This document shows positions 1-64,000 of a stretch of DNA of 64,000 bases, one piece after another. Below the pieces are notes generated by a model, which was not told where the DNA came from, searched no databases, and worked only from the letters and a program-made list of their open reading frames with translations. Where the stretch lies: the NCBI GenBank assembly GCA_016290135.1, contig JAEESW010000007.1, positions 1-64,000 of the forward strand, in the 5' to 3' direction. Within the stretch, counting starts at the first letter, position 1; every line of letters begins with the position of its first letter. Origin of the DNA: a bacterium. GTDB lineage: Bacteria > UBP6 > UBA1177. Both the position numbers and the translations under genes were made by a program.

Positions 1-263
1 ACGATGAAATGAAGGCGTGGTCGCGCCCGAAAGCCTCTTTCGTGAAGGTGTAGACGCCGCCGGTTTTCGGGCTGCGTTCCATGAGATAGGCGAAGTTTGC
101 GCCGATGACAAGCATAATGAGAGTGCTTGCGGCCATTGCGATGATCGTTCCCAAAGGCCCTGCGACCGGCAGAAAGAACGTTCCCGGCATGACGAAAGCA
201 CCCCAGCCGACCATTATTCCCAGCGCCATCGACCAGACATCGAGCCGCGAAAGGTATTTATCT
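1..263. repeat. Direct repeat, copy 1 (permease 5' end)
   Basis: Bases 1-263 align with 6519-6781 at a constant offset of 6518, with only a handful of substitutions by eye. Both copies encode the first ~90 residues of an APC permease. The 5.6 kb between them holds two secreted-protein genes. Confidence 0.9.
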
Positions 264-286
264 AAAACTTTTCCGTTATGTGTCAT
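1..286 (-). CDS. Amino-acid permease (APC family), 5' part only
   Basis: This is the N-terminal 95 residues of an inner-membrane amino-acid/polyamine permease; the rest lies beyond the left edge. The start is the ATG at 286, with GGAG six bases upstream. The translation runs through LDVWSMALGIMVGWGAFVMPG, the glycine-rich first membrane helix typical of the APC superfamily, then a second helix and the motif SPKTGGVYTFTKEAFG, also typical of the family. The DNA is almost identical to 6519-6781, where a second, broken copy lies, so this is probably the working copy. The substrate cannot be told. Confidence is high for the family and low for anything more specific. Confidence 0.85.
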   Translation of the reverse strand, partial: MTHNGKVLDKYLSRLDVWSMALGIMVGWGAFVMPGTFFLPVAGPLGTIIAMAASTLIMLVIGANFAYLMERSPKTGGVYTFTKEAFGRDHAFISS

Positions 287-328
287 AACCAACTCCGCGT
301 ATATCAGCAAAAAAACAAAAATCTGATG

Positions 329-356
329 ATATTACTTTAACGATCAATAATATCAA
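329..356 (-). promoter_or_regulatory. Candidate sigma-70 promoter of the permease gene
   Basis: On the minus strand TTGATA (356-351) and TAATAT (334-329) are separated by 16 bp, about 45 bp upstream of the permease start at 286. The 16-bp spacing recurs in other promoters of the window. Not tested experimentally. Confidence 0.45.
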
Positions 357-453
357 AGTTTTTCCGTGTGAAACGGCTGTGTCAAAATGTTCAGGCCGGC
401 GAATTTCGGAGATCGAAACAAGTGAGCTGACAAGTTTCAGAGCTTAAAAAGTA

Positions 454-3400
454 TTACCACCCGTCATCTGAGCAATTATTGGTGTTGTAACCGTCACAGG
501 TTGCATTGCATGTAGCCGTTCCGCTGACATAATTTGAATCCAGTTCTTCGCAATTTATCTGGCCTCCGTCGCAGACTTCGTCACCTTCTACTACGCCGTT
601 TCCGCAAATTGCAGGAACATCGCTGCTCGTTGAAATCCAGATAGTGTTTTCATCGTAAAAGTATGTATATCCGTCGAATGTGTAGACATCCTGAAGTTCT
701 CTGATATCACCCGAAAGCTCGGTGAAAGAAATACCTCCGTTCCCGTCGTCTTCAAATCTGTAGGTTTCATCATCGCAGGAAAGATAAAATCGACCGAAAG
801 AGCTTCCGACTTCTATTTCGAAGCATCCGAAGAACTCGTTCGCTTTCAAAGTCAGATTTTCTGCATCACGGATCTCCACCGGAGAGAACAAAGCATCTTT
901 GTAAAGTCCGATTTCACCGTTTTCTATCGCAAAATCGAGCACAGATCCATTGTTTACTGAAGTGAGGACGCTCATAGTTTCAAGGTCTCTGACTTTTATG
1001 CCGTAGTCGTCACCGACGTAAAGTTTACCGTCGTAAACTTCGACTTTGTACTGATAGTTGAGGAAAGCTGAAACGAACAGTGTTTGTGTAAGCGTGTCGT
1101 TTGAAGCATCGAGTTTGTAGAGCCCGCTGTTTGTCGCAGCAAAAAGAGTGTTGCCGTAAACTTCAAGGTCGTTGACTCTGCTGCTTGTCGGGAAGGATGA
1201 AACCTGAACAGGAGAGATAGGATCGGAAATATCGTAGATTTTTATTGCGTTGTTCGTTCCGACAAAAAGTCTGTCACCTTTTCCATCCAGGCTGTAAACG
1301 GTTGCACCGGCTGAGAAAGAGTTATACCACGGATGAGTGAACGGAACGCATTCGCCACCGAACTCTAAACCTCCTGAAACAGTATCTTCCGATTCGTTGA
1401 GGCAGTATGAATCAGGCTTAAAGGATGGTTTGTAATCTAATAAAACTTCACCTGTAACAACATCGATAATTATGCGTCTAATAAAATCTCCATTTCTAAA
1501 TCTAGGATTTGCCAGATATATCTTATCTCCAATTTTAAACATCGGCACATTCGTCAAATCAGTTTTGATATTATTTGCGATTATTGTCCAAGACGAAGTC
1601 AATGTAGAGAATTTTATCAAATCCCTATAATTCTTTTCTCCACAAGATGCGGACAATGATGTAAAACCGCCGGCAATGTAAATTCCGCTTTCGTCGCTTG
1701 CGATAGAATAATTGATTCTCGCAGGTTGCGATCTGTCAAGCAGTACAAAACCACTAGTTTCAAGTTTGTAAATGAGAAATCTTTGATTTGCATTTCCCAT
1801 AATATATAAAGAACCGTTGGAAACAGCCATGCTTATATTGGAAATATCTGGGAGAGTCGCAATTTCTACGAAACCGTTTGAATTTGAGTTAAGCATAATG
1901 TGATACTGTGATTGTGATTGAGAATTGATGTTTAGCCCATACAGTTTATTTGATGGATTGCCGTTTATATCTTTTCCGCCCGCAAAGAAAATTGTATTGT
2001 CAACAACAAGAGTTGAACTTTTTCCTATTTCCGGGTAGTTTGCTAGATTCGCAATTTTTGTCCATGTTCCATGTTCGTATGAATAAAGTCCAAAAGAGTT
2101 TGTATCATCTTTAACAATCGAATATGTTTTATTCATTGAATTGGCAATTTGATAAGTATGTTCCATTGTGCGAATTCTTGATTCTGTAAGCATATCATCC
2201 CATACTGGACCGCCTACTTTACTGAACTCGCTTTCTACCGGATCATAGAACCCGTTCAGCCAGGGAGGAATGCATCCCGGATATGAACAACCGGGGATAA
2301 AAGAATCAATTTCGCTATTGATTTCAGGACTTCCTCCGCTACATACATATTCACCTTCTGTAGGACACAAGAATTCATAATCGCTATATTCTTCACCATT
2401 TACAAGACAGAGAATAGTGCTGCCATTTTCCTCACAAGAAAAGCATCCTTCACAGCCGTTATCACAACCTCGACTTGAATTGTCTGCAATCCCGGCAAGG
2501 TTGCCGTATTGGTCGCAGACTGGGAAAGTCACAGGCTCGCAATAACGATAGAAATTGTTTCCGTTAGGGTGAAATATTTCGTAAATATTATTATCACCTT
2601 CCTCTGGAATATAGACAGAAACCAGCTCTCCCGCATGTCCGGTTCTTTTTATATCGCACAAATTGGAGCAAGGATCTTCAGAATCTTTTATTCCGTCTCC
2701 ATCGCAATCTGCCCAATACTGTTTTTGACCATGATCATCTAAAATCAAATTTCCAACTTCATCTTTCAATTCATTTAAGGGAGCATTTGCGCACACATGG
2801 AGCAACGGTGCATTCAAAGGGTCTTGGTTTGTATTATATGCAGATCTAAAATCTTCAATATCAGACATAAATCTGGTTATAAAAGTTTTTCCGTTATCGT
2901 ATTTTGCCGTATGTATGTTTCGTATATCCAGATCTTCACTTTCATATCTGTAGCAGAGATTGAGCGATGTAAGGGATTCGATATTTTCGCATGTAGGTTG
3001 TGATTCCACTATATCGTTGTGACAATTATTCTGACCGCACAAATTCTCACCGATAGCTCTCCCGACCTGATTATTGTTGAAATCGTTCCAAGTATCAACA
3101 GTAGCAGTGCTTTTATCGTGATATTTGAGCATAATGATATTTTCATTATTCGGATTTTTCATTTTCCAAACAACTCTTTCAGGAAAATCAGGAGTCATAT
3201 CTCCCACAACCTCTGTCAACCTGTATGCAGAGTAATCATACTCTGTTCCTAATAGGTTTTGGTTTAACTCACCTTCTCTCAAAGCTTCGTTGGCAGCTTC
3301 AATATAGTTGAAATTCGGAATTCCGGCATCATAATATTCATGTGCGTGAGTAAACCATTTTGCCCATCTTTTTGCCTGTTCTACATTTGTCCAAGGAGAG

Positions 3401-3822
3401 TTGCAAGTTAGTGTAAAAGCTCCCAAATTAATAAGATTTAATGCTGCATGATAATATCTTGCGTCCAATGTATATTTTATTATTCTCGAGTTCCAGCTTG
3501 AATGAAGCCAAGCATTTTGAACAGTTCCGGCATTTTGTGTTACATGATTCATCTTGGTGAAATAATCTTCTATAGAGTGATCTCTTGCTCTATCCGCAGC
3601 ATGCTTTGTCGGCCAAATTTTGTCTGGTTGCCTTTTCATTAATTCCTTCTCAACAAAATTGACTTTATTATTCAGCATCTCTTCCGCCGAATCTATTAAG
3701 TTTTCAACATGTTGTTGGAAAAAAGGATTAGCAAAACAAATTGATTGCGGCAAATCTTCATCAACACAAAAAATGTTGAACCAGAATGCAAAAATTGACA
3801 TGAAAATAAAACTTTTCCTCAT
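454..3822 (-). CDS. Large secreted kelch/propeller protein with C-terminal cysteine-rich repeat
   Basis: This 1122-residue exported protein has an unknown function. The start at 3822 was chosen because MRKSFIFMSIFAFWF forms a signal peptide and AGGAG lies just upstream; an in-frame ATG at 3927 lies inside the preceding gene. The first ~350 residues match nothing I recognise. Around residue 372 there is a DCDGDGIKDSEDPC calcium-binding (thrombospondin type 3-like) motif, followed by a cysteine-rich stretch. Kelch-like FFAGG and IYIAGG strands appear near residues 614 and 715, and a second propeller-like block (RLFVGTNNAIKIYDIS) near 857. The C-terminus from ~1077, CGNGVVEGDEVCDGG, is a Myxococcus-type cysteine-rich repeat. 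It follows the YD-repeat lipoprotein gene with one base between stop and start, so the two are probably co-transcribed. A surface or adhesion role is inference. Confidence 0.8.
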   Translation of the reverse strand: MRKSFIFMSIFAFWFNIFCVDEDLPQSICFANPFFQQHVENLIDSAEEMLNNKVNFVEKELMKRQPDKIWPTKHAADRARDHSIEDYFTKMNHVTQNAGTVQNAWLHSSWNSRIIKYTLDARYYHAALNLINLGAFTLTCNSPWTNVEQAKRWAKWFTHAHEYYDAGIPNFNYIEAANEALREGELNQNLLGTEYDYSAYRLTEVVGDMTPDFPERVVWKMKNPNNENIIMLKYHDKSTATVDTWNDFNNNQVGRAIGENLCGQNNCHNDIVESQPTCENIESLTSLNLCYRYESEDLDIRNIHTAKYDNGKTFITRFMSDIEDFRSAYNTNQDPLNAPLLHVCANAPLNELKDEVGNLILDDHGQKQYWADCDGDGIKDSEDPCSNLCDIKRTGHAGELVSVYIPEEGDNNIYEIFHPNGNNFYRYCEPVTFPVCDQYGNLAGIADNSSRGCDNGCEGCFSCEENGSTILCLVNGEEYSDYEFLCPTEGEYVCSGGSPEINSEIDSFIPGCSYPGCIPPWLNGFYDPVESEFSKVGGPVWDDMLTESRIRTMEHTYQIANSMNKTYSIVKDDTNSFGLYSYEHGTWTKIANLANYPEIGKSSTLVVDNTIFFAGGKDINGNPSNKLYGLNINSQSQSQYHIMLNSNSNGFVEIATLPDISNISMAVSNGSLYIMGNANQRFLIYKLETSGFVLLDRSQPARINYSIASDESGIYIAGGFTSLSASCGEKNYRDLIKFSTLTSSWTIIANNIKTDLTNVPMFKIGDKIYLANPRFRNGDFIRRIIIDVVTGEVLLDYKPSFKPDSYCLNESEDTVSGGLEFGGECVPFTHPWYNSFSAGATVYSLDGKGDRLFVGTNNAIKIYDISDPISPVQVSSFPTSSRVNDLEVYGNTLFAATNSGLYKLDASNDTLTQTLFVSAFLNYQYKVEVYDGKLYVGDDYGIKVRDLETMSVLTSVNNGSVLDFAIENGEIGLYKDALFSPVEIRDAENLTLKANEFFGCFEIEVGSSFGRFYLSCDDETYRFEDDGNGGISFTELSGDIRELQDVYTFDGYTYFYDENTIWISTSSDVPAICGNGVVEGDEVCDGGQINCEELDSNYVSGTATCNATCDGYNTNNCSDDGW

Positions 3823-3823
3823 C

Positions 3824-5800
3824 TTACTCTCCTTTAAATGTTGTATAAAAATATTTTCTGGACTCTTTTTGGCTTTTTGGAACATGAAAACTTTTCTCGG
3901 ATGAAGTGAGAAAAGAATTGGTGTCATATTTGAAATTTAAAATATATTCATCAGAATTTGTCTGATTCAAAGGATCATATTCTTCTGAAATAAGTTTACC
4001 TTTTTCATCATAACTATAGCGTATTATTCCGTTTATTCGCCAAACTTCGTCTTTTGCTTTTGTCTCGCCGTGGTAAGTATATAAAAAATCCTTCTCTTTA
4101 GATATTCTGCCATAAGAATCATAGTCCCATTTGTTTATTATCAGCATTGCATTTATGTCCAAATTGTTTTCATCCCAAGTATCGGATCCGCGCCATTCTA
4201 TTAATCGGTTTTCTTTATCATAAACATACAAAGCAATTGTTCTTTGAGATTCATAAAATTCACTTTCTTCATTATCTTTAATGCGTGATACTCCATAAGT
4301 CTTTTTTTCTAAAATATTACCTCTACTGTCGTATTTATAGTATGTTGCAAATCCCATTCGCCAAAGTTCTCCTTCATATTTGAAATCAGATAATTCCAAT
4401 TCCTTTATTTTTTTACCCTCTTTATCAAATTCATAGGTATATTCCAACAAACTGCAATTCTCAAAGTAGCAGTAGTAATTTGTTTTCACTTCGTTTGTAT
4501 CTTCGTAAAAAGTTCGTTCTTTGCTTATCCACAGTTCTCCATTATAAGAGTATTCCTTATATATAACCTCCCGTCCTTTTTCATCATAGAATCTTTCCCT
4601 GTATCCGCCTCCATAATCAACAAATTCCCTTCTCCTCTTTAATGTTCCGTCAGGATAGTACTCCCATTCATCAAGCCATTCTCTCCACATTGGTCCGCAA
4701 CTTATGCAATTAGTCGTAATTTTTAGAGGCCGCATTTTCTCATCATAAAAATAAAACCTTTCATATTCAGCACTGTAAGGATTGTTGAAATCCTGATTAA
4801 AATCTTCAAAGTGATGACTTTTTACAGGAAGTTTTGCTGTGTTGTATTCATAAGTGATTTTAGCTTTCGCAGTCATGCGGTTAGTAACATTGTAATCCCG
4901 TATTGAAATCACATTATCGTTCTCGTTAAATTCCTGAAGCAGAAAAAATCTTTCCTTTCTGGAAATCCGCCCTTTTTCGTCATAAAAATAATCAATTCGT
5001 TCTTTTCGGTCATAATCTCCGCCATAAACGCTGTAATCATCGGAAAAATATTCGCTTCCTATATCTGAAAAGTCGCGATAGAAAAGAAGATAGCCCATAT
5101 TGTACCCTGAATGTCTTATCCTCTGTTTGATTCTTCCTTTTTCGTCGTAATAATAATAAACACACCCGGGAGTATCTCCTTCAGTTGAATTTCCTTCACA
5201 CATTTTTTTAATTGTTCCATCTTTATTAAATTCGTATGAAAACTGACGGCAAGAATATTTGCGGCTTAATTTACCTTCTTTATCTCTGGTACAAGTCTTT
5301 ATTACATTGCCTTTTTCGTCATATTCATAAGATGGGCTGTAGCTACCGTCCCAGCTACCGTATATTTTATCCGTGTCGATTTTGTATCTGGTCTCAAATT
5401 TGAGTCGGCAGTTTTTGTCGTAGTAGCGGTCTATCTGATACCTGAAATCATTATCGACATCATTTTCAAATCCGTCTCCCCATTTGTCAACTTCAACAAT
5501 TTCTTTGGTAAGAATTTTTTTTCCGAAACATTCTTGAGTTAAAGAAAAATCATCATCGGACGAATTCTCATTGATGTCTGATTTTACAGAATCTTCATCA
5601 GTTGTTTTAGAAAAATCATCAACTGAATCATAATCATCCAGCGAATACTTATCATCATCAACAATGTTTTCTGAATTGTCGGAATCAAAATCAAAATCAG
5701 GAAAAATGTCGGAATCGTTTTCAGTATTTTTTGACGAAGAGCAGGAAACGAATAAGAACAACCCTAAAATAACTAAAAATAGTCTTAAATGGAGCGGCAT
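3824..5800 (-). CDS. YD/RHS-like repeat lipoprotein
   Basis: A 658-residue predicted lipoprotein. The lipobox LFVSC puts the modified cysteine at residue 20. A very acidic, low-complexity linker (about 25-95, rich in D, S and E) follows. The rest is a long run of imperfect repeats built around YDEKGR/YDEKGN with YYYD, FYDEKGR and YKYDSRG variants, which resembles the YD (RHS) repeat beta-strand pattern. No toxin or RHS-core cleavage motif is visible, so it is not a classical Rhs toxin. GGAGG lies 6 bases before the ATG. It is the first gene of a two-gene unit with the downstream kelch protein. Base composition is clearly AT-richer than in the housekeeping genes of this window, which could indicate transfer. 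Function unknown; a surface-exposed scaffold is a guess. Confidence 0.8.
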   Translation of the reverse strand: MPLHLRLFLVILGLFLFVSCSSSKNTENDSDIFPDFDFDSDNSENIVDDDKYSLDDYDSVDDFSKTTDEDSVKSDINENSSDDDFSLTQECFGKKILTKEIVEVDKWGDGFENDVDNDFRYQIDRYYDKNCRLKFETRYKIDTDKIYGSWDGSYSPSYEYDEKGNVIKTCTRDKEGKLSRKYSCRQFSYEFNKDGTIKKMCEGNSTEGDTPGCVYYYYDEKGRIKQRIRHSGYNMGYLLFYRDFSDIGSEYFSDDYSVYGGDYDRKERIDYFYDEKGRISRKERFFLLQEFNENDNVISIRDYNVTNRMTAKAKITYEYNTAKLPVKSHHFEDFNQDFNNPYSAEYERFYFYDEKMRPLKITTNCISCGPMWREWLDEWEYYPDGTLKRRREFVDYGGGYRERFYDEKGREVIYKEYSYNGELWISKERTFYEDTNEVKTNYYCYFENCSLLEYTYEFDKEGKKIKELELSDFKYEGELWRMGFATYYKYDSRGNILEKKTYGVSRIKDNEESEFYESQRTIALYVYDKENRLIEWRGSDTWDENNLDINAMLIINKWDYDSYGRISKEKDFLYTYHGETKAKDEVWRINGIIRYSYDEKGKLISEEYDPLNQTNSDEYILNFKYDTNSFLTSSEKSFHVPKSQKESRKYFYTTFKGE

Positions 5801-5839
5801 TTGAACCTCCGAAGAATTATTATGTAATTTCCATTAGAT

Positions 5840-5867
5840 AGTTTACTTTTTATTCAGCTGGTGTCAA
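5840..5867 (-). promoter_or_regulatory. Candidate promoter of the lipoprotein/kelch unit
   Basis: On the minus strand a perfect TTGACA (5867-5862) is followed after 16 bp by TAAACT (5845-5840), 40 bp before the start at 5800. Confidence 0.5.
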
Positions 5868-5933
5868 GTGAAAAAATGGGGAGTTATGAGAAAATCAGAG
5901 GTTTTTGGTTCGGATAAAATGTGGTAGGAAATG

Positions 5934-6804
5934 TTAGGCGGCAACACCTTGGAGATTGTCGATATTTTTGATGTATTCCTGCCACGAAGTGTAGCCGTCG
6001 GGGACGAAAGAGACTCCGACAACAGCCATTGCCGTATAGATAAAGCCTGCGACGATTATCGCAAAGAAAAGTATCTTTTTCGTGTCTTTAAGCGGAAACT
6101 TGAAGTGCGCTGTGTCGAAAGCTGTGGCATCAAAGCCGACAAAAGCCCACGGAGCGAGGATCACGATCGTGAAAATTCCGTATAATCCGCTGATGTCACC
6201 TGTTCCGAAGGAGGTGAGAGCACTCCATTCGAAAGCGTGAGGAATGCACACCGCGCCGATCACAAGCGCTCCGGCAAACATGACGACCGCTAAAACAGTG
6301 AAAAGTTTCTGTATAAATTTTTTTGCTTTGACAAGAAGGAATCCGATCCCCCGCGAAAGCAAGGACGGAAGCGGCTACTTCGGCTATGTAAATGTCGTGT
6401 CCCGCGACAGAGTAGCTCCACGAATTTTTCACGAGGGGTGCCATCGTTATTCTCGCTACGACAAAAAGCGCTGTCCCGTTGAGAAAGACGATTGTCATGT
6501 AGGAAAGACACAGGAACCACGATGAAATGAAGGCGTGGTCGCGTCCGAAAGCCTCTTTCGTGAAGGTGTAGACGCCGCCGGTTTTCGGGCTGCGTTCCAT
6601 GAGATAGGCGAAGTTTGCGCCGATGACAAGCATAATGAGAGTGCTTGCGACCATTGCGATGATCGTTCCCAAAGGCCCTGCGACCGGCAGAAAGAACGTT
6701 CCCGGCATGACGAAGGCGCCCCAGCCGACCATTATTCCCAGCGCCATCGACCAGACATCGAGCCGCGAAAGGTATTTATCCAGAATTTTTATATTATTTT
6801 CCAT
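5934..6804 (-). pseudogene. Truncated, frameshifted second copy of the amino-acid permease
   Basis: The start at 6804 (MENNIKILDKYLSRL) and the first ~90 residues repeat the permease at 1-286. The frame is lost in a run of five G on the coding strand (6352-6348). With four G the frame reads on smoothly as VLAFAGIGFLLVKAKKF and continues to 5934. Even after that correction the protein ends after about 290 residues with DNLQGVAA and a stop, well short of the usual ~450 or more residues. So there are two lesions: a homopolymer frameshift and loss of the 3' end. The homopolymer difference could be a sequencing error, but the truncation is not explained that way. I infer a partial tandem duplication of the gene at the left edge. 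Confidence 0.85.
6519..6781. repeat. Direct repeat, copy 2 (permease 5' end)
   Basis: Partner of 1-263; see that entry. Identity ends near 6782, just inside the start codon region, where the two copies have different first codons and different upstream DNA. Confidence 0.9.
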
Positions 6805-6886
6805 TGATCGCTCCAGTAACGTGAAAAAGCAAAAACCCCTGCATTATATTGATTTTAAATGATATCAAAAGTTTTGCTGTTGACAG

Positions 6887-9847
6887 CTACTTCTTTTTTG
6901 TCAGCTTTTCATACATTTTGAAAAGTTCCGCGACAATATCCGCTTCACTCATTTTCGGATCAAAACCGTAAGCCGCTATAACGGCTTTGTCGTTCTCTTT
7001 GTGAGCCTTCCTCAATTCCGGCGGCATTGTGGTTTCGTCGTAAAGGTCGGCAAGCGATGCATCAGGATATTTTGCTCTTGCATCAAGAATTGTTTGTGCG
7101 GTTTGCTCAATTTTTGCTTTCTGCGCGTCTGTCGGATTGCACCACGGAAAATTGTTGTAGACAATGGTGTTTGAATAGCTGTAATCGCTTTTTAGCCGAC
7201 CGCAAACTGTTCTCATCCATGCCATGTGAACCGATGATGTCAGAACACCAAAATGATAAAGTGTGGCATGTTGCATGACAAATAATTTGTCACCGGGAAC
7301 AATCTCTTTTGAAAGATAATCCATTGGAATATATCGTCGGTTTTCTGAAGAAACCTTAGGAATAGCGACATAATCGCTTTCGGCAATAAAAGGTGCTCCA
7401 AACAATGTCGGCATTTCGGCTGATCTAAGTGTGCTTGAGCGGTTACTCATAAGACGAAATTTTCTAACATTTTCTATTCGACGCATAATTTCATGGCATT
7501 TACGAAGTTCTGTGGGATTTGCATCCATCAGCCAGAAACACCAACGCGGTTTTCGGTCAATGAAGTCTTTTCCCATCATAAAAGATCTCAGAAATTTTTC
7601 GCCTTGAGGTTCTTTTTTCAGGTATTTTTCTTTTTCTTCTTCTGTCAGAATGAAATTACCATCGTCTATTGGTTGACCTCCGAGACAGATTTGAGGAACA
7701 TTACAGAGAGGTTTTAAATTTTTCTCTATAAAAATATTTGGTGCATCAAGCAAATATCCGTTTATGTTCTTTGCCTCGATTTTTTCATCTTCGTTAACAA
7801 AAATGATTTTCGGTTTGCTGCTTTCTGTAGTACTGAATCCTATAATAACGCAGTGAACTGCCGCCATATTCTTTTTGTCAGATGTTTCATTTGCCCATTT
7901 GAATGTCCGCCATGCAAAATCAAAGTGCATTCCGTCAGCAAAAAGCGGTTTCCAGAGATTTGCGACAGAACTGCCCTGAGTTACGGAATTTGTCGAAACA
8001 AATGCACATCGTGTTTCAGCGCTTTTAATCGTATCAAATGCCTTTTTGTACCAGCAGCAGACATAATCGAGATCGCCCGCGCCGCTCCAGTCCTTGCCGA
8101 AAGTGTAAATTACATCTTCTTTCTGCCGCTTATCCATCCAGCGTGCTCCCACGAACGGCGGGTTTCCGATTATGTAGTCATAAATCACAGATTTGCTGCT
8201 GTTTTTTTCAGGGAATTTCTTCTCTGTAATTTCTTTGGTCGCAACATTCAGTTCCTTAAAGTGCGCTCCGTAAGGAATGTCCGGCTCATGCACTCCGTCT
8301 TCCCAAGCTTTTTCTCCTACTTTATAGACATTCAGTTTGTCAGCATAGACCAGTTTCTCATTTTTTTCTTCTTCAAGCGTTGACCAGTCCATGTGAAGTG
8401 CGTTTCCTTCAACGATCGTCGCGCTTGTTGAAAGCGGCAGGAAATCGAGGTTTTCCTCAACAATTTCCTCGGTTTCTTTCATCATCTGTGATTCCGCGAT
8501 CCAGAGTGCTGTTTTGGCGACTGTTACTGCAAAATCGTTGATTTCAATGCCGTAAAACTGCGAAATTTTCACTTTTATCGGTGAAAGTTCATGCCCGAAA
8601 AGCATTTGTTTACCGTGGATTATTTTCAGAATTTCATTTTCCAGGCGGCGCAGTGAAATATAGGTTTCAGTTAAGAAATTACCGCTTCCGCAGGCCGGAT
8701 CGAGAAATGTCAACGATGCGATTTTATCGCGGAAGTGTTCCAATTTTACCTTTTGAGACGTGCCTCGGGATGTCTCTACGATTTTTTTAAATTCTGCACG
8801 CAAATCATCCAGAAACAGCGGATCAATCACTTTGTGGATATTCTCAATGCTCGTGTAGTGCATCCCGCCTTTACGCCGTGTTTCGGGATTAAGCGTTGAT
8901 TCGAAAACTGCTCCGAAAATCGTTGGCGAAATCTCGCTCCAGTCAAAGCCGGCACTTGCATTGTTCACAAGAATATCAACAATCTCGTCATTGAACCTGG
9001 GGATTTCGATTTCGCGCTCGGCAAAAAGTCCGCCGTTTACATACGGAAACGCTGCTAAATCATCATTCAAATACGGATCTCTGTTTTCAGGTTTCGTGTT
9101 CAAAACCGTGAAAAGTTCCATCAGATTTTTGCGGGCTTCATCCGGATGGAATTTAGCAAGATAATGCCCGAACATATCTTTTTCAGGAAAAATCCCTGCA
9201 TCTTCGGCATAAAGCAGAAAAACGAGTCTGACACAGAGAATATTCAGAGATTTGAGAGTTTCTGCACTTTCAGGATTTTTGTACTGCTTCAAAATCGCAT
9301 CATAGAGCTTTCCGACAAGTTCTCCTGCTTTGAGTGAAATTTGTTCTTCCGGCGAAATTGAAGTCTTTTTTGTATCGATCATAAACTGCAAACATTCGAA
9401 TTTATTAGGCAAATCCTCAAGAAGAACCTGAACAGGCTCGCCCTGCGGCTTTTCCATGTCATAAATCAGAAACTCCTGAAAGTTGCAGGTTATAATCCAG
9501 CGAGGACGGCTTGAATAAGGCAATTCCGAAGAATATCTTTTTGCCTGCTGGAACGGCGTAAGAAGACTGCCATCGCTCTGTTTTATCGGCTTACGCAAAT
9601 CTTTGTCGATACTTTTCTGCTCGATCATAACATGGGTTGATGGAATATAGGCATCAATAAAACTCGTATGGTCTAGATGGACTTTATCTTCAAAAATCAT
9701 GAAATCACTAATGTTTTCGACACCAAACACATTTAAAAGCAATTCAATCCAGAAGACCTGGCTTTCTCCTTTTTCGTAGCCTTTGCCACGCCATTTTTCC
9801 GCGAATTCCTTAGCAGCTTTTTTGCGATTTATTGCAGTTTTTGCCAT
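6887..9847 (-). CDS. MmeI-like (type IIL/IIG) restriction-modification enzyme
   Basis: A single 986-residue polypeptide that should both methylate adenine and cut DNA. The N-terminus has a nuclease core of the PD-(D/E)xK type: D65, then E76-Q-K78. A helical region follows. A gamma-class N6-adenine methyltransferase is then visible, with SAM motif I DPACGSGNF near residue 380 and catalytic NPPF near 559. The C-terminal third, with segments such as PSVH/SSVHMAWMRTVCGRLKSDYSYS, fits the target-recognition and C-terminal domains of the MmeI family. Length and order match that family (about 900-1000 residues), in which specificity is built in and no S subunit is needed; none is present here. It stands alone, between a dead permease copy and a candidate RNA, as expected for a mobile defence gene. 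All key motifs look intact. The recognition sequence cannot be predicted by eye. Confidence 0.85.
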   Translation of the reverse strand: MAKTAINRKKAAKEFAEKWRGKGYEKGESQVFWIELLLNVFGVENISDFMIFEDKVHLDHTSFIDAYIPSTHVMIEQKSIDKDLRKPIKQSDGSLLTPFQQAKRYSSELPYSSRPRWIITCNFQEFLIYDMEKPQGEPVQVLLEDLPNKFECLQFMIDTKKTSISPEEQISLKAGELVGKLYDAILKQYKNPESAETLKSLNILCVRLVFLLYAEDAGIFPEKDMFGHYLAKFHPDEARKNLMELFTVLNTKPENRDPYLNDDLAAFPYVNGGLFAEREIEIPRFNDEIVDILVNNASAGFDWSEISPTIFGAVFESTLNPETRRKGGMHYTSIENIHKVIDPLFLDDLRAEFKKIVETSRGTSQKVKLEHFRDKIASLTFLDPACGSGNFLTETYISLRRLENEILKIIHGKQMLFGHELSPIKVKISQFYGIEINDFAVTVAKTALWIAESQMMKETEEIVEENLDFLPLSTSATIVEGNALHMDWSTLEEEKNEKLVYADKLNVYKVGEKAWEDGVHEPDIPYGAHFKELNVATKEITEKKFPEKNSSKSVIYDYIIGNPPFVGARWMDKRQKEDVIYTFGKDWSGAGDLDYVCCWYKKAFDTIKSAETRCAFVSTNSVTQGSSVANLWKPLFADGMHFDFAWRTFKWANETSDKKNMAAVHCVIIGFSTTESSKPKIIFVNEDEKIEAKNINGYLLDAPNIFIEKNLKPLCNVPQICLGGQPIDDGNFILTEEEKEKYLKKEPQGEKFLRSFMMGKDFIDRKPRWCFWLMDANPTELRKCHEIMRRIENVRKFRLMSNRSSTLRSAEMPTLFGAPFIAESDYVAIPKVSSENRRYIPMDYLSKEIVPGDKLFVMQHATLYHFGVLTSSVHMAWMRTVCGRLKSDYSYSNTIVYNNFPWCNPTDAQKAKIEQTAQTILDARAKYPDASLADLYDETTMPPELRKAHKENDKAVIAAYGFDPKMSEADIVAELFKMYEKLTKKK

Positions 9848-9968
9848 ATTTCACTCCGCTAATCACGATTAAAGCGTGGCGTTATATCAGATAAACAAAC
9901 AGAAAACAAGTTTTAGACGTAATTTTATTTTCGGGATTTTAATTCGCCGGTAAAACAACAAAACAGAC

Positions 9969-9996
9969 TTGACAAAAAACAAATAATAGCTAATAT
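9969..9996 (+). promoter_or_regulatory. Promoter facing an RNA-only region
   Basis: TTGACA (9969-9974), 16 bp, TAATAT (9991-9996) on the plus strand. No plus-strand gene follows for 6 kb, so this promoter would serve only the structured RNA directly downstream. Confidence 0.55.
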
Positions 9997-10002
9997 TACT
10001 CG

Positions 10003-10119
10003 TTCTTTTTTAGCCCGAGGGCGTGAAGTGCTGCTCCAATCGCGAACCGGCGGAAGGCGGTCGGGGGAACTTAACCTGGTGTTGAGTGGCTTCCAGGCAC
10101 CCTCAATCTTTTGTTTTTT
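10003..10119 (+). ncRNA. Candidate structured small RNA, about 110 nt
   Basis: A GC-rich island in an AT-rich gap. It begins about 7 bases after a good plus-strand promoter and ends in a T-rich tail (10107-10119). GAGGG (10018-10022) can pair with CCCTC (10100-10104), and GAAG (10025-10028) with CTTC (10090-10093), giving one long interrupted hairpin. ACCG (10046-10049) and CGGT (10058-10061) close an apical loop containing GGAAGG. The shape and length recall the small bacterial SRP RNA, but I do not see its conserved apical GGUCAGG...AGCAG motif, so I do not call it that. On the minus strand there is no T-run after the hairpin, so the plus orientation is preferred. The tail touches the 3' end of the convergent small gene at 10119 and may also help end that transcript. 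Confidence 0.4.
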
Positions 10120-10358
10120 CACTTCAAAAGTTTGTTGATGATTTTATCGCTCGCTTTGTCGATGTTCAATGCAAGACCGTAAACTGCAAAGAGGAAAGAA
10201 TCAAAAAATATGTTGATAACTACAACAATAACAAAGGAAACAACGGCTTCTGCAAAAGTGTGTTCCGTGGTTTGAAGGCAATACCGCCAAAACCAGAACG
10301 AAGTAAGCAAAACTACAAGGAAAAATAAAACTGTAAAAAACATGAGAACTTTTTTCAT
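10119..10358 (-). CDS. Small two-helix membrane protein
   Basis: A 79-residue protein with two predicted membrane helices (about 4-26 and 38-60) and a short basic tail. I do not recognise a family. Its ATG overlaps the stop of the upstream histidine kinase by four bases (ATGA), so translation is probably coupled to the kinase. That makes it a real gene and a candidate membrane partner of the kinases, but this is inference. Confidence 0.65.
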   Translation of the reverse strand: MKKVLMFFTVLFFLVVLLTSFWFWRYCLQTTEHTFAEAVVSFVIVVVINIFFDSFLFAVYGLALNIDKASDKIINKLLK

Positions 10359-12892
10359 TTTTCAAGCTGTTCTTTTTCCCAGATAAGTTCTTCAAGTGTT
10401 CTGTAAAGGTGTTCAGGTTCAACAGGTTTTGAAAGGTGCGCGTTCATCCCGACCTGAAGGCTGCGCTGCACGTCTTCGTCGAATGCGTTTGCAGTCATGG
10501 CGATTATCGGGATCGTTTTTGCATCCTTGCGGTCGAGAGCACGGATCTTTGCTGTTGCTTCGAGGCCGTCCATCTCCGGCATCCTGACATCCATAAGTAT
10601 CGCGTCATAGTGCTTCGGAGCGCTGTTTGCGAACATTTCGAGCACGATCCTGCCGTTTTCTGCGTGGTCGATCTCGGCACCCTTTATTTTGAGGATCTGC
10701 TTCATTATCTCTGCATTGATCTGAATGTCTTCGGCCAGAAGGATTTTTTTGCCGTTGAGGTCGGCACGCCTTTTTTCGCGGAAAAGACTCATGTTGTTCT
10801 TTCTCGCGATGCGTTCGAACTCGTCGATGACATTCGATGCGAAAAGCGGCTTTGCAAGGAAGCTGTCAACGCCGATATGCAGTGCTTCATCCATGATTTC
10901 GTCCCAGTTGAAGGAAGTCAGGATTATGATTGTGGTCTCCTTGCTGTAGCGTTTTCTGATCTCTTTTGAAACTTCAAGACCGTCCATTTCGGGCATTTTC
11001 CAGTCGAGAAGGACAAGGTTGTAAGGTTCATGCTTCGTGTGCTGCAGCTCGAGCATTTTAAGTGCTTCGGCACCGCTTGAAGCGCAGTCGGCGCTGATCC
11101 CGACTTCGTCAAGGACCATTCTTGCGTGTTCCGCTGCGATCTCTTCGTCGTCAACGATAAGCACGCGCATATCCTTAGGTTTGATGTAGCTTGTTGCCGG
11201 CCCCTGATGCTCGCAGTTTTTCAGCGTGATAACGACCGTGAATTCAGTTCCGACACCTTTTTCCGATTCGACCGAAATCGTGCCGTTCATAAGCTCGACG
11301 ATGTTTTTTGTTATTGCCATGCCGAGCCCGGTGCTGCCGTATTTGTTGTTGCGGCTGCTGTCCTCCTGCGTGAACGAGTCGAAAATTTTCGGAATGAACG
11401 ACTTTTTCATGCCGATACCGGTATCTTTTATCACGAATTTGATCGTTGACTGGTCGCCGTAGGTCGCTTTCCGTTCGACCTCCATAACGATGTTGCCACC
11501 TTTTTCCGTGAACTTTATCGCGTTGCTCAGAATGTTGATGAGCACCTGTTTCAGCTTCATGTCGTCGCCGATGTAGTAGTCGCTGACTCCGCCGGTCATG
11601 CGGCATTCGTATTTGAGCCCTTTTTCGCCGCACTGCGACATTACCATCGTGTTGATCTGCTCTAACATCGAGCGGAACGAAAATTCCTCTTTGCGCAGAA
11701 CGATCCTTCCCGATTCGATGCGCGACATATCGAGAATGTCGTTGATGAGACCGAGCAGGTGACGTGCGCTTTCGCCGATCTTTTCAAGGTATTCGCGTGT
11801 TTCCGGCAGGAGCTTGTCGTTTCTCAGAGCGAGGCTGTCGAGCCCGATTATCGCATTCATCGGAGTCCTTATCTCGTGGCTCATGTTGGAAAGGAACGCC
11901 GTTTTCGCCTTGTTTGCCTCTTTTGCGGCTGCAAGAGCATCGGCAAGGGCCTTGTTTTTAGCCATCGAATCGCGCATCTCTTCGTCTATGACCGTAAGAC
12001 CGAGACCTATCGCATGGACTCTGTGGTCGTCGCGGTCTTCGGCGTGTCTGACGCCGGCAGCGCGGATCATCTCGTAGTATTCCCACCCTTCGCGCTGTGC
12101 AAGATAGCGGTATGAAATGATTTCGTGTTCCGCAAGCCCGGTTCTTATATTTTCCGGTTCGATGAAATGCAGGAAACCTTCGCGGTACGGTTCCGCAACG
12201 ACGTTTTCGGCATATTTGGTGAAAGATTCCGTGTAGGAGAAGTGGACTCCTTCCTTATGCTGCTTTTTATCGTTGGGATCGGCGCGGTAGCAGACTGCAT
12301 CGTCGGTATCGAGATTGACATGGTAAACGCTGCGGTAGTCCGAAGCCATGGCGGTTATCATTTTGTCGTACTGCTCTCTCGTCCGCTGTGCTTCGAGAAG
12401 TTTGTCCTGCAGAACAGTCTGTTTTTCAATCTCCTGCTGTTTAGCCGCAGTCAGAGCCTGTTTCAGAGTAAGTTCCTTCTGTGCGCGTTTCTCTGTGATG
12501 TCGGAAATGAAGACGTAGTAAACTCCGCCATAGGCCTTGGTTTCGGTATAGTGGCCGTAGTCATCGACCCAGCGGATGCTCCCGTCCTTCCTTACGATGC
12601 GGTATTCCACATAGTCGAGATTTTCACTGCTCTCTTCTATCTGAAGATCTATCGACTTTATGATTTCAATATAATCTTCAGGATAAACCATCCCCTTGAA
12701 AGTCCAGCCGGTGAGGGCTTTGAACTCCTCAAGGTCTTTGCAGCCGAAAATATTCAGCGTCGCCTGGTTTGCGTAAAGAAGTTCTTCGTTTCCGCCTGCC
12801 TTGTAGATGAAAAATCCTCCCGGCATGTGGCGGCCGATCTTTTCTGCGAGTTGAATAGTCTGGTCGTTGAGTTCGAAGTTTTGTTCCGGCAT
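10355..12892 (-). CDS. Soluble hybrid histidine kinase (PAS, HisKA, HATPase, two receivers)
   Basis: An 845-residue signalling kinase without membrane helices. A PAS domain (about 20-130, with the C-terminal ISDITEKR signature) is followed by a coiled coil and a second sensor-like segment (about 190-320) that is shared with the neighbouring kinase. The dimerisation helix has the phospho-histidine in SNMSHEIRTPMNA near residue 339, followed by the HATPase domain with its GIGMKKSF and GSTGLGMAI boxes. Two receiver domains end the protein, with phospho-acceptor aspartates in LDWKMPEMDG near 631 and MDVRMPEMDG near 771. No HPt or DNA-binding output domain is present, so phosphate must pass to a protein encoded elsewhere. 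GGAGGG precedes the ATG. It lies 11 bp behind its larger paralogue, and a small membrane protein overlaps its 3' end. Confidence 0.9.
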   Translation of the reverse strand: MPEQNFELNDQTIQLAEKIGRHMPGGFFIYKAGGNEELLYANQATLNIFGCKDLEEFKALTGWTFKGMVYPEDYIEIIKSIDLQIEESSENLDYVEYRIVRKDGSIRWVDDYGHYTETKAYGGVYYVFISDITEKRAQKELTLKQALTAAKQQEIEKQTVLQDKLLEAQRTREQYDKMITAMASDYRSVYHVNLDTDDAVCYRADPNDKKQHKEGVHFSYTESFTKYAENVVAEPYREGFLHFIEPENIRTGLAEHEIISYRYLAQREGWEYYEMIRAAGVRHAEDRDDHRVHAIGLGLTVIDEEMRDSMAKNKALADALAAAKEANKAKTAFLSNMSHEIRTPMNAIIGLDSLALRNDKLLPETREYLEKIGESARHLLGLINDILDMSRIESGRIVLRKEEFSFRSMLEQINTMVMSQCGEKGLKYECRMTGGVSDYYIGDDMKLKQVLINILSNAIKFTEKGGNIVMEVERKATYGDQSTIKFVIKDTGIGMKKSFIPKIFDSFTQEDSSRNNKYGSTGLGMAITKNIVELMNGTISVESEKGVGTEFTVVITLKNCEHQGPATSYIKPKDMRVLIVDDEEIAAEHARMVLDEVGISADCASSGAEALKMLELQHTKHEPYNLVLLDWKMPEMDGLEVSKEIRKRYSKETTIIILTSFNWDEIMDEALHIGVDSFLAKPLFASNVIDEFERIARKNNMSLFREKRRADLNGKKILLAEDIQINAEIMKQILKIKGAEIDHAENGRIVLEMFANSAPKHYDAILMDVRMPEMDGLEATAKIRALDRKDAKTIPIIAMTANAFDEDVQRSLQVGMNAHLSKPVEPEHLYRTLEELIWEKEQLEK

Positions 12893-12903
12893 GGTTCCCT
12901 CCG

Positions 12904-15900
12904 TTAAAATTCAGTCTTTCCGATGAGCTCTTCAAGTGTCTGATAGAGCTGCTCGGGTTTTACAGGCTTACTGAGATGTGCGTTGAGCCCTGCCTGAAGA
13001 GAACGCTGCACATCTTCGTCAAATGCGTTTGCGGTGAGTGCGATTATCGGGATCTTTTTCGCATCGGCCCGTTTCATCGCACGGATGACTCTTGTCGCTT
13101 CAAGTCCGTCCATTTCCGGCATACGCATATCCATGAGTATCGCGTCGTAAGTTCCTTCCGGTTTTGAAGAGAACATTTCGACTGCGATTTTTCCGTTTTC
13201 GGCGACATCGCTGTCTATGCCGCGCATATTCAGGATCATTTTCAGGATCTCGGCGTTGATCTGGACATCTTCAGCGACAAGGACTTTTCTTCCCGAAAGT
13301 TCCGCTTTGTATCCGACATTCTCTTTTATGGTGCTTTTGCGTCTTACTGCATCCTGGAACTCTTCGAGAAGGTTCGATGCGAAGAGGGGTTTCGCTATGA
13401 AGCTGTCGACTCCTGCCTGGACCGCTTCGTCAAGGATGTCATCCCACTTGTATGCCGTGAGGATGATGATAGCCGACTCGTTCCCGACGATCTTGCGTAT
13501 TTCACGCGTCGTTTCGACTCCGTCCATCTCGGGCATCTGCCAGTCGACAAGGATCAGGTTGTAAGGATCGTGGCGGGCGTGGCGCAGTTTGACCATTTCG
13601 ATAGCCTCTTTGCCCGACTGAACGGTTTCTGAAGCGATCCCCGATTTTTCAAGGACAAGTCTCGCATGTTCGCATGCTACCGGGTCGTCGTCGATGATGA
13701 GAACGCTCATTTCGTTCGGTTTTATTTCCAAATCATCATTTCTGTTTTTGCCGGCCGAGTCGAGAAGGGTGACAGAAACTGTGAAAGTCGTTCCTTTTCC
13801 TTTCTCGCTTTCGACGCTTATGTTGCCGTTCATCATTTCGACGATGTTCTTCGTGATCGCAAGTCCCAGTCCCGAAGAGCCGTATTTGTTGGACGCTGAC
13901 AAGTCTTCCTGTGTGAATGTGTCGAAAATATGCGGCAGGAACTCTTTGCTCATGCCGATTCCTGTATCTCTGATGACAAAGCGGAGAGTCGATTTGCCGT
14001 CGAACTGAGCCGTCCTTTCGATATCAAGATTGACGTTGCCTCCGGCAGGAGTGAACTTCACCGCGTTGCCTAAAATGTTGATGAGCACCTGGCGCAGCTT
14101 CATGTTGTCGCCGATGTAGAAATCATCGACGTGCCCGTTTATGTGGCAGTGGTAGTCGAGCCCTTTCCCTGAGCACTGGCTGCTGAACATCGTGTTGATG
14201 TATTCGACCAGTTTCGAGAACTGGAATTCCTCGTTTTTGAGTATCAGGCGCCCCGATTCTATGCGGGACATATCGAGAATGTCGTTTATCAGGCTCAGCA
14301 GATGTTCCGCCGAATCTCCGATCTTGGTGAGATATTCGCGTGTCTTCGGGGATATGTCCGGGTCGTTGAGGGCGATGTTGTCAAGGCCGATGATCGCGTT
14401 CATCGGAGTCCTGATCTCGTGGCTCATATTCGAAAGGAAGGCCGTTTTTGCCTTGTTTGCCTCTTTTGCAGCCTCAAGAGCGTTGCTCAAAGCCTCGTTG
14501 TTCGCGATTGTCTGGCGCGTCTCGGCATCGACGTTGGTGAAGCAGGCTCCTACTGCGTGAACTAAGTGGTCATCCCTGTCCTCGGGGTGGCGGACTCCGG
14601 CGAAGCGGACCATCTCGTACGATTCCTTCCCGTGGCGTGAAACCATGTAACGGTAGGAAATGACTCTGTTTTCCTTGAGCCCTTCCCTGATGTTGTCAGG
14701 CTGGATGAAGTTCAGAAATTCTTCACGGTATTTCTCGGTGACATAGTGTTCCGCATATTTTGTGACCGATTCCAGGTATTTGAACTTTTCGCCGACTTTG
14801 AATCCGTTTTCTATATCGGAGTGAGCCTGGTAGCAGACACCTTCGTTTTTGTCGAGCTCAAGATAGTAGACACTCCAGTAATCCGAGCACAATGCGGTTA
14901 TGAGCCTTGTCTGCTGCGTTCTCTGCTTCTCTTCTTCAAGCAGTTTTTCCTGAAGTTCGAGCCTGTGTTCAAGTTCGTGCTGTTCGATATCGGCAGCCTT
15001 TTTTTCGACCAGAAGTTTCGTGTTCTTTTTCTGCTGGAAAAGTATGAATGCGAAAATGATCATCAGGAAAAGCGTGGCTGCGACCGACTGCAGGAGGTTT
15101 CTTGTGATGATGGCGTCAGAGATCGAGCTTATGTTATCCGAGATGACGTTTTCACGGATGAGGTAGGTGAGGATCCAGTCTGTCCCGGCGACCGGAACGT
15201 AGCTCAAAGTTTCCCTGATCCCGTTGTAAGTAAATGAGGCGATGCCTTTTTGGGCGTTGTTGAAATGGCTTTCGATGTCTTCATAAGAGTATCCTTCCTC
15301 GAAGTCAGCGTGCTGAAGGGCTTCAAGCAGGTTGTCTTCCACCGCGAGACCTCCGAGGACCGTGTTGGAAAGAGCGATGCCGTCTTTCGTGTAGATATTG
15401 CTGAAAGTCGCTGCGTCCTTGTTCGAGTGCATTGAAACGCCCTGAAGCATTTCCTCCATTTCGATCTCCATGAAGCACGCCGAGAGCTTTTCGTTCCCGA
15501 CAGAAAGTCCTTCGACAGGGATAGCGATGATGACTTTCTTGTCCGCGCTTTTCAGGTTGAATATCGATATTTCGGGCTTGGAGATCGTTTTGTAGTCGAA
15601 ATGGTAGTCGCTGATGTTGTCCTGTCTTCCGTTGGCGGTGTGGATTATGCCGTTGGAATCGACAAAAGCGAACTTCACGAGTTTGTAGAGCTTCTTCATC
15701 CTCGCCTGGAAGGTCTGAAGATGCTCCTCGTCGCTAAGGTCTTCATCCGTCATAAGGCTGACGGCCGTCTTCAGGTCGCTTATTTTCCCCAGAAGGTTTG
15801 CGGCAACGACCTGCTCACGCCTGCCGGCAAGCTCGTCGAGGTAGAGAAGGCTGACCGATCTTACCGCTTTCTCCGTGTCGAGTCTCGCTTTCTGACCTTC

Positions 15901-15984
15901 CCAGAACGTTCCTGCGATCATAATGACCGCAACGACAACGATGCCGAAGATGCTTAATCTCAGGATATTGCTTTCTTTGAACAT
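12904..15984 (-). CDS. Membrane hybrid histidine kinase with extracytoplasmic sensor
   Basis: A 1026-residue paralogue of the next gene. Membrane helices at about 9-29 and 295-318 flank an extracytoplasmic domain of about 265 residues, probably Cache-like (inference from size and position). The cytoplasmic part has a coiled coil, the same second sensor segment as its neighbour (ending in FAGVRHPEDRDDHLVHAVG), HisKA with SNMSHEIRTPMNA near residue 522, HATPase, and two receivers with DWQMPEMDG near 813 and MDMRMPEMDG near 957. All phosphorelay residues are present. Start at 15984 with GGAG upstream. The two kinases are clearly a tandem duplication in which the sensor end was exchanged: membrane sensor here, PAS there. 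They may form one relay or a heterodimer. Confidence 0.9.
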   Translation of the reverse strand: MFKESNILRLSIFGIVVVAVIMIAGTFWEGQKARLDTEKAVRSVSLLYLDELAGRREQVVAANLLGKISDLKTAVSLMTDEDLSDEEHLQTFQARMKKLYKLVKFAFVDSNGIIHTANGRQDNISDYHFDYKTISKPEISIFNLKSADKKVIIAIPVEGLSVGNEKLSACFMEIEMEEMLQGVSMHSNKDAATFSNIYTKDGIALSNTVLGGLAVEDNLLEALQHADFEEGYSYEDIESHFNNAQKGIASFTYNGIRETLSYVPVAGTDWILTYLIRENVISDNISSISDAIITRNLLQSVAATLFLMIIFAFILFQQKKNTKLLVEKKAADIEQHELEHRLELQEKLLEEEKQRTQQTRLITALCSDYWSVYYLELDKNEGVCYQAHSDIENGFKVGEKFKYLESVTKYAEHYVTEKYREEFLNFIQPDNIREGLKENRVISYRYMVSRHGKESYEMVRFAGVRHPEDRDDHLVHAVGACFTNVDAETRQTIANNEALSNALEAAKEANKAKTAFLSNMSHEIRTPMNAIIGLDNIALNDPDISPKTREYLTKIGDSAEHLLSLINDILDMSRIESGRLILKNEEFQFSKLVEYINTMFSSQCSGKGLDYHCHINGHVDDFYIGDNMKLRQVLINILGNAVKFTPAGGNVNLDIERTAQFDGKSTLRFVIRDTGIGMSKEFLPHIFDTFTQEDLSASNKYGSSGLGLAITKNIVEMMNGNISVESEKGKGTTFTVSVTLLDSAGKNRNDDLEIKPNEMSVLIIDDDPVACEHARLVLEKSGIASETVQSGKEAIEMVKLRHARHDPYNLILVDWQMPEMDGVETTREIRKIVGNESAIIILTAYKWDDILDEAVQAGVDSFIAKPLFASNLLEEFQDAVRRKSTIKENVGYKAELSGRKVLVAEDVQINAEILKMILNMRGIDSDVAENGKIAVEMFSSKPEGTYDAILMDMRMPEMDGLEATRVIRAMKRADAKKIPIIALTANAFDEDVQRSLQAGLNAHLSKPVKPEQLYQTLEELIGKTEF

Positions 15985-16022
15985 GATTCATCTCCAAAGT
16001 GAAAAAATCAAAAAAACGCGCG

Positions 16023-16050
16023 ATATTATAATAAAAAAACCTAATTTCAA
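16023..16050 (-). promoter_or_regulatory. Candidate promoter of the histidine-kinase operon
   Basis: Minus strand TTGAAA (16050-16045), 16 bp, TAATAT (16028-16023), 39 bp before the kinase start at 15984. Confidence 0.5.
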
Positions 16051-16118
16051 TTTTTAGGGGAGCTGGAAAAGCGTCTCTGTAAAATTTTTAGCCTTCTCGC
16101 TTTTTTCAAAAAATTGAG

Positions 16119-16124
16119 TATAAT
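16119..16124 (+). promoter_or_regulatory. -10 element of the DUF3791 gene
   Basis: A perfect TATAAT, 32 bp before the ATG at 16156. No convincing -35 box is seen. Its position inside a possible longer reading frame supports the downstream start. Confidence 0.45.
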
Positions 16125-16155
16125 ACGGCAGTTTTTGGTTTTGAGAGGAACTTGT

Positions 16156-16401
16156 ATGTGCAAAAAAGAGGAATTGGAATTTTCAGTTTTTCTTATTCAC
16201 CAACTTTCTTATGCATGGAACAAAACTCCCGGTAATGTTTATGAAATAGTTAATAAAACCGGTATCTTGGACGATTATATCATCCGTTGCTACGATGTGC
16301 TTCACACTATGGGAGAGCAGTATCTTGTCAACGACATCACTGATTTTGTGGCTTTTTCCAAAAATTCCTTTCCTGCTTGCCTTGAAAATGTGTTCCTGTA
16401 A
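16156..16401 (+). CDS. DUF3791 family protein, orphan antitoxin-like
   Basis: An 81-residue protein with the DUF3791 pattern: an N-terminal EFSVFLIHQLSYAWNKTP helix, GILDDYIIRCYDVLHTMG, and YLVNDITDF. In other bacteria this family sits beside DUF3990 genes in toxin-antitoxin-like pairs, as it does in this window at 43.4-44.4 kb. No DUF3990 gene is adjacent here, so this is a solitary member. The start at 16156 has AGAGGA six bases upstream; an in-frame ATG at 16114 overlaps the -10 box and is rejected. A role as antitoxin or immunity remnant is inference. Confidence 0.7.
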   Translation: MCKKEELEFSVFLIHQLSYAWNKTPGNVYEIVNKTGILDDYIIRCYDVLHTMGEQYLVNDITDFVAFSKNSFPACLENVFL

Positions 16402-16450
16402 AATACAGCGTTTGTTTTTTTGACATGGTTTCGATTTCGAGCGGTGAGAA

Positions 16451-18034
16451 ATGAAGAATCTAATAATTTTGATGCTTTTACTGCTACCGTTTGTTTCTTG
16501 TTCATCTTCTGTTACGGAAAAACCGAAAACGGAAAAAGAGAAAGAGATTGTTGCGGAAAAAACTGAAATAATTTTGGCAGGAAAAACTTTTGGAAGTATC
16601 TGTGAAGGCGAAAATTTTACGATAATAGAATTCAAAAATAAAACCGAAGCCTATCTTGAGTCTGGAGAATATACCGAGGCAGGCAGAACAGATATTTCGG
16701 CAATTGCTGATTACAAAATAAAGGGCACTGAAGTCATTTTAGAAAAAGGCAAGACAAAATATGTTTTCAAATATTTGAAATCCATAAATGATTCTGTTTC
16801 GCAGGAAGTTTTGAATCTCGTTTCCACGTCAGGAGAAAGTGACGAGTTTTTCAATGCGGAAGAATGCCGCAAAATTCTTCGCTATGAAGATTCCTCTGAA
16901 TTTAACGACTACGACGATTCCTGCAAGAGAGAGGCTTCAAAAAATGTTTTGCTTAAATTCGTGTGTAATCCGGGAAAAAACACTTATGCGGCAGCTTTTG
17001 TGTATATTGGGAAAAAAGATTTGTCTTACACAGACATTCCAGTGGATTTTTCTTACAAACTTCGTGAACTCATAGAAAATTCAAATATTTTAGCATTCAA
17101 TCTGGTAAAAGAAATTGTCTCAAAAAACATCATGCCGAATTATAGAATTATGAATTTTGCTACAGATGTAAGAGGTATGATGCTTAGAGATTTTGACTTC
17201 TTCTTGAATAATATCAGCGACTTGGATGACGAGGCGATAAAACGACTCTTCGTTGATCATTTCCAACGGAGTTATTGGCGGGACTATGAATTTTATTCTG
17301 CCATTTTAAATAAAACTGACAAAGTCCAAGATAAAAATCTTCTTAAAAATGCAAATAAAATCAAAGCCATAGTTCTTGATGAACTTAATGACGAAAAATT
17401 TGTAAAAGCCGTGGAGGATATAAAAAAGACCAGGGCTCTTGCGGACAAATTATGTGATAACTACAGAAGTTCATTCAAGAAGTTTAGTGATTTTATCTCA
17501 GAAAACATTGTGGATTTAAAGATGCGGATCTCTGCTCCGCTAAGTAACTGTAACTCAATTCATTATGATTTCAGCTATCTTTTTTACAATGAATACATGA
17601 AAAATATACTTGAAGAAAATATTCCTGAAATGGAGCAGCCTCTGAAAAGCTATCTGATTGTTGTGCAAAACGACCTGAATGGTCTGGTGAATTTTAGACC
17701 TTTGGAATCTGATACCATATACCATGCTTTTATCCGTGAATTTTTTACAAATCAGGACAAATTTGTCAGAAAATTTAAGATCGAAAATACTGATTCAATA
17801 AAATGGACAGCTTTGGATCTGGCTTTGATAATCAAATCTTGCAGAAAAGAGCATGAATATCAAACCGCACGCTACAACATCGGAAAAATGCTCAAAAATG
17901 AAGAAAAGCAAAAATTTGAAGAATTGTTCTCAGAAATAGATCGTATCTTGAAAACAGAAGAATTTGTCATCAAGGGCAATTTTTGTGAAAAATTTGAAAG
18001 CGATACCCTTAAAAAATTTTCTCCAGGGCCTTAA
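16451..18034 (+). CDS. Lipoprotein of unknown function
   Basis: A 527-residue predicted lipoprotein with lipobox FVSC and the modified cysteine at residue 17. A lysine/glutamate-rich linker (about 20-45) leads into a small domain of roughly 100 residues (GKTFGSICEGENFTIIEF...) that resembles lipocalin-like stress-protein folds only in its strand pattern. The rest is alpha-helical and charged. I recognise no family and no catalytic motif. Composition is AT-rich with many AAA/GAA codons, like the lipoprotein at 3824-5800, and unlike the neighbouring MFS and FtsY genes. It is not obviously linked to either neighbour. Confidence 0.75.
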   Translation: MKNLIILMLLLLPFVSCSSSVTEKPKTEKEKEIVAEKTEIILAGKTFGSICEGENFTIIEFKNKTEAYLESGEYTEAGRTDISAIADYKIKGTEVILEKGKTKYVFKYLKSINDSVSQEVLNLVSTSGESDEFFNAEECRKILRYEDSSEFNDYDDSCKREASKNVLLKFVCNPGKNTYAAAFVYIGKKDLSYTDIPVDFSYKLRELIENSNILAFNLVKEIVSKNIMPNYRIMNFATDVRGMMLRDFDFFLNNISDLDDEAIKRLFVDHFQRSYWRDYEFYSAILNKTDKVQDKNLLKNANKIKAIVLDELNDEKFVKAVEDIKKTRALADKLCDNYRSSFKKFSDFISENIVDLKMRISAPLSNCNSIHYDFSYLFYNEYMKNILEENIPEMEQPLKSYLIVVQNDLNGLVNFRPLESDTIYHAFIREFFTNQDKFVRKFKIENTDSIKWTALDLALIIKSCRKEHEYQTARYNIGKMLKNEEKQKFEELFSEIDRILKTEEFVIKGNFCEKFESDTLKKFSPGP

Positions 18035-18272
18035 AAAATCGTTTTATTTCTCTCCCCGAACAGAATTTCCGAAAGAGTTTTTTTCATGAGTGCGACATCA
18101 ACGTCAGGGTATTTTTTTCAGAAATATCCACCTGTTTGCCATTGAAAAATCGGGTTTCTCCTTAACTTTGAAATTTTTGCGACTAATCTGAAGTAGAACT
18201 TTGGATTTGTCGCGAGGTGTTTTGCCCGGCATCTGCTTTGTCCCACGGAAAGCCGCGTCATTTCTGGTCGCT
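18035..18272. other. Gene-free stretch with possible decayed coding DNA
   Basis: No intact gene is seen. On the minus strand two adjacent frames read sensibly (for example KKYPDVDVALMKKTLSEILFGE at the low-coordinate end) but join only through a shift in a run of seven A, and no start or ribosome site supports them. The sequence near 18095-18120 looks like a diverged copy of the 33-bp repeat that follows. It may be a decayed gene; this is weak. Confidence 0.3.
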
Positions 18273-18360
18273 GTCACAAAGTCAGGGCATTTTTTTATAA
18301 TTTAAGTCACAAAGTCAAGGCATTTTTTTATAATTTCAGTCACAAAGTCAGGGCATTTCC
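18273..18360. repeat. 33-bp tandem repeat, 2.7 copies
   Basis: Units start at 18273, 18306 and 18339, each with GTCACAAAGTCA(G/A)GGCATTTTTT, followed in the first two by ATAATTT. The third is cut after 22 bases. The first two units differ from each other at single positions. The array ends 90 bp before the MFS transporter start. There are no spacers, so it is not CRISPR. Confidence 0.8.
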
Positions 18361-18390
18361 CGAAAATTCCATTTTTGTTTGCATTGAAAT

Positions 18391-18419
18391 TTGACAAAAT
18401 ATCGCCAAAACACTATCTC
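18391..18419 (+). promoter_or_regulatory. Candidate promoter of the MFS gene
   Basis: TTGACA (18391-18396), 17 bp, TATCTC (18414-18419), then GGAG and the ATG at 18451. The -10 box is weak. Confidence 0.35.
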
Positions 18420-18450
18420 TGCGCTGTTTTTGAGCGGGTTGGAGCGTTTT

Positions 18451-19647
18451 ATGAAAGGTTTCGCTGAAGTTTTCAGGCAGGATTCAAAATATAAGGCTTT
18501 TTTTATTTCGATGGTGACATTCGCACTCGCTTTCGGCTTGTATAAAGGCGTTCTTGACAACTATCTGGCGCAAGTCGTCGGAATGACAGAGTTCGACAAG
18601 GGAGTTTCTGAGTTCTTCCGCGAGCTTCCGGGATTTCTGCTCATCTTCTTTCTTGCCGTTTTTTACACTTTTTCGGCTGAAAAAATATACAAGCTGGGTG
18701 CTGTCATCATGCTTTTCGGCATGGCGATGCAGTCAGTCGTGCCTCCCGTGCGCTTTCTCGTGATACTGGCGATGTTCATCTACTCTTTAGGTGAGCACAT
18801 ACAGCTCGGCATGCGCAACACGATCACTCTCGAATATGCAAAGGATGGGCGCGGCGGGATCGCTCTCGGAATGCAGAACGCGGTGCATCAGATGGGTATG
18901 CTCGCGGGGTATATCGTAATTTTCGGAGTATGTTTTTTCATCGGAAAGACCACATCTCTTTTCAAACCGGTCTTCATGGTGAGCAGCCTGATACTTTTTC
19001 TCGGTTTCATTTTTTCTCTGCGCATGACGGCAAGCAGCGAGACCGACAAGGCGAAAAGGCGCTTCTACTTCAGACGCAAATTTTCAAAATACTATATGCT
19101 CGAGATCTTTTACGGGGCACGCAAGCAGATCTTTTTCACGTTCGGCCCTTATGTCCTCGTCCTTTTCTACGGCGCCGACGCGATGGTCATAAGCCTTCTT
19201 TTCGCGATCTCGGCAGTCTGCTGTTTCACCGCTTCCCCGCTCGTCGGCCGCATAATAGACCGCTTCGGTTACAAGATCGTGATGATAACGGACACTTTGA
19301 TCCTTGTCTTAGTCTGCTTTTTTTACGGCTTTGCCCACCACATTTTTCCGAGAGATGTCGCTTTTGTCGTGTGCTGCGTGAACTATGTCCTCGATTCGGT
19401 GATATCGCTCGCCTCGATGGCGTCAAACGTCTATGTCAAGGACTTGTCCGATTCGCCTGAAGAGACCAGAGCCACGATCTCTACCGGAGTTTCGGTGAAC
19501 CACCTGATAAGCATCCTCATCGCCCTTTTCGGCGGCTGGATCTGGCACACGCTCGGGATCGAGACCCTTTTCGTCCTCTCGGCGATACTCGGACTGGTCA
19601 ACAGCGCGTATGCTGCAACGATAAAAACTGCTCCGACAGGCCGCTAA
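18451..19647 (+). CDS. MFS transporter
   Basis: A 398-residue inner-membrane protein with about 12 hydrophobic segments, so a typical major-facilitator length. The loop GRIIDRFGYKIVM after the seventh helix is the MFS motif A pattern (G..xDrxGrr), and a large basic cytoplasmic loop (KAKRRFYFRRKFSKYY) separates the two six-helix halves. The start at 18451 is preceded by GGAG at good spacing; the frame is open further upstream from a TTG that coincides with the promoter and is not used. Substrate unknown. A monocistronic unit. Confidence 0.8.
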   Translation: MKGFAEVFRQDSKYKAFFISMVTFALAFGLYKGVLDNYLAQVVGMTEFDKGVSEFFRELPGFLLIFFLAVFYTFSAEKIYKLGAVIMLFGMAMQSVVPPVRFLVILAMFIYSLGEHIQLGMRNTITLEYAKDGRGGIALGMQNAVHQMGMLAGYIVIFGVCFFIGKTTSLFKPVFMVSSLILFLGFIFSLRMTASSETDKAKRRFYFRRKFSKYYMLEIFYGARKQIFFTFGPYVLVLFYGADAMVISLLFAISAVCCFTASPLVGRIIDRFGYKIVMITDTLILVLVCFFYGFAHHIFPRDVAFVVCCVNYVLDSVISLASMASNVYVKDLSDSPEETRATISTGVSVNHLISILIALFGGWIWHTLGIETLFVLSAILGLVNSAYAATIKTAPTGR

Positions 19648-19793
19648 GCCGGAGAGACAAGCTGTTTTACCGGGCAAAGACTCCTCATGCCGCTGATTTT
19701 AGAGAAAAGAGGGGCATCATTCTTGACAAAACCTTTCTGCAATAATAAGAAGTGCCGTTTTCTGTTTATTAACTTTAATTTTAGGGGGAATCC

Positions 19794-21035
19794 ATGGTAA
19801 CAGTAAGACCTTTCAAGGCGATCAGACCGCGTGACGAAATAGCTTCCAAAGTCGCGGCTTATCCTTATGACGTTCTTAATTCGGAAGAGGCAAGAGAACT
19901 CGCGAAAGACAACCCTATCTCTTTCCTTCACATCAACAAACCCGAGATCGACCTTCCGAAAGGGACAGATCTTTATGACGACAGCGTCTATGCAAAAGGA
20001 AAAGAGAATTTCCAGAAAATGATGAAGGAAGGCGTTCTCGTTCAGGACAAGGAACCTCACCTTTACATCTACCGCCAGGTCATGAACGGCCACGAACAGT
20101 ACGGCATCGTCGGCTGTGCAAGCGCTGATGACTACAACAACGACCTCATCAAAAAGCACGAGCTCACCCGTAAGAAAAAAGAGGACGACAGAACCCGCCA
20201 CGTTATCGAACTCAACATCAACGCAGGCCCCGTTTTCCTTACCTACAGAGACAACAAACGCATCGACGAACTCGTTGCAGAAGTCGTAAAAAATACTCCG
20301 GAAGTCGATTTCACAGCTGAAGACGGCATCCGCCACACAGTCTGGGTGATCAAAGACAACAGGATCAACAACGAAATCACTGGAACGTTCTATAACGAAG
20401 TTCCGCTCCTTTACGTCGCTGACGGTCACCACAGAAGCGCAAGTGCTGCAAGAGCAAAGGCTGAGAGAATGAAAAACGATCCGCACTGGAACCCGGAAAA
20501 GGAATACAACTTCTTCCTCGCAGTATTTTTCCCGGCAACACAGCTCAAGATCCTCGACTACAACAGAGTTCTTCTCACGATGAACGGCCTCACCAAAGAA
20601 GAGTTCATGAAGAAAGTTCTCGAAAAGTTCGAGATCGTCCGCGAAGGCGAAGCAAGACCGAGATGCGCAAAAGAATTCGGCCTTTACATGGATAAAAAAT
20701 GGATCACGATCAAAGCAAAGGACGGCACATTCCCGGCTGACGACCCGATCGAAAGCCTTGATGTCGCAATCCTTCAGAACAACCTTCTTGCTCCGATCCT
20801 CGGTATCGGCGACCCGAGAAGCGACGAAAAGATCGACTTTGTCGGCGGGATCAGAGGAACCGAAGAACTCGAAAAGAGAGTCGACAGCGGCGAATGCACG
20901 ATGGCTTTCAGCATGTTCCCGACCTCGATCGAACAGCTTATGAGCGTTGCTGATGCAGGAAGGATCATGCCGCCGAAATCGACATGGTTCGAACCGAAGC
21001 TCAGAAGCGGACTTCTTGTTCACATTCTCGACTAA
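19794..21035 (+). CDS. DUF1015 family protein
   Basis: A 413-residue cytosolic protein of the DUF1015 family: N-terminal VRPFKAIRP and AAYPYDVLN, a central RDDRTRHVIE-like stretch, and the signature VADGHHRSASA near residue 211. Members are ParB-fold related and some relatives are ADP-dependent serine kinases; whether this one has that activity cannot be told. GGGGG lies just before the ATG, and TTGACA at 19723-19728 could be its -35 box. Codon use is strongly biased to C-ending codons, as in EF-G2, suggesting high expression. The gene ends before a hairpin terminator that separates it from ftsY. Confidence 0.8.
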   Translation: MVTVRPFKAIRPRDEIASKVAAYPYDVLNSEEARELAKDNPISFLHINKPEIDLPKGTDLYDDSVYAKGKENFQKMMKEGVLVQDKEPHLYIYRQVMNGHEQYGIVGCASADDYNNDLIKKHELTRKKKEDDRTRHVIELNINAGPVFLTYRDNKRIDELVAEVVKNTPEVDFTAEDGIRHTVWVIKDNRINNEITGTFYNEVPLLYVADGHHRSASAARAKAERMKNDPHWNPEKEYNFFLAVFFPATQLKILDYNRVLLTMNGLTKEEFMKKVLEKFEIVREGEARPRCAKEFGLYMDKKWITIKAKDGTFPADDPIESLDVAILQNNLLAPILGIGDPRSDEKIDFVGGIRGTEELEKRVDSGECTMAFSMFPTSIEQLMSVADAGRIMPPKSTWFEPKLRSGLLVHILD

Positions 21036-21060
21036 GTAATTGATTTTGTTTTGTTCTTAT

Positions 21061-21084
21061 GCGGCGGCCTTGTGCCGCCGTTTT
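21061..21084 (+). terminator. Rho-independent terminator after the DUF1015 gene
   Basis: CGGCGGC (21062-21068), a 5-base loop, GCCGCCG (21074-21080), then TTTT. The ftsY ribosome site GGAG follows at once (21085-21088). Confidence 0.7.
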
Positions 21085-21094
21085 GGAGTTTAAT

Positions 21095-22360
21095 ATGCAA
21101 GCGTGGATTGAAGAAAGCCTTAAAAACGGCGAATTGTTCTTTTATATCGTGCCGGCAGTCCTGCTGATCCTGCTTTTTATTGTCATTTTCTGGCCCGACA
21201 AAAAGAAGGAAAAGAAAGAAGAAGAGGAGACCGAGCTCGACAAACTCATAAAAGCCGACAAAAAACTGAAAGCGGAGATCGAACCCGTTGTTGAAAATAC
21301 GGACGAACCTCCTTTCAAAGAGGCTGGAAAAGAGATCCAGTTATTTGAGGAAAAACCGGAACCAGTAGAGACGTTTCATGAAACGTCTCTACAATCTGAA
21401 CAACCCGAACCCGTACATACCTCACCTGAGACGTCTCAAAAACCGATTGAACCCGAAATCCCTGCCGCGACGATAAAAAGCGGTCTCGAAAAGACTAAAA
21501 AAGGCGGATTCATGTCGCGTCTTATCGGCCTTTTCAAAAACAGCGTCGTCGATGACGATCTTATCGAAGAGCTCGAAGAGATCCTTTACACCGCGGATAT
21601 GGGTGTCGCGACAGTCTCCTGGCTCATGGATCTCGTCAACAAGAACCGCTCGAAATTCACAAGCGGCGACGATGTCAAACAGTTCCTCAAAGAGCAGATA
21701 AGAGATGTTCTCGTCGCAAACCACAAACCGTTCCCCAAGATCACCGAAAAACCGACGGTATTCCTCATGGTCGGCGTGAACGGCGCTGGAAAGACGACGA
21801 CTATCGGCAAGCTCGCGCACAAGTTCATCGCTCAAGGCAAAGTCCCGATGCTGGCGGCAGGAGACACTTTCAGGGCGGCGGCGGTAGAACAGCTCAAGGT
21901 CTGGGGCGAGCGCAACAACTGCACGGTGATCAGCGATAAAGACGGCGCAGACCCGGCATCGGTCGCTTTCAACGCGGTGAACAGCGCACTGAGCAAAGAT
22001 GTCGACGTTCTTCTTGTCGATACGGCGGGAAGGCTTCAGAACAGAGTCAATCTGATGGAAGAACTCGTCAAGATAAACCGCGTCATCGGCAAGGCAAAAC
22101 CCGGCGCGCCGCATGAAACGATAATCGTGATCGATGCGAACAACGGTCAGAACGCCCTCACTCAGGCGAAACAGTTCAGCGAAGCCGTAAAAGTTACCGG
22201 GATCATCATCACGAAACTCGACGGCAGCGCGAAAGGCGGCGTTATAATCGGCATTTCGAAAGAACTCGGACTTCCTGTCTATCTTGTCGGAGTAGGCGAG
22301 AAGATTGAAGACCTGAGGCCTTTCGATCCTAATGAATTCGTTGAGGCTCTTTTTGAATAA
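21095..22360 (+). CDS. ftsY: Signal recognition particle receptor FtsY
   Basis: The SRP receptor GTPase, which docks ribosome-SRP complexes at the inner membrane. It has 421 residues. The start at 21095 has GGAG six bases upstream. An N-terminal membrane helix (about 14-33) is followed by a charged, glutamate- and lysine-rich A domain to ~125. The NG GTPase domain follows, with the P-loop GVNGAGKTTTIGK near 227, DTAGR near 308 and TKLDGSAKGG near 372. All are intact. Oddly, the A domain contains a perfect 28-bp DNA palindrome (21365-21392) and a shorter one just after, so part of this linker may derive from an inserted palindromic element. Confidence 0.95.
   Translation: MQAWIEESLKNGELFFYIVPAVLLILLFIVIFWPDKKKEKKEEEETELDKLIKADKKLKAEIEPVVENTDEPPFKEAGKEIQLFEEKPEPVETFHETSLQSEQPEPVHTSPETSQKPIEPEIPAATIKSGLEKTKKGGFMSRLIGLFKNSVVDDDLIEELEEILYTADMGVATVSWLMDLVNKNRSKFTSGDDVKQFLKEQIRDVLVANHKPFPKITEKPTVFLMVGVNGAGKTTTIGKLAHKFIAQGKVPMLAAGDTFRAAAVEQLKVWGERNNCTVISDKDGADPASVAFNAVNSALSKDVDVLLVDTAGRLQNRVNLMEELVKINRVIGKAKPGAPHETIIVIDANNGQNALTQAKQFSEAVKVTGIIITKLDGSAKGGVIIGISKELGLPVYLVGVGEKIEDLRPFDPNEFVEALFE
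21365..21392. repeat. Perfect 28-bp palindrome inside ftsY
   Basis: Each half reads GTAGAGACGTTTCA and the two halves are exact reverse complements. It encodes VETFHETSL in the unstructured A domain. A second palindrome, TGAGACGTCTCA, lies about 35 bp further on and shares the core AGACGT. Confidence 0.9.
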
Positions 22361-22397
22361 CAACCCGATTTTATTTAATATTTTGTGAGGCAAAACC

Positions 22398-23627
22398 ATG
22401 GAAGACAAAAAATCTGTTGCAATTCTCTGCTCAGGCGGACCGGCCCCCGGAATAAACACTGTAGTATGCTCGATCGCGAAAGTTTTTCTCAAGGCTCACT
22501 ACAGAGTCATCGGCATAAACTACGGCACGAAGACTCTTTTCACAGACCATGTCGATACGGTCGATATCGATTTCGATCTCGCCGACCACTACTTCAACCG
22601 CGGCGGTTCCTTCCTCAAAATGAGCCGCTACAAACCGAAAGACAGCGAGTTCAAGCCCGATTTTTTCATTAAAAACAACGTTGAGCTGCTTGTCACTATC
22701 GGCGGCGACGACACAGCATCCACTGCTAACAGGATCACGAAATACTTGAACGAGAAAAACCTTCCCGTCAGAAATATCCACGTTCCGAAGACAATCGACA
22801 ACGACCTTCCGCTGCCTGAGAGACTTCCCACTTTCGGCTATCAGTCGGCTAAAAATGAAGGTGTCAGGATCGCAACTACGATCTATGAAGATGCAAGAAC
22901 GAGCGGAAACTGGTTCGTCGTCTCATCGATGGGCCGTGAAGCGGGACATCTTGCTTTTGGAATAGGCGCGGCATGCCACTATCCGATGATAATCATCCCC
23001 GAAATGTTCAAAAATGTCGAAGTCACCTTTGACAGGATCCTGAAGATGATGATCTCGTCTATCGTAAAAAGAAAGATCTACGGCATGGACTACGGCGCGA
23101 TAATCGTAAGTGAAGGCGTTTTCCACTTCATGTCGGACGAAGAGATCGTCAGCTCGGGGATCAAGTTCTCGTTCGACGAGCACGGACATCCTGAACTCGG
23201 AAATGTCTCAAAAGCGCATATATTCAACGTTCTCCTCAACGAAGAGCTGAAAAAACTCGGCCTCAAGGTAAAATGCAGACCGACCGAGATCGGATACGAA
23301 GTCCGCTGCTGTGCTCCGTGTGCGTTCGACCTCAAATACTGCACGCTGCTCGGTTTCGGCGTAAAAGAGCTTTTCGACCGCGGCATTTCGGGCTGCATAG
23401 TCGTCTGCCACAACGACGGAACGGTCTCCCCGCTCTACCTCGAAGACGTTGAAGATCCTGCGACCGGCAAGATCAAACCGCGCCTTGTCGATATCGAAGC
23501 CGACGACTACAAAATGCTCGTCGAAAACTTCCACTGCATCGACGAAGACGACTACGAAAAAGCTTCGAAATGGCTCAAAAATCCGCAGCTTTACGATCTC
23601 AAGAACATTCTCGGACTCAAAAAATAG
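22398..23627 (+). CDS. 6-phosphofructokinase, PPi-dependent type
   Basis: Phosphorylates fructose 6-phosphate in glycolysis. It has 409 residues and the family motifs CSGGPAPGIN at the N-terminus and MGREAGH near 177. Two positions decide the phosphoryl donor. The sequence GGDDT near residue 101 has Asp where ATP enzymes have Gly, and PKTIDND near 130 has Lys where they have Gly. Both are the known hallmark of pyrophosphate-dependent enzymes, so I expect a reversible PPi-fructose-6-phosphate phosphotransferase. It is longer than the 320-residue E. coli type. It starts 37 bp after ftsY with GAGG upstream and may share its transcript. Confidence 0.85.
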   Translation: MEDKKSVAILCSGGPAPGINTVVCSIAKVFLKAHYRVIGINYGTKTLFTDHVDTVDIDFDLADHYFNRGGSFLKMSRYKPKDSEFKPDFFIKNNVELLVTIGGDDTASTANRITKYLNEKNLPVRNIHVPKTIDNDLPLPERLPTFGYQSAKNEGVRIATTIYEDARTSGNWFVVSSMGREAGHLAFGIGAACHYPMIIIPEMFKNVEVTFDRILKMMISSIVKRKIYGMDYGAIIVSEGVFHFMSDEEIVSSGIKFSFDEHGHPELGNVSKAHIFNVLLNEELKKLGLKVKCRPTEIGYEVRCCAPCAFDLKYCTLLGFGVKELFDRGISGCIVVCHNDGTVSPLYLEDVEDPATGKIKPRLVDIEADDYKMLVENFHCIDEDDYEKASKWLKNPQLYDLKNILGLKK

Positions 23628-23639
23628 CTTTTCTTGCAC

Positions 23640-23673
23640 AAAACCCGCCAGATGCGTCACTGCTGACGGCGGG
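23640..23673 (-). terminator. Hairpin terminator downstream of the flavodoxin gene (minus)
   Basis: Read on the minus strand, CCCGCC...GGCGGG with an inner GTCA/TGAC stem is followed by TTTTG. It lies about 95 bp after the flavodoxin stop and just after the plus-strand phosphofructokinase stop, in a convergent region. Confidence 0.45.
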
Positions 23674-23766
23674 CAGATAAAGAAGAAACAGTCTTCACGA
23701 ACTTCATAAGAGGGTGAAGCCTGCGAAACGGGTCGAAAGTGTAAATGCTCTTCCAATATCAGATCT

Positions 23767-24378
23767 TCAGAACTGTTCCGCCCACTTTGCGAGTTCGGCT
23801 TTGTCCAGTCTGCCGTTCATCATCTTTCCTTCGATGATGGTTGCTTTCGGAGCACTCGGCTGAAGCTCTTTTACGGTGTTTCCGAAACCGCTTCCGCCGC
23901 TCGTTGCGAAGACTACGACCTTTTTGCCGGAGAAGTCATAGGCTTCGAGAAAGCTGTTTATGATGTGCGGCGCGACATACCACCAGATCGGAAAACCGAT
24001 GAAGATCACATCGTAATCCGCGATCTTTGCGTTTTTGTCTGCAAGTCCGGGACGGCTTTTCTTGTCAGCCATCTCAACGCTGGAGCGCGATGTTTTGTCT
24101 CTCCAGTCGAGATCGTTGTTCGTGTATTTTGTCTCAGGTCTGATCTCGTAAATGTCGGCTTTTGCAGCTTCCGCGAGATCTTTTGCAACTTTTGCGGTCG
24201 TTCCGCTCGCGCTGAAATAGGCAACTAATCTTTTAGGCATCTTTTTTCCTCCGTCGTTCTGTTGAATACTACTTTTTTTTGCATTGTCCGCAGCTGGTTT
24301 CTTCTCCTTGGACTGATTCTGCGCAAAAACAATACCGGCTATGAGCAGAACAGCCAGGATCATGATAACTTTTTTCAT
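23767..24378 (-). CDS. Exported flavodoxin
   Basis: A 203-residue flavodoxin-like protein with an N-terminal signal peptide (MKKVIMILAVLLIAGIVFAQ) and a lysine-rich linker to about residue 45. The flavin phosphate loop is YFSASGTTAK, and the aromatic PIWWYVAP and TSGGSGFG loops also fit the flavodoxin-4 family. The start at 24378 has AGGAGG at five bases. On the minus strand the first operator palindrome supplies the -35 TTGACA (24484-24479), and 16 bp further on is TAAATT (24462-24457). It should therefore be repressed directly by the local TetR-type regulator. An extracytoplasmic flavodoxin is unusual. The related lipoprotein at 27939-28646 has the same layout. Confidence 0.8.
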   Translation of the reverse strand: MKKVIMILAVLLIAGIVFAQNQSKEKKPAADNAKKSSIQQNDGGKKMPKRLVAYFSASGTTAKVAKDLAEAAKADIYEIRPETKYTNNDLDWRDKTSRSSVEMADKKSRPGLADKNAKIADYDVIFIGFPIWWYVAPHIINSFLEAYDFSGKKVVVFATSGGSGFGNTVKELQPSAPKATIIEGKMMNGRLDKAELAKWAEQF

Positions 24379-24470
24379 CAAATCCTCCTGAAATATCAGT
24401 TCTTCAACATTGGCACCGCATCGATGTTAACTTGAGTCGGCGCGTCAAAACGATATAATTTAATCAAAAC

Positions 24471-24540
24471 TGACACGGTGTCAAAATAAAAATTGACACG
24501 GTGTCAAAATTCATATAGCTTCATTTCTGACACGGTGTCA
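24471..24540. promoter_or_regulatory. Triple TetR-type operator between two divergent genes
   Basis: Three copies of TGACACGGTGTCA at 24471-24483, 24494-24506 and 24528-24540 (start-to-start 23 and 34 bp). The first overlaps the -35 box of the minus-strand flavodoxin promoter. The second forms a TTGACA usable on the plus strand. The same three-site layout, with the same spacings and similar sequence between, recurs at 31371-31440 in front of the TetR gene. Confidence 0.8.
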
Positions 24541-24566
24541 AAACAGGTGCGGCTCTGTGTCGGAGG

Positions 24567-24610
24567 ATGTTTGAATGCTTGGTCTTACGGTAAATTGGAG
24601 TATGAGATGA
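24567..24610 (+). other. Conserved leader with two overlapping tiny ORFs, copy 1
   Basis: Frame 1 (24567-24593) reads MFECLVLR-stop. Frame 2 starts at the ATG at 24575, 8 bases after the first ATG and with GGAGG well placed, reads MLGLTVNWSMR, and its TGA overlaps the main start codon at 24607 (ATGA). See copies at 27896, 28689 and 31465. Confidence 0.45.
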
Positions 24611-25707
24611 AAAGAATTTTTGCTGTTTTCGCGGTTTTGGTGTTTGTGCTTGTTTCATGCGGCGGAAAACTGGAATCGAATGAGAAAAATGTTTCAACTG
24701 AAAAGGGAGGTGCAACTATGGAGTCGCTTAAAAGATCTGTGGAACCTGAAAAAAAAGAAGAACACTACACTTTCAAACTGGCAGACGGCGTGAAGAGAAC
24801 GAAAGTTCATTTCAAAAACCATTTCGGAATAGAGCTCGCCGGAGAGCTTTACACACCGAAAAATGCTGCTGAAAAAGGGAATGCGGCGATCGCTGTCAGC
24901 GGTCCTTTCGGCGCTGTGAAGGAGCAGTCGAGCGGCCTTTATGCGAACGAAATGGCGAAGAGAGGCTTCATCGCTCTCGCTTTTGATCCTTCGTTCACAG
25001 GTGAAAGCGCAGGTGAGCCGCGTTACATGAACAGCCCTGACATCAATACCGAGGATTTCATGGCGGCAGTCGATTTCCTTTCGACAAGAGTGAATATCGA
25101 TCCCGAAAAGATCGGCATAATCGGTATCTGCGGATGGGGCGGAATGGCTATCAACACTGCTGCGGTCGATACGAGAGTCAAGGCTACGGTCGCAAGCACG
25201 ATGTATGACATGAGCCGCGTAGTCGCAAACGGATACAACGACAGTGCGGACAGTGCGGAGGCAAGAAACGAAATGCGCAAAGCTCTGATGGCACAGAGGA
25301 CCGAAGACTTCAAAAACGGCTCATACAAACTTGCCGGCGGCGTGATAGATCCGCTTCCGGAAGACGCTCCGCAGTTCATCAAGGATTACTACGCATACTA
25401 CAAGACTCCGCGCGGCTACCACGAGCGCAGCCTCAATTCGAACGGCGGCTGGAATGTAACGGCGGCGACATCGCTTCTCAACACGAAACTGCTTGCTTAT
25501 GCCGGCGAAATCGAAAACGCGGTCATGGTTGTACACGGCGAAAAGGCACACAGCAGATACTTCAGCGAAACGGCGTTCAAAAAACTCAAAGGCGACAACA
25601 AGGAAATCGTGATAATTCCAGGAGCAAGCCATGTTGATCTTTACGACAACCTTGAAAAGATCCCGTTCGGCAAAATAGACGAATTCTTCAGAAAGTATTT
25701 GAAGTAG
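24607..25707 (+). CDS. Alpha/beta-hydrolase lipoprotein with cysteine nucleophile
   Basis: A 366-residue predicted lipoprotein (LVSC, cysteine 18). After a linker comes an alpha/beta-hydrolase domain. The nucleophile elbow reads GICGWGG with Cys175 where most esterases have serine; dienelactone hydrolases also use cysteine here. The catalytic histidine is probably His342 in GASHVDLYD, and an acid lies in the VVHGEKAHSRY region. The oxyanion segment VSGPFGAVKEQ fits the family. The start at 24607 has GGAG and follows a conserved leader and three TetR-type operators. With its neighbours it suggests removal of reactive lactones, quinone products or other electrophiles at the envelope; the substrate is inference. 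Confidence 0.8.
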   Translation: MKRIFAVFAVLVFVLVSCGGKLESNEKNVSTEKGGATMESLKRSVEPEKKEEHYTFKLADGVKRTKVHFKNHFGIELAGELYTPKNAAEKGNAAIAVSGPFGAVKEQSSGLYANEMAKRGFIALAFDPSFTGESAGEPRYMNSPDINTEDFMAAVDFLSTRVNIDPEKIGIIGICGWGGMAINTAAVDTRVKATVASTMYDMSRVVANGYNDSADSAEARNEMRKALMAQRTEDFKNGSYKLAGGVIDPLPEDAPQFIKDYYAYYKTPRGYHERSLNSNGGWNVTAATSLLNTKLLAYAGEIENAVMVVHGEKAHSRYFSETAFKKLKGDNKEIVIIPGASHVDLYDNLEKIPFGKIDEFFRKYLK

Positions 25708-25753
25708 CCGGAAGTACTGGAAACGGAAAGACAAATATAAGGTAGGAAAAAGT

Positions 25754-27148
25754 ATGAAAAAACTGATTTTTTTGCTGATTTTAGCACAATTCTTGATAGT
25801 GCTGGCTGAAGCCGATATTCCGGCAGTCGATGTCCATTCACACTTCACTACTGAAGAATATCTTGTACTTCTCAAAAAGCACAATGCAGAGATGGATGAG
25901 CTTTATCCGATCCCGGCCTGGAGTGAAGACGAGTTGCAGAAATTCATGGATAGATCCGGAATTTCGTTTTCGGTTCTGACGACTCCGGCGCCTCATCCCT
26001 ATTTCGGCGATGCGAAAGAGGCTGAGAAAGTGTGCCGCTCGATCAACGACAAGGCTTCCCAGATCGCAAAACGGTCGAACGGAAGGCTAGCCTGGTGCGC
26101 GACTTTGCCGCTTCCGGATGTCAAGGCTTCGGTAAAAGAGGCCGAGAGGGCATTGAAAACGCTCGGCGCATCGTGCGTCAAACTGCCGACCAATGCCAGA
26201 GGTCTTTATCTCGGTGAAAAGGAGCTTGAACCTTTGATGAAAACTCTCAATGATTACGGCGTAGTGGCTGTTCTTCATCCGCACAGGCCCGAGCCTTTCA
26301 ACAAAAAACTTGCAGAAGGGCTTCCGCTTGCGATGTATGAATACACAGCTGAGACGACCAGAGCTTTGGCTCTGATGTTTGCTCACAATGTTCCTGCACG
26401 CTATCCGAAAATACGTTTTGTTGTTCCTCATGCCGGAGCATTGCTCCCGCTTGCTCTGCCGAGAATGAAAGCTGTTCATCCGGTAGTCATGGCGGCGGGA
26501 TATGCCGGAAAAGTCGACTGGGATGCCAATTTGAAATCATTATGGTTTGATGTGGCCGGTTCTCCGAATGCTGAAAGCGTGCACCGTCTGATGAAAATTG
26601 TGCCGCCCGAAAGGATTCTTTACGGCTCAGATTTTCCGTATGCTCCGGCAGATGCTCTTGCATCCGGACTTTCCCGTTTTAAAAAGGAACTTTCGGAAGA
26701 TCCGGAACTTGCTCCTTATGCGGCCGGGATACTTGCAGGAAACGCAGCGGAACTCTTCGGTTTCAACAATTTGAAAATTGCGAAAAAGGAGCAGACAATG
26801 GAGAAAAAAGCGATAGGAAACGGGTTTATAGTGCGTATTGCCGAAATAGAAGTCCATCCTCAGTATCTGCAGGAATATCTGGCTTATGCGGAAGAGGTCG
26901 ACCGCCTTTCAATAGAGCGTGAACCTGGAGTTATATGCCTTTTCCCGATGCAGCATGCTGATGATCCGAATAAAATAAGCATACTTGAAATTTACGCTTC
27001 CGAAGAGCTCTACAAACAGCATTTGAACACAGCGCATTTTCAGAAATACAAAAAGGGGACGCTGCACATGGTCAAAAGCCTGAAACTGCCTGAAATGCGC
27101 CCGCTCGATAAAAAAACGATGGAGCAGATATTCAAAAAACTCAAGTGA
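25754..27148 (+). CDS. Amidohydrolase fused to an ABM (quinol monooxygenase-like) domain
   Basis: A 464-residue exported protein with an N-terminal signal peptide (to about residue 20). The amidohydrolase-2 domain, related to ACMSD-type decarboxylases, shows metal ligands H28 and H30 in DVHSHF, then LHPHRP, VPHAGAL and YGSDFPY with the catalytic aspartate. From residue 349 there is an ABM/YgiN-like domain (VRIAEIEVHPQYLQEYL...EPGVICLFPMQ...HFQKY). An AAGGAG and ATG at 26786-26800 stand exactly at the junction, as if two genes had fused in frame; the second half may still be made separately. It lies 46 bp after the hydrolase gene, presumably in its operon. ABM proteins often act on quinols, which fits the redox theme. 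Confidence 0.8.
   Translation: MKKLIFLLILAQFLIVLAEADIPAVDVHSHFTTEEYLVLLKKHNAEMDELYPIPAWSEDELQKFMDRSGISFSVLTTPAPHPYFGDAKEAEKVCRSINDKASQIAKRSNGRLAWCATLPLPDVKASVKEAERALKTLGASCVKLPTNARGLYLGEKELEPLMKTLNDYGVVAVLHPHRPEPFNKKLAEGLPLAMYEYTAETTRALALMFAHNVPARYPKIRFVVPHAGALLPLALPRMKAVHPVVMAAGYAGKVDWDANLKSLWFDVAGSPNAESVHRLMKIVPPERILYGSDFPYAPADALASGLSRFKKELSEDPELAPYAAGILAGNAAELFGFNNLKIAKKEQTMEKKAIGNGFIVRIAEIEVHPQYLQEYLAYAEEVDRLSIEREPGVICLFPMQHADDPNKISILEIYASEELYKQHLNTAHFQKYKKGTLHMVKSLKLPEMRPLDKKTMEQIFKKLK
26798..27148 (+). other. Possible internal translation start for a free ABM domain
   Basis: AAGGAG (26786-26791) six bases before ATG (26798), in frame with the upstream amidohydrolase, would give a cytosolic 116-residue ABM protein in addition to the exported fusion. 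Confidence 0.45.
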
Positions 27149-27182
27149 TTTCGGTGAAATAGTTGGAAAAACAGGAGGAATC

Positions 27183-27824
27183 ATGAAAACAGTCATTATC
27201 AACGCAAGTCCGCGTAAGAACTGGAATACAGCTCAACTTTTAAAAGAGGCTGTGAAAGGTGCCGGATCCGCAGGGGCGGAAACGGAATATGTCGATTTGT
27301 ATGATTTGAATTTCTCCGGCTGCCGCAGCTGTCTTGCGTGCAAGCGTAAGGGGATGGGTGAACTCTGCAGATGTTATTGGAAGGACGGGCTTTCACCGTT
27401 GTTAGATAAAATACTTGAGGCTGATCATCTGATAATAGGTTCACCTGTCTATTTCAGTGAACCGACGGGAGGTCTCCGCTCATTTATGGAGCGGTTGATT
27501 TTTCCTGCTCTTTCCTATAACGATTATTCAAGCCGGTTCCGCGGAAAGATTAAAGTCGATGTTTTTCTGACAATGAATATGCCTGCGAACCTCTACGGTC
27601 AGATGTATGAGAAACGGATGCAGGAGTACTTCGCACCATTCGGATTTTTGAACGGATCGCTGCGGATTTTCCCGGTTTGCGATACGCTTCAGGTAGAGGA
27701 TTATTCCAAATACGACATGGCGGCTTTTTCCGAAGAACATAAAAGATCTGTCAAAGAAACAGAGTTCCGTCAGGCTTTGGAAAAGGCGTTCGAAGTCGGT
27801 TCCGGCAAAGAACAGGTCGGTTAG
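27183..27824 (+). CDS. NADPH-dependent FMN reductase / iron-sulfur flavoprotein-like
   Basis: A 213-residue flavoprotein. IINASPRKNWNT is the FMN phosphate loop of the FMN-reductase family, SPVYFSEPTG the second flavin loop. The cluster CRSCLACKRKGMGELCRC gives five cysteines near residue 45, as in iron-sulfur flavoproteins, though spacing is not the classical one. AGGAGG precedes the ATG and the gene follows the amidohydrolase by 34 bp. The last 14 or so residues (FEVGSGKEQVG) do not belong to this family. They match the C-terminus of the flavodoxin lipoprotein downstream, so the 3' end is chimeric and ends at a TAG that is GAG in the parent. Confidence 0.8.
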   Translation: MKTVIINASPRKNWNTAQLLKEAVKGAGSAGAETEYVDLYDLNFSGCRSCLACKRKGMGELCRCYWKDGLSPLLDKILEADHLIIGSPVYFSEPTGGLRSFMERLIFPALSYNDYSSRFRGKIKVDVFLTMNMPANLYGQMYEKRMQEYFAPFGFLNGSLRIFPVCDTLQVEDYSKYDMAAFSEEHKRSVKETEFRQALEKAFEVGSGKEQVG

Positions 27825-27856
27825 CGGCTTTCGCCGATCGGCTTGCGGAATAATCC
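27785..27856 (+). pseudogene. Relic of a flavodoxin gene 3' end
   Basis: This stretch aligns with the last ~75 bases of the flavodoxin gene ending at 28646, and the alignment continues into the operator and leader that follow each. Its first part is used as the C-terminus of the FMN reductase. A GAG-to-TAG change and a one-base deletion break the rest. It marks an earlier tandem flavodoxin copy that was lost. Confidence 0.75.
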
Positions 27857-27892
27857 TGACACGGTGTCAAAATAGGCGAGACTCCGTGTCGA
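27857..27892 (+). promoter_or_regulatory. TetR-type operator plus half-site
   Basis: TGACACGGTGTCA at 27857-27869, followed after 14 bp by CCGTGTCGA (27884-27892), a half-like site. The same pair occurs at 28650-28685. Confidence 0.75.
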
Positions 27893-27895
27893 AGG

Positions 27896-27942
27896 ATGCT
27901 TGAATGCTTTGTTTTACTATAGATATAAGGAGTATGAGATGA
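27896..27942 (+). other. Conserved leader with two overlapping tiny ORFs, copy 2
   Basis: Frame 1 (27896-27922) reads MLECFVLL-stop. Frame 2 (ATG 27904) reads MLCFTIDIRSMR and its TGA overlaps the start codon at 27939. Confidence 0.45.
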
Positions 27943-28646
27943 AAAAATTTTGGCTGATTTTAAGTGTTTTGATGTTTGTTTTCTTTGTTTCATGCGGCGA
28001 TCCGGATGATGAAGAAACGCCGCAGCCGGCTGACGGAAATTCGGAAACGGATGAAAATGCTGAGCCTGAAGAGCAGAATGACGCAGAAGAGGAACAGCAG
28101 GGCGGAGAAGAGCAGGAAACTGAAGAGGAGACAAGTGACGACAGTCAGGAACCTCAGGAAACAGGAAAAATTCTCGTTGCTTACTTTTCTTACACCGGCA
28201 ACACAAAGCTGATTGCGGAATACGCAGCCGAATTGCTCGGAGCTGATCTTGCCGAGATAGTTCCGGCGCAGCCTTACACCGCTGATGATACAAATTACAA
28301 CTCTCCAGACTGCCGCGCAAGAACGGAATACAACGACCCGGCCTCACGTCCTGCGATAAGCGGAAGTATCGGAAATATGGCTCAGTATGACACCGTTTTG
28401 ATCGCGCATCCCATCTGGTACGGAGACGCGCCGCGGATCATGGACACATTCATGGAAAGCTACGATTTTTCGGGAAAAACTCTCACCACATTCTGCACCT
28501 CTGCACAGAGTCCGCTTGGTCCAAGCGCGGAAAACCTCAAAAAATTCGCTCCTTCCGCAACATGGCTTGAAAGCAGGCGTTTTGAGATCGGTTCCAGCAG
28601 AGAACAGGTCGGCGAGTGGCTTTCGTCGATCGGCCTTGCGGAATAA
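27939..28646 (+). CDS. Flavodoxin lipoprotein
   Basis: A 235-residue predicted lipoprotein with lipobox FVSC. An acidic linker of about 60 residues (rich in E, Q, D) tethers a flavodoxin-4 domain: flavin loop YFSYTGNTK, then HPIWYGDAP and the CTSAQSPLG loop. It is related to the exported flavodoxin at 23767-24378 but anchored by a lipid instead of being free. AAGGAG sits six bases before the ATG. It is preceded by one operator, a half-site and a leader, and its own 3' end runs directly into the next operator. A flavin-based electron carrier outside the cytoplasm is the likely role; its partner may be the rubredoxin fusion or a quinone-active neighbour (inference). Confidence 0.8.
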   Translation: MKKFWLILSVLMFVFFVSCGDPDDEETPQPADGNSETDENAEPEEQNDAEEEQQGGEEQETEEETSDDSQEPQETGKILVAYFSYTGNTKLIAEYAAELLGADLAEIVPAQPYTADDTNYNSPDCRARTEYNDPASRPAISGSIGNMAQYDTVLIAHPIWYGDAPRIMDTFMESYDFSGKTLTTFCTSAQSPLGPSAENLKKFAPSATWLESRRFEIGSSREQVGEWLSSIGLAE

Positions 28647-28649
28647 TCC

Positions 28650-28685
28650 TGACACGGTGTCAAAATAGGAGTAACTCCGTGTCGA
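28650..28685 (+). promoter_or_regulatory. TetR-type operator plus half-site
   Basis: TGACACGGTGTCA at 28650-28662, three bases after the flavodoxin stop, with CCGTGTCGA following at 28677-28685. Near-identical to the cassette at 27857. Confidence 0.75.
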
Positions 28686-28688
28686 AGG

Positions 28689-28735
28689 ATGTTCGAATGT
28701 CTGGTCTTACGATAAATATAAGGAGGAAAAGATGA
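28689..28735 (+). other. Conserved leader with two overlapping tiny ORFs, copy 3
   Basis: Frame 1 (28689-28715) reads MFECLVLR-stop, identical in protein to copy 1 although four codons differ. Frame 2 (ATG 28697) reads [12 protein letters not shown] and its TGA overlaps the start at 28732. Confidence 0.45.
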
Positions 28736-29700
28736 AGACGATTACTATCAAAGCAGTGAAACTGTATGGAAACGGTTTCATGACTCAGCCGTTTGCTTTC
28801 GGCGGCGAAGACGGAATGGAAAAGTTCGATGCGGCGCAGCGTTACCGCTCGAGTCTGCAAAATTTTGTGATCGATACCGGCGATGAAGTCATTCTGGTCG
28901 ACACTGGAATGCCTGACGGGATTCCCGACGCGGTTCCTGATGAAAAGACCATGATCTATATGGGAACAAGGATCGCGGATTATATCGATGCGCTCGCTTC
29001 CGCAGGATACAAGCCTGAGCAGGTCTCCAAGATCCTCGTAACTCACAAGCATGCAGACCACACCGGTATGCTCAAGAGTTTTCCGAATGCAAAGATCTAC
29101 GTCAATGAGGAAGAGACGGATGCTAAAGAATTTCAGGGAATCGCAAATATCGTTCCGGTAAAGTTCACTGACGGGAACTACTATAATTTTCCCGAAAGTC
29201 AGAAAATCGCTGACGGGGTTTACTACATCAAGGCGAAAGGCCACACGAAAGGCAACAGCATCGTGATAGTCGAAAGCGGAGAGTTGTTCTATATGCTTCA
29301 CGGAGATATCACCTACACAGACGAAGCCCTCTATGCGAACAAGCTTTCAGTCGTTTTCGAGGATGCCGAGGCTGCAAGGGAGACTCTCGACAGAATACGC
29401 GAATTTATAGGGAATCATCCGACAGTCTACCTTTCGACGCATACTCCGCTCGGATATGAAAATCTTGAGGATCTGAAGGTCGTGGATCTCGCAAATCCGC
29501 CGGCAACTGTTCCTGTAGGCGAACTGACCTACAAAACATCAACAGGAAAGTATATCTGCGGTATCTGCGGATATGTCTATGATCCGGAAAAAGGAGACCC
29601 TGAGCACGGGATCCCGGCCGGAACGGCGTTTGAGGACCTTCCTGATGACTGGAAATGCCCGAGATGCAGACAGGGCAAAGAGAATTTCAATAAAGCGTGA
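28732..29700 (+). CDS. Metallo-beta-lactamase-fold protein fused to rubredoxin
   Basis: A 322-residue cytosolic protein. The N-terminal domain has the MBL metal site THKHADHTG (H105, H107, D109, H110), a further ligand in GHTKGNS, and HGD at the last conserved position. The C-terminal 50 residues are a complete rubredoxin with its Fe(Cys)4 site: C276-x2-C279 and C309-x2-C312. The order is MBL then rubredoxin, without the flavodoxin domain of flavodiiron proteins, so it is not a classical oxygen or NO reductase. AAGGAGG precedes the ATG. One operator and a conserved leader lie upstream. I infer an electron-transfer-coupled hydrolase or oxidoreductase in the same stress response. Confidence 0.85.
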
Positions 29701-29709
29701 CCGCTAAAC

Positions 29710-29722
29710 TGACACGGTGTCA
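29710..29722 (+). promoter_or_regulatory. TetR-type operator before dinB
   Basis: A single TGACACGGTGTCA 14 bp before the dinB start codon, without the half-site or leader seen at the other cassettes. So close to the start, it probably overlaps the transcription start. Confidence 0.75.
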
Positions 29723-29736
29723 AAATAGAGACTTCC

Positions 29737-30807
29737 ATGCAGCAGCGCAAGATCATTCATGTCGATATGGACGCCTTCTTCGTTTCGGTGGAGGAGCACG
29801 ATAACCCCGATCTGAAAGGGCATCCCGTTGTTGTAGGGCATGACGGCCCGCGCGGAGTAGTCGCTACTGCCAACTATACGGCCCGCAAATTCGGGATACA
29901 TTCTGCTCTTCCTATCGTCACGGCGCACCGTTTGTGCAAAGATCTCATCGTCGTCGAAGGCAGGTATTCGCGCTACAAGGAAATTTCGGAGCAGATACGG
30001 AATATTTTCAGGGAATACACTGATATGATCGAGCCTTTGAGTCTGGATGAGGCCTTTTTGGATGTGACGCGCAATAAAAAGGGGATCCCTCTGGCCGTCG
30101 ATATCGCTTCAGAGATCAAGAAGCGGATATTTGAGGATACCGGACTCACCGCTTCTGCAGGGGTAAGCTACTGCAAGTTTCTCGCCAAGATCGCAAGCGA
30201 CTACCGCAAACCAGACGGACTCTGCACGATCCACCCCGACCGAGCGCTTAAGTTCATCGACAAACTGAAAGTGGAACAGTTCTGGGGAGTAGGCGAAAAG
30301 ACGGCTCAGCATCTGCACAAAATGGGAGTGTTCACCGGGCGGGAGCTTCGTGAAGTGCCGCTTGAAGTCTTGACGCGCGAGTTCGGAAAGACAGGGCGGA
30401 TCTTCTACGATTTTGCGAGAGGAATCGACGGGCGTCCCGTCGTCACGGAGTTCGTCCGCAAGTCGCTCGGATGTGAGCACACTTACCCGAAAGATCTCGA
30501 AAGCGGCGAAGAGATGGCGCGGGAGCTCTCTCTTTTGGCTGAAGAATTGTCCGAAAGGCTGAAGAAACACGGCTTTACAGGCAGATCCCTTGTGTTGAAG
30601 ATAAAATACAGCGATTTCAGGCAGACGACGCACTGCCGCACAGGGAGTAAGCCGATAGAGACTTTTGACGAGATCCTTTCCCTTACAAAGGATCTGCTTG
30701 AGGAAGTCGACGTGCGGCATCCGGTAAGGCTTCTGGGGCTTTCTGTAGCGAATCCTCTCCTGACAGAAGATCCGCAGACGCCGCAGCAGATGACTTTTGA
30801 CTGGTAA
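29737..30807 (+). CDS. dinB: DNA polymerase IV (Y family)
   Basis: A 356-residue translesion polymerase. The catalytic acids are visible: D10 in HVDMDAFF and D104-E105 in SLDEAF. YSRYKEIS, ASAGVSYCKFLAKIASD and the helix-hairpin-helix WGVGEKTAQHL follow in order, then the little-finger domain. The C-terminus QQMTFDW fits a beta-clamp-binding peptide. The operator lies only 14 bp upstream, and the repair gene for alkylated guanine follows after 4 bp, so both repair genes should be controlled by the TetR-type regulator. I see no LexA-like box. Confidence 0.95.
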   Translation: MQQRKIIHVDMDAFFVSVEEHDNPDLKGHPVVVGHDGPRGVVATANYTARKFGIHSALPIVTAHRLCKDLIVVEGRYSRYKEISEQIRNIFREYTDMIEPLSLDEAFLDVTRNKKGIPLAVDIASEIKKRIFEDTGLTASAGVSYCKFLAKIASDYRKPDGLCTIHPDRALKFIDKLKVEQFWGVGEKTAQHLHKMGVFTGRELREVPLEVLTREFGKTGRIFYDFARGIDGRPVVTEFVRKSLGCEHTYPKDLESGEEMARELSLLAEELSERLKKHGFTGRSLVLKIKYSDFRQTTHCRTGSKPIETFDEILSLTKDLLEEVDVRHPVRLLGLSVANPLLTEDPQTPQQMTFDW

Positions 30808-30811
30808 AAAT

Positions 30812-31324
30812 ATGGAAGGAAATGTTTTCAAGCGCATTTACCGCACGCCTAAGGGGCTCGATGATCTCATCATGGTCTCAGAGGGCGGGATCCTCACCGG
30901 ATTGAGCTTTTTTGACTGCGCTGATAATAAAATTGAGTGCGAGGAGAAGGAACTTCCCGTATTCCGCGATACAAAAAAGTGGCTCGATATCTATTTTTCA
31001 GGGAAATCGCCTGATTTTATGCCGGAATTCAAAATAAATGACTTGACACCTTTCAGGAAGGAAGTTTCCGATATCATGCTCTCTATTCCCTTTGGAAAAA
31101 CGATGACTTACGGCGGGATCGCGGCACTTGTCGCACAGAAGCGCGGCATCAAAAAAATGTCGGCTCAGGCCGTGGGCGGCGCTGTGGGCTGGAACCCTCT
31201 CTGCATAATAGTGCCGTGCCACCGCGTCCTTGGCGCAGACAAAAGCCTTACCGGTTACGGCGGCGGCATCAAAAACAAGATCGCGCTTCTTGAACTCGAA
31301 GGTATTGAGTTCAGAAAACCGTAA
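30812..31324 (+). CDS. ogt: Methylated-DNA--protein-cysteine methyltransferase
   Basis: Suicide repair protein that takes alkyl groups from O6-alkylguanine. It has 170 residues. The acceptor is C136 in VPCHRVLG, followed by LTGYGGGIKNKIALLELE, all as in the Ogt/MGMT family. The helix-turn-helix part IPFGKTMTYGGIAALV binds DNA. The start at 30812 lies 4 bp after dinB, so they form one operon. Pairing of a translesion polymerase with direct alkyl reversal points to alkylating or electrophilic stress as the inducing condition. Confidence 0.92.
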   Translation: MEGNVFKRIYRTPKGLDDLIMVSEGGILTGLSFFDCADNKIECEEKELPVFRDTKKWLDIYFSGKSPDFMPEFKINDLTPFRKEVSDIMLSIPFGKTMTYGGIAALVAQKRGIKKMSAQAVGGAVGWNPLCIIVPCHRVLGADKSLTGYGGGIKNKIALLELEGIEFRKP

Positions 31325-31370
31325 AACTTGCACTGTCTCAATAAGCTCTTGCGATGTTCTGCTAAATAAC

Positions 31371-31440
31371 TGACACGGTGTCAAAATAAAAATTGACACC
31401 GTGTCAGAATTCATATAGCCTCGTTTCTGACAGGGTGTCA
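31371..31440. promoter_or_regulatory. Triple operator before the TetR gene
   Basis: TGACACGGTGTCA at 31371-31383, TGACACCGTGTCA at 31394-31406 and TGACAGGGTGTCA (one mismatch) at 31428-31440. Spacings are identical to the triple site at 24471-24540 and the DNA between is nearly the same, so one is a copy of the other. It suggests autoregulation. Confidence 0.8.
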
Positions 31441-31464
31441 AAATGCGAAGATGCTGTGTTCAGG

Positions 31465-31493
31465 ATGATTCGATGCCGGTTATAAACAAATGA
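31465..31493 (+). other. Diverged leader with two overlapping tiny ORFs, copy 4
   Basis: Frame 1 (31465-31485) reads MIRCRL-stop, keeping the cysteine at position 4. Frame 2 (ATG 31473, again 8 bases later) reads MPVINK-stop and ends 15 bp before the TetR start codon, so it does not overlap it. Confidence 0.35.
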
Positions 31494-31508
31494 TCATAGG
31501 AGGAAAAA

Positions 31509-32135
31509 ATGCCGAGAGCTTCTGAGGAACGGACTTCAGCACGCAGGGAAGAGATCGTTGATGCTTGTGAAAATCTTTATCAGACGATGAGATTCGAAGA
31601 TGTCACTTTGAAGCAGATCGGAGCTGCGACGACCTTGACTCGGACTGCGATATACAGCTATTTTCAGACTAAAGAGGAGATCTTTCTTGCTCTTTTGCAG
31701 CGTGAATACAGTAAATGGATCGCTGAACTCGGGGAGATCGAGAAGTCGAAAGTCAAATTTACGGCTCCCAAACTTGCCGGAATGCTGGCTCGTTCGCTTC
31801 AAAACAGGGTGCAGCTGCTGAAACTGCTCAGCATGAACCTCTATGCGATCGAGGAAAACAGCCGCGATGCAAATCTGATCGAGTTCAAAAAAGTCTATAA
31901 AGCCTCTGTCGATGCTGTTGACAGGTGTTTCAGAAAGCTGAGACCGAAAGCCGCTCCGGCTGAGAGCTACGACTTCACTTATCAGTTTTTTCCTTTTATT
32001 TACGGCATCTATCCTTATGTTTTTCCATCTGACAAACAGATCCGCGCGATGAAGACAGCGGGTATGAAACTCAAAAAACGGACGGTCTATAAGCTTGCGT
32101 ACCCTGCGATCCTGAATTTACTCGAAAAAAAATAA
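31509..32135 (+). CDS. TetR-family transcriptional regulator
   Basis: A 208-residue repressor-like protein. The N-terminal helix-turn-helix reads TLKQIGAATTLTRTAIYSYFQTKEEIF (about residues 34-60), and the C-terminal all-helical part would bind a ligand. AGGAGG lies just before the ATG. It is the only DNA-binding regulator in this gene cluster and lies directly behind three TGACACSGTGTCA sites. TetR proteins bind palindromes of this kind, so I infer that it controls itself and the units from 23.8 to 31.3 kb. The ligand is unknown; a quinone or other electrophile is plausible. Confidence 0.88.
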   Translation: MPRASEERTSARREEIVDACENLYQTMRFEDVTLKQIGAATTLTRTAIYSYFQTKEEIFLALLQREYSKWIAELGEIEKSKVKFTAPKLAGMLARSLQNRVQLLKLLSMNLYAIEENSRDANLIEFKKVYKASVDAVDRCFRKLRPKAAPAESYDFTYQFFPFIYGIYPYVFPSDKQIRAMKTAGMKLKKRTVYKLAYPAILNLLEKK

Positions 32136-32187
32136 AAACCGGATAGAATTCTTTGTTTTTTTCTTTGATTCTTTGTTGAGGTTACAA

Positions 32188-35100
32188 ATGAAAAGGATTT
32201 TTTTTGCATTCGCGATCCTTCTCGGCATCGTCTCTTTAAGCGGCGCTGAGCTTTTTTACGATGACGGGACACGCGTTCCGATGAAAAAATCAGAGGAATT
32301 GAGTGCGGTCAAAACCAAAGCTTCGGATGCGGAAAAGCAGAAAGGGGCAGTCTACGGCATGAATACCGGACGCTATGTCTACTCTTTCGTGAGCGGCAGG
32401 AAAGGCGGATACGGTCTTCCTGTTTATTTTCTGGGAGAAACACCGGTCGTTGCGGAAAGCAGGATTTTCTGGCGTGGTGAGAACTCCGTCGAATATATGG
32501 AAGAAAAGTACGGGATGAAGCTCTCCGAAATATTGCCGAGTTATGCGCTCTACTCCTTTTCTATCGAGGGGGACAGCGTTGAGATCTCCGAAAAGATAGT
32601 GAAAAACGGCGACGGTTACGCGTTCCCGGATCTAGTGCGCGAAACGACCATAAATTTCGTGCCGGCAAGTTCACCGGCTGATCCTTATTTCAATATGCAG
32701 TGGCATCTGAAAAACACAGGAACGGCTACATTCCATTATAGCAACGCCGATCTCGACAGACCTGTCGTGGCAAATGCCGACGTGAAATTCCTTCAGGCGC
32801 TCGAATTCCTGCACAACAACAATTTTGAGGTCGATACGAATACGAAGATCGCGATAATGGACAGCGGTGTTTCGCCTGATCATGAAGATCTGACGAATCT
32901 TGATGCCGGTTGGGATGCTTTGGAGAATAAGGAAGGCGGTTATCCTAACGATGTTTTTGTGACCGGTGACGACCACGGAACGCAGTGTGCCGGTGTCAGC
33001 GCAGGTGCCGGAAATGATATCGGAATGAGCGGAGTATGTCCGTGGTGCAGGATCTATCCTTTGAGATGGATCAGCGGACAGACTTCTGCGCACTCTTCTT
33101 CCGATATGCTCGCGGTTTACGAAAGATATCTTGCAGATCCTGATATCACCACGATAAACTGCAGTTTCGGACCGACTGCCCAGAACGGTGTCTCCTATGT
33201 TTACCCCGATGAGATCACGGCGATCAGGAGTTTCATGCAGAACGGAAGAAACGGAAAAGGAGGAGTTGTCGTCTATTCATCGGGAAACGACAATGTCGAT
33301 TCTTCTTACAAACGCTATCTTGAGTATGATTTCAAATTTAAAAGAAACGGTGTCGAAGTTACAAACAGAGTCGTTACCGTAAACGCGACGACAGCATGGG
33401 ACACGAAAGCGGAATACTCGAATTACGGCTATGCATCGACTGTTTCTGCTCCTTCGCGTTCGAACGGACCGATGGTAGGTATTGCGACGGCTACGATCCC
33501 CGGTCACGGAGAGTATCCGGCAGCCGGCTCGGATTACACGCGTCTTTTCAGCGGAACTTCTGCAGCGGCTCCCGTAGTTTCGGGTCTTTTCGGCGTTATA
33601 TTCAGCGTAAATCCTGAGCTTACGCTTGAAGAAGCAGTGGAGATCCTCAAGCAGAGTGCCGATAAAATCAATCCGGAAACAGGTTTCTGGGATGAGAACG
33701 GTTTCAGTGTGAAATACGGCTACGGCAGGGTGAATCTTGAAAAAGCCGTGCGTCTCGCCAAAGGTTTTACGATGTGCGGAAATGTTACAGGCGAGGTTTG
33801 CGGAAACCATCTCGACGATGACTGCGACGGCTATGTCGATGAAGGGTGTTCTTCACCGCTTCCTGCCGGAAATCCCTGTTCAACGGATGCCGACTGTGTG
33901 AGCGGCCCGTGGAAGGCTTCTGATGTCAAATGCCTGACCTCGCGTGAAGCGTGGGTATTTAGAGGCGGATACTGTTTCGTTAAATCAACTCTTTATTCCC
34001 CGAGTCTGATCTATTCCTTTGCGCCGTGTCCCGACGGAACAAAGATCCTCGGCGGCAGAGAAAATGACTACGACTATTACTGCGCGCTCGAATGTAACAG
34101 AGAACATCCGTGTCAGAGAGAAGGATATTACTGCACAGACGATGTCCTCGGTATCTGTGTGCCGCTCTGTTCGAGCGATTCTGACTGCACTGAAGGTTAT
34201 TCATGCAGCGACAGCGGACACTGCACTTCGGTGTGCGGAAACGGCCGGATCGATGACGGCGAAGCCTGCGACAACGGCGACGACAACGGTGCGCTGTACT
34301 GCGCTTACGGTGAGTCCAGCTGCACTGTCTGCACCTCGGAATGTCAGGAGACGGCAGGAAAGACTTCATTCTGCGGTGACTGGAAGATCGATCCTCACAA
34401 TGGCGAAGAATGCGATAAAGGTTATTACAACAACGGGAATCTGAACTGTACTTACGGAGAGATGAGCTGCACTGTATGCACATCTGACTGCAGGGAAACT
34501 GCCGGAACGATCTCCTACTGCGGCGACGGAGTCGCAAACTCTGGCTATGAGACCTGCGACGACGGCTCCGACAACGGCAGGACCGACTGCACCTACGGAG
34601 AACACTCCTGCACAGTCTGCACGACAGGATGCCAGCGCGCCTCAGGTGCAACTTCCTACTGCGGCGACAGCAGGATCGACGGAACAAACGGGGAGGTCTG
34701 TGACAACGGTTCCGACAACGGCAGAACGGCATGTGCTTACGGCGAACACTCCTGCACAGTCTGTACGACAGGCTGCAAACCAGTGGAAGGCACGATCTCC
34801 TACTGCGGCGACGGCAGGATCGATGCGGCAAACGGGGAGACCTGCGACGATCCTGCAACAAACGGACAAAAGGACTGCGCTTACGGCGAAGAGAGCTGCA
34901 CGGTCTGCACGAGTACCTGCGTCACGGCATCAGGCACGACCTCTTTCTGCGGTGACGGAACGGTCGACAGCGCAAACGGCGAAGCCTGCGACAACGGTTT
35001 TGACAACGGCAGAACAAACTGCGCTTACGGTGAGACCGGCTGTAATGTCTGCACGAACGAATGTCTGATCGAGGTCGGAACGACTTCCTACTGCGGCGAC

Positions 35101-35442
35101 GGATATGTGGATGCCGAAGGCGGTGAGATCTGCGATGACGGAGATGATAACGGAAGTAACGGTCTTTGCACTTCGGAATGTAAAGAGGAAGTTCCCGACG
35201 AAGGCGACACTGTTCCCGACGAAGGCGACACTGTTCCCGACGAAGGCGACACTGTTCCCGACGAAGGCGATACCGCTCCCGACGAAGGCGACACTTCTGA
35301 AGAAAATTCGGACAGCACGGAAGTTATCTCTGACGAAGATGCTGAAGCCGGTGATAACCCGGAGGGATCTTCCTCAGACGATGGAGAGATGCGCGGAGAT
35401 GAAACGAAAAAAAGCGGAGGCTGTTCGCTCCTTGTGTTATAA
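32188..35442 (+). CDS. Secreted subtilase with cysteine-rich repeats and SGGCS tail
   Basis: A 1084-residue exported serine protease (peptidase S8). Signal peptide 1-19, then a propeptide-like region ending before DPYFNMQWHL. The triad is D225 (IMDSGV), H263 (DHGTQCAG) and S458 (FSGTSAAAP), with the oxyanion Asn in SSGND. A MopE-like motif GNHLDDDCDGYVDEGC follows. Then come EGF-like cysteine pairs and seven repeats of about 45-50 residues of the CGDG...GE.CD.G.DNG type. The tail is five PDEGDTV repeats, an acidic stretch, and KKSGGCSLLVL at the very end. The start at 32188 has GAGG upstream. The paralogue follows 61 bp later. Probably cell-surface bound through the tail (inference). Confidence 0.9.
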   Translation: MKRIFFAFAILLGIVSLSGAELFYDDGTRVPMKKSEELSAVKTKASDAEKQKGAVYGMNTGRYVYSFVSGRKGGYGLPVYFLGETPVVAESRIFWRGENSVEYMEEKYGMKLSEILPSYALYSFSIEGDSVEISEKIVKNGDGYAFPDLVRETTINFVPASSPADPYFNMQWHLKNTGTATFHYSNADLDRPVVANADVKFLQALEFLHNNNFEVDTNTKIAIMDSGVSPDHEDLTNLDAGWDALENKEGGYPNDVFVTGDDHGTQCAGVSAGAGNDIGMSGVCPWCRIYPLRWISGQTSAHSSSDMLAVYERYLADPDITTINCSFGPTAQNGVSYVYPDEITAIRSFMQNGRNGKGGVVVYSSGNDNVDSSYKRYLEYDFKFKRNGVEVTNRVVTVNATTAWDTKAEYSNYGYASTVSAPSRSNGPMVGIATATIPGHGEYPAAGSDYTRLFSGTSAAAPVVSGLFGVIFSVNPELTLEEAVEILKQSADKINPETGFWDENGFSVKYGYGRVNLEKAVRLAKGFTMCGNVTGEVCGNHLDDDCDGYVDEGCSSPLPAGNPCSTDADCVSGPWKASDVKCLTSREAWVFRGGYCFVKSTLYSPSLIYSFAPCPDGTKILGGRENDYDYYCALECNREHPCQREGYYCTDDVLGICVPLCSSDSDCTEGYSCSDSGHCTSVCGNGRIDDGEACDNGDDNGALYCAYGESSCTVCTSECQETAGKTSFCGDWKIDPHNGEECDKGYYNNGNLNCTYGEMSCTVCTSDCRETAGTISYCGDGVANSGYETCDDGSDNGRTDCTYGEHSCTVCTTGCQRASGATSYCGDSRIDGTNGEVCDNGSDNGRTACAYGEHSCTVCTTGCKPVEGTISYCGDGRIDAANGETCDDPATNGQKDCAYGEESCTVCTSTCVTASGTTSFCGDGTVDSANGEACDNGFDNGRTNCAYGETGCNVCTNECLIEVGTTSYCGDGYVDAEGGEICDDGDDNGSNGLCTSECKEEVPDEGDTVPDEGDTVPDEGDTVPDEGDTAPDEGDTSEENSDSTEVISDEDAEAGDNPEGSSSDDGEMRGDETKKSGGCSLLVL
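35191..35295 (+). repeat. 21-bp tandem repeat, five copies, in the subtilase gene
   Basis: Units of GTTCCCGACGAAGGCGACACT start at 35191, 35212, 35233, 35254 and 35275; the last two carry one or two changes. Each encodes VPDEGDT. The first three are identical, so copy number is likely to vary between strains. Confidence 0.95.
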
Positions 35443-35503
35443 AATGCTCGAAAAAAATAAAAATATTATATGATAACTGGTTTTTTGATTGCAGAGGTTT
35501 AAG

Positions 35504-38059
35504 ATGAAAAAAATCTTTTTTGCGTTTTTAATCTTTTTTAGTGCGCTCGTTGTGAGCGGTGCTGAGCTTTTTTACAGCAACGGAAGCAGTATTTCCATCG
35601 CAAAGGCGGAGAACTACAGCGTCATCAAAAGTGCTCCTTCGGCAGTTTTTGCTCCTAAAAACGAGCTTTACCGGCTGAATACCGGAAGCAGTGTCTACTC
35701 TTTCGTCATCGGGAACGGAGGGGAACTTCCGGTCTATTTTCTTGGCGATATGCCGGTCGTTGCTGAACGGATGATCTTCTGGCGCGGGGAAAAAGCGGTC
35801 GAATATATTGAGAAAAAATACGGGCTCAGACTTGTCGAAATAATGCCTTCTTATCCGCTTTACGTCTTTGCGGTGAAGGGGGACAGCGTTGAGACTGCGG
35901 AAAAAATCGTGAAAGAGGGCGACGGTTACGCTTTTCCTGACCTCGTGCGCGAAACGACTCTCAGAATGGTGCCGGCGAGCGCGCCGAAGGATCCTTATTT
36001 CGATGTGCAGTGGCATTTGCAGAATACAGGAAAGGTCAAGGATTATCAGGGAAAAGATGTCAGCATCATGAAAAACGCCGATACAAAATTCATCCAGATG
36101 CTCGAATTCCTGAATTCCAACAATATTGAAGTCGATACTAATACTAAAATTGCGATAATGGATACCGGTATCGTGCCGGACCACGAGGATCTCACGAATA
36201 TCGAACCGGGCTATGACGCTTTGCAGGACAAAGAGGGCGGATATCCCGATATTTCGGAACTCGAAGAGTCTCCTTATGCCGACTATTATGCTTCAAGTGT
36301 CGGTCACGGAACGACTTGCGCAGGTGTCAGCGCAGGTGTCGGAAACGAGATCGGAATGAGCGGTATGTGCCCGTGGTGCAGGCTTTATCCGGTAAGATAT
36401 CTCGAAGGTATCTCCGGAACAGCAATGTCGAGCGAGACGACTCTCAAGGCTTATGAAAAATATGTGGCTGACCCTGATATTTCAGTAGTAAACTGCAGTT
36501 TCGGCCCGGATTCCTCATTCGGAATAATTCCCGTTTCTCCCGATGAGATCGAAACTCACCGCAACTTTATGCAGAACGGTAGAGGAGGAAAGGGCGGTGT
36601 CATCGTATATGCATCAGGAAATGACGGGATCGATTCTTCATACGAGCAGCTCCTCGGCTACGATTTCGTTTTCGAGAGAGACGGTGTCGAAGTTACAGAC
36701 CGTGTAGTTACGGTCAACGCTTCCTCGGCATGGGATATGAGAGTCGAATATTCAAATTACGGGTATTACTCGACTGTAATAGCTCCGTCGCTTTCGGAAA
36801 CTCCGATCGTAGGCATCGCCACGACATCTATTCCCGGTTACGGCGATTACAAAGGAGACTACACCCTTCTGTTTTCCGGGACTTCTGCGGCGGCCCCGGT
36901 AGTTTCAGGCTTTTTTGGTGCGATATTCAGCATAAATCCTGATCTTACGCTTGAAGAGGCTATAGATATCCTGAAAAAAAGTGCCGATAAAATCAATCCG
37001 GAAACCGGACTTTGGGACAAAAACGGTTTTAGTGTAAAATTCGGCTACGGAAGAGTAAACCTTGAAAAAGCAGCGCGTCTTGCGGCTGGGTTTACGATGT
37101 GTGACGGTGAAAAGGAGGAAAGCTGCGGGAATCATATCGATGATGACTGCGACGGCTTTGTCGATGAAGGCTGCGCCGATGAACTTACTGTCGGAAAACC
37201 GTGTGAAACGGCTGCCGACTGTCAGACAGACACCCTTGCGGCAGCTGATGCCGAATGTTTGAAAGTGCGCCGTTACTGGATCTTTGAAGGCGGTTACTGC
37301 GCAGCAAAAAGCGGCAGCTCGCCGTGCCCCGATGGAACAAAGCCTTTGGATGCCACTGATGACAGACAGAATTATATCTGCGCTCTTGAGTGCAACAGTG
37401 TCAAACCTTGCGAAAGGGAGGGGTATTACTGCTCCAACGAGCTTCTCGGAGTCTGTCTGCCTTCTTGTACCGACAATTCAGGCTGCAACGACGGCTCTTT
37501 CTGCAATGATGAGGGCAGATGCGAGAAAATTCCCGGACCGATCGGCGGAAGCTGCTCCAATGATGACGAATGCAATGGCGAATTTACGACATGCAATATC
37601 TGGTTTACAGGCGGATACTGCACGCAGGAGTGTTTCGACAACGAAGATTCCGACTGTCCTGACAATGCAAAGTGTGTGACAAACGGAAGACGCCAGACGA
37701 CATCTTGTCTCGCTTCATGCGCTTCAGACAAAGACTGCAGGACCGGTGAAGGCTACCTCTGCCATCCGAAGATGGGTTCGAAAAGCGGAGTCTGTTACAG
37801 AAAATGCCGCAGCAACAGCGACTGCAGTGATGAAGATGCTGTCTGCAACGAAGACGGTTACTGCGCACTCGAGGACTGGAAAGGCTGGCCTGAAGAAGAG
37901 CCTGAAGAAGGATCTGGAGACGATGACAGTGATGCAGATGCCGGCAGTGATGAAGAAGCGGAAGAAGATGCTTTGTCTGACGACGATGCTGCTTCTGATG
38001 ACGACAGCGGATCCGGACAGAAAAAGAAGAGCGGCGGATGCTCGATCGTTGTGATGTAG
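35504..38059 (+). CDS. Secreted subtilase paralogue with SGGCS tail
   Basis: An 851-residue sister of the preceding protease. Signal peptide 1-18, propeptide-like region, DPYFDVQWHL, and the triad D220 (IMDTGI), H268 (GHGTTCAG), S461 (FSGTSAAAP). A MopE-like GNHIDDDCDGFVDEGC and several EGF-like cysteine blocks (CETAADC, CSNDDECNG) follow. It lacks the long CGDG repeat array and the PDEGDT repeats of its neighbour, having instead an acidic D/E/S tail. It ends in KKKSGGCSIVVM, the same unusual tail. The N-terminal halves are very similar, so this is a tandem duplication followed by exchange of C-terminal modules. GAGG precedes the ATG at 35504. Confidence 0.9.
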   Translation: MKKIFFAFLIFFSALVVSGAELFYSNGSSISIAKAENYSVIKSAPSAVFAPKNELYRLNTGSSVYSFVIGNGGELPVYFLGDMPVVAERMIFWRGEKAVEYIEKKYGLRLVEIMPSYPLYVFAVKGDSVETAEKIVKEGDGYAFPDLVRETTLRMVPASAPKDPYFDVQWHLQNTGKVKDYQGKDVSIMKNADTKFIQMLEFLNSNNIEVDTNTKIAIMDTGIVPDHEDLTNIEPGYDALQDKEGGYPDISELEESPYADYYASSVGHGTTCAGVSAGVGNEIGMSGMCPWCRLYPVRYLEGISGTAMSSETTLKAYEKYVADPDISVVNCSFGPDSSFGIIPVSPDEIETHRNFMQNGRGGKGGVIVYASGNDGIDSSYEQLLGYDFVFERDGVEVTDRVVTVNASSAWDMRVEYSNYGYYSTVIAPSLSETPIVGIATTSIPGYGDYKGDYTLLFSGTSAAAPVVSGFFGAIFSINPDLTLEEAIDILKKSADKINPETGLWDKNGFSVKFGYGRVNLEKAARLAAGFTMCDGEKEESCGNHIDDDCDGFVDEGCADELTVGKPCETAADCQTDTLAAADAECLKVRRYWIFEGGYCAAKSGSSPCPDGTKPLDATDDRQNYICALECNSVKPCEREGYYCSNELLGVCLPSCTDNSGCNDGSFCNDEGRCEKIPGPIGGSCSNDDECNGEFTTCNIWFTGGYCTQECFDNEDSDCPDNAKCVTNGRRQTTSCLASCASDKDCRTGEGYLCHPKMGSKSGVCYRKCRSNSDCSDEDAVCNEDGYCALEDWKGWPEEEPEEGSGDDDSDADAGSDEEAEEDALSDDDAASDDDSGSGQKKKSGGCSIVVM

Positions 38060-38066
38060 GCCGAAA

Positions 38067-38858
38067 ATGATCTCTCTCAAAGGAAAAAAAGCTCTCATCA
38101 CAGGGGCTTCAAGCGGCTTCGGCGCAGATTTTGCGGATATCCTCGCAAAAAAGGGGATGGATCTTGTCATAACGGCGCGGCGTGAAGAAAAACTCAACGC
38201 GCTGAAAGAGAGCATCGTTGAAAAATACGGCGTGAAAGTGCGCGTGATCGTTATGGATCTTTCAGGATTCGGCGCGGCGGAAAAGCTCTATTCCGAAGTG
38301 AAGGATGACAACATCGACATGCTCATAAACAACGCCGGTTACGGAATGTACGACTGGTTCGAGCGGCAGGACGCGGCAAAACTTGACAAAATGGTGCAGC
38401 TGAACGTCGTTTCCGCTTTTGTTCTGGCCAATCTTTTTGCAAAGGATTTTTCGGCAAAAAATTCGGGATGGATACTCAATGTGGCATCGTTTGCAGCATT
38501 CAATCCCACTCCGTTTTATGCGGTTTACGGTGCAACGAAGGCATTTCTCATGAATTTTTCGGTCGCGATCCGCACTGAACTCAAAAAATGCGGAAAAAAC
38601 GTCTGTGTCACGGCACTTTGCCCTGGTTTTACTGCCACCGAATTCGTGGAAAGGGCAGGGCAGAAACGCTCGAAACTTCTTGAGATGATGATCGGCAGAA
38701 GCTATCCGGCGGCTGAGGAGGCGATAAACGGTCTTCTCAAAAACAAGCCGATAGTGATGCCGCGTTTTATCAACCGTTTTGCCGCTTTTTTCCTTCGTTT
38801 CCTGCCGAGAAGCATTGCGGCTGATGCGGCGTTCATGTCCATCAGAGATAAAGATTAG
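38067..38858 (+). CDS. Short-chain dehydrogenase/reductase
   Basis: A 263-residue classical SDR. TGASSGFG binds the cofactor, NNAGYG is the structural motif, and the active site is S141 with Y154-x3-K158. An Arg-rich segment after the second strand (TARREEKL) favours NADP(H). It follows the subtilase by 7 bp and its 3' end overlaps the convergent helicase gene by 17 bp. The hydrophobic C-terminus suggests membrane association. Substrate unknown. Confidence 0.88.
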   Translation: MISLKGKKALITGASSGFGADFADILAKKGMDLVITARREEKLNALKESIVEKYGVKVRVIVMDLSGFGAAEKLYSEVKDDNIDMLINNAGYGMYDWFERQDAAKLDKMVQLNVVSAFVLANLFAKDFSAKNSGWILNVASFAAFNPTPFYAVYGATKAFLMNFSVAIRTELKKCGKNVCVTALCPGFTATEFVERAGQKRSKLLEMMIGRSYPAAEEAINGLLKNKPIVMPRFINRFAAFFLRFLPRSIAADAAFMSIRDKD

Positions 38859-41076
38859 ACCATTCCGAGATCCGTTTTTTCATTCCTTCGATATCAAGGA
38901 TTCCGAGAGCAAAGCCTTTTCTGATGAGCTCAAGAGGTACGAATTCATCGTATTTTTCAAAAACGGGATTTTCTTTCGGATAGATAAGTTCCATCGGATC
39001 GATCCCTTTCGCAGCCTCTTCAGAAACGGTTTTGTAGAAAGTTTCTGGGTCTGCTTTCATTGTGAACTGTATGAAGTAAGGCCGCGACGGACTCAGCCCT
39101 TTGAGCCCGAGTTTTGATCCGCAGCGTATCTTCAGAAAGCGTTCCAACGCAAGGAATGCGTAACTTCCAAGCCACGGGAAAAGCGCCCACATACTGCCGC
39201 CCAAGTGAACGAGCGGTTTTTGAGCAATCCCCGCTTTTTTGAAAGTTTCCCTTGCATCGCTAAGTCTGCAGCGGGCGTGGCGCATGAGGTAAGGATAAAC
39301 TTGGTCCTCAGTCAGGACTCCTTTCATCCGCTCCAAGATGTGAGTGTGGATATCACCCGCGACATCGCCGAAATATGCGGGGATATTCCCTTTGACAAGC
39401 GTGCAGTAGACGATTCTTTTTTTATGATCGACCTCGTCGACTGCCCAGACACGCCCCGCGATCGCGATTTTTTCGCCGGCTGGCGGCGGTTTCACGATCG
39501 TGCCGAGCTCAATGGAATCGGCTTTTACCGAATATTCGATATTTTCCTGAAAGACCGCGTAGAATTTGAAGTTATTGACGATGCGCTCTCCCGCGAGCCC
39601 TACGATGAGTCCGCCGTTTTCGGTGCGGCTGATGTGACCGATATTTATCAGGTGTTTAAGCAGTATTTTGTAATCGTCAGCAGTTATCCTTTTAAAGCAG
39701 TTTAGCGGCAAAACTTTGGATGCAAGTTCGGCAGGCGTCATCTCTCCGCATGAGGCAAGCGTGCTCATCGTCTGGTGATAGAGCAGGCTGAATGGAAGCC
39801 TGTCAGTCTTCGGCGGCTCGACAAAACGCTCTTCGATGTAAAGCTGGACAAGTGCTGTTCCCTGCACGAGATACCACGGAATAAGTTCCGGCATCATCGC
39901 TCTCGATTCCGGGTGGTCTTCACGCATGACAAAGCGCATTTCCGAGGGGTCGCCGCGTCTTCCGGTTCGTCCCATGCGCTGCAGGAAGCCTGAAACTGTG
40001 AAAGGTGCGTCAATGTGGAAGGCTCTCTCTAGTTTTCCGATGTCAATACCTAGTTCAAGCGTCGCCGTGGCGCAGACAGACATCAGCGAAGAGTCGTCCT
40101 TCATCTCTTCTTCAGCACTTTCGCGGTAGGATGCCGAAAGGTTGCCGTGGTGGATCAGAAAACGGTCGGGTTCGTGCTTTATTTCGCAGTACTGCCGCAG
40201 ATTCTGGCAGACCGATTCGCACTCTTCTCTTGAATTTGTAAAGATAAGGCATTTTTTGCCGCGTGTATGCTCAAAAATATATGCAAGTCCTGGATCAGCC
40301 TTGTCCGGAGCGGTGTCGGTAGCTTCTTCATCTCCTGCTGCTTCGTCTGGAATATCGGCTGAGTCTGCCTGCGGATCAGTGTTGTAGAAATGCTCCATTG
40401 AGAGCCGCCACACCTCTTTCCCTCCGTCAAAACGCGGGATCACGGTCTTTCTGCCGCTTCCCGCCGAAAGAAATTTCCCGGCCGCTTCCGGATCACCAAT
40501 CGTAGCCGAAAGGCCTATCCTTCTGGGATTGCAGCCGGCGACTTTGCACAGGCGCTCGATGAGGCAGAATGTCTGCATCCCGCGGTCGCCGCGCAAAAGA
40601 GAGTGGATCTCGTCTATCACGATAAAGCGCAGGTCACCGAAAAGAGAAGGTATCTCCATGTGCTTGTTTATCATCAGTGATTCAAGCGATTCGGGCGTTA
40701 TCTGAAGAATACCTTCTGGCTTTTTCAGAAGTTTGCGCTTCTGAGTCTGCGGAACGTCGCCGTGCCAGCGGTAAACCGGGATCGCCGCTTCTTCGCAAAG
40801 TTCGTTCAGTCTTCCGAACTGATCGTTGATCAGTGCTTTAAGCGGCGCGATATACAAGACTCCGACACTTGCGGAAGGTTTTTCATCAAGCAGTGTGAGT
40901 ATCGGAAAAAATGCCGCTTCGGTCTTTCCCGATGCGGTCGAAGCAGCAAGCAGAACATTGTCGTCACTGCCGAATATCGCCTCTCCTGCGGCATTCTGCA
41001 CGGCGCGCAGCATTTTCCAGCCGCTGCGGTAGATATAATCCTGAATAAAAGGTGCGTATCTTGCGAAAACGTTCAT
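38842..41076 (-). CDS. Lhr/BrxHI-like DEAD/DEAH helicase
   Basis: A 744-residue superfamily 2 helicase. Motif I ASTASGKTEA is near residue 48, motif II DEIH begins at residue 155, then LSATIGD and motif VI QRMGRTGRRG near 370. After the two RecA domains comes a winged-helix and Lhr-core-like region, as in Lhr and in BrxHI of type 2 BREX. An acidic insertion (about 240-265) interrupts the second RecA domain region. Its ATG overlaps the stop of the BrxD-like gene by four bases, so the two are coupled. Together with the TerB protein it forms a DNA-processing cassette; the other BREX components are not in this window. Confidence 0.85.
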   Translation of the reverse strand: MNVFARYAPFIQDYIYRSGWKMLRAVQNAAGEAIFGSDDNVLLAASTASGKTEAAFFPILTLLDEKPSASVGVLYIAPLKALINDQFGRLNELCEEAAIPVYRWHGDVPQTQKRKLLKKPEGILQITPESLESLMINKHMEIPSLFGDLRFIVIDEIHSLLRGDRGMQTFCLIERLCKVAGCNPRRIGLSATIGDPEAAGKFLSAGSGRKTVIPRFDGGKEVWRLSMEHFYNTDPQADSADIPDEAAGDEEATDTAPDKADPGLAYIFEHTRGKKCLIFTNSREECESVCQNLRQYCEIKHEPDRFLIHHGNLSASYRESAEEEMKDDSSLMSVCATATLELGIDIGKLERAFHIDAPFTVSGFLQRMGRTGRRGDPSEMRFVMREDHPESRAMMPELIPWYLVQGTALVQLYIEERFVEPPKTDRLPFSLLYHQTMSTLASCGEMTPAELASKVLPLNCFKRITADDYKILLKHLINIGHISRTENGGLIVGLAGERIVNNFKFYAVFQENIEYSVKADSIELGTIVKPPPAGEKIAIAGRVWAVDEVDHKKRIVYCTLVKGNIPAYFGDVAGDIHTHILERMKGVLTEDQVYPYLMRHARCRLSDARETFKKAGIAQKPLVHLGGSMWALFPWLGSYAFLALERFLKIRCGSKLGLKGLSPSRPYFIQFTMKADPETFYKTVSEEAAKGIDPMELIYPKENPVFEKYDEFVPLELIRKGFALGILDIEGMKKRISEWSNLYL

Positions 41077-42404
41077 ATCGTGAACTCCGCGAAATCTTCC
41101 ACGGCTTCATCCGAGACCGCTTCCGACTTTGTGTATGCGAAATCGTCTGACTGCATGAGGTCAGCCATTGTCATAGTTGGATGCTGGTACATGAGATCAA
41201 GGAGTTCGATGAAATCTCTGATGACTTCGCGCGGCGTGATGTTGTTATCTGCTCCGATCCTTCCGTATTCAAGCTTGATGAAGGATGAGAGGTCGTCAAC
41301 ATTGATCTTGCGCTGATATCCGTAAAGTGATGCGTGCATATCAGCGAGTTTTTCGCATAAAACGAGCATCTCTTCGGCGGTCAGAGGCTCAAGTCTTATC
41401 ACCGGAGCAAGCATGTCACGGGCTCCTTCTCTGGAAAATTTTCCTTCCGCCAAGCGTGAGCGGAGCGCTTCATAGCTGTAGACGCCGCGCCTTTTGTCGT
41501 CAACTGCCTGCGGAGTCGCGCCCATGATTATTCCTAAATAACGCGCCTTTCCCTGAAGAGTGTCGTTGTACATCGTGAGCATTTTTTCGTAGTTATACTG
41601 GCGAGTTATCGAATTCGGGATCTTGTAGATGTTCACGAGTTCGTCTATCATTATCATCATTCCGGCATATCCCGCGAGCCTGAAAAAGAGGGCAAAAAGT
41701 TTGAGATAGTCGTACCAGTCGTCGTCGGTGATTATGATGTTGACTCCGAGTTCTTCCTTTGCCTCGCGTTTTGTCGCGTATTCGGCACGGAACCAGCGGA
41801 CGACCTTCATTTTCGTTTCGTCGTTTCCCTCGGAATATGCGCGGTAGTAGAGCGAAAGAAGTCTTGCAAACTCGAATCCGTGCACAAGTTCGCTCACTGC
41901 GCTTGTCACGGCGTAAATTTTTCTGTCAACAGCGGCTGAAAGTGCCGGATCGTCTGCCGAAAGGCCGTATTCCCGCATCGTTTCAGTCTGAACCGTGTTT
42001 ATCCAGCGGTCGAGAAGAAGCGTCAGCGCGCCCCCTTCCGGCTTTGTTTTTGTAGAAAGATTGCCTATCAGCTCGCGGTAAGTCGCCAAGCCCTGCCCGT
42101 GAGTTCCCTGAAGCCTTCTTTCGGGCGAAAGATCGGCATCGGCGACGATAAAACCCTTGTCCATAACGTAATTCCGTATCGTCTGGATGAGAAAACTCTT
42201 TCCCGAGCCGTATCTTCCGACGATAAAGCGGAACGATGCCCCTCCTTCCGCAATGATCCCGACATCGTGAAGCAGCGCCGAAATCTCGTTTTTCCTCCCT
42301 ACAGCGATATAGGGAAGCCCTATCCTAGGCACAACGCCCCCTTTCAGCGAATTTATGACTGTCTGGGCAATACGTTTGGGAACGATCCTCTTTTCTTCAG
42401 CCAT
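41073..42404 (-). CDS. BrxD-like P-loop ATPase (DUF2791)
   Basis: A 443-residue ATPase of the type found as BrxD in BREX type 2. The P-loop is GRYGSGKS near residue 65, and the Walker B strand ends in MIMIDELVN near 251. Later MGATPQAVDDKRRGVYSYEALRSR fits the sensor region of the family. The first residues (RIVPKRIAQTVINSLKGGVVPRIGLPYIAVGR) are typical of the group. GGAG precedes the ATG. It is translationally coupled to the downstream helicase, a pairing conserved in BREX 2 and in Ter-linked neighbourhoods; here the partner upstream is a TerB-N/TerB-C protein. I infer a motor complex acting on DNA, perhaps in defence. Confidence 0.8.
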   Translation of the reverse strand: MAEEKRIVPKRIAQTVINSLKGGVVPRIGLPYIAVGRKNEISALLHDVGIIAEGGASFRFIVGRYGSGKSFLIQTIRNYVMDKGFIVADADLSPERRLQGTHGQGLATYRELIGNLSTKTKPEGGALTLLLDRWINTVQTETMREYGLSADDPALSAAVDRKIYAVTSAVSELVHGFEFARLLSLYYRAYSEGNDETKMKVVRWFRAEYATKREAKEELGVNIIITDDDWYDYLKLFALFFRLAGYAGMMIMIDELVNIYKIPNSITRQYNYEKMLTMYNDTLQGKARYLGIIMGATPQAVDDKRRGVYSYEALRSRLAEGKFSREGARDMLAPVIRLEPLTAEEMLVLCEKLADMHASLYGYQRKINVDDLSSFIKLEYGRIGADNNITPREVIRDFIELLDLMYQHPTMTMADLMQSDDFAYTKSEAVSDEAVEDFAEFTI

Positions 42405-42421
42405 TTATTTCTCCAGCAGTT

Positions 42422-43297
42422 TTATTTGTTTTTCCCCGTCGCTTTTTCTGCTTCTTCAATTTTCAAAAGATAGGATTTGGCTTTGTCAGAACCTTGGTCG
42501 GCAGCATACTTGAACCACTTCTTTGCTTCTGCAAGACTCTGTTTGACCACTTTTCCGTCAGTATATATAGCCCCCAAAGTAATTTGAGCTTTCATATAAC
42601 CTTGTTCAGCCGATTTAGTTATCCATTTTATGCCTTCTGCGTAGTTTTGCTGAATTCCTTCTCCGTTGAAAGTCATACGTCCGAAATTGAATTGAGCCGG
42701 AGCATAACCTTGCTTTGCCGCCAGTTCAAGCCATTTTGCAGCTTTTTGATAGTCCTGTTTGAGGCCTTCTCCGAAGTAGTACATGATTCCTATCTCGTTT
42801 CGTGCCGCAGCAAATCCGCCCTTTGATGCCTTTAAAAACCATTGTATCGCTTCCTCAAAGTTTTTTGAAATTCCCTGACCGTTCACATACATGACTCCGA
42901 GATTGTATTGGGATTGGGTATTGCCATTCTCAGCCGCTTTTTTATACCATTTAAAGGCTTCCGCGGAGTTTTGCGGAACGCTTTCTCCTTGGAAATACAT
43001 GCGTCCCAAATTATTCTGGGCATGAATGTTACCGAGTTCAGCTGATTTCTTATACCATTTGAATGCTTCCGCAGGGTCTTGCTGAACCCCGTCTCCTTCC
43101 TGATAGAGAAGTCCGAGACTGAATTGAGCCTCGGCAATGCAGCTTCCTTCAGGAAATTTTTTCAAATATTCAAGCCATAAATTGACATTATCATGCTTTC
43201 TCGCATATTCGCAAGCCTCCTGATCTTTTTCCGGCATTTGAGCGAAAATCACGGTTATTGCAAGCAAAACAACAAAAAGAATCATGATCTTTTTCAT
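42422..43297 (-). CDS. Exported Sel1-repeat protein
   Basis: A 291-residue protein with a signal peptide (to about residue 19) and about six Sel1-like repeats of 36 residues, each with the pattern A...LG.MY..G.GV.QN..EA.KWY.KAAE.G. Such repeats form a superhelical protein-binding scaffold. AAGGAG precedes the ATG. It lies 17 bp before the ATPase gene on the same strand, but a periplasmic scaffold is an odd partner for a DNA motor, so I suspect it arrived separately. The relic of a terB 3' end lies just upstream. Confidence 0.85.
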   Translation of the reverse strand: MKKIMILFVVLLAITVIFAQMPEKDQEACEYARKHDNVNLWLEYLKKFPEGSCIAEAQFSLGLLYQEGDGVQQDPAEAFKWYKKSAELGNIHAQNNLGRMYFQGESVPQNSAEAFKWYKKAAENGNTQSQYNLGVMYVNGQGISKNFEEAIQWFLKASKGGFAAARNEIGIMYYFGEGLKQDYQKAAKWLELAAKQGYAPAQFNFGRMTFNGEGIQQNYAEGIKWITKSAEQGYMKAQITLGAIYTDGKVVKQSLAEAKKWFKYAADQGSDKAKSYLLKIEEAEKATGKNK

Positions 43298-43312
43298 TTT
43301 TTTCTCCTTGCT

Positions 43313-43411
43313 TTATGAAATACTTTCTCCAATTATCTCCGCAACTTCTTCAACATAATCTTCAACGATATCAGATGTTTTGTTAATGTGTTCGGATTTT
43401 TTCAAAGTGAT
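43313..43411 (-). pseudogene. Relic of a TerB-C gene 3' end
   Basis: The minus strand here reads DIVEDYVEEVAEIIGESIS-stop, which matches the end of the TerB gene at 44448 (IKIVEDYVEEVKEIIVNR). A run of 27 bases is identical. It has no start and begins right after the stop of the third toxin-module gene. It shows that the module sits between an intact terB and a leftover terB tail. Confidence 0.8.
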
Positions 43412-43413
43412 TT

Positions 43414-43635
43414 TCAGTTTTTGTTTTTCTGTTCTTCAAGATAATGCTGATAAATATATGCTGCGCCTTCGCGGTAAAGCCCGGTTTCCTTATCGTTAAG
43501 TGCTTCAAAAATCCGTGAGGTGTAGAGTTTTTTCAACGCTTCTTCGTATTCTATTTTTTCATCTTCAACGATGAAAACTGCAATTTCTTTTGTGAGAGAG
43601 TCGATAAGCCAGTCTTTTTTGTCCGCTTTATACAT
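43414..43635 (-). CDS. Small third gene of the DUF3990 module
   Basis: A 73-residue acidic, helical protein (DSLTKEIAVFIVEDEKIEYEEALKKLYTS...). Its N-terminal part resembles small partner proteins found beside DUF3990 genes, and it overlaps the DUF3990 gene by eight bases, so it is translated with it. It may be the antitoxin or a second regulatory subunit; sequence alone does not decide. Confidence 0.65.
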   Translation of the reverse strand: MYKADKKDWLIDSLTKEIAVFIVEDEKIEYEEALKKLYTSRIFEALNDKETGLYREGAAYIYQHYLEEQKNKN

Positions 43636-44143
43636 AAATCGTCTCCAGTTTTTTCAATAGTTCCACAGCTTTTTCCGTATGGAACGAATACTGCATCGAA
43701 AGTTCCTTGTAAGTCATACGCTTTTTGAGCATTTCAATGTCTATGAAATTCTGCTCATATTGCTGAAACAAAACAGCCATATCGTCATTTGCGACAGGAC
43801 CGTGGACAATATCATACTTGCAATCCTGATTGCATAGCGGATCAGTCAAATCTGAAAAATAACGATTTCTGTTGTTCATAACGAACAAAGCCCACTCCTC
43901 AGACGGAATTGTCAAAAAATCCTTTATTTTCAAATCATTGCTTCTCATAAAGCTGTCATTGATTTCATAGACATTCAAAATCGGCTTGCCGTAACCTTTT
44001 ATCCTCACTGTTCGTTTTGCCATATTCTCAGCTTGGACACGAATATCAGACAGGTAAAATCCTCGGCCGAAATCTCTGAAAGGTTTGCACATTTTCAGAG
44101 CGATTTCCTTAACTTCGGTATTGCTCCCGTGATAGAGAATCAA
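43628..44143 (-). CDS. DUF3990 protein, probable ADP-ribosyltransferase-fold toxin
   Basis: A 171-residue protein of the DUF3990 family. LYHGSN at residues 3-8 and FGRGFYLSD at 25-33 match the first two motifs of the ADP-ribosyltransferase fold (strand with His/Arg, then G-x-GFY). A later acidic position, probably in the NDDMAVLFQQY region, would complete an H-Y-E type site; I cannot fix which residue. Genes of this family usually pair with DUF3791 proteins, and here one lies on each side with 4- and 8-base overlaps. Likely the toxin of a toxin-antitoxin module; activity is inference. Confidence 0.75.
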   Translation of the reverse strand: MILYHGSNTEVKEIALKMCKPFRDFGRGFYLSDIRVQAENMAKRTVRIKGYGKPILNVYEINDSFMRSNDLKIKDFLTIPSEEWALFVMNNRNRYFSDLTDPLCNQDCKYDIVHGPVANDDMAVLFQQYEQNFIDIEMLKKRMTYKELSMQYSFHTEKAVELLKKLETIYV

Positions 44144-44364
44144 AGCGTTCCTCCGTTCTGACGGCAGATCTCTGCCATATCCTCGACAGCGTCTTCAATC
44201 GAAAGAGTGTGTTCGATCTCGTAATGCTCTTTCAAAAACGCTATCGCTTTGTTGTTGTAAAGGTAAATAAAAGCATCTTTCTTTGAAAGATCGTGAGCGG
44301 CGGCAAAACCGCTTACGCAGGCAACCATGTAGGAAATCTGGTTATTTTGTTTAAGAATTGCCAT
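44140..44364 (-). CDS. DUF3791 protein, antitoxin-like
   Basis: A 74-residue DUF3791 member (ISYMVACVSGFAAAHDLSKKDAFIYLYN, then HYEIEHTLSIEDAVEDM). GGAG precedes the ATG. Its stop overlaps the DUF3990 start (ATGA), the usual arrangement for an antitoxin made first. A related orphan gene is at 16156-16401. Confidence 0.75.
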   Translation of the reverse strand: MAILKQNNQISYMVACVSGFAAAHDLSKKDAFIYLYNNKAIAFLKEHYEIEHTLSIEDAVEDMAEICRQNGGTL

Positions 44365-44447
44365 TTGATTGTCTCCATTTCAAAAAAACCGAAAAATTAT
44401 AGCAGAAAAAGGATTTTTAACAAGAGTTTAAAACAGGCAATTTGAAT

Positions 44448-45920
44448 TTATCGATTTACAATTATTTCCTTAACTTCTTCAACATAATCTTCAACGATCT
44501 TAATGGTTTTTCCGTCACATTCAAGAATGTTGTCACCGATCTCGTCGAATAGTGCTGCGTTTATGGTGTCGGCGACTACTGAGGGCATGAGATGCGCGGC
44601 TTTGATGTATTCGTCTGCCGAGCCTGTTTTAAGCAAGTTTCGCAGGATTTCGGTGTGGATTTTGTCAAGGAGACCGTTTTCTTCGTTTTCGGGAAGTGTT
44701 TCAACTTCGGTTTCTTCTTCGATCTCTTCTTCTGTGAGGAGGCTTTCTCTTGTAAGAGCCGCGTCGCTTCTGATCTTGTCCAAGCCAGAGATATCGATAT
44801 TTATTTTCGGTCTTTTGGCCTCGATTTCAGCTTTTTTATCTGCCGCAACGACTGCTTCGGCATACTGTGTTGCCCAGCTTTCATCAGGTTTTTTGCGTAA
44901 AGTTCTGCCGGTTTTCAGATATTTTCGGAAAACTCTCTCGCCCTCGTGAAGAAGCGCGTAGAATTTTTCCTTGTCGAACATCATTTTTTCGAAATATTCC
45001 TCATACCACACGCCGTTTCTGCAGAAGTATCGTCTGCATTCGTCGATGCGGCACTCCTTGTCGGGACCGGAATATTCGTCGTGGTAGAGCGCGTTGAAGA
45101 GAGGGTGCCATTTTATGGTGTAGATCTGCCCGAAACACTCCGTGAAAAAGTCGAGACCGCATTCATTGTACTTGGCCGAAACACATTTCCAAAGCTCTGC
45201 GAAAAGGTGTTTCCCGCGGCTTCCGTTTTCAGCGACAATCGGAGACTGGAAGAGGTCTTTTTCAGCAAAAAAACTGAGTGCCAGAAATATTTCATCATCC
45301 TTTTTCGATGCCGGATCCCGCAGTACCGCAAGGTATGTGTCCGAAGCAAGCATGAAGGGATCGAGATACCGTTTGACTGTCTCAAGCGGCAGCCGGTGTA
45401 TTACGGCATAGTCGAACATCCACTGCTTCAAATCTTTCTGCAGGAGCTTTCCACCGGATCCGTAATCGGAAACATCGGGAAAATTTTTGTCAAAATCCTC
45501 CAATCTTCTGAAACTTTCTTCCGGCGATCCTGTCCCGATCCCGCAGAGCAGCTCATAGATGTAAAGATATGCGAACGGAGGTTCGACGGGAGTGAAGATC
45601 CCTTTTCTTACCGCGGTCCTCCAAGTGAAATATTTTCTGAGCTGGCTTAATGAAAGATCGTGGTAGGAGGGCGAAAAGTATGTGCATTTTCCGCTCCAGC
45701 CGTGATAATCGTCCTCGAAATCCTTCATGAACCCGCCCTGACGGATGAAATTTTTTTTCTGCTGCCCGAAAGAGCCGTCGCCGTATTCGTAAAGTTTCAT
45801 CATCTCCCAGATCTTCTGCGGGATATCGGGATCGTTCAGCGCAAAAGAGGCGATTTCAGTATCGTGATATTGTTCTTCGTTCGAGTCATTCCGGTTTTCA
45901 AGAACGATATACTTGGACAT
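44448..45920 (-). CDS. TerB-N/TerB-C domain protein
   Basis: A 490-residue protein. The N-terminal half (YDHLS/LSQLRKYFTWRTAVRKG...PFAYLYIYELLCGIG) is the TerB-N domain; a helical core follows, then a glutamate-rich linker (EEEIEEETEVETLPENEE), and the C-terminal TerB-C part ending IVEDYVEEVKEIIVNR. Such proteins belong to Ter-linked systems that have been proposed to process DNA under stress and are known to neighbour SF2 helicases and P-loop ATPases. Here the ATPase and helicase lie downstream on the same strand, but a toxin module, a terB relic and a Sel1 gene come between. It starts 3 bp after holA, so it shares the housekeeping transcript or hijacks it. Confidence 0.75.
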   Translation of the reverse strand: MSKYIVLENRNDSNEEQYHDTEIASFALNDPDIPQKIWEMMKLYEYGDGSFGQQKKNFIRQGGFMKDFEDDYHGWSGKCTYFSPSYHDLSLSQLRKYFTWRTAVRKGIFTPVEPPFAYLYIYELLCGIGTGSPEESFRRLEDFDKNFPDVSDYGSGGKLLQKDLKQWMFDYAVIHRLPLETVKRYLDPFMLASDTYLAVLRDPASKKDDEIFLALSFFAEKDLFQSPIVAENGSRGKHLFAELWKCVSAKYNECGLDFFTECFGQIYTIKWHPLFNALYHDEYSGPDKECRIDECRRYFCRNGVWYEEYFEKMMFDKEKFYALLHEGERVFRKYLKTGRTLRKKPDESWATQYAEAVVAADKKAEIEAKRPKINIDISGLDKIRSDAALTRESLLTEEEIEEETEVETLPENEENGLLDKIHTEILRNLLKTGSADEYIKAAHLMPSVVADTINAALFDEIGDNILECDGKTIKIVEDYVEEVKEIIVNR

Positions 45921-45923
45921 CTG

Positions 45924-46946
45924 CTACAGGAAATAATCAGACATGAAGCGCTCGATCTCGATATTCGTTTCGGCGGTCCCTGTTTCGGCCGCGCCTTTCA
46001 TCCCGAGTTCTATTTTTGAGATACGCCTCAATGCCTGGATAACTGTTGAGTTTTTGTATTTCGCGGCGATAGCGGATGCATTCCCGCGCATATAAAACAC
46101 TTTTGAAGCGGCAAGATAAGATGAAATTTCGCTGTTTTTACCTTCGTGGACCATGATCTTTATCTGCATTATCGCTTTGAAGTGTTTGAAAAACATCGAA
46201 ATGATCACAGGATTGACCTTCTGTTCCGCCTCGACGATCAGAGTTTCGCGGTAAAGCGATATCGCAGCCGCTTTTTTCCCTGAAACGAGCAGGTCCATTA
46301 TCTTGAAAATGACCTGTTCGCTGAGATCGTTGAGGATGAGCGACATTTTGTCGTACTTCATTTCTGTTATCTGTTTCGCTTCGGCGTAAAGTTTCAGCTT
46401 TTCGATCTCGTTGTGGATAAAGAACATATCCTGATTTGCGCCGTTCAGGAAAAACGCGACAAGATTCTCGTCAGGTGTGAACGGAGAAAACTCATTTTTT
46501 ATGAAATTTTTGAGCTCTACAGTCGAAGGAAGCGGCACAGGAAAGTAGATCTTGGTCATTTTCTGCAACGATTTGAAGAATTTGAGCCTTTTGTCGATCT
46601 CGCTCAAAAAAACTATCAGAAAGTTCGCTGTCTCGCATGAATCGATATAGCGTTCAAGCATTTTCAGGTCTGTTTCGGCAAGTTTTTCGGGGATCTCGAG
46701 GGCAATGATCCTGCATGTCGCGAAAAGAGTCATCTCGCTGGCTGTTCCGACAGCTTCGGTGACTGCGTTTTTGTTTTCTCCCGCATCGAAAAAGCAGACT
46801 TCGACACCGTTGTCTGCATTGGATAGAGCGGAGATCTCAGTTTTCATCGTCTTCAGGACATATCGCTCCGGACAGTGGACAAAGAAGATCCCGCCGCTTT
46901 TGTCAAAGTCGATGAGATCTTTTATCGAAGGAGGGTAGTTTTTCAT
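45924..46946 (-). CDS. holA: DNA polymerase III delta subunit
   Basis: The clamp-loader subunit that opens the sliding clamp. About 340 residues, with the holA pattern: an N-terminal FFVHCPERYVLK strand, FATCRIIALEIPE, then FLSEIDKRLKFFKSLQK, and the three-helix C-terminal domain (SEQVIFKIMDLLVSGKKAAAIS). The family lacks a working ATP site, as here. Either ATG 46946 or a GTG at 46950-46952 that overlaps the upstream stop could be the start; I chose the ATG. Upstream partner is the DUF1232 gene; downstream is the TerB gene at 3 bp. Confidence 0.85.
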   Translation of the reverse strand: MKNYPPSIKDLIDFDKSGGIFFVHCPERYVLKTMKTEISALSNADNGVEVCFFDAGENKNAVTEAVGTASEMTLFATCRIIALEIPEKLAETDLKMLERYIDSCETANFLIVFLSEIDKRLKFFKSLQKMTKIYFPVPLPSTVELKNFIKNEFSPFTPDENLVAFFLNGANQDMFFIHNEIEKLKLYAEAKQITEMKYDKMSLILNDLSEQVIFKIMDLLVSGKKAAAISLYRETLIVEAEQKVNPVIISMFFKHFKAIMQIKIMVHEGKNSEISSYLAASKVFYMRGNASAIAAKYKNSTVIQALRRISKIELGMKGAAETGTAETNIEIERFMSDYFL

Positions 46947-46948
46947 GA

Positions 46949-47383
46949 TCACAGCAGAATATTCAGGACGCTTTGAATGTCGTTTTCATCAACATTTCCG
47001 AACCAGCCGGAGAGTTTGCCGCGCGCCTGGGTGATCACTTCATTGTCAATGTATGATGTGACTTTCTTGAGTGCGACATAAAGCGCCGTCAAGTCATCGG
47101 CATACCCTACGATCGGAATAAAATCGGGGATCAGGTCGAGCGGAAGGATGAAATATCCGAGTGCCGCGACAACGAGAGCCTTTTCCGTCATCGGCATTTT
47201 GTCGCTCTTCATCGCGTAAAAAAGGAGCAGAGCTGCAAAAACGACCTTTGCCCCCGCCGCCTTGCCGTATTCGATGATCTTGCTGAAAAACGAATCTTCG
47301 CTGAAATGTTTGGAATACTTTGCGCCGTTGTCAATAACTTCCTGAGCTGCAGCCTTTTCTTTTTCCTTGTAATTTTCGCTCAT
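46949..47383 (-). CDS. DUF1232 (YkvA-like) membrane protein
   Basis: A 144-residue protein whose core YFILPLDLIPDFIPIVGYADD is the DUF1232 signature between two hydrophobic stretches (about 48-65 and 78-105). The N-terminal 45 residues are charged. Function of the family is unknown. GGGAGG precedes the ATG, and the gene overlaps or abuts holA, so both probably share the promoter at 47415-47442. Confidence 0.85.
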   Translation of the reverse strand: MSENYKEKEKAAAQEVIDNGAKYSKHFSEDSFFSKIIEYGKAAGAKVVFAALLLFYAMKSDKMPMTEKALVVAALGYFILPLDLIPDFIPIVGYADDLTALYVALKKVTSYIDNEVITQARGKLSGWFGNVDENDIQSVLNILL

Positions 47384-47414
47384 AAAAACCTCCCGATTCT
47401 AAGTTGCAACTCTT

Positions 47415-47442
47415 TTTTTAGTGCAATATTCCGGAAAGTCAA
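47415..47442 (-). promoter_or_regulatory. Candidate promoter of the DUF1232-holA-terB unit
   Basis: Minus strand TTGACT (47442-47437), 16 bp, TAAAAA (47420-47415), 32 bp before the start at 47383. Confidence 0.4.
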
Positions 47443-47452
47443 CCTGTAAAGA

Positions 47453-48214
47453 TCATTCCGGCTGATTTTCATACATGATCTCTGTTCCGACTTCGGAATA
47501 TTCTCCGTTTTCGCTGCGGAGTTCGAAGATCTCTGCGTCAGAGAGGGAGAAAAAGGCAGTTTCCGTCCCTAAAACGAAAGAAGCCGCAAATGTCGCAGGT
47601 CTTGTTGAAGAGTTTTCGCGGAAAAAAGCGATGTTTTTCAGTGTGTAACCCGATTTCGCAGCTGAAAAAAGGGCGAACTGAAGTCTTGATGCAGGAAAGA
47701 TCACAATGAATTTTCCACCCTTGCGCAGGATATTTTTGGAAATCTCAAAAAAATCGGCGAGGCTTCCGGCAACTTCGTGCTTTGCGAGAGCTTTTTCGGA
47801 ATCTGCACTCAAATGCCCGCTTTCTTTGGCAAAATAGGGAGGATTTACAAAAACAAGGTCATATTTTTTTCTTTTTGCCTTCGCAAAATCGGCAAAATCG
47901 GCGTGAACTGCCGAAATTTCGCCGGACAGAGAGTTCCTTTCGATATTTTTTTCAAGGATCCCGCAGAGCGACTCCTGGATCTCAATGCAGTCGATCTTAG
48001 GCAGGAATCCGCGTCTTTTAAGGACGATCGAAACTATCCCGCTCCCTGCACCGATCTCAAGAGCGGTGTTTTCCGGGCCGAAAGCAGAGCAGATTCTGTT
48101 TACGAACCACGAAAGGATCATAGAGTCGGAATTGAAGCGGTATCCGTTTTTGCTCTGATATAACTCAGTGGATTTGTTATAGATTTTGTTTAAAGTGAGT
48201 TCGTTTTCAAGCAT
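47453..48214 (-). CDS. TrmN6-like tRNA1(Val) adenine-N6 methyltransferase
   Basis: A 253-residue SAM-dependent methyltransferase. YRFNSDSMILSWF at the N-terminus, the SAM loop EIGAGSGIVSIVL, and the catalytic NPPYF are the pattern of the YfiC/TrmN6 group, which methylates A37 of tRNA-Val. The acidic CIEIQ motif binds the ribose. It starts three bases after the tsaC stop, in the same operon. A general N6-adenine methyltransferase remains possible. Confidence 0.8.
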   Translation of the reverse strand: MLENELTLNKIYNKSTELYQSKNGYRFNSDSMILSWFVNRICSAFGPENTALEIGAGSGIVSIVLKRRGFLPKIDCIEIQESLCGILEKNIERNSLSGEISAVHADFADFAKAKRKKYDLVFVNPPYFAKESGHLSADSEKALAKHEVAGSLADFFEISKNILRKGGKFIVIFPASRLQFALFSAAKSGYTLKNIAFFRENSSTRPATFAASFVLGTETAFFSLSDAEIFELRSENGEYSEVGTEIMYENQPE

Positions 48215-48217
48215 AGA

Positions 48218-48850
48218 TCAAAGGACTTTTCTGAAAATATCCTCTTTTTTTATCGCGCCTTCTCGGACTATTTCGAAATTGTGATGCTCGACCCTGACGA
48301 TCGTAGAAGGAATGTTTGTCGGGCTTGCCTGATGCTCGATAGAGATCGAATCGTCGCAGATGAGGACGCCGTCTATAACTCCGTCAAAGTATGAAAAGAC
48401 ATCGGTATAGTTCGTTGCCGGAGCCTGACCTGTTATATTGGCACTCGTGCTGACGATCGGATGTCCGACCAGATCGATGAATTTGTTGACGAAAGAGTAA
48501 GGCGAGCAGCGGATCCCGACATAGCCTGTTCCGCCCGTTATGAATTCAGGAAGGTCCGGTTTGCACTCGTGGATTATCGTGAGCGGTCCCGGCCAGAAGA
48601 ATTTCGCGAGCCTCTGTGCGACAGGAAGAAAGCCTTCTATAAGTTCCGAGAGCATCTCATCTTTTCTGTTGTTTGAAATGAGGACGGAAAGCGGTTTGTT
48701 CGCCGCTATTCCTTTGATCTGCTTGATCCTCATGACAGGTTCTTCCTCGAAAATGATCGAGCCGAGTCCGTAAACTGTTTCGGTCGGATATGCGATGACC
48801 TGGCCGTTTCTGACCTTCCACGCAGCTTCTTCGATTGAAAGGATCTCCAT
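48218..48850 (-). CDS. tsaC: L-threonylcarbamoyladenylate synthase
   Basis: A 210-residue YrdC/Sua5-fold enzyme that makes the intermediate for t6A in tRNA. YPTETVYGLG, KGIAANKPLSVLI, WPGPLTII and STSANITG are all present. It lacks the C-terminal Sua5 domain, so it is the short form. It lies one base after purE and runs into the tRNA methyltransferase gene, giving two tRNA-modification genes in a row. Confidence 0.92.
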   Translation of the reverse strand: MEILSIEEAAWKVRNGQVIAYPTETVYGLGSIIFEEEPVMRIKQIKGIAANKPLSVLISNNRKDEMLSELIEGFLPVAQRLAKFFWPGPLTIIHECKPDLPEFITGGTGYVGIRCSPYSFVNKFIDLVGHPIVSTSANITGQAPATNYTDVFSYFDGVIDGVLICDDSISIEHQASPTNIPSTIVRVEHHNFEIVREGAIKKEDIFRKVL

Positions 48851-48851
48851 A

Positions 48852-49340
48852 CTACACCTCTTTAGCTAAATCTTGGATTTTATTATCTTTTGCCTCGACT
48901 TCGTCTTTCATTTTCATTTTGTACGCCTTGAGTTTTGCGGCAAGTTCTCCGTCAGATGCGGCAAGGATCTGGACTGCAAAAAGTCCCGCGTTTTTTGCAC
49001 CGTCGATAGCCATTGTTGCAACGGGAACGCCTGAAGGCATCTGGACAGTCGCATAGAGCGCGTCAAGTCCGTGGAGAGCGCCTGAATCCAAAGGAACGGC
49101 GATGACCGGTTTTACAGTATGTGCTGCAACGACTCCGGCAAGGTGGGCTGCGGCTCCTGCGCCGGCGATAAAGCACGATCCGTCAAAATTTTCAACGAGA
49201 GCGACTGTTTTTTCGGGCGTTCTGTGCGCCGAACTTACATGAACTTCAAAAGCGACTCCGAATTCTTTGAGGACAGCAACTGCCTTCTGCATGACTTTCC
49301 AGTCGGAATCGCTGCCCATGATGATCATTACTTTGTTCAT
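48852..49340 (-). CDS. purE: N5-carboxyaminoimidazole ribonucleotide mutase
   Basis: A 162-residue class I PurE of purine synthesis. GSDSDW, SSAHRTPE with the catalytic His, AGAGAAAHLAGV and QMPSGVPVATMAI are all in place. The enzyme works with PurK, which is not in this window. Gap of two bases to the upstream gene, one base to tsaC. Confidence 0.95.
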   Translation of the reverse strand: MNKVMIIMGSDSDWKVMQKAVAVLKEFGVAFEVHVSSAHRTPEKTVALVENFDGSCFIAGAGAAAHLAGVVAAHTVKPVIAVPLDSGALHGLDALYATVQMPSGVPVATMAIDGAKNAGLFAVQILAASDGELAAKLKAYKMKMKDEVEAKDNKIQDLAKEV

Positions 49341-49342
49341 TT

Positions 49343-49816
49343 TTACCTCTGTTTCTGCTGATTTACATTGTTTTTATTCTGTTTTTTATTGTAGATTTCA
49401 CTCAAAAGATCCAATTTCTTACGCGAAAGTTCCATACATTTTGAAATTTGTTCTGCCGAAACCGTTTTGTCCCCGGATGAATATTTTTTTATTTCCCCGG
49501 AGCACTTCAAAAGCTTGTCAAATGCCGAAATTATCTCTTTTGTAAGGGGATCTGGCGCGATGTTTCTGACCAAGATTATCGATTTTCCGTTCGAGACCGT
49601 CGCATCGACTTCGTCAAGGATCGCTATGATGTATTCTTTGTCTACAGCTTTTGCCGCCGCAAGGCTCATCGTGAGAGTCTCAAGCCTGTAAGCAAGCGAG
49701 ATCTCACCGATCGCGACAGCCTGGTATTTCAAAGTGAGAAGCGTTGTTTCGGCAGTATCCGGAAAAAGGGTGAAAAAAGAAAAGAGAATTAGAAATACAA
49801 GGGAAATGCGCTTCAT
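49343..49816 (-). CDS. Small exported protein of unknown function
   Basis: A 157-residue protein with a signal peptide (MKRISLVFLILFSFFTLFP) and an otherwise helical sequence with two cysteines. No family recognised. It is the first gene of the purE-tsaC-trmN unit, with a good promoter just upstream and two bases before purE. Confidence 0.75.
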   Translation of the reverse strand: MKRISLVFLILFSFFTLFPDTAETTLLTLKYQAVAIGEISLAYRLETLTMSLAAAKAVDKEYIIAILDEVDATVSNGKSIILVRNIAPDPLTKEIISAFDKLLKCSGEIKKYSSGDKTVSAEQISKCMELSRKKLDLLSEIYNKKQNKNNVNQQKQR

Positions 49817-49843
49817 AAAAACTCCCCGAAAAAAAAGCGCATT

Positions 49844-49871
49844 ATTATACTTTTTTTGCGGAAAAAGTCAA
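49844..49871 (-). promoter_or_regulatory. Promoter of the purE operon
   Basis: Minus strand TTGACT (49871-49866), 16 bp, perfect TATAAT (49849-49844), 28 bp before the start codon at 49816. Confidence 0.65.
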
Positions 49872-49985
49872 AATTCGGAGTCGTTTTTGCCGTTGTTGTT
49901 TCATTAGAATGATCCGCGCCGTCGGTATAACATCATAACGATATTCCGATGTGACGGATCTGATTCCGGCGCGTCGGAAAAGATA

Positions 49986-50987
49986 TTATTTTTTGCCTTC
50001 GGTGTATTCCAGCATCCAGTTGTAGTGGTCGCGGAAGATCTCTTCGACGTTTCTGAATTTCATTCCGAGCTCTTTCTGAGCCTTTTCGGATGATGCGTGG
50101 AGGTCGCTTTTCAGGATCCTTGCACTGCCGCGGGTGATCACAGGTTCAACGCTCTTGAAAAAGCGGTAAAAACAGTTCTCCGCCAGGAATCCTGCAGTGT
50201 ACATCAGCCAGTAGGGCAGGGAAACTTTCGGGCGTTTCCTTCCGGAAAGTTTTTCAAGGATCCCCATCATTTCGTCGTTCGTCGTGTGGCCGCCTGTAAG
50301 AAGGTAAAATTCGCCGGTCTTACCCTTTTCGCCTGCAAGGATTATTCCTTCGACGACATCTCTGACATCGACCCAGTCGAATCCGCCGTAAGCGGGATAT
50401 GCCGGAAGTTTGCCTTTGCGGAAATTCATTTCCATCGTTCCCATCTGCGACGGACGGAAGTCGTTCGGACCGAGGATTCCTACAGGGCAGACTGTTACGG
50501 CGTCTATTCTTCCTTCTTCGACCGCCTTCTGGACGATAAGAGAGCCTTCGGCCTTCGTGATGCCGTATTCAAGCATCGCTCTGTCGGGGTTGAAACCCAT
50601 TTCTTCGGTCGCGACGACGCCTTCACCCGGATCGCCCAAAGCCTCGATCGAACTGACGTGAACGAGTCTCCTGACTTTGTCTGCTATGCACGCTTCGACG
50701 ACGTTTCTGACACCGTCGACGTTGACTGTTTTGATCTTGTCGTAAACACCGCACTTGATAGAGATCGCAGCCGCGCAGTTATAGACCAGATCGGCTCCTT
50801 CAAAAGCCCTTTTCAGCGATTCAAGATCCCTCGTATCGCCTTTTACCTCTTCAAAATCGAGCCCTTCGATCGCCTTTCTGACCGTAGTTTCCTCGTGAAT
50901 GAGGATCCTCGGTCTGATGCCTCTTTTGTTGAGTTTGCGGACAAGGTTGTTGCCTACATGACCGCTTGCACCTGTGATGACTATCAT
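49986..50987 (-). CDS. NAD(P)-dependent epimerase/dehydratase
   Basis: A 333-residue extended SDR. ITGASGHVG is the cofactor loop, VHVSSIEALG carries the catalytic serine and YGITKAE the Tyr-Lys pair. The C-terminal half has the NSDRE-family substrate region; the hydrophobic segment (LPYWLMYTAGFLAENCFYRFFK) resembles dihydroflavonol reductase-like and sterol-dehydrogenase-like members. The start at 50987 has GGAGGG upstream; a TTG 12 bases earlier is rejected. Substrate unknown. A unit of its own with the promoter at 51023-51050. Confidence 0.85.
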   Translation of the reverse strand: MIVITGASGHVGNNLVRKLNKRGIRPRILIHEETTVRKAIEGLDFEEVKGDTRDLESLKRAFEGADLVYNCAAAISIKCGVYDKIKTVNVDGVRNVVEACIADKVRRLVHVSSIEALGDPGEGVVATEEMGFNPDRAMLEYGITKAEGSLIVQKAVEEGRIDAVTVCPVGILGPNDFRPSQMGTMEMNFRKGKLPAYPAYGGFDWVDVRDVVEGIILAGEKGKTGEFYLLTGGHTTNDEMMGILEKLSGRKRPKVSLPYWLMYTAGFLAENCFYRFFKSVEPVITRGSARILKSDLHASSEKAQKELGMKFRNVEEIFRDHYNWMLEYTEGKK

Positions 50988-51022
50988 TTTTCCCTCCAAA
51001 GTGATAAAAAAACAACCAATGA

Positions 51023-51050
51023 AATATAGCGATTATTTGATGATTTTCAA
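51023..51050 (-). promoter_or_regulatory. Candidate promoter of the epimerase gene
   Basis: Minus strand TTGAAA (51050-51045), 16 bp, TATATT (51028-51023), 36 bp before the start codon. Confidence 0.5.
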
Positions 51051-51087
51051 ATAAGAAAAGTTACAGCAGGAAAAAATTTTTTATGGA

Positions 51088-54000
51088 TTATCTCTCTGTG
51101 CCTGATTTTCTCGTGAATGCGAATCCGAGAATGAAGAGAAGTGCTGCAAGGACTGCGAAGATCCCGGTGTTCGAGTCGTCGACAGCTGTTACAGCGCAGC
51201 TTCCGCCGTCATCATCGCCGTCTGTACATGTGAAGTCGCCTTCTTCACACTTGTAGGTGAATTCTTTCGATCTGATCGGAAGACCGATGACTTCCATGTC
51301 GGAATCCTCAAGTTTGAACTTTGATTTTACTACCTCTATCTGTGCCATCTGGTCTTTCGGGATGTTGAATTCGGCAACGAGGAGCAGTGTTTTTTCTTCG
51401 TTCGCCTCGAAGGAAAGCGGGGTGTCGAGAACGAATTCCACGCTGCTTCCGACCTCATCCGGCACTACTGTAGCGATCATCTGTTCGCTTTCGTGGGATG
51501 CGTTTTTGTCCGTATCGAGGTAAAGTGAAAGCTTTTTGATGCCGTCTTTGAATTTTACCGATTTCGAAGTCGTCTTGACTGAGAATTTCTTGAGGCTGTT
51601 GCTTTGTTCGATCGATTTCGCCCTGATCTGAAGGACTGCAACCGGACCTTTGTTTATCTTGGAAAGGGAAGGAATCGCGGGTTCCGTTCCGCCTTTCGTG
51701 AAAACAAACGCTTTTGTCGTCGGTTCGAACGCAAACTCGGCGAACTGGAGCGGACTTTCCTCCATTTTGGAGGTTATCTCTTTGACATTGCTGAACTTGA
51801 AAGCTTCGATGCTCTCGATGTAAAACGAGAAGCCGGTGTTGAGCGGAACAGCTTCAGGTGTCTGGTAGGTCGCGTCAGAAACGATTATGAAGTGGTGGAG
51901 CTCGTTGACCGGATAGTTTGCATGTTCGGCTTTCAGTGCGAAAGTTACTATCTTTGAATTGACGGCAGATTCCGAAACGACATTTTCACCTTCGTCGAGA
52001 AGTCCGTTTCCGTTTTTATCGTAAACAAGTCTTATGTTGTTCAATTTTGTAGCAGCATCTTTGATGTAGACGCTTGTTACGACCGAATCAAAAGTGAAAT
52101 TCTTGTCCTTTTCTTCACTCGATGCGATGACTGAGAACTGCCCCATGACAAGATCGTTTGTAGGAGCCGGAACGATTATTTCAGAGCTGCTGACAGGTGA
52201 GTTTTTGCCTTCTGCCACAGTGATGCTGACGCTGGAAGCGAAACTTGCTTCATCAGTGACGCATGCGCCGTCTCTGCAGAGTTTGCCGGCACCGCATTCT
52301 TCGTCCTTTTCACAACCGCCGCCGTCGCCGTAACCTCCGCATGGCGTGAGGTCAGGATTTTCGCATGCAGCCGGAGAAGGACAGTTGCCGAGCGTCAGTC
52401 TGAGCGGAATGGATGTGTTGGTCTTGTAAGGTTTGCCCGAATCGTCGCTGATAATGGCGGTGTTCTCGATGACCTCGTTCTTTGCAAGGTTTTCTTTCGG
52501 TTTTACTTTGAAACGGACCATGATCGTCTCTTCGCAATTCTGCGTAGCCTGGTCGCAGTAGTACATCATATCGGCGACTTTATACGGAGTCGCGAGAGGG
52601 AATTCGCCGTTGTTGTCTTCGATCGGGATCCACTTTTTGCAGACATTTTCGCTTTTCCACTCTTTACACATTTCGGTCGTGCCGGGAACGTATGAGATCT
52701 TGTTGACTGCAAGTGTATCCTGAACGGTTACGTTCGTCGAGATGTCGTCACCCCAGTTCTGGACCTTGATCATGAAGTAGAAAGGTGCTGTAGAGCAGAT
52801 CGAATCGGCTGTTTCGGAGCATGAGCAGTAGTTTTTCTCCCTTCCGTCAGGAGTTGCCGGGTTCATAGGAATATCGTATCTCGGAGCTTTCGTATCGACA
52901 GAGACGACCATGAAGTTCGTGTAGATGACGTCTCTGTTTGCACCGATCCTTATGAACATGTTGGTGTCGCCTTTTTTGAACTGCTCGTCGTAGAGCGGGT
53001 TCATTTCTGCATCAAGCAGGAAGGTATCGACATCCATCGTGTATTCGAGGGTGTTCGGATCAGGATTGTTCGGATCGCCGCCGGCACATGTCGGGACTGT
53101 ATCCTGCCATCCGTAGATGCTCGAGATCGAGTTGTAGGTCTCGGAGTAGTTGAAAGGAGTGCCGTCGGAATCCTGGAATTTTGCGGGGTTGCACTCGTTC
53201 TGAACGATAACGGTGCTTTCAGGCGGAGTCGTCTGGCCTGTTACCTGAAGACCTTCCGGGGGACAGGAACCGCCGAGCAGACCGCTGCCGCAGCCTGAAG
53301 CGTAAGCGAATCCCGGGTCGCCTTCATGGACCGCGAAAGTCATTTTTACGATAGGTTTGTCGGGAAATTCAAAGCCCGAAATGCCGAGGTCGACATACTG
53401 GCCGGCATACTGGCTGAAACCGTTGTAGATATAGACCATTTTCGCGTTTACTTTGGTCGAACGGTAAACCGTTATGAGCGACCAGCCGCACATAACAGTC
53501 GAACTGTATGTCGTATATCCCTGGACCTGTGAGATGTAGCCTGCGTCATTCGTGCAGGTGACATCGCTCACGGTGTAGTTTCCGTAAAGGGAAAGACCGT
53601 CTGATTTGTAGCCCAGATCTCTTCCCTGAGCGTGTATCTGGCTGAAAAAATCGGTGACGTCGACGCGGTAGGTGAAGTGTCCTCCGGTTATTGCGCCGGC
53701 ACTTTCGTAAGCTATTCCTTCGAAAGTGAAATCCTGGATGCCGGGGTTTGCGTCGGTACCGAGGGCTCCGATCCTTTCCGCAGCTACATTGGCTGTCTGG
53801 TTTATCTGACCGTCGTCCGAAGTGAAGTTGAGAGTCGCCGTGTTGTCAATCTGGCTCACATTGTTCGGATCGACACTCGCCGTCCAGACAAGGTAAGCCG
53901 CTTCGACATACGCATCTTCCGGAACATGGCGGTTGGTAAGTTTGAAAGTGCTCGAAGTAAGGCATGTGTCAGGCTCAGGGTTGCCGGGAAGGTCGCATCC

Positions 54001-54204
54001 GACCGAGCCGTCAACAGTGCAGAGGGTCCTGTTTTCATTGCTCATCAAAGATTTGAACATAACAAAATAATCGAAACTTCCGGCTTCCCACTGGAGTTCT
54101 TTGTCGTTAAGAACAGAAACATTGGGGCCGATGGTCGTTCCCGTGTAGGCAAAAACAGGAAGCGCCGTCAAAAGCGCAAGGATCAACAGAAAAAGTTTTT
54201 TCAT
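51088..54204 (-). CDS. Large surface protein with MYXO-CTERM-like anchor
   Basis: A 1038-residue exported protein. Signal peptide MKKLFLLILALLTALPVFA. The middle (about residues 470-610) has a DUF11-like beta-sandwich (NVTVQDTLAVNKISYVPG). A cysteine-rich knot (CGGYGDGGGCEKDEECGAG, near 625-640) follows, then two or three domains with EF-hand-like DKNGNGLLDEGE. The end is DDGGSC, a short spacer, one membrane helix (FAVLAALLFILGFAF) and RKSG, which is the layout of MYXO-CTERM sorting signals (Cys, helix, basic end). So it is probably processed and anchored at the cell surface. Function unknown. It has its own promoter at 54241-54268. Confidence 0.8.
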   Translation of the reverse strand: MKKLFLLILALLTALPVFAYTGTTIGPNVSVLNDKELQWEAGSFDYFVMFKSLMSNENRTLCTVDGSVGCDLPGNPEPDTCLTSSTFKLTNRHVPEDAYVEAAYLVWTASVDPNNVSQIDNTATLNFTSDDGQINQTANVAAERIGALGTDANPGIQDFTFEGIAYESAGAITGGHFTYRVDVTDFFSQIHAQGRDLGYKSDGLSLYGNYTVSDVTCTNDAGYISQVQGYTTYSSTVMCGWSLITVYRSTKVNAKMVYIYNGFSQYAGQYVDLGISGFEFPDKPIVKMTFAVHEGDPGFAYASGCGSGLLGGSCPPEGLQVTGQTTPPESTVIVQNECNPAKFQDSDGTPFNYSETYNSISSIYGWQDTVPTCAGGDPNNPDPNTLEYTMDVDTFLLDAEMNPLYDEQFKKGDTNMFIRIGANRDVIYTNFMVVSVDTKAPRYDIPMNPATPDGREKNYCSCSETADSICSTAPFYFMIKVQNWGDDISTNVTVQDTLAVNKISYVPGTTEMCKEWKSENVCKKWIPIEDNNGEFPLATPYKVADMMYYCDQATQNCEETIMVRFKVKPKENLAKNEVIENTAIISDDSGKPYKTNTSIPLRLTLGNCPSPAACENPDLTPCGGYGDGGGCEKDEECGAGKLCRDGACVTDEASFASSVSITVAEGKNSPVSSSEIIVPAPTNDLVMGQFSVIASSEEKDKNFTFDSVVTSVYIKDAATKLNNIRLVYDKNGNGLLDEGENVVSESAVNSKIVTFALKAEHANYPVNELHHFIIVSDATYQTPEAVPLNTGFSFYIESIEAFKFSNVKEITSKMEESPLQFAEFAFEPTTKAFVFTKGGTEPAIPSLSKINKGPVAVLQIRAKSIEQSNSLKKFSVKTTSKSVKFKDGIKKLSLYLDTDKNASHESEQMIATVVPDEVGSSVEFVLDTPLSFEANEEKTLLLVAEFNIPKDQMAQIEVVKSKFKLEDSDMEVIGLPIRSKEFTYKCEEGDFTCTDGDDDGGSCAVTAVDDSNTGIFAVLAALLFILGFAFTRKSGTER

Positions 54205-54240
54205 TACACTCTCCTAAATGTCAAGACCTAAAAACTATCA

Positions 54241-54268
54241 ATTTTAACAGAAAGCGAAAATAAGTCAA
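54241..54268 (-). promoter_or_regulatory. Promoter of the surface-protein gene
   Basis: Minus strand TTGACT (54268-54263), 16 bp, TAAAAT (54246-54241), 37 bp before the start codon. Confidence 0.55.
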
Positions 54269-54370
54269 AGCATCAGATGAAGAGCCTGCCCGCAGCGATT
54301 TGCTTTTTCCTGTTTTTTTACGAAAATAACGGGATTTTTTGGTGTTTTGTCCTTTTTAAGCGGAGGAAGC

Positions 54371-54853
54371 ATGGCGAAAAGAGAAAACTACATCTCGTGG
54401 GATCAGTATTTTATGGGGGTCGCGCTTCTCAGTGCGCAGCGTTCAAAAGATCCGAACACACAGGTAGGAGCGTGCATCGTCAACAGTGAGCACCGCATCG
54501 TCGGAGTTGGTTACAACGGCTTCCCGGCAGGTTGCGGCGACGATTCGCTTCCATGGGACAGGGACGGGGAGTATCTCGACACGAAATATCCTTTCGTAGT
54601 TCATGCCGAACTGAACGCGATACTCAATTCGATCCAGAATCTGCGAGGCTGCACGATCTATGTCGCCCTTTTCCCGTGCAACGAATGCGCCAAAGCGATA
54701 ATACAGTCAGGTATTTCAGAAATCGTCTATCTTTCCGACAAATATGCCGACACCGACGCCGTGAAGGCTTCCAAACTGATGCTGGCGCAGGCCAATGTCA
54801 AAATGAGGAAACTCGATCCTCTGCCGGGGGATATCGTTCTGAAATTCAGTTGA
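54371..54853 (+). CDS. dCMP deaminase family protein
   Basis: A 160-residue zinc deaminase that turns dCMP to dUMP for dTTP synthesis. Zinc and catalytic site: HAELNAI and PCNECAK; a further zinc or substrate site lies in KDPNTQVGACIVN. The YDNGFPAGC-type loop (GYNGFPAGCGD) is typical of ComE/dCMP deaminases. The start at 54371 has GGAGGA upstream; the frame is open 24 bases earlier but without a ribosome site. Confidence 0.9.
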   Translation: MAKRENYISWDQYFMGVALLSAQRSKDPNTQVGACIVNSEHRIVGVGYNGFPAGCGDDSLPWDRDGEYLDTKYPFVVHAELNAILNSIQNLRGCTIYVALFPCNECAKAIIQSGISEIVYLSDKYADTDAVKASKLMLAQANVKMRKLDPLPGDIVLKFS

Positions 54854-54870
54854 GCTGATGCACCTGCGAT

Positions 54871-54898
54871 TTGCGCTTTTTTGATTGTTCACTATAAT
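54871..54898 (+). promoter_or_regulatory. Promoter of the HD-GYP/dus unit
   Basis: TTGCGC (54871-54876), 16 bp, perfect TATAAT (54893-54898), 31 bp before the TTG start at 54930. Confidence 0.6.
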
Positions 54899-54929
54899 CA
54901 GTAGTTTTTTGTTTTTAATGGAGGGAGTC

Positions 54930-56687
54930 TTGGCAAATAAGGATCTGGTGTTTGTTCCGTCATTTCTGAAAATCGAGCGCTTCGAAAACAGGATGCCCGT
55001 AGTGTACGAGACTTTTTCCGAGATCGATGCGAAGCTGGCCGGGCTCGGGAAAGTGCCTTACATCCTGATAGTTGCCATGCGCGATTATAAGCCGGAACTT
55101 TCTTTGATAAAAGACGCGAAAGCTGTCCTTATCGTTTCATTTGACTGCAGGTTCAAACAGCTCAATCCCCATGTTTTTGTCATCGACGGCGAGAAATTCG
55201 ACCGTTTTTCGCTTGAATACATCCTCGATTTTATCAACATAAACATCGATCTTTACAACAGGATACTTGAAAACGCGCAGATAGGCATAAGTCTCAGTGT
55301 CGAGAAGGATCCGAACGCTCTTTACGGGCAGATCCTCACTTTTCTGCGCAAGGCGACGAGCGCCGAAGCCGGCACGCTCTACCTGATGAACGAGGAGCAC
55401 GATAAAATATTCTTCGTTTCGAGCCAGAACAGCAGGCTCGGTTCGAAGGTGTTCGAAAAGCGCGAGATCCCTTTCAACAAAAGGAGTTTCGTCGGTTATG
55501 TCTGCGACAAGGGCGAGACGCTCAACATTCCTGACGCCTACAGTATCCCGGAAGACGCTCCCTACACTTTCAACAGCGATCTCGACAAAAGGCTCAGCTA
55601 CAAGACGGTCTCGATAATCACTGTCCCGATGAAGACGGCTACCGGAGACATCGTCGGTGCGGTCCAGCTCATAAACAAGATCGACGGCGAATCGGGCGAG
55701 CCCGTTCCGTTCAGCGATTTCGACACGATCATGCTGACGAGCCTCTCGACTTTGGCAGCTGTTTCGGTAGAGAACAACAATCTTCTTCTTGAAACCGAAA
55801 AACTTCTCAACAACATGATAATTTCTTCGGTAAAGGCAATCGAACAGAGGGATCCGATAACCAAAGGTCACAGTATCCGCGTTGCGGCGTACACGATGGC
55901 GATCCTCAAACGCGCTGTATCCGATCCGGAGATCGCATGCCGTTACAGCATCGACAAAAATACCATGAAGGTCGCGGAAACGGCTTCTCTGCTGCACGAT
56001 TACGGCAAGGTAGGGGTCCGCGAAAAACTCCTTATGAAGCAGAACAGGTTCTATCATGAAGAGCTTCAGACGATGAAGTGGCGTATAAAGTACGCTATCG
56101 TTTTCATGAGGGAGGGCAGCGAGGAGAAGGCCGTCGCGGAAGAGTTCCTTTCAAAACTCGATTCGCTCGATATCCCGCGTCCTCACGATGAAGAAGAGAA
56201 CAGGCTCATTGAAAAGGTCTCTGGTATCATAGTCGATGCAAACGGCGAAAAGATAGAAATCGTAACCGCGGAAGAGCTTGCATATCTCAACATCCAGAAA
56301 GGAACACTTACAACGGAAGAGCGTTCGAACATGGAAAAGCATGTCCTCTACAGCTATGAACTGCTCAATTCGATAGACTGGCCTCTTTCACTCAAGGCTG
56401 TGCCGGATGTCGCGGCTTCGCACCACGAAAAACTCGACGGAAGCGGCTATCCGTTCCATAAAAAGGCTGAGGATCTCGGTATCATCGAGCGCGTCATGGC
56501 TATAGCCGACATCTATGACGCTCTGACCGCGAAGGACAGACCGTACAAAAAGGCCATTTCACCTGAGATCGCCGTTTCCATCCTGAAGAAGGAGGTCGAT
56601 GACGGAAAACTCGATCCTGTCCTTTTCGACCTTTTTGCCTCCAACCGCGAAGCTATCGACAGTGAAGTCGACGCCAAGGTATCATAG
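54930..56687 (+). CDS. GAF/HD-GYP cyclic-di-GMP phosphodiesterase
   Basis: A 585-residue signalling protein without membrane helices. The first ~115 residues look like a degenerate receiver-type fold. A GAF domain (about 120-285) follows, then the HD-GYP domain with HDYGKVG, HHEKLDGSGYP and ADIYDALTAKDRPYKKA, so the metal and GYP residues are intact and c-di-GMP hydrolysis is expected. An insertion of about 100 residues between the HD and the HHE motif is unusual for the family. I chose TTG at 54930 as start: GGAGGGAG stands 3-6 bases upstream, whereas the in-frame ATG at 54918 lies ahead of this ribosome site. First gene of a unit with dus and the small regulator. Confidence 0.88.
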   Translation: MANKDLVFVPSFLKIERFENRMPVVYETFSEIDAKLAGLGKVPYILIVAMRDYKPELSLIKDAKAVLIVSFDCRFKQLNPHVFVIDGEKFDRFSLEYILDFININIDLYNRILENAQIGISLSVEKDPNALYGQILTFLRKATSAEAGTLYLMNEEHDKIFFVSSQNSRLGSKVFEKREIPFNKRSFVGYVCDKGETLNIPDAYSIPEDAPYTFNSDLDKRLSYKTVSIITVPMKTATGDIVGAVQLINKIDGESGEPVPFSDFDTIMLTSLSTLAAVSVENNNLLLETEKLLNNMIISSVKAIEQRDPITKGHSIRVAAYTMAILKRAVSDPEIACRYSIDKNTMKVAETASLLHDYGKVGVREKLLMKQNRFYHEELQTMKWRIKYAIVFMREGSEEKAVAEEFLSKLDSLDIPRPHDEEENRLIEKVSGIIVDANGEKIEIVTAEELAYLNIQKGTLTTEERSNMEKHVLYSYELLNSIDWPLSLKAVPDVAASHHEKLDGSGYPFHKKAEDLGIIERVMAIADIYDALTAKDRPYKKAISPEIAVSILKKEVDDGKLDPVLFDLFASNREAIDSEVDAKVS

Positions 56688-56710
56688 AACACTTTTTCCG
56701 GCGGTGCGTT

Positions 56711-57622
56711 TTGAATTTTTATCTTGCTCCTCTTGCCGAAATAACTTCGAAGGAATTCAGACTTCTGTGCTATGAGGGCGGTGCAGACGCGTGTTTCAGC
56801 GAGATGATTTCCGCAAAAGCAGTCACTCTGCGCAACAGGAAGACTATAGCCCTTTCGGAGATCGATCCGTCGGAACCATGCACATTCCTGCAGTTTTTCG
56901 GAGGAGATCCCGAGGTCATAAAGGAGGCCGCCGAAAAGATACTTGAGCGTGTGACTCCGGCAGGGATCGACATAAACGCCGGATGCCCGGTGAGAAAAGT
57001 CGTTGCGGCGCGTGCAGGTTCGGCTCTCATGGATGACCCTGAAAGACTTGGAAAGATCGTGAAAACTCTGCGTTCGGTCACTGATCTGCCGCTTTCAGTC
57101 AAGATAAGAAAAGGATTCAAAACACCGAACTACGAGCGCTGTGCGGCTGCCGCGGTTGAAAACGGTGCAGATTTTTTGACTGTTCACCCGCGCCTCAGGA
57201 CCGATATGTTCACCGCAGGGACCTGTGATTTCGATGTTTCGATCGAACTTGCCGAAAAACTTCCGATCCCGGTCATTCATTCAGGCGACATCAGGCAGAT
57301 CGGCGATATCGACAGATTCAAAAACACGAAAATCGCCGGAGTCATGGTCGGACGCGGCGCACTCGGAAAACCGTGGATCTTCCGTGAACTCAAAGGCGAA
57401 ACAGTGAGCGTTGAAGAGAAAAAGGCGCTTATGACAAAGCATTTCAGATACTACCTTGACCTTGACACGAAGACTGCACACACGATGATCCGCCGGCATG
57501 CCTCGTGGTATTCCGCCGGATTCCATGCAAGTGCCGAATTTAGGAACTCGATCTTCGATCCTGGCAACGATGTGACAAAAGTCGTCGAAATTATTGAAGA
57601 TTTTTTTGGTATAGAACTATGA
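56711..57622 (+). CDS. dus: tRNA-dihydrouridine synthase
   Basis: A 303-residue flavoenzyme that reduces uridine in tRNA. NAGCPVRKV holds the catalytic cysteine, with LAPLAEITS at the N-terminus, SVKIRKGF, the HPR (VHPRLRTDMFTA) motif and HSGDI plus GVMVGRGALGKPWIF at the FMN site. TTG appears to be the start codon; no good ribosome site is seen. It lies 23 bp after the HD-GYP gene and overlaps the next start by four bases. Confidence 0.92.
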   Translation: MNFYLAPLAEITSKEFRLLCYEGGADACFSEMISAKAVTLRNRKTIALSEIDPSEPCTFLQFFGGDPEVIKEAAEKILERVTPAGIDINAGCPVRKVVAARAGSALMDDPERLGKIVKTLRSVTDLPLSVKIRKGFKTPNYERCAAAAVENGADFLTVHPRLRTDMFTAGTCDFDVSIELAEKLPIPVIHSGDIRQIGDIDRFKNTKIAGVMVGRGALGKPWIFRELKGETVSVEEKKALMTKHFRYYLDLDTKTAHTMIRRHASWYSAGFHASAEFRNSIFDPGNDVTKVVEIIEDFFGIEL

Positions 57623-58368
57623 AGAAGATCCTTGGACAAAGCGAGACGGCAAAAGAGATGCGCAAAATGCTGCGCAATGCCGAACCGGGAGGAACATATC
57701 TCATCGGCGGCGAACCAGGAACGGGAAAAGGCTTTCTGGCCGGACTCATCGCCTCGAAGATAGGAAAGGATGAAGCTGAAAAAGGCATCGTCCGCGTCAA
57801 AAAGGCCGAGGATTTCAGGAAAAACGGACTGGTTTTCATTACCGAAAACCGCGCTCTTTTCGATATGCGTGCCGGAAAATTCACATCTTCGCTCTGGCTT
57901 CTGCCGCTTCGTGAAAGAAAGAGCGATCTCTCTGAACTCATTGAATACTTTATCCAGGAAGGCGGCGTTGTCTCGACGCGGTGGTATGAAAAAGATGCCG
58001 TTTCCATGCTCACATCCTATTGGTGGCCTTTTAATATTCAGGAACTTAAAAGAGTCGTCGGCACTGAAGAGGGCTATAAACTGCTTCCTTATGAAAACAT
58101 CGGCAAAATTCTGTCGAATTACAGCGCCACTGAGATCTTAAGAACAAAAATCGGCAATCTTTTTGATGACTTGGGCAAAGAATCAAACGCCGGGGAAATA
58201 TATCAGCTTTTTATAGATTCGGTCGAGGGGGTCTTCATCGAAGAAGCGCTTCGATACTGCGGAGGATCACTCTCGAAAACCGCGGATTTTCTTAGCGTTC
58301 ACCGCAACACGCTGACGCAGAAGATCAAAAAACTGAAAATCGATCCGAAGCAACAAATAAAAAAATAA
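57619..58368 (+). CDS. Stripped-down NtrC-like protein (partial AAA+ plus Fis helix-turn-helix)
   Basis: A 249-residue protein built like a sigma-54 activator with the middle cut out. The P-loop GEPGTGKG is present, and PLRERKSDLSELIEYF and WWPFNIQELKRVVG match the parts after the catalytic core. The GAFTGA loop, the Walker B segment and most of the sensor region between them are missing: only about 65 residues separate the P-loop and PLRER. The C-terminus has a Fis-type helix-turn-helix (EEALRYCGGSLSKTADFLSVHRNTLTQKIKK). It cannot activate sigma-54 by the usual mechanism, but can probably still bind DNA. Its start overlaps the dus stop (ATGA). Confidence 0.75.
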   Translation: MKKILGQSETAKEMRKMLRNAEPGGTYLIGGEPGTGKGFLAGLIASKIGKDEAEKGIVRVKKAEDFRKNGLVFITENRALFDMRAGKFTSSLWLLPLRERKSDLSELIEYFIQEGGVVSTRWYEKDAVSMLTSYWWPFNIQELKRVVGTEEGYKLLPYENIGKILSNYSATEILRTKIGNLFDDLGKESNAGEIYQLFIDSVEGVFIEEALRYCGGSLSKTADFLSVHRNTLTQKIKKLKIDPKQQIKK

Positions 58369-58396
58369 TTGCAATAAATTAAAAAAAGAGTAATAT
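58369..58396 (+). promoter_or_regulatory. Promoter of the EF-G2 gene
   Basis: TTGCAA (58369-58374), 16 bp, TAATAT (58391-58396). The predicted leader of about 100 nt contains a GCCGGC...CCGGC hairpin (about 58432-58452) and AGGAGG just before the start. Confidence 0.55.
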
Positions 58397-58503
58397 TTCG
58401 CGCTTTTAGCGGACTTTCTCGGCCGGCTTTGGGTTCTCCGGCGCAGGGAATGACTTAACAGCTGATAATTGTTATTTTTTTAGCCAATAAATAGGAGGAA
58501 CAA

Positions 58504-60573
58504 ATGGCTGATTTCAACAAAAGCTCTTTACGCAATGTTTGTGTCGCAGGACACGGCACATCGGGAAAAACGACTCTTGTCGAATCATTGCTTTACAACG
58601 CAGGTGCAATCAACAGACAGGGTTCTGTCACTGACGGCAACACCGTTTCTGACTTCACTGAAGAAGAGAAGAACAGAGGTATCTCTATCTCCGCATCGAT
58701 CAACGCTGTGGAATACAAGCAGAATCTGATCACTTTCATCGATACTCCCGGATACTTCGATTTCGCAGGCGAGCTCGCTGCTTCGATGCCTTTCTGCGAA
58801 GCGGCTCTTCTCACTGTTGAAGGTTCGACCGGTATCGACGCAGGAACCGAAAAAGCTTTCAAACTTGCGAAAAAACTTGGAAAATCGATCGCTTTCTTCA
58901 TCAATGAAGTCGACCGTGACAACATAAACCTTGAATCGGCTTTCGAGAGCATTTCAAAAGAGCTCGAGATCCCGCTTGCTCCGATCACCTATCCGGCAGC
59001 AACGGGTCAGAACGCTGATTCGATCATCGACATTTTCAAAGGCAAACTTGTTAAATACGCAAACGGCAAAAGAGCTTCGGAAAGCGATATCCCGGCTCAG
59101 TTCGCAGACAAAGTCCAGGAACTCAAGGAAAAGCTCATGGAAGCAGTCGCAGAGAGCGATGAAGAGCTTATGACCAAATACTTCGACGAAGGCGCTCTTT
59201 CGGAAGAAGAGATCAACACCGGTCTCCACAAGGCTTTCTCGCAGGGAACAGTCTATCCGGTATTCTTCGGCGCTCCGAACAAAGGCATCGGCGTTGACAT
59301 AGTCCTTGACTCCGTTGTTGACTTCTTCCCGTCTCCTGACGGCAAGATCATGCAGTTCGGCGAAGGCGAGATCGATACTGCAGACGATTCCGTAACGAAA
59401 GGTATCATCTTCAAAGTCAACTCGATCCCGCAGTTCGGCGAAGTCTACGCGTTCAAACTTCTCCAGGGCAACCTCTCCGAAGGCGCTGACGTTTACAACA
59501 TGTCTTCCGCATCGGCTGAAAAATTCGGTCAGCTTTTCTACACGAGAGGAAAAGACAGATTCCCGCTCAAAAACGTCGTTGCTGGACAGATCGCGGTAAC
59601 AGTTAAACTTAAAAACAGCAAGACCGGCGACCAGTTCTCCGACAACAAAGCTGCTGAAGTTTATCCGTTCCCGCTTATCGAATGGCCGGAAGCTATCGTC
59701 CGCGGCGCGTTCGCAGGTGCTTCGAAAGAAGATACCGATAAAGTCGCTGCTGCGATCAAAAAGATGCAGATCGAAGACGCATCATTCAGAATGGTCAACG
59801 ATCCTGAGCTCAAACAGCTTTTCGTCGATGGTCTCGGCGAACTTCACCTTGAAGTTTTGGCTAAGAAGATCAAGAACCAGTTCGGACTTGACGTCAAAAT
59901 ACTTGAACCGAGAATTCCTTACAGAGAGACGATCAAAGGAAAAGCCGAAGCACGTTACCGCCACAAAAAACAGTCTGGCGGATCGGGCGAATTCGCAGAA
60001 GTCAACATCGTTCTCGAACCGAACAGCGAAAGCGAATTCGAATTCGTTGACGCTATCGTCGGCGGCGTAATCTCCGGCAGATTCATTCCGGCAGTCGAAA
60101 AAGGTATCCGCGAAGTCCTGGCTGAAGGCGTTCTTTCGGGCTGCAAATTCATCAACTGCAAAGTTACACTCAACGACGGTAAGGAACACCCGGTCGACAG
60201 TAAGGAAGTCGCGTTCAAAAAAGCTGCACAGATGGCTTTCAAAGACGCCGTCAAGAGAGCAAACCCGATAATCCTCGAACCCATTTACGAGATCAAGATC
60301 ACGGTTCCTGAAGAATTCGCAGGTTCTGTAATGGGCGATATCTCCAGCCGCCGCGGCAAACCGCAGGGTATGGAAAGCGAAGGCAGACTTACTGTCATCA
60401 AAGCGCTCGTTCCTCTTAAAGAAGTTCACGGATATTCGACACAGCTCCGTTCGATGACAAACGGTCGCGGAACCTACACCATCAAATACGACCACTACGA
60501 GCAGGTTCCGGCTGACATCCAGAAGAAGATCATCGACGAATACGAAGCAAACAAAGACAACAAAGAAGAATAG
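58504..60573 (+). CDS. EF-G-like translation factor (FusA2 type)
   Basis: A 689-residue GTPase with all five EF-G domains. G1 is GHGTSGKTT (EF-G usually GHxDAGKTT), G3 is DTPGYFDF with Tyr in place of the catalytic His of canonical EF-G, and G4 is NEVD in place of NKxD. These three changes are typical of the second EF-G paralogue found in many delta-proteobacteria and Thermus. DGLGELHLEV, KKQSGGSGEFAEV and the domain V segment GDISSRRGKPQGM are conserved. The true FusA must be elsewhere. Strong codon bias suggests high expression. AGGAGG precedes the ATG and two hairpins follow the stop. Confidence 0.88.
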   Translation: MADFNKSSLRNVCVAGHGTSGKTTLVESLLYNAGAINRQGSVTDGNTVSDFTEEEKNRGISISASINAVEYKQNLITFIDTPGYFDFAGELAASMPFCEAALLTVEGSTGIDAGTEKAFKLAKKLGKSIAFFINEVDRDNINLESAFESISKELEIPLAPITYPAATGQNADSIIDIFKGKLVKYANGKRASESDIPAQFADKVQELKEKLMEAVAESDEELMTKYFDEGALSEEEINTGLHKAFSQGTVYPVFFGAPNKGIGVDIVLDSVVDFFPSPDGKIMQFGEGEIDTADDSVTKGIIFKVNSIPQFGEVYAFKLLQGNLSEGADVYNMSSASAEKFGQLFYTRGKDRFPLKNVVAGQIAVTVKLKNSKTGDQFSDNKAAEVYPFPLIEWPEAIVRGAFAGASKEDTDKVAAAIKKMQIEDASFRMVNDPELKQLFVDGLGELHLEVLAKKIKNQFGLDVKILEPRIPYRETIKGKAEARYRHKKQSGGSGEFAEVNIVLEPNSESEFEFVDAIVGGVISGRFIPAVEKGIREVLAEGVLSGCKFINCKVTLNDGKEHPVDSKEVAFKKAAQMAFKDAVKRANPIILEPIYEIKITVPEEFAGSVMGDISSRRGKPQGMESEGRLTVIKALVPLKEVHGYSTQLRSMTNGRGTYTIKYDHYEQVPADIQKKIIDEYEANKDNKEE

Positions 60574-60605
60574 TTCTCTAGCGCGCCAGCGCACTTCTTT
60601 TTTAA

Positions 60606-60632
60606 GCCGCCGCGTAATGCGGCGGTTTTTTT
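60606..60632 (+). terminator. Terminator after the EF-G2 gene
   Basis: CCGCCGC (60607-60613), a 5-base loop, GCGGCGG (60619-60625), then seven or more T. Confidence 0.85.
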
Positions 60633-60634
60633 AT

Positions 60635-60699
60635 GCGCGCCATTTCGTCGTTACGGCGTTACGGCGTCACAACGTCACGTTAGTGGCGCGCGCATTTTT
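60635..60699 (+). terminator. Second long hairpin with T-run
   Basis: GCGCGCCA (60635-60642) pairs with TGGCGCGC (60684-60691), followed by GCATTTTTT. The loop holds short repeats (GTTACGGC twice, ACGTCAC). It backs up the first terminator between the convergent EF-G2 and lysS genes. Confidence 0.5.
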
Positions 60700-60703
60700 T
60701 AGA

Positions 60704-62236
60704 TTATTTCTCAGGTTTCATTGTGGGGAAGAGGATGACATCACGGATGCTGGGGGAGTTGGTCATGAGCATAACAAGTCTGTCGATGCCGATTCCCTGT
60801 CCTGCTGCCGGCGGCATTCCGTATTCGAGGGCGCGGATGTAGTCGCTGTCCATATCGATCGTTTCGTCATCGCCTGCTTTCTTTGCTTCGACCTGAGCCG
60901 CGAATGAGTCATACTGCTGTTTTGGGTCGTTGAGTTCGCTGAACGCGTTGGAAAGTTCTCTTCCTGCGACAAAAAGCTCGAATCTGTCTGTGTATTCGGG
61001 GTTTTCGTCGTTTCTGCGTGCAAGCGGGCTAACTTCGGTCGGATATTTCGTGATGAATGTCGGCTGGATAAGGTGTTCTTCGACAAAGTTGTCAAAGAAT
61101 TCCATGATGATTTTGTAGCGTGACATTCCTTCAAGCGTTGCCTTGTCAAGGCCGTTTTTGACACCGATCTCAATGAGTTTTTCTCTGTCTTTGAGGTCTT
61201 CTTCGGTGCAAACGCCCGATTTTACGATGCTTTCTTCGACTGTCATTCTGTTCCACGGAGCTTTGAAATCGATTTTCATTCCGTCGTATTCGACTTCAGT
61301 CGAGCCGTTTATCTCGATGCAGAGTTTGCTGATCATCTCCTGAGTGAAGCGGATCTGGTCTTCGTAAGTCGCATAAGGCCAGTAGAACTCCATCATCGTG
61401 AATTCGGGATTGTGTTTAAGGTCCATTCCTTCGTTTCTGAAGCTGCGGTTGATCTCGTAAACTTTTCCCAATCCGCCGACAAGAAGCCTCTTGAGGTAGC
61501 ACTCGGGAGCTATTCTCATGTAAAGCGGGATATCTAGCGCATTGTGGTGCGTGATGAAAGGTTTCGCCGCCGCGCCGCTTACGAGCGGGTGCATCATCGG
61601 AGTTTCGACTTCCATGAAACCTGCGTTGTTCATGTAGTTTCTGATGAAATTGATGATTTTCACTCTCTTTTTGAAAGTTTCGCGGACATCGTCATTCATG
61701 ATGAGGTCAAGGTAACGCTGTCTGTAACGAAGCTCTTTATCGGTAAGTCCGTGGAATTTTTCAGGAAGCGGCCTGATATTTTTAGTGAGAAGCTCAGTTT
61801 TGTGAGCCAAAATCGAGTATTCGCCCGTTCTCGTAACGAAAACTTCGCCTTTTACCCAGACTATATCGCCGACATCAAAAGCCTTTTTGAATTTCGCGAA
61901 GTCTTCACCCAGGAAATCCTTTGCGAAAAGGACCTGGATCGAACCCGTTTCGTCCTTGAGGTTCGCAAAAGCGAGTTTTCCCATGATGCGCAGGAACATG
62001 ATCCTGCCTGCAATCGCGAATTCAAGCGGTTTTCCCGTCTGCTCAAGCTCTTCTTTGGTCTGAGTCTTGCAATATTCAATTACCTTTTCAACTGTCGAAT
62101 CGGGTGCGAAAGTATTTGCGTAAGGGTGGATCCCCTCTTCGCGCAGCATTTTAACTTTCTCTTTTTTGCGGGCTATGATCTCGTTTTCATCCATCTGCGG
62201 AACCGTTTTCTGTTCCTGTGCTTTGTTTTCAGCCAT
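60704..62236 (-). CDS. lysS: Lysyl-tRNA synthetase, class II
   Basis: A 510-residue enzyme that charges tRNA-Lys. The N-terminal OB fold (AIAGRIMFLRIMGKLAFANL) binds the anticodon. Motif 1 is around FMEVETPMMHP, motif 2 is SFRNEGMDLKHNPEFTMMEFY, and motif 3 is GIGIDRLVML. Length is normal. It starts 10 bp after glyS on the same strand, so two synthetase genes share an operon. Confidence 0.95.
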   Translation of the reverse strand: MAENKAQEQKTVPQMDENEIIARKKEKVKMLREEGIHPYANTFAPDSTVEKVIEYCKTQTKEELEQTGKPLEFAIAGRIMFLRIMGKLAFANLKDETGSIQVLFAKDFLGEDFAKFKKAFDVGDIVWVKGEVFVTRTGEYSILAHKTELLTKNIRPLPEKFHGLTDKELRYRQRYLDLIMNDDVRETFKKRVKIINFIRNYMNNAGFMEVETPMMHPLVSGAAAKPFITHHNALDIPLYMRIAPECYLKRLLVGGLGKVYEINRSFRNEGMDLKHNPEFTMMEFYWPYATYEDQIRFTQEMISKLCIEINGSTEVEYDGMKIDFKAPWNRMTVEESIVKSGVCTEEDLKDREKLIEIGVKNGLDKATLEGMSRYKIIMEFFDNFVEEHLIQPTFITKYPTEVSPLARRNDENPEYTDRFELFVAGRELSNAFSELNDPKQQYDSFAAQVEAKKAGDDETIDMDSDYIRALEYGMPPAAGQGIGIDRLVMLMTNSPSIRDVILFPTMKPEK

Positions 62237-62246
62237 TTTTTTCTCC

Positions 62247-64000
62247 CTAAATATTCAAAAAGCTTATTTCACCGATATTTTCGGCTACCAGACTGGTGAC
62301 TTTGCCGATGAGGTTCATTCTGTTCGTTCTGATCCCGGCGTTGTCATGCATTACGAAAACAGCGTCGAAGAATGCGTCTAGTGCCGGTTTGAGCGAGAGG
62401 ATCTTCATCGCGATATCGAAATTGTCGTGCATATTCTTGATTTCATTTTCGACTTTGACTACTTCGGCGAAAAGGTTCTTCTCTTCATCCTGCTCGAAAA
62501 GCGATTCGTTGACTGTTCCGACGGAAAATTCCTGTTTTTTCAGGATGTTGCAGCCGCGTTTGTAAAGCTGTACCAGCTCGGAGATTCCGCTTTCTTTGAG
62601 AAGGCGTGCAATCGTTTCTGCCCGTTTTGCGACAACTTTCGGAAATTCGGCGTCGCGTGCCGTCGCAGCCTGGATGACGGGCGTGTCGAAACTTAAGACA
62701 CCGTTGTATCTTGCGACTATGAAGTCGATTATCTCCTGCTTCATCTCATCTTTCGCGTTTTTGATGCGCGGAGAGATCAGATCCCATACGAATCCGACGA
62801 CTTCTCTGATGTTGAGGCTGTAATTCTGCGCGACTGTGAGGAAACCTATCGCGTTTCTGCGGATAGCAAACTTGTCTTTGGAGCCGCTTGGCTTCATTCC
62901 AGCCATGAATCCGCCGACGATGGTGTCGATCTTGTCAGCCATGCTGAGGATAGTGCCGATCTCGGTCTTCGGAAGTTCGTCTCCTGCGTTTATCGGGAGA
63001 TAGTGTTCGTACATCGCCTCGCAGACATCGCTTTCAAAGCCTGCGTGACGCGCATAGTAGCGGCCCATGATCCCCTGAAGATCGGGAAATTCAAAGACGA
63101 CGCCAGTTACGAGGTCGTTCTTTATCATCGAACCGGCCTTGAGAAGTCTCTCTTTCGCCGCAACGTCAAGAGTGAAGCATTTTTCGGCGATGAAAGAAGC
63201 GATCCTGCAGATACGTTCGACTTTTTCGCTGTAAGTCCCGAGATCTTTCTGGAAAAGGACTCCTTTGAGCCTTTCGCCGAAAGAAGCGAAATCTTTGGCG
63301 AGGTCGTCGTTGAAGTAGAATGCCGCATCGGAAAGACGGGCAGAAACGACTTTTTCGTTTCCTTCGATGACAAGCGAATCTTCACGCGGAATGTTGTTGA
63401 GAACACTTGCGAACTTGATGACCTGCGAGTTTTTGTCGCTCAGAGTGAAGTATCTCTGGTCTTTTTTGAGGACTTTGACAACAAGCTCGACCGGCAGGTT
63501 TTTGTATTTTTCGGGAATGTTGCCGATGACGACATGCGGATATTCGACCATGTCGGTGACTTCATCAAGGAGGGCTTCGTCAATATTTGCAACAAGTCCG
63601 AGTTCTGCCGCCTTGTTCAAGACTTCCGACTTGATGTATCCACGCCTTTTATCTCTGTCTGCAAAAATGTAGTGAGCTTCGAGAACTTCGTAGTAATTCT
63701 GCGCATTTACCTGCAGAGCGCCGTTTGAAAGGAAGCGGTGTCCGAAAGAAGTTTTCGAGAATTTTATCCCTTCGAAATCGTCTTCGACAGGCTTTCCGTC
63801 GATCGAAAGAAGGATCCATCTGATCGGGCGGGCAAAAGCGAAGGAGTTGTCGGCCCAGCACATGCTTTTTTTGAAGTTCGCAGCGTGGAGAGCCGCCTTT
63901 ACAACCGGAGTGATGACTTCTGCGAGCTCTTTTCCCTTCTCTTCGACAAAACCGGCGATCACTTCGCCTTTTTCGCTGTTTTCAAAGAAATAGTCGGTGA
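62247..64000 (-). CDS. glyS: Glycyl-tRNA synthetase beta subunit, 5' end cut off
   Basis: The last ~584 residues of the beta chain of the two-chain bacterial GlyRS; about 100 N-terminal residues lie beyond the right edge. The frame is open to base 64000 (TDYFFENSEKGE...). Recognisable family segments are SFAFARPIRWI, VTDMVEYPHVV, FPDLQGIMGRYYA, SMADKIDTIVGGF and RRNAIGFLT. The alpha chain (glyQ) should lie upstream outside the window. Possession of alpha2-beta2 GlyRS is typical of most Gram-negative bacteria. Confidence 0.93.
   Translation of the reverse strand, partial: TDYFFENSEKGEVIAGFVEEKGKELAEVITPVVKAALHAANFKKSMCWADNSFAFARPIRWILLSIDGKPVEDDFEGIKFSKTSFGHRFLSNGALQVNAQNYYEVLEAHYIFADRDKRRGYIKSEVLNKAAELGLVANIDEALLDEVTDMVEYPHVVIGNIPEKYKNLPVELVVKVLKKDQRYFTLSDKNSQVIKFASVLNNIPREDSLVIEGNEKVVSARLSDAAFYFNDDLAKDFASFGERLKGVLFQKDLGTYSEKVERICRIASFIAEKCFTLDVAAKERLLKAGSMIKNDLVTGVVFEFPDLQGIMGRYYARHAGFESDVCEAMYEHYLPINAGDELPKTEIGTILSMADKIDTIVGGFMAGMKPSGSKDKFAIRRNAIGFLTVAQNYSLNIREVVGFVWDLISPRIKNAKDEMKQEIIDFIVARYNGVLSFDTPVIQAATARDAEFPKVVAKRAETIARLLKESGISELVQLYKRGCNILKKQEFSVGTVNESLFEQDEEKNLFAEVVKVENEIKNMHDNFDIAMKILSLKPALDAFFDAVFVMHDNAGIRTNRMNLIGKVTSLVAENIGEISFLNI

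Follow-up and report, generated by a model that had tools for sequence, protein, structure and literature searches.

Genes for hydrolases, for reductases and for thiol-dependent detoxification are targets of the quinone-responsive MhqR and YodB regulons in Firmicutes, and likewise of the regulon described here. In E. coli, N-ethylmaleimide and methylglyoxal inactivate the TetR-family repressor NemR through its cysteines, of which Cys21 and Cys116 were reported to be critical (PMC3739934). A third point of comparison is LarA, whose nickel-pincer nucleotide (NPN) cofactor is made by the products of larE, larB and larC (PMC7583248) and whose DUF2088 domain belongs to the same Pfam clan as DUF362, CL0471 (PMC11770544).

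The locus analyzed here lies in a stretch of 64,000 nucleotides (the window) on contig C57 of a draft genome (2.47 Mb, 98% complete) from a genus of rumen bacteria in candidate phylum UBP6. A first, sequence-only reading had taken it for a compact local regulon in which a single TetR repressor controls an electrophile- or quinone-stress response. We propose to replace this local, stress-only reading with a regulon that has expanded across the genus. The regulon is real, and the repressor-operator pair at its center is unusually well supported by the sequence comparisons below.

Results

Palindromic sites in the window

A pattern search of the window gives exactly the nine palindromes that had been claimed. 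The word TGACACSGTGTCA is exact at 24471, 24494, 24528, 27857, 28650, 29710, 31371 and 31394, and the site at 31428 (TGACAGGGTGTCA) carries one mismatch; written as a probe sequence, the operator palindrome is TGACACGGTGTCA. At up to two mismatches, 0.84 sites would be expected in the window by chance, versus nine seen, and none of 100 shuffles reaches nine. Although coding sequence makes up 91% of the stretch, all nine sites fall between genes (naive p ~3e-10). The gene identities given earlier are confirmed by Pfam and NCBIfam profile matches, and the features of the locus are as follows.

23767..24381, minus strand: flvA, secreted flavodoxin (Flavodoxin_4; PF12682, E=4e-71), divergent from the first operator array, which starts 90 bp from the flvA start
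24471..24540: operator array of three palindromes (24471/24494/24528) between flvA and abh
24607..25707, plus strand: abh, lipoprotein alpha/beta hydrolase of the dienelactone-hydrolase type (PF01738, E=8e-8; lipobox)
25754..27148, plus strand: amidohydrolase fused to an ABM monooxygenase domain (PF04909, E=2e-31; PF03992, E=1e-12)
27183..27824, plus strand: NADPH-dependent FMN reductase (PF03358, E=9e-20)
27857..27869: operator before flvB
27939..28646, plus strand: flvB, second lipoprotein flavodoxin (PF12682, E=6e-43)
28650..28662: operator before the metallo-beta-lactamase/rubredoxin gene
28732..29700, plus strand: metallo-beta-lactamase fold fused to rubredoxin (PF00753 and PF00301)
29710..29722: operator before dinB, 15 bp 5' of the start codon
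29737..30807, plus strand: dinB, DNA polymerase IV (NF002677, 437 bits, cut-off 256)
30812..31324, plus strand: ogt, O6-alkylguanine-DNA alkyltransferase (TIGR00589, over cut-off), directly 3' of dinB
31371..31440: operator array of three palindromes (31371/31394/31428) before tetR, placing the tetR gene behind three sites as had been noted
31509..32135, plus strand: tetR, encoding the TetR-family repressor TetR1 (TetR_N and TetR_C_34), the proposed regulator of all sites

The arrays of three sites that precede abh and tetR share the same spacing of 23/34 bp. The statement that a site stands before nearly every transcription unit holds for abh, flvB, the metallo-beta-lactamase/rubredoxin gene, dinB and tetR, with 15-126 bp between a site and the next start codon. 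The amidohydrolase-ABM, FMN reductase and ogt genes lack their own sites and would be transcribed by read-through from abh and dinB.

Distribution in the genome and the genus

A pattern search of the whole genome finds 23 exact sites and a further 14 with one mismatch, spread over at least five contigs. The reversed pattern, used as a control on the same genome, gives no exact match and one match at one mismatch. The site-bearing contigs are C9, C11, C29, C57 and C66, with single one-mismatch matches on C24 and C64; lone sites within reading frames (such as C11:17614 in mutL, or the match on C24) are probably non-functional. The cluster at C66:19012-43413 is bigger than that of the window. It shares the window's themes, having flavodoxins, a hydrolase paralogous to abh (L006:10145-11239), CMD-cupin, aldo/keto reductase, Fe-alcohol dehydrogenase (Fe-ADH) and FMN reductases, and in addition holds a decayed dinB, a second TetR gene (TetR2) and an Rrf2/Sir2/macro group. 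C29 carries a cation-efflux gene and the genes larC, larB and larE, the last two of which are preceded by sites. We reject the local-regulon reading because sites occur genome-wide, including the C66 cluster and the larE-larB-larC, DUF362 and cation-efflux targets. The earlier reading was to fall if sites were scattered over the genome and far from such genes; half of this applies, as the sites are scattered but stand before the same kinds of genes as in the window.

Of 15 genomes of the genus, 13 contain exact sites, whereas 13 genomes from other genera of UBP6 contain none, all genomes of the phylum being drafts. A full TetR1 homolog is likewise found in 13 of the 15 (58-100% identity; one is split over two contigs). 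The other UBP6 genera yield weak matches only, with E no better than 6e-7 and mostly to the HTH domain, and the UBP6 TetR1 proteins form one clade with support of 100/100. Two incomplete genomes, G005 (77%) and G010 (72%), have TetR1 and no exact site; the variant TGACTCGGTGTCA recurs in G010.

The genes directly 3' of site arrays encode flavodoxins in eight genomes, metallo-beta-lactamase/rubredoxin proteins in seven, and LarE and cation-efflux proteins in six each. Fe-ADH, Fic/HTH_17 and a second metallo-beta-lactamase-fold protein follow in five genomes each, two CMD groups in five and three, and FMN reductase and cyclophilin-like proteins in four each. Flavodoxin is the commonest class by site arrays in the genus, with 13 cases in the eight genomes.

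Nickel-pincer genes and DUF362

The commonest tetR context in the genus is sites-larE-larB-larC-sites-small membrane protein-DUF362-tetR, which is found with variants in G001, G006, G007, G011, G012 and G014. The lar genes are conserved and encode intact domains, and to judge from the sites they are co-regulated with the DUF362 lipoprotein. A profile search for LarA_N/Lar_N (PF09861/DUF2088) finds no such protein in any of the 15 genomes, only DUF362, and we therefore reject the presence of LarA in the genus.

The DUF362 protein may itself use the NPN cofactor. The best two PDB matches to its model, a weak one (pLDDT 64), are of the LarA family, 4nar and 8ezh (E of 7e-4 and 9e-4; TM 0.35-0.39), a link that comes from the fold search only, as the DUF362 profile has no match among PDB sequences. 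Its invariant residues R121, H153, H212, K222 and H243 plausibly correspond to the NPN-binding or catalytic residues R75, H108, H174, K184 and H200 of LarA, with an H-x9-K that has the spacing of H174/K184, the two sets being matched by spacing only.

DNA repair genes

Full-length dinB genes close to that of the window were found in only five genomes of the genus, and a sixth has a fragment. They lie in site clusters with different placements: the window's dinB follows a site immediately, that of G014 is part of a site-CMD-CMD-flavodoxin-dinB operon, and that of G009 stands behind a site-flavodoxin membrane protein unit. Remnants of dinB lie within site clusters on C66 of this genome and in G001. 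The ogt gene adjoins site arrays in G000, G001, G007 and G012 and forms a site-FMN reductase-ogt unit in G006 and G014, such that both repair genes are part of site-headed units in several genomes, as had been proposed for the window.

Thirteen of the 15 genomes have lexA, with its own upstream palindrome ACCTTN8AAGGT. This LexA-like box is absent before the window's dinB, and the window holds only chance-level matches to it with two mismatches. We reject SOS control of dinB on this ground, and at the level of sequence the earlier claim that dinB would operate independently of SOS is supported.

These gene contexts also bear on a different reading of the regulon as metabolic, not stress-related, in which it would serve to reduce or racemise carbonyl and 2-hydroxy-acid substrates, and in which dinB and ogt would be passengers brought in by cluster rearrangement. 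The predominance of the larE-larB-larC-DUF362-tetR context in the genus fits such a role, as do an Oscillibacter locus (L107) that independently has the order site-DUF362-flavodoxin-tetR-larE-larB and the absence or breakage of dinB in most species. However, CMD/cupin proteins, flavodoxins, flavin reductases, metallo-beta-lactamase/rubredoxin and cation efflux make up no single known pathway, and ogt recurs behind sites, either alone or after FMN reductase. We consider the metabolic reading possible but somewhat doubtful.

The same repressor and operator in other phyla

Clostridia very commonly have a TetR1 homolog of about 50% identity, and such homologs also occur in Selenomonadaceae and Synergistota; relatives on viral contigs were not found. 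We compared 74 non-UBP6 loci, separating the region near tetR (-2 kb to +0.3 kb, 203 kb in all) from the flanks (939 kb). Exact sites number 24 near tetR versus 0 in the flanks, and at the one-mismatch level the counts are 66 versus 4. At up to two mismatches, 64 of the 74 loci have a site by tetR. As a control, we searched with 30 scrambled palindromes of the same composition, none of which had more than one match near tetR at the one-mismatch level.

In 38 cases the operators form a pair with 36-bp spacing and the consensus TATTGACACnGTGTCAGAAT..TGnTATAnT..TGACACnGTGTCA. Operator 1 includes TTGACA (-35), which is separated by 17 bp from TATAAT; ~9 bp further, near +1, operator 2 begins. The consensus thus places operator 1 over the -35 box and operator 2 at about +1. 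This arrangement of paired operators around a sigma-A-type promoter indicates direct, autoregulated repression, as judged from promoter sequence. The -10 box is less clean in the UBP6 arrays than in Clostridia. Sites, their conservation, their co-occurrence with tetR and the promoter geometry are read directly from the DNA.

Whole-genome searches of 24 Clostridia-type genomes find sites essentially only at the tetR locus, with one further exact site in each of three genomes. The expansion from a single locus into a regulon therefore belongs to the UBP6 genus. Compared with the flanks of the 74 loci, the density within 3.5 kb of tetR is raised 22-fold for aldo/keto reductase, 17-fold for flavin reductase, 8-fold for CMD and 3.5-fold for flavodoxin. 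FMN reductases, Fe-ADH and DUF362 are also denser around tetR (range 3.5- to 22-fold), and Pfam tallies agree. The redox and hydrolase target set first seen in the window therefore recurs by homologous tetR genes elsewhere, which supports a core function in common, probably the reduction or detoxification of reactive organic compounds. The regulon of the UBP6 genus has kept this core (flavodoxins, CMD-cupin, aldo/keto and FMN reductases, Fe-ADH and DUF362) and added larEBC, the metallo-beta-lactamase/rubredoxin fusion, cation efflux, dinB and ogt.

The cross-phylum loci also bear on which regulator binds. Site arrays stand before the genes for TetR2 (C66:34250) and Rrf2 (C66:21073-21534), and genome G009 (96% complete) has nine exact sites, with no full TetR1 homolog found; the gene may have been lost in an assembly gap, or its role may fall to another repressor in that genome. 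One of these two proteins might accordingly be the real binder, with TetR1 a mere target. However, in the 74 non-UBP6 loci the site goes with TetR1 homologs, and these loci contain no TetR2 and one weak Rrf2 match (L081, 33%); within the genus, TetR2 is found in three genomes only. Because neither TetR2 nor Rrf2 accompanies the site outside UBP6, we reject them as the main binder and regard this alternative as highly improbable. The likely binder is the one TetR protein first proposed (31509-32135), whose homologs in other phyla adjoin the same palindrome. That the palindromes are a spread repeat, or a promoter cassette duplicated with paralogs and devoid of regulatory meaning, is barely credible, because near-identical three-site arrays, common flanks in the flvB and metallo-beta-lactamase/rubredoxin leaders, and the cluster duplication evident from the dinB remnant and the hydrolase paralog stand against nine sites that are all intergenic, conservation of sites at unrelated genes in 13 species, and the same word in the homologous tetR promoter in other phyla.

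TetR1 as a candidate sensor

TetR1 matches PF00440 (TetR_N helix-turn-helix) with 29.8 bits (cut-off 24), also over cut-off in the genome scan, and PF17929 (TetR_C_34) with 35.5 bits (cut-off 26.3). Its confident AlphaFold model (pLDDT 93) has the all-helical TetR fold, with 2zcx as the best Foldseek match (TM 0.80). The TetR proteins that the model resembles belong to unrelated ligand classes, and the fold therefore does not point to a ligand. The arrays 5' of the window's tetR and the -35/+1 geometry in its homologs show a palindromic operator that overlaps the promoter of tetR itself and that TetR1 is predicted to bind.

Cys20, in helix 1, is present in 86 of 86 homologs, although this conservation carries some bias, since the residue was part of one search peptide (CENLYQTM); Cys140 is present in 74 of 86. 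By analogy with NemR we regard Cys20 as a candidate sensor residue, and electrophile sensing by TetR1 is plausible on sequence grounds. The enzyme set and the invariant Cys20 fit electrophile or quinone stress, but a regulon of carbonyl, 2-hydroxyacid or xenobiotic metabolism would fit as well. No NemR model is among the NCBIfam matches of TetR1, and no equivalog scores over its cut-off.

Discussion

Taken together, these observations support a model in which TetR1 is an autoregulated repressor that passed from one-locus ancestry to a dispersed regulon in UBP6, most likely with an electrophile or carbonyl inducer; we consider this model probable. For binding, repression, the inducer and the physiological role, we infer the following. 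A TetR1 dimer would bind the palindrome TGACACnGTGTCA, with outer A/T pairs extending the site to ~21 bp, and would block RNA polymerase, since the bound protein would occlude both the -35 region and the transcription start. The pairing of TetR1 and palindrome would be inherited from, or common to, gut Firmicutes and Synergistota, where the repressor appears to govern essentially one reductase locus. In the UBP6 genus, TetR1 would instead be the master repressor of some 20 promoters. The predicted targets are extracytoplasmic flavodoxins, CMD-cupin, aldo/keto reductase, Fe-alcohol dehydrogenase, FMN reductases and metallo-beta-lactamases, along with larEBC with DUF362, cation efflux, the second TetR, the Rrf2/Sir2/macro group and, in some species, dinB and ogt. 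Induction would most likely come from a reactive rumen compound, an electrophile or a carbonyl, by which TetR1 is modified or occupied.

In the UBP6 genus, TetR1 appears to have become a genome-wide switch for genes with probable roles in detoxifying reactive chemicals, in the synthesis of a rare nickel cofactor and in DNA repair. It provides a natural case of a one-operon repressor becoming the head of a global regulon within a single genus, with the outgroup state available for comparison. The analysis also supplies an operator for a TetR clade common in gut Clostridia, of which we found no description in the literature searched, and the geometry is clear enough for reporter design. In the literature searched, from which subscription journals are mostly absent and whose silence is weak evidence, no paper contains the operator palindrome and no such gene set is described under a TetR. 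In addition, dinB and ogt would answer not to LexA but to a repressor that responds to a metabolite, and DUF362 is nominated as the missing nickel-pincer user in genomes that have larBCE and lack larA. A bolder version joins these elements: a horizontally shared one-operon repressor would have become, in one genus, a global regulator that couples electrophile detoxification, nickel-pincer synthesis and non-SOS DNA repair (translesion and alkylation), with extracytoplasmic DUF362 as a new class of NPN enzyme in LarA's place. We think it rather unlikely that all of these parts hold together.

Several described systems resemble this one in part. As in the LarA superfamily, the genus has larBCE and a protein of LarA's clan, although the UBP6 DUF362 is a lipoprotein and these papers report no DUF362 protein that uses NPN (PMC7583248, PMC11770544). 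As in the SOS response, a repressor would control a Y-family polymerase; however, lexA of the genus has its own ACCTTN8AAGGT palindrome, which is missing before the window's dinB. The quinone regulators belong to the MarR and DUF24 families (MhqR, PMC6798810), whereas the regulator here is a TetR protein, and the UBP6 targets differ in including CMD-cupin, DUF362, larEBC, dinB and ogt.

The NemR-nemA-gloA system shares with the UBP6 locus a TetR-type repressor gene adjoining that of a flavin-dependent reductase (PMC3739934). The inducer is thought to modify cysteines of NemR, among them Cys21 near the N-terminus. We treat this parallel as an analogy, not as family membership. In E. coli, dinB is LexA-controlled under methylglyoxal, whereas the UBP6 dinB has a TetR site, and while NemR controls one operon, the UBP6 regulon is genome-wide.

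dinB remnants, an operator variant and a probable LexA box

Within the regulon, dinB was duplicated and then decayed.

C66:33625-34015 (L006:3626-4016 in locus coordinates), decayed second dinB copy of the window's own draft genome, G000

Of this copy, 59 residues from the N-terminus and 84 from the C-terminus are left. Arrays of the operator (the 13-bp palindrome) lie on either side of it, and the second TetR gene, tetR2, comes shortly after. Contig C86 of the congeneric genome G001 carries a dinB remnant, the C-terminal part, in a similar position.

In G010, also of this genus, the variant TGACTCGGTGTCA occurs in four copies at separate places on contigs C2 and C116, from which the exact operator is absent; the operator may have drifted here together with its repressor. 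ACCTTN8AAGGT, which overlies the lexA promoter in the regions upstream of lexA (L262-L271), is probably the LexA box of the genus.

Associated genes

L005:10045-13193 and orthologs, Fic/HTH_17 protein and Rrf2-Sir2-macro-domain group
Window 32173-35442 and 35489-38059, two neighbouring secreted subtilisin-like proteases 3' of tetR
L059:8210-8584, L115:10875-11234 and L007:17-391, small conserved membrane-like protein
L107:4307-8505, Oscillibacter locus: consecutive site, DUF362, flavodoxin, tetR, larE and larB (the contig stops within larB)

Operator arrays precede both the Fic/HTH_17 protein and the Rrf2-Sir2-macro-domain group. Because these proteins are nearly identical between species (95-100% identity), their sequences suggest recent transfer or strong constraint.

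Each protease carries long C-terminal repeats that are rich in Cys, together with a GGCS-hydrophobic tail.

The small protein (~120 aa, pattern MACFxVPxxEA..) had no match in Pfam. It is found with DUF362 in UBP6 and in Monoglobus, where it adjoins an ArsP-like permease.

Follow-up and report, generated by a model that had tools for sequence, protein, structure and literature searches.

A short helix-less cysteine tail on exported enzymes of one bacterial order, a putative C-terminal sorting signal

Two subtilases encoded in tandem in the window (the whole stretch of DNA analysed, 64,000 nucleotides) end, as a sequence-only reading had pointed out, in K-K-(K)-S-G-G-C-S followed by four hydrophobic residues, which raises the question of whether this end is a selected signal. 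Both ORF translations bear out the observation, with C-termini ...DETKKSGGCSLLVL for ORF 32173-35442(+) and ...GQKKKSGGCSIVVM for ORF 35489-38059(+). The probable starts are ATG codons at 32188 and 35504, which imply the N-terminal signal peptides listed in Table 1; the start of 34226 first given for the feature falls within the first gene. Acidic stretches precede both tails, again as described, and the C-terminal repeat regions, which had been called different, are indeed dissimilar in a pair that shares 58% identity over 736 aa. The two genes are thus tandem paralogues, and since the shared tail could be simple inheritance, the likeness of two proteins alone is weak evidence; unrelated proteins and orthologues were therefore examined. 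Within the window, the pattern G-C-x-x-h-h-h-stop, where h is any codon with T in the middle, was found twice, compared to 0.08 expected from shuffles. No NCBIfam or Pfam model matched the tails of the two subtilases (no NCBIfam CTERM model at E<=10), in agreement with the suggestion that the tail is absent from known catalogues, and seven other tailed proteins gave no NCBIfam CTERM match at E<=0.5.

Table 1. Positions of the discussed features in the window
Feature	Position	Strand	Basis
Sec signal peptide of subtilase 1 (MKRIFFAFAILLGIVSLSGA, likely ATG start)	32188..32247	+	sequence inference; no lipobox
Peptidase_S8 catalytic domain, subtilase 1	32836..33726	+	PF00082, E=1.4e-32
Acidic linker of subtilase 1 (VPDEGDT repeats and D/E/S-rich stretch)	35182..35406	+	sequence
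C-terminal tail KKSGGCSLLVL and stop, subtilase 1	35407..35442	+	sequence, pattern counts
Sec signal peptide of subtilase 2 (MKKIFFAFLIFFSALVVSGA, likely ATG start)	35504..35563	+	sequence
Peptidase_S8 catalytic domain, subtilase 2	36137..37051	+	PF00082, E=9.2e-32
Acidic linker of subtilase 2	37892..38020	+	sequence
C-terminal tail KKKSGGCSIVVM and stop, subtilase 2	38021..38059	+	sequence, pattern counts
Secreted protein with helix-bearing Cys tail (GGSCAVTAVDD...helix...RKSGTER)	51088..54204	-	sequence; no NCBIfam CTERM model match

In all complete subtilase orthologues examined, the Cys is followed by exactly five residues and the end reads G-C-[S/A] and then four residues that are mostly hydrophobic, with no conservation of the preceding linker; differences among their tails are mainly synonymous or hydrophobic swaps. 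The named relatives come from MAGs labelled UBP6_UBA1177, Spirochaetales RUG12558, Sumerlaeota and unclassified bacteria, so that the lineage label is uncertain, and several of these MAGs derive from rumen or reticulum samples. In the genome to which the window belongs, G-C-x-x-h-h-h-stop matched 20 times compared to none for the reversed pattern, and K-x-x-G-C-[S..]-x4-stop 24 times compared to five. Reading of the ORFs gave at least 17 exported proteins with the tail, including an amidase, an M4/M36-like peptidase, a phosphoesterase-like protein and unknown Cys-rich proteins. Absence of the tail from other secreted proteins and from orthologues had been named as grounds for dropping the idea, and these carriers and orthologues remove both.

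The hydrophobic-tail pattern was in excess over its reversal in 18 genomes of the same family taken together (238 versus 20), in family f2 (14 versus 0) and in family f3 (26 versus 5), compared to 13 versus 8 in family f4 of the same phylum. Outside the order, no comparable genome-wide excess was found across 386 genomes, about 360 of which lie outside the phylum. A few outsider genomes have 7-11 matches with 0-2 in the reversed control; those that can be read mostly contain internal stops or non-tail codons, suggesting a background of about one per Mb. The reversed pattern is an imperfect control owing to codon bias, and more weight falls on the ORF reading. The K-x-x-G-C pattern is enriched in AT-rich f4, yet the codons read KIGCWGIYS, YSGCSCKKS and similar, and this family was thus counted as tail-less. 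Except in f4, the reversed-pattern and shuffle controls rule out chance as the source of the tail, which is enriched throughout one GTDB-type order and limited to it.

For the anatomy of the tail we read 96 tailed ORFs, 85 of which are full-length, the rest being truncated at contig ends. G(-1) and C(0) were fixed by the search pattern, and +2 was left free by a second one. The +1 residue is S in 78, A in 10, T in five and G in three; +2 is L, V, A, M or I in 91/96; positions -3 and -2 are S, D or G, and -4 to -6 are K-rich. The 40 residues upstream are 35% acidic (D/E). The tailed enzymes have a common layout, in which a linker that is acidic and looks disordered leads into a short run of K, S, D and G, followed by G-C-[S/A/T] and four hydrophobic residues. 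A crude hydrophobicity score detected a strong N-terminal hydrophobic segment, i.e. a signal peptide, in 82 of the 85 full-length proteins, and an N-terminal lipobox was present within the first 40 residues of none (0/85). The tag length is strict, at five residues after the Cys; in the window's genus, patterns with the Cys shifted by one residue away from the stop (+6 spacing) occur only at background level. The CaaX rule of exactly three residues after Cys is accordingly not satisfied.

The tailed ORFs fall into at least 38 groups with dissimilar bodies, which include subtilases (S8), trypsin-like, C25 and M4/M36-like enzymes, Amidase_3, GH10 and metallophosphatases/phosphoesterases. Proteins with 38 dissimilar bodies average 51% pairwise identity over the last seven residues, compared to 10-18% in the blocks just upstream; part of the 51% follows from the choice of sequences by their G, C and hydrophobic codons. 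A type I secretion hydrophobic tail was rejected, as the carriers have signal peptides. The unrelated Sec-exported carriers, the fixed length, the kept residues under varying codons and the restriction to one order strongly support the original proposal of a selected C-terminal sorting signal.

The DNA encoding the tail takes an unusual form in the window's genus (g1), where KSDGCSMLF[IV]* is encoded by a repeated sequence of 27-33 nt with few synonymous differences between copies. In some cases the copy is the 3′ end of a secreted Cys-rich gene, and in others it follows directly 3′ of the stop of an unrelated gene (toxin-antitoxin-like, ATPase, acyltransferase-like and lipoprotein genes, as named by eye). 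Neighbouring copies within 10 kb share the same direction in 24/24 cases. Arrays occur at L304-L310, L056, L057 and L183-L187, and the repeat may be an uncharacterised gene-cassette joint overlapping the tail-coding sequence. At one locus compared between two species, a unit of ~1.5 kb with an ATPase-like gene is present in one (G007, L306:1625-3152) and missing in the other (G004, L307:1299-1340), with the break at the tail sequence. The repeat resembles a cassette array joint or the product of tandem growth by recombination between repeats, and these were not distinguished. It does not have the GTTRRRY...RYYYAAC palindrome of a canonical integron attC, which was rejected by eye only, without an attC model. 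Stop-codon readthrough was also considered for copies just behind a stop (L056:2225); most of these are out of frame or follow unrelated genes, which makes a remnant or joint likelier. Separately, a RibD-like, intracellular gene (L061:1492-2619) reads in frame into the repeat and ends RSDGCSKLFV, presumably by chance. As the repeat was not found in f2, f3 or the window, and the peptide tail is common in both families, it is a genus-level derivative and not the cause of the tail.

To place the tail among known signals, we compared it with MYXO-CTERM (TIGR03901). The tails share the invariant Cys in a short Gly/Cys signature and the N-terminal Sec signal peptide on the carriers; the curated model is not matched and the helix and Arg-rich end are missing, with only 4-5 residues after the last Cys. 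In f3 genomes, the +6 spacing gave 13, 20, 18, 20 and 10 matches versus 1, 1, 1, 3 and 1, and these variants read G-C-G-C-[S/T]-h-h-[F/L/M]*; most of their carriers have a signal peptide and an acidic linker. GCGC is the reported generic MYXO-CTERM signature (PMC11980579), here present without a helix or basic end behind it. The contrast with MYXO-CTERM drawn by the sequence-only reading thus stands for anatomy but not for separateness, given GCGC in a sister family and a myxosortase-like protease in the order. Judged from these two sequence features, the short tail is probably a reduced relative of MYXO-CTERM and not something unrelated. The protein at 51088-54204(-), a large secreted DUF11/DUF7619-type protein with a Cys tag, helix and basic end, has the layout of the MYXO-CTERM tail that had been claimed for it, but not the support of any NCBIfam CTERM model.

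The protease in question is the sole CPBP protein of the window's genome (G000:C22:4909-5550, equal to L220:4909-5550; PF02517, E=4.1e-13). Its best matches are myxosortase models (MrtP 84, MrtC 81, Mrt_core 78, MrtJ 61 and MrtS 61 bits), and its orthologues in the order likewise score best against such models, all below the curated cut-offs of NF040914 and relatives (Mrt_core 77-84 versus 100 bits; MrtP 84-94 versus 250). Its motifs PEEFFFRG and HVVSN fit EExxxR and HxxxN, which are reported for MrtX (PMC11980579). Genomes of f1 and f2 carry one PF02517 copy, those of f3 one or two and those of f4 two; in f4 the best CPBPs are not myxosortase-like and the second copies are. A myxosortase-like CPBP thus exists without the tail in f4 and in one unrelated genome (G037), showing that the pairing of tag and protease is not exclusive. 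Matching the tag with one enzyme by phylogenetic profile failed, as the myxosortase-like CPBP is phylum-wide, and no operon joining a tailed gene with a CPBP protease or an Lgt homologue was found.

Lgt homologues (PF01790) number 3-7 per genome in the phylum, compared to one in most outsiders. The window's genome has six (L214-L219), all above the family cut-off, five of which have a GCC[FNY]G motif and no canonical His. In the tree, the canonical class A stands apart from classes B, C, D, E and F, and several deep forks are weak. Both an Arg and a His position are important for the Lgt of E. coli. Only class A keeps His-Gly-Gly and the R-x-G-N-F-x-N-x-E signature; classes B-F retain the Arg of R-x-G-N-F (Lys in F) and the downstream E-F-x-R block, with HGG and N-F-x-N-x-E replaced by R/K-x-x-C...GCC[FNY]G. 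Class B adjoins lspA, and copies of its type are phylum-wide; class E sits in Mla-type operons and was found only in the order; almost all genomes of the order have classes C and E, neither of which was seen in f4; class D neighbours a sulfatase-type protein and a large Cys-rich protein; and class F adjoins an NRPS gene. At L219:2-4557, an Lgt-like gene lies immediately 5′ of an NRPS-like gene (condensation, AMP-binding, thioesterase) on the same strand. Class C occurs in f3 as a fusion with a long sensor-like protein (L226:1467-5225 and counterparts in G020, G022 and G023, with the Lgt-like domain joined to a sensor/AraC-like protein of ~950 residues). A tandem lspA-lspA-lgt-lgt was seen in f4 (L229:4233-7092). 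Copies beside an NRPS gene or in an Mla-type operon make other substrates possible, and the non-canonical paralogues may serve these while the normal Lgt lipidates the tail.

Beyond the tag and its distribution, which we established directly, its function can only be inferred, by analogy with Myxococcus xanthus. There, the tag is cut by MrtX in a reaction that requires the invariant Cys, the enzyme most favoured for lipidating that Cys beforehand is an Lgt-like acyltransferase, and T2SS has been proposed as the route of the tagged protein to the surface (PMC11980579). We propose that the short tail is a minimal, helix-less Cys sorting signal of the MYXO-CTERM/myxosortase type, a reading to which we give slightly better than even odds (about 0.52). 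The carrier would be exported by Sec across the inner membrane, an Lgt-type transferase would add lipid to the invariant Cys, and the order's myxosortase-like CPBP protease would take off the residues after it, as Rce1 trims the CaaX box. The enzyme would then be held on the cell envelope or surface by its C-terminal lipid, with the acidic linker as a spacer. Lipid attachment at the tail Cys is plausible but unproven, and both trimming by the CPBP protein and the Lgt class that acts remain open. The weak point of the model is that nothing indicates how a helix-less, soluble tail reaches membrane enzymes, and no chemistry has been observed. In a bolder form, which we regard as doubtful, the tail would be an extracytoplasmic bacterial counterpart of the CaaX box, lipidated by dedicated His-less GCC[FNY]G Lgt paralogues and trimmed by the myxosortase-like protease, and in one genus its DNA would be a cassette-array joint through which captured genes can gain the tag by recombination.

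Alternatively, a secretion machine of the outer membrane or a transpeptidase in the periplasm (sortase-like or T2SS/T9SS-like) could recognise the tail and cut before or at the Cys, the protein being attached or released without a Cys lipid. Its carriers are secreted hydrolases with spacer-like linkers, as are GlyGly-CTERM and T9SS cargo, and the strict C-terminal length suits end-on recognition; the second Cys of the GCGC tails fits lipidation better, however, and the order's CPBP matches myxosortases, so we consider this unlikely, although T2SS and sortase gene content was not part of the comparison. Slightly less likely still is a Cys that is lipidated in an uncut tail, whose hydrophobic residues only aid transferase binding while the protease serves helix-bearing tags such as that of 51088-54204. 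Such a tag is present in the same window, f4 has the protease without the short tail and Lgt paralogues are abundant, but it is hard to explain the kept length after the Cys without a trimming enzyme, and one helix-bearing tag stands against tens of short tails, in a scan of order sequence mostly chosen around short tails.

A disulfide or thioether between secreted proteins or to a polymer, with the hydrophobic end as a folding or degradation determinant, would suit the many Cys-rich tailed proteins; it appears improbable, as it leaves the fixed spacing to the stop, the hydrophobic end and the missing lipoboxes unexplained. The least credible view is of an incidental peptide, produced because 3′ ends carry a repeated recombination joint. 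The g1 repeat, which also stands behind stops and in co-directional arrays, is the basis for it, and its absence from the window and from f2 and f3, where the peptide tail is common with varied codons, already largely refutes it.

To our knowledge, every catalogued Gram-negative C-terminal sorting tag depends on a membrane helix. That dozens of secreted hydrolases from an uncultured order carry a tag with five residues after the Cys implies that this tag class can do without the helix. Its small size also makes the tail a convenient substrate with which to ask what enzyme adds lipid to Cys tags of the myxosortase type. For these largely rumen bacteria, it suggests a way to keep proteases, amidases and glycosidases at the surface. 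For annotation, G-C-[SAT]-h4-stop or GCGC[ST]hh[FLM]-stop after an acidic linker can serve as a rule.

Among known systems, the eukaryotic CaaX box has a similar order of a Lys-rich stretch, small residues, Cys and a few aliphatic residues before the stop, as in Rho-type ends such as KKKSGCLVL, and Rce1 belongs to the same protease superfamily as the order's CPBP. In contrast, three residues follow the Cys in CaaX compared to five here (four after the second Cys), and the tailed proteins are Sec-exported. The G-C-S core also resembles the L-[AS]-[GA]-C-S lipobox of the Lgt/LspA pathway, whose Lgt homologues are expanded here, but the tail is C-terminal, has no hydrophobic helix before the Cys and would present an inverted topology, and its carriers are without an N-terminal lipobox. 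GlyGly-CTERM/rhombosortase, PEP-CTERM/exosortase and LPXTG/sortase share the many-to-one logic and the spacer with a short C-terminal signature, but all have a helix and basic end and another signature. JDVT-CTERM/MrtJ and Synerg-CTERM/MrtS (NCBIfam models) likewise combine a Cys tag with a small CPBP protease, and the order's protease scores 56-72 bits against these models; these tags also carry a helix and basic end, and no two-gene neighbourhood of tag and protease was seen for the short tail. The system most like it is MYXO-CTERM/MrtX, which likewise tags the C-termini of surface hydrolases and adhesins exported by Sec (Guo, Haft, Wall 2025, PMC11980579) and shares the invariant Cys after Gly, extending to GCGC in f3, and a CPBP protease with conserved motifs. 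It differs in that the short tail has no transmembrane helix or Arg-rich end, with 4-5 residues after the last Cys, the order's protease falls below the myxosortase cut-offs and an experimental demonstration is lacking for the short tail. Thus, the tag is real, new to the catalogues searched and best filed as a variant of the Cys-type CTERM sorting signals.
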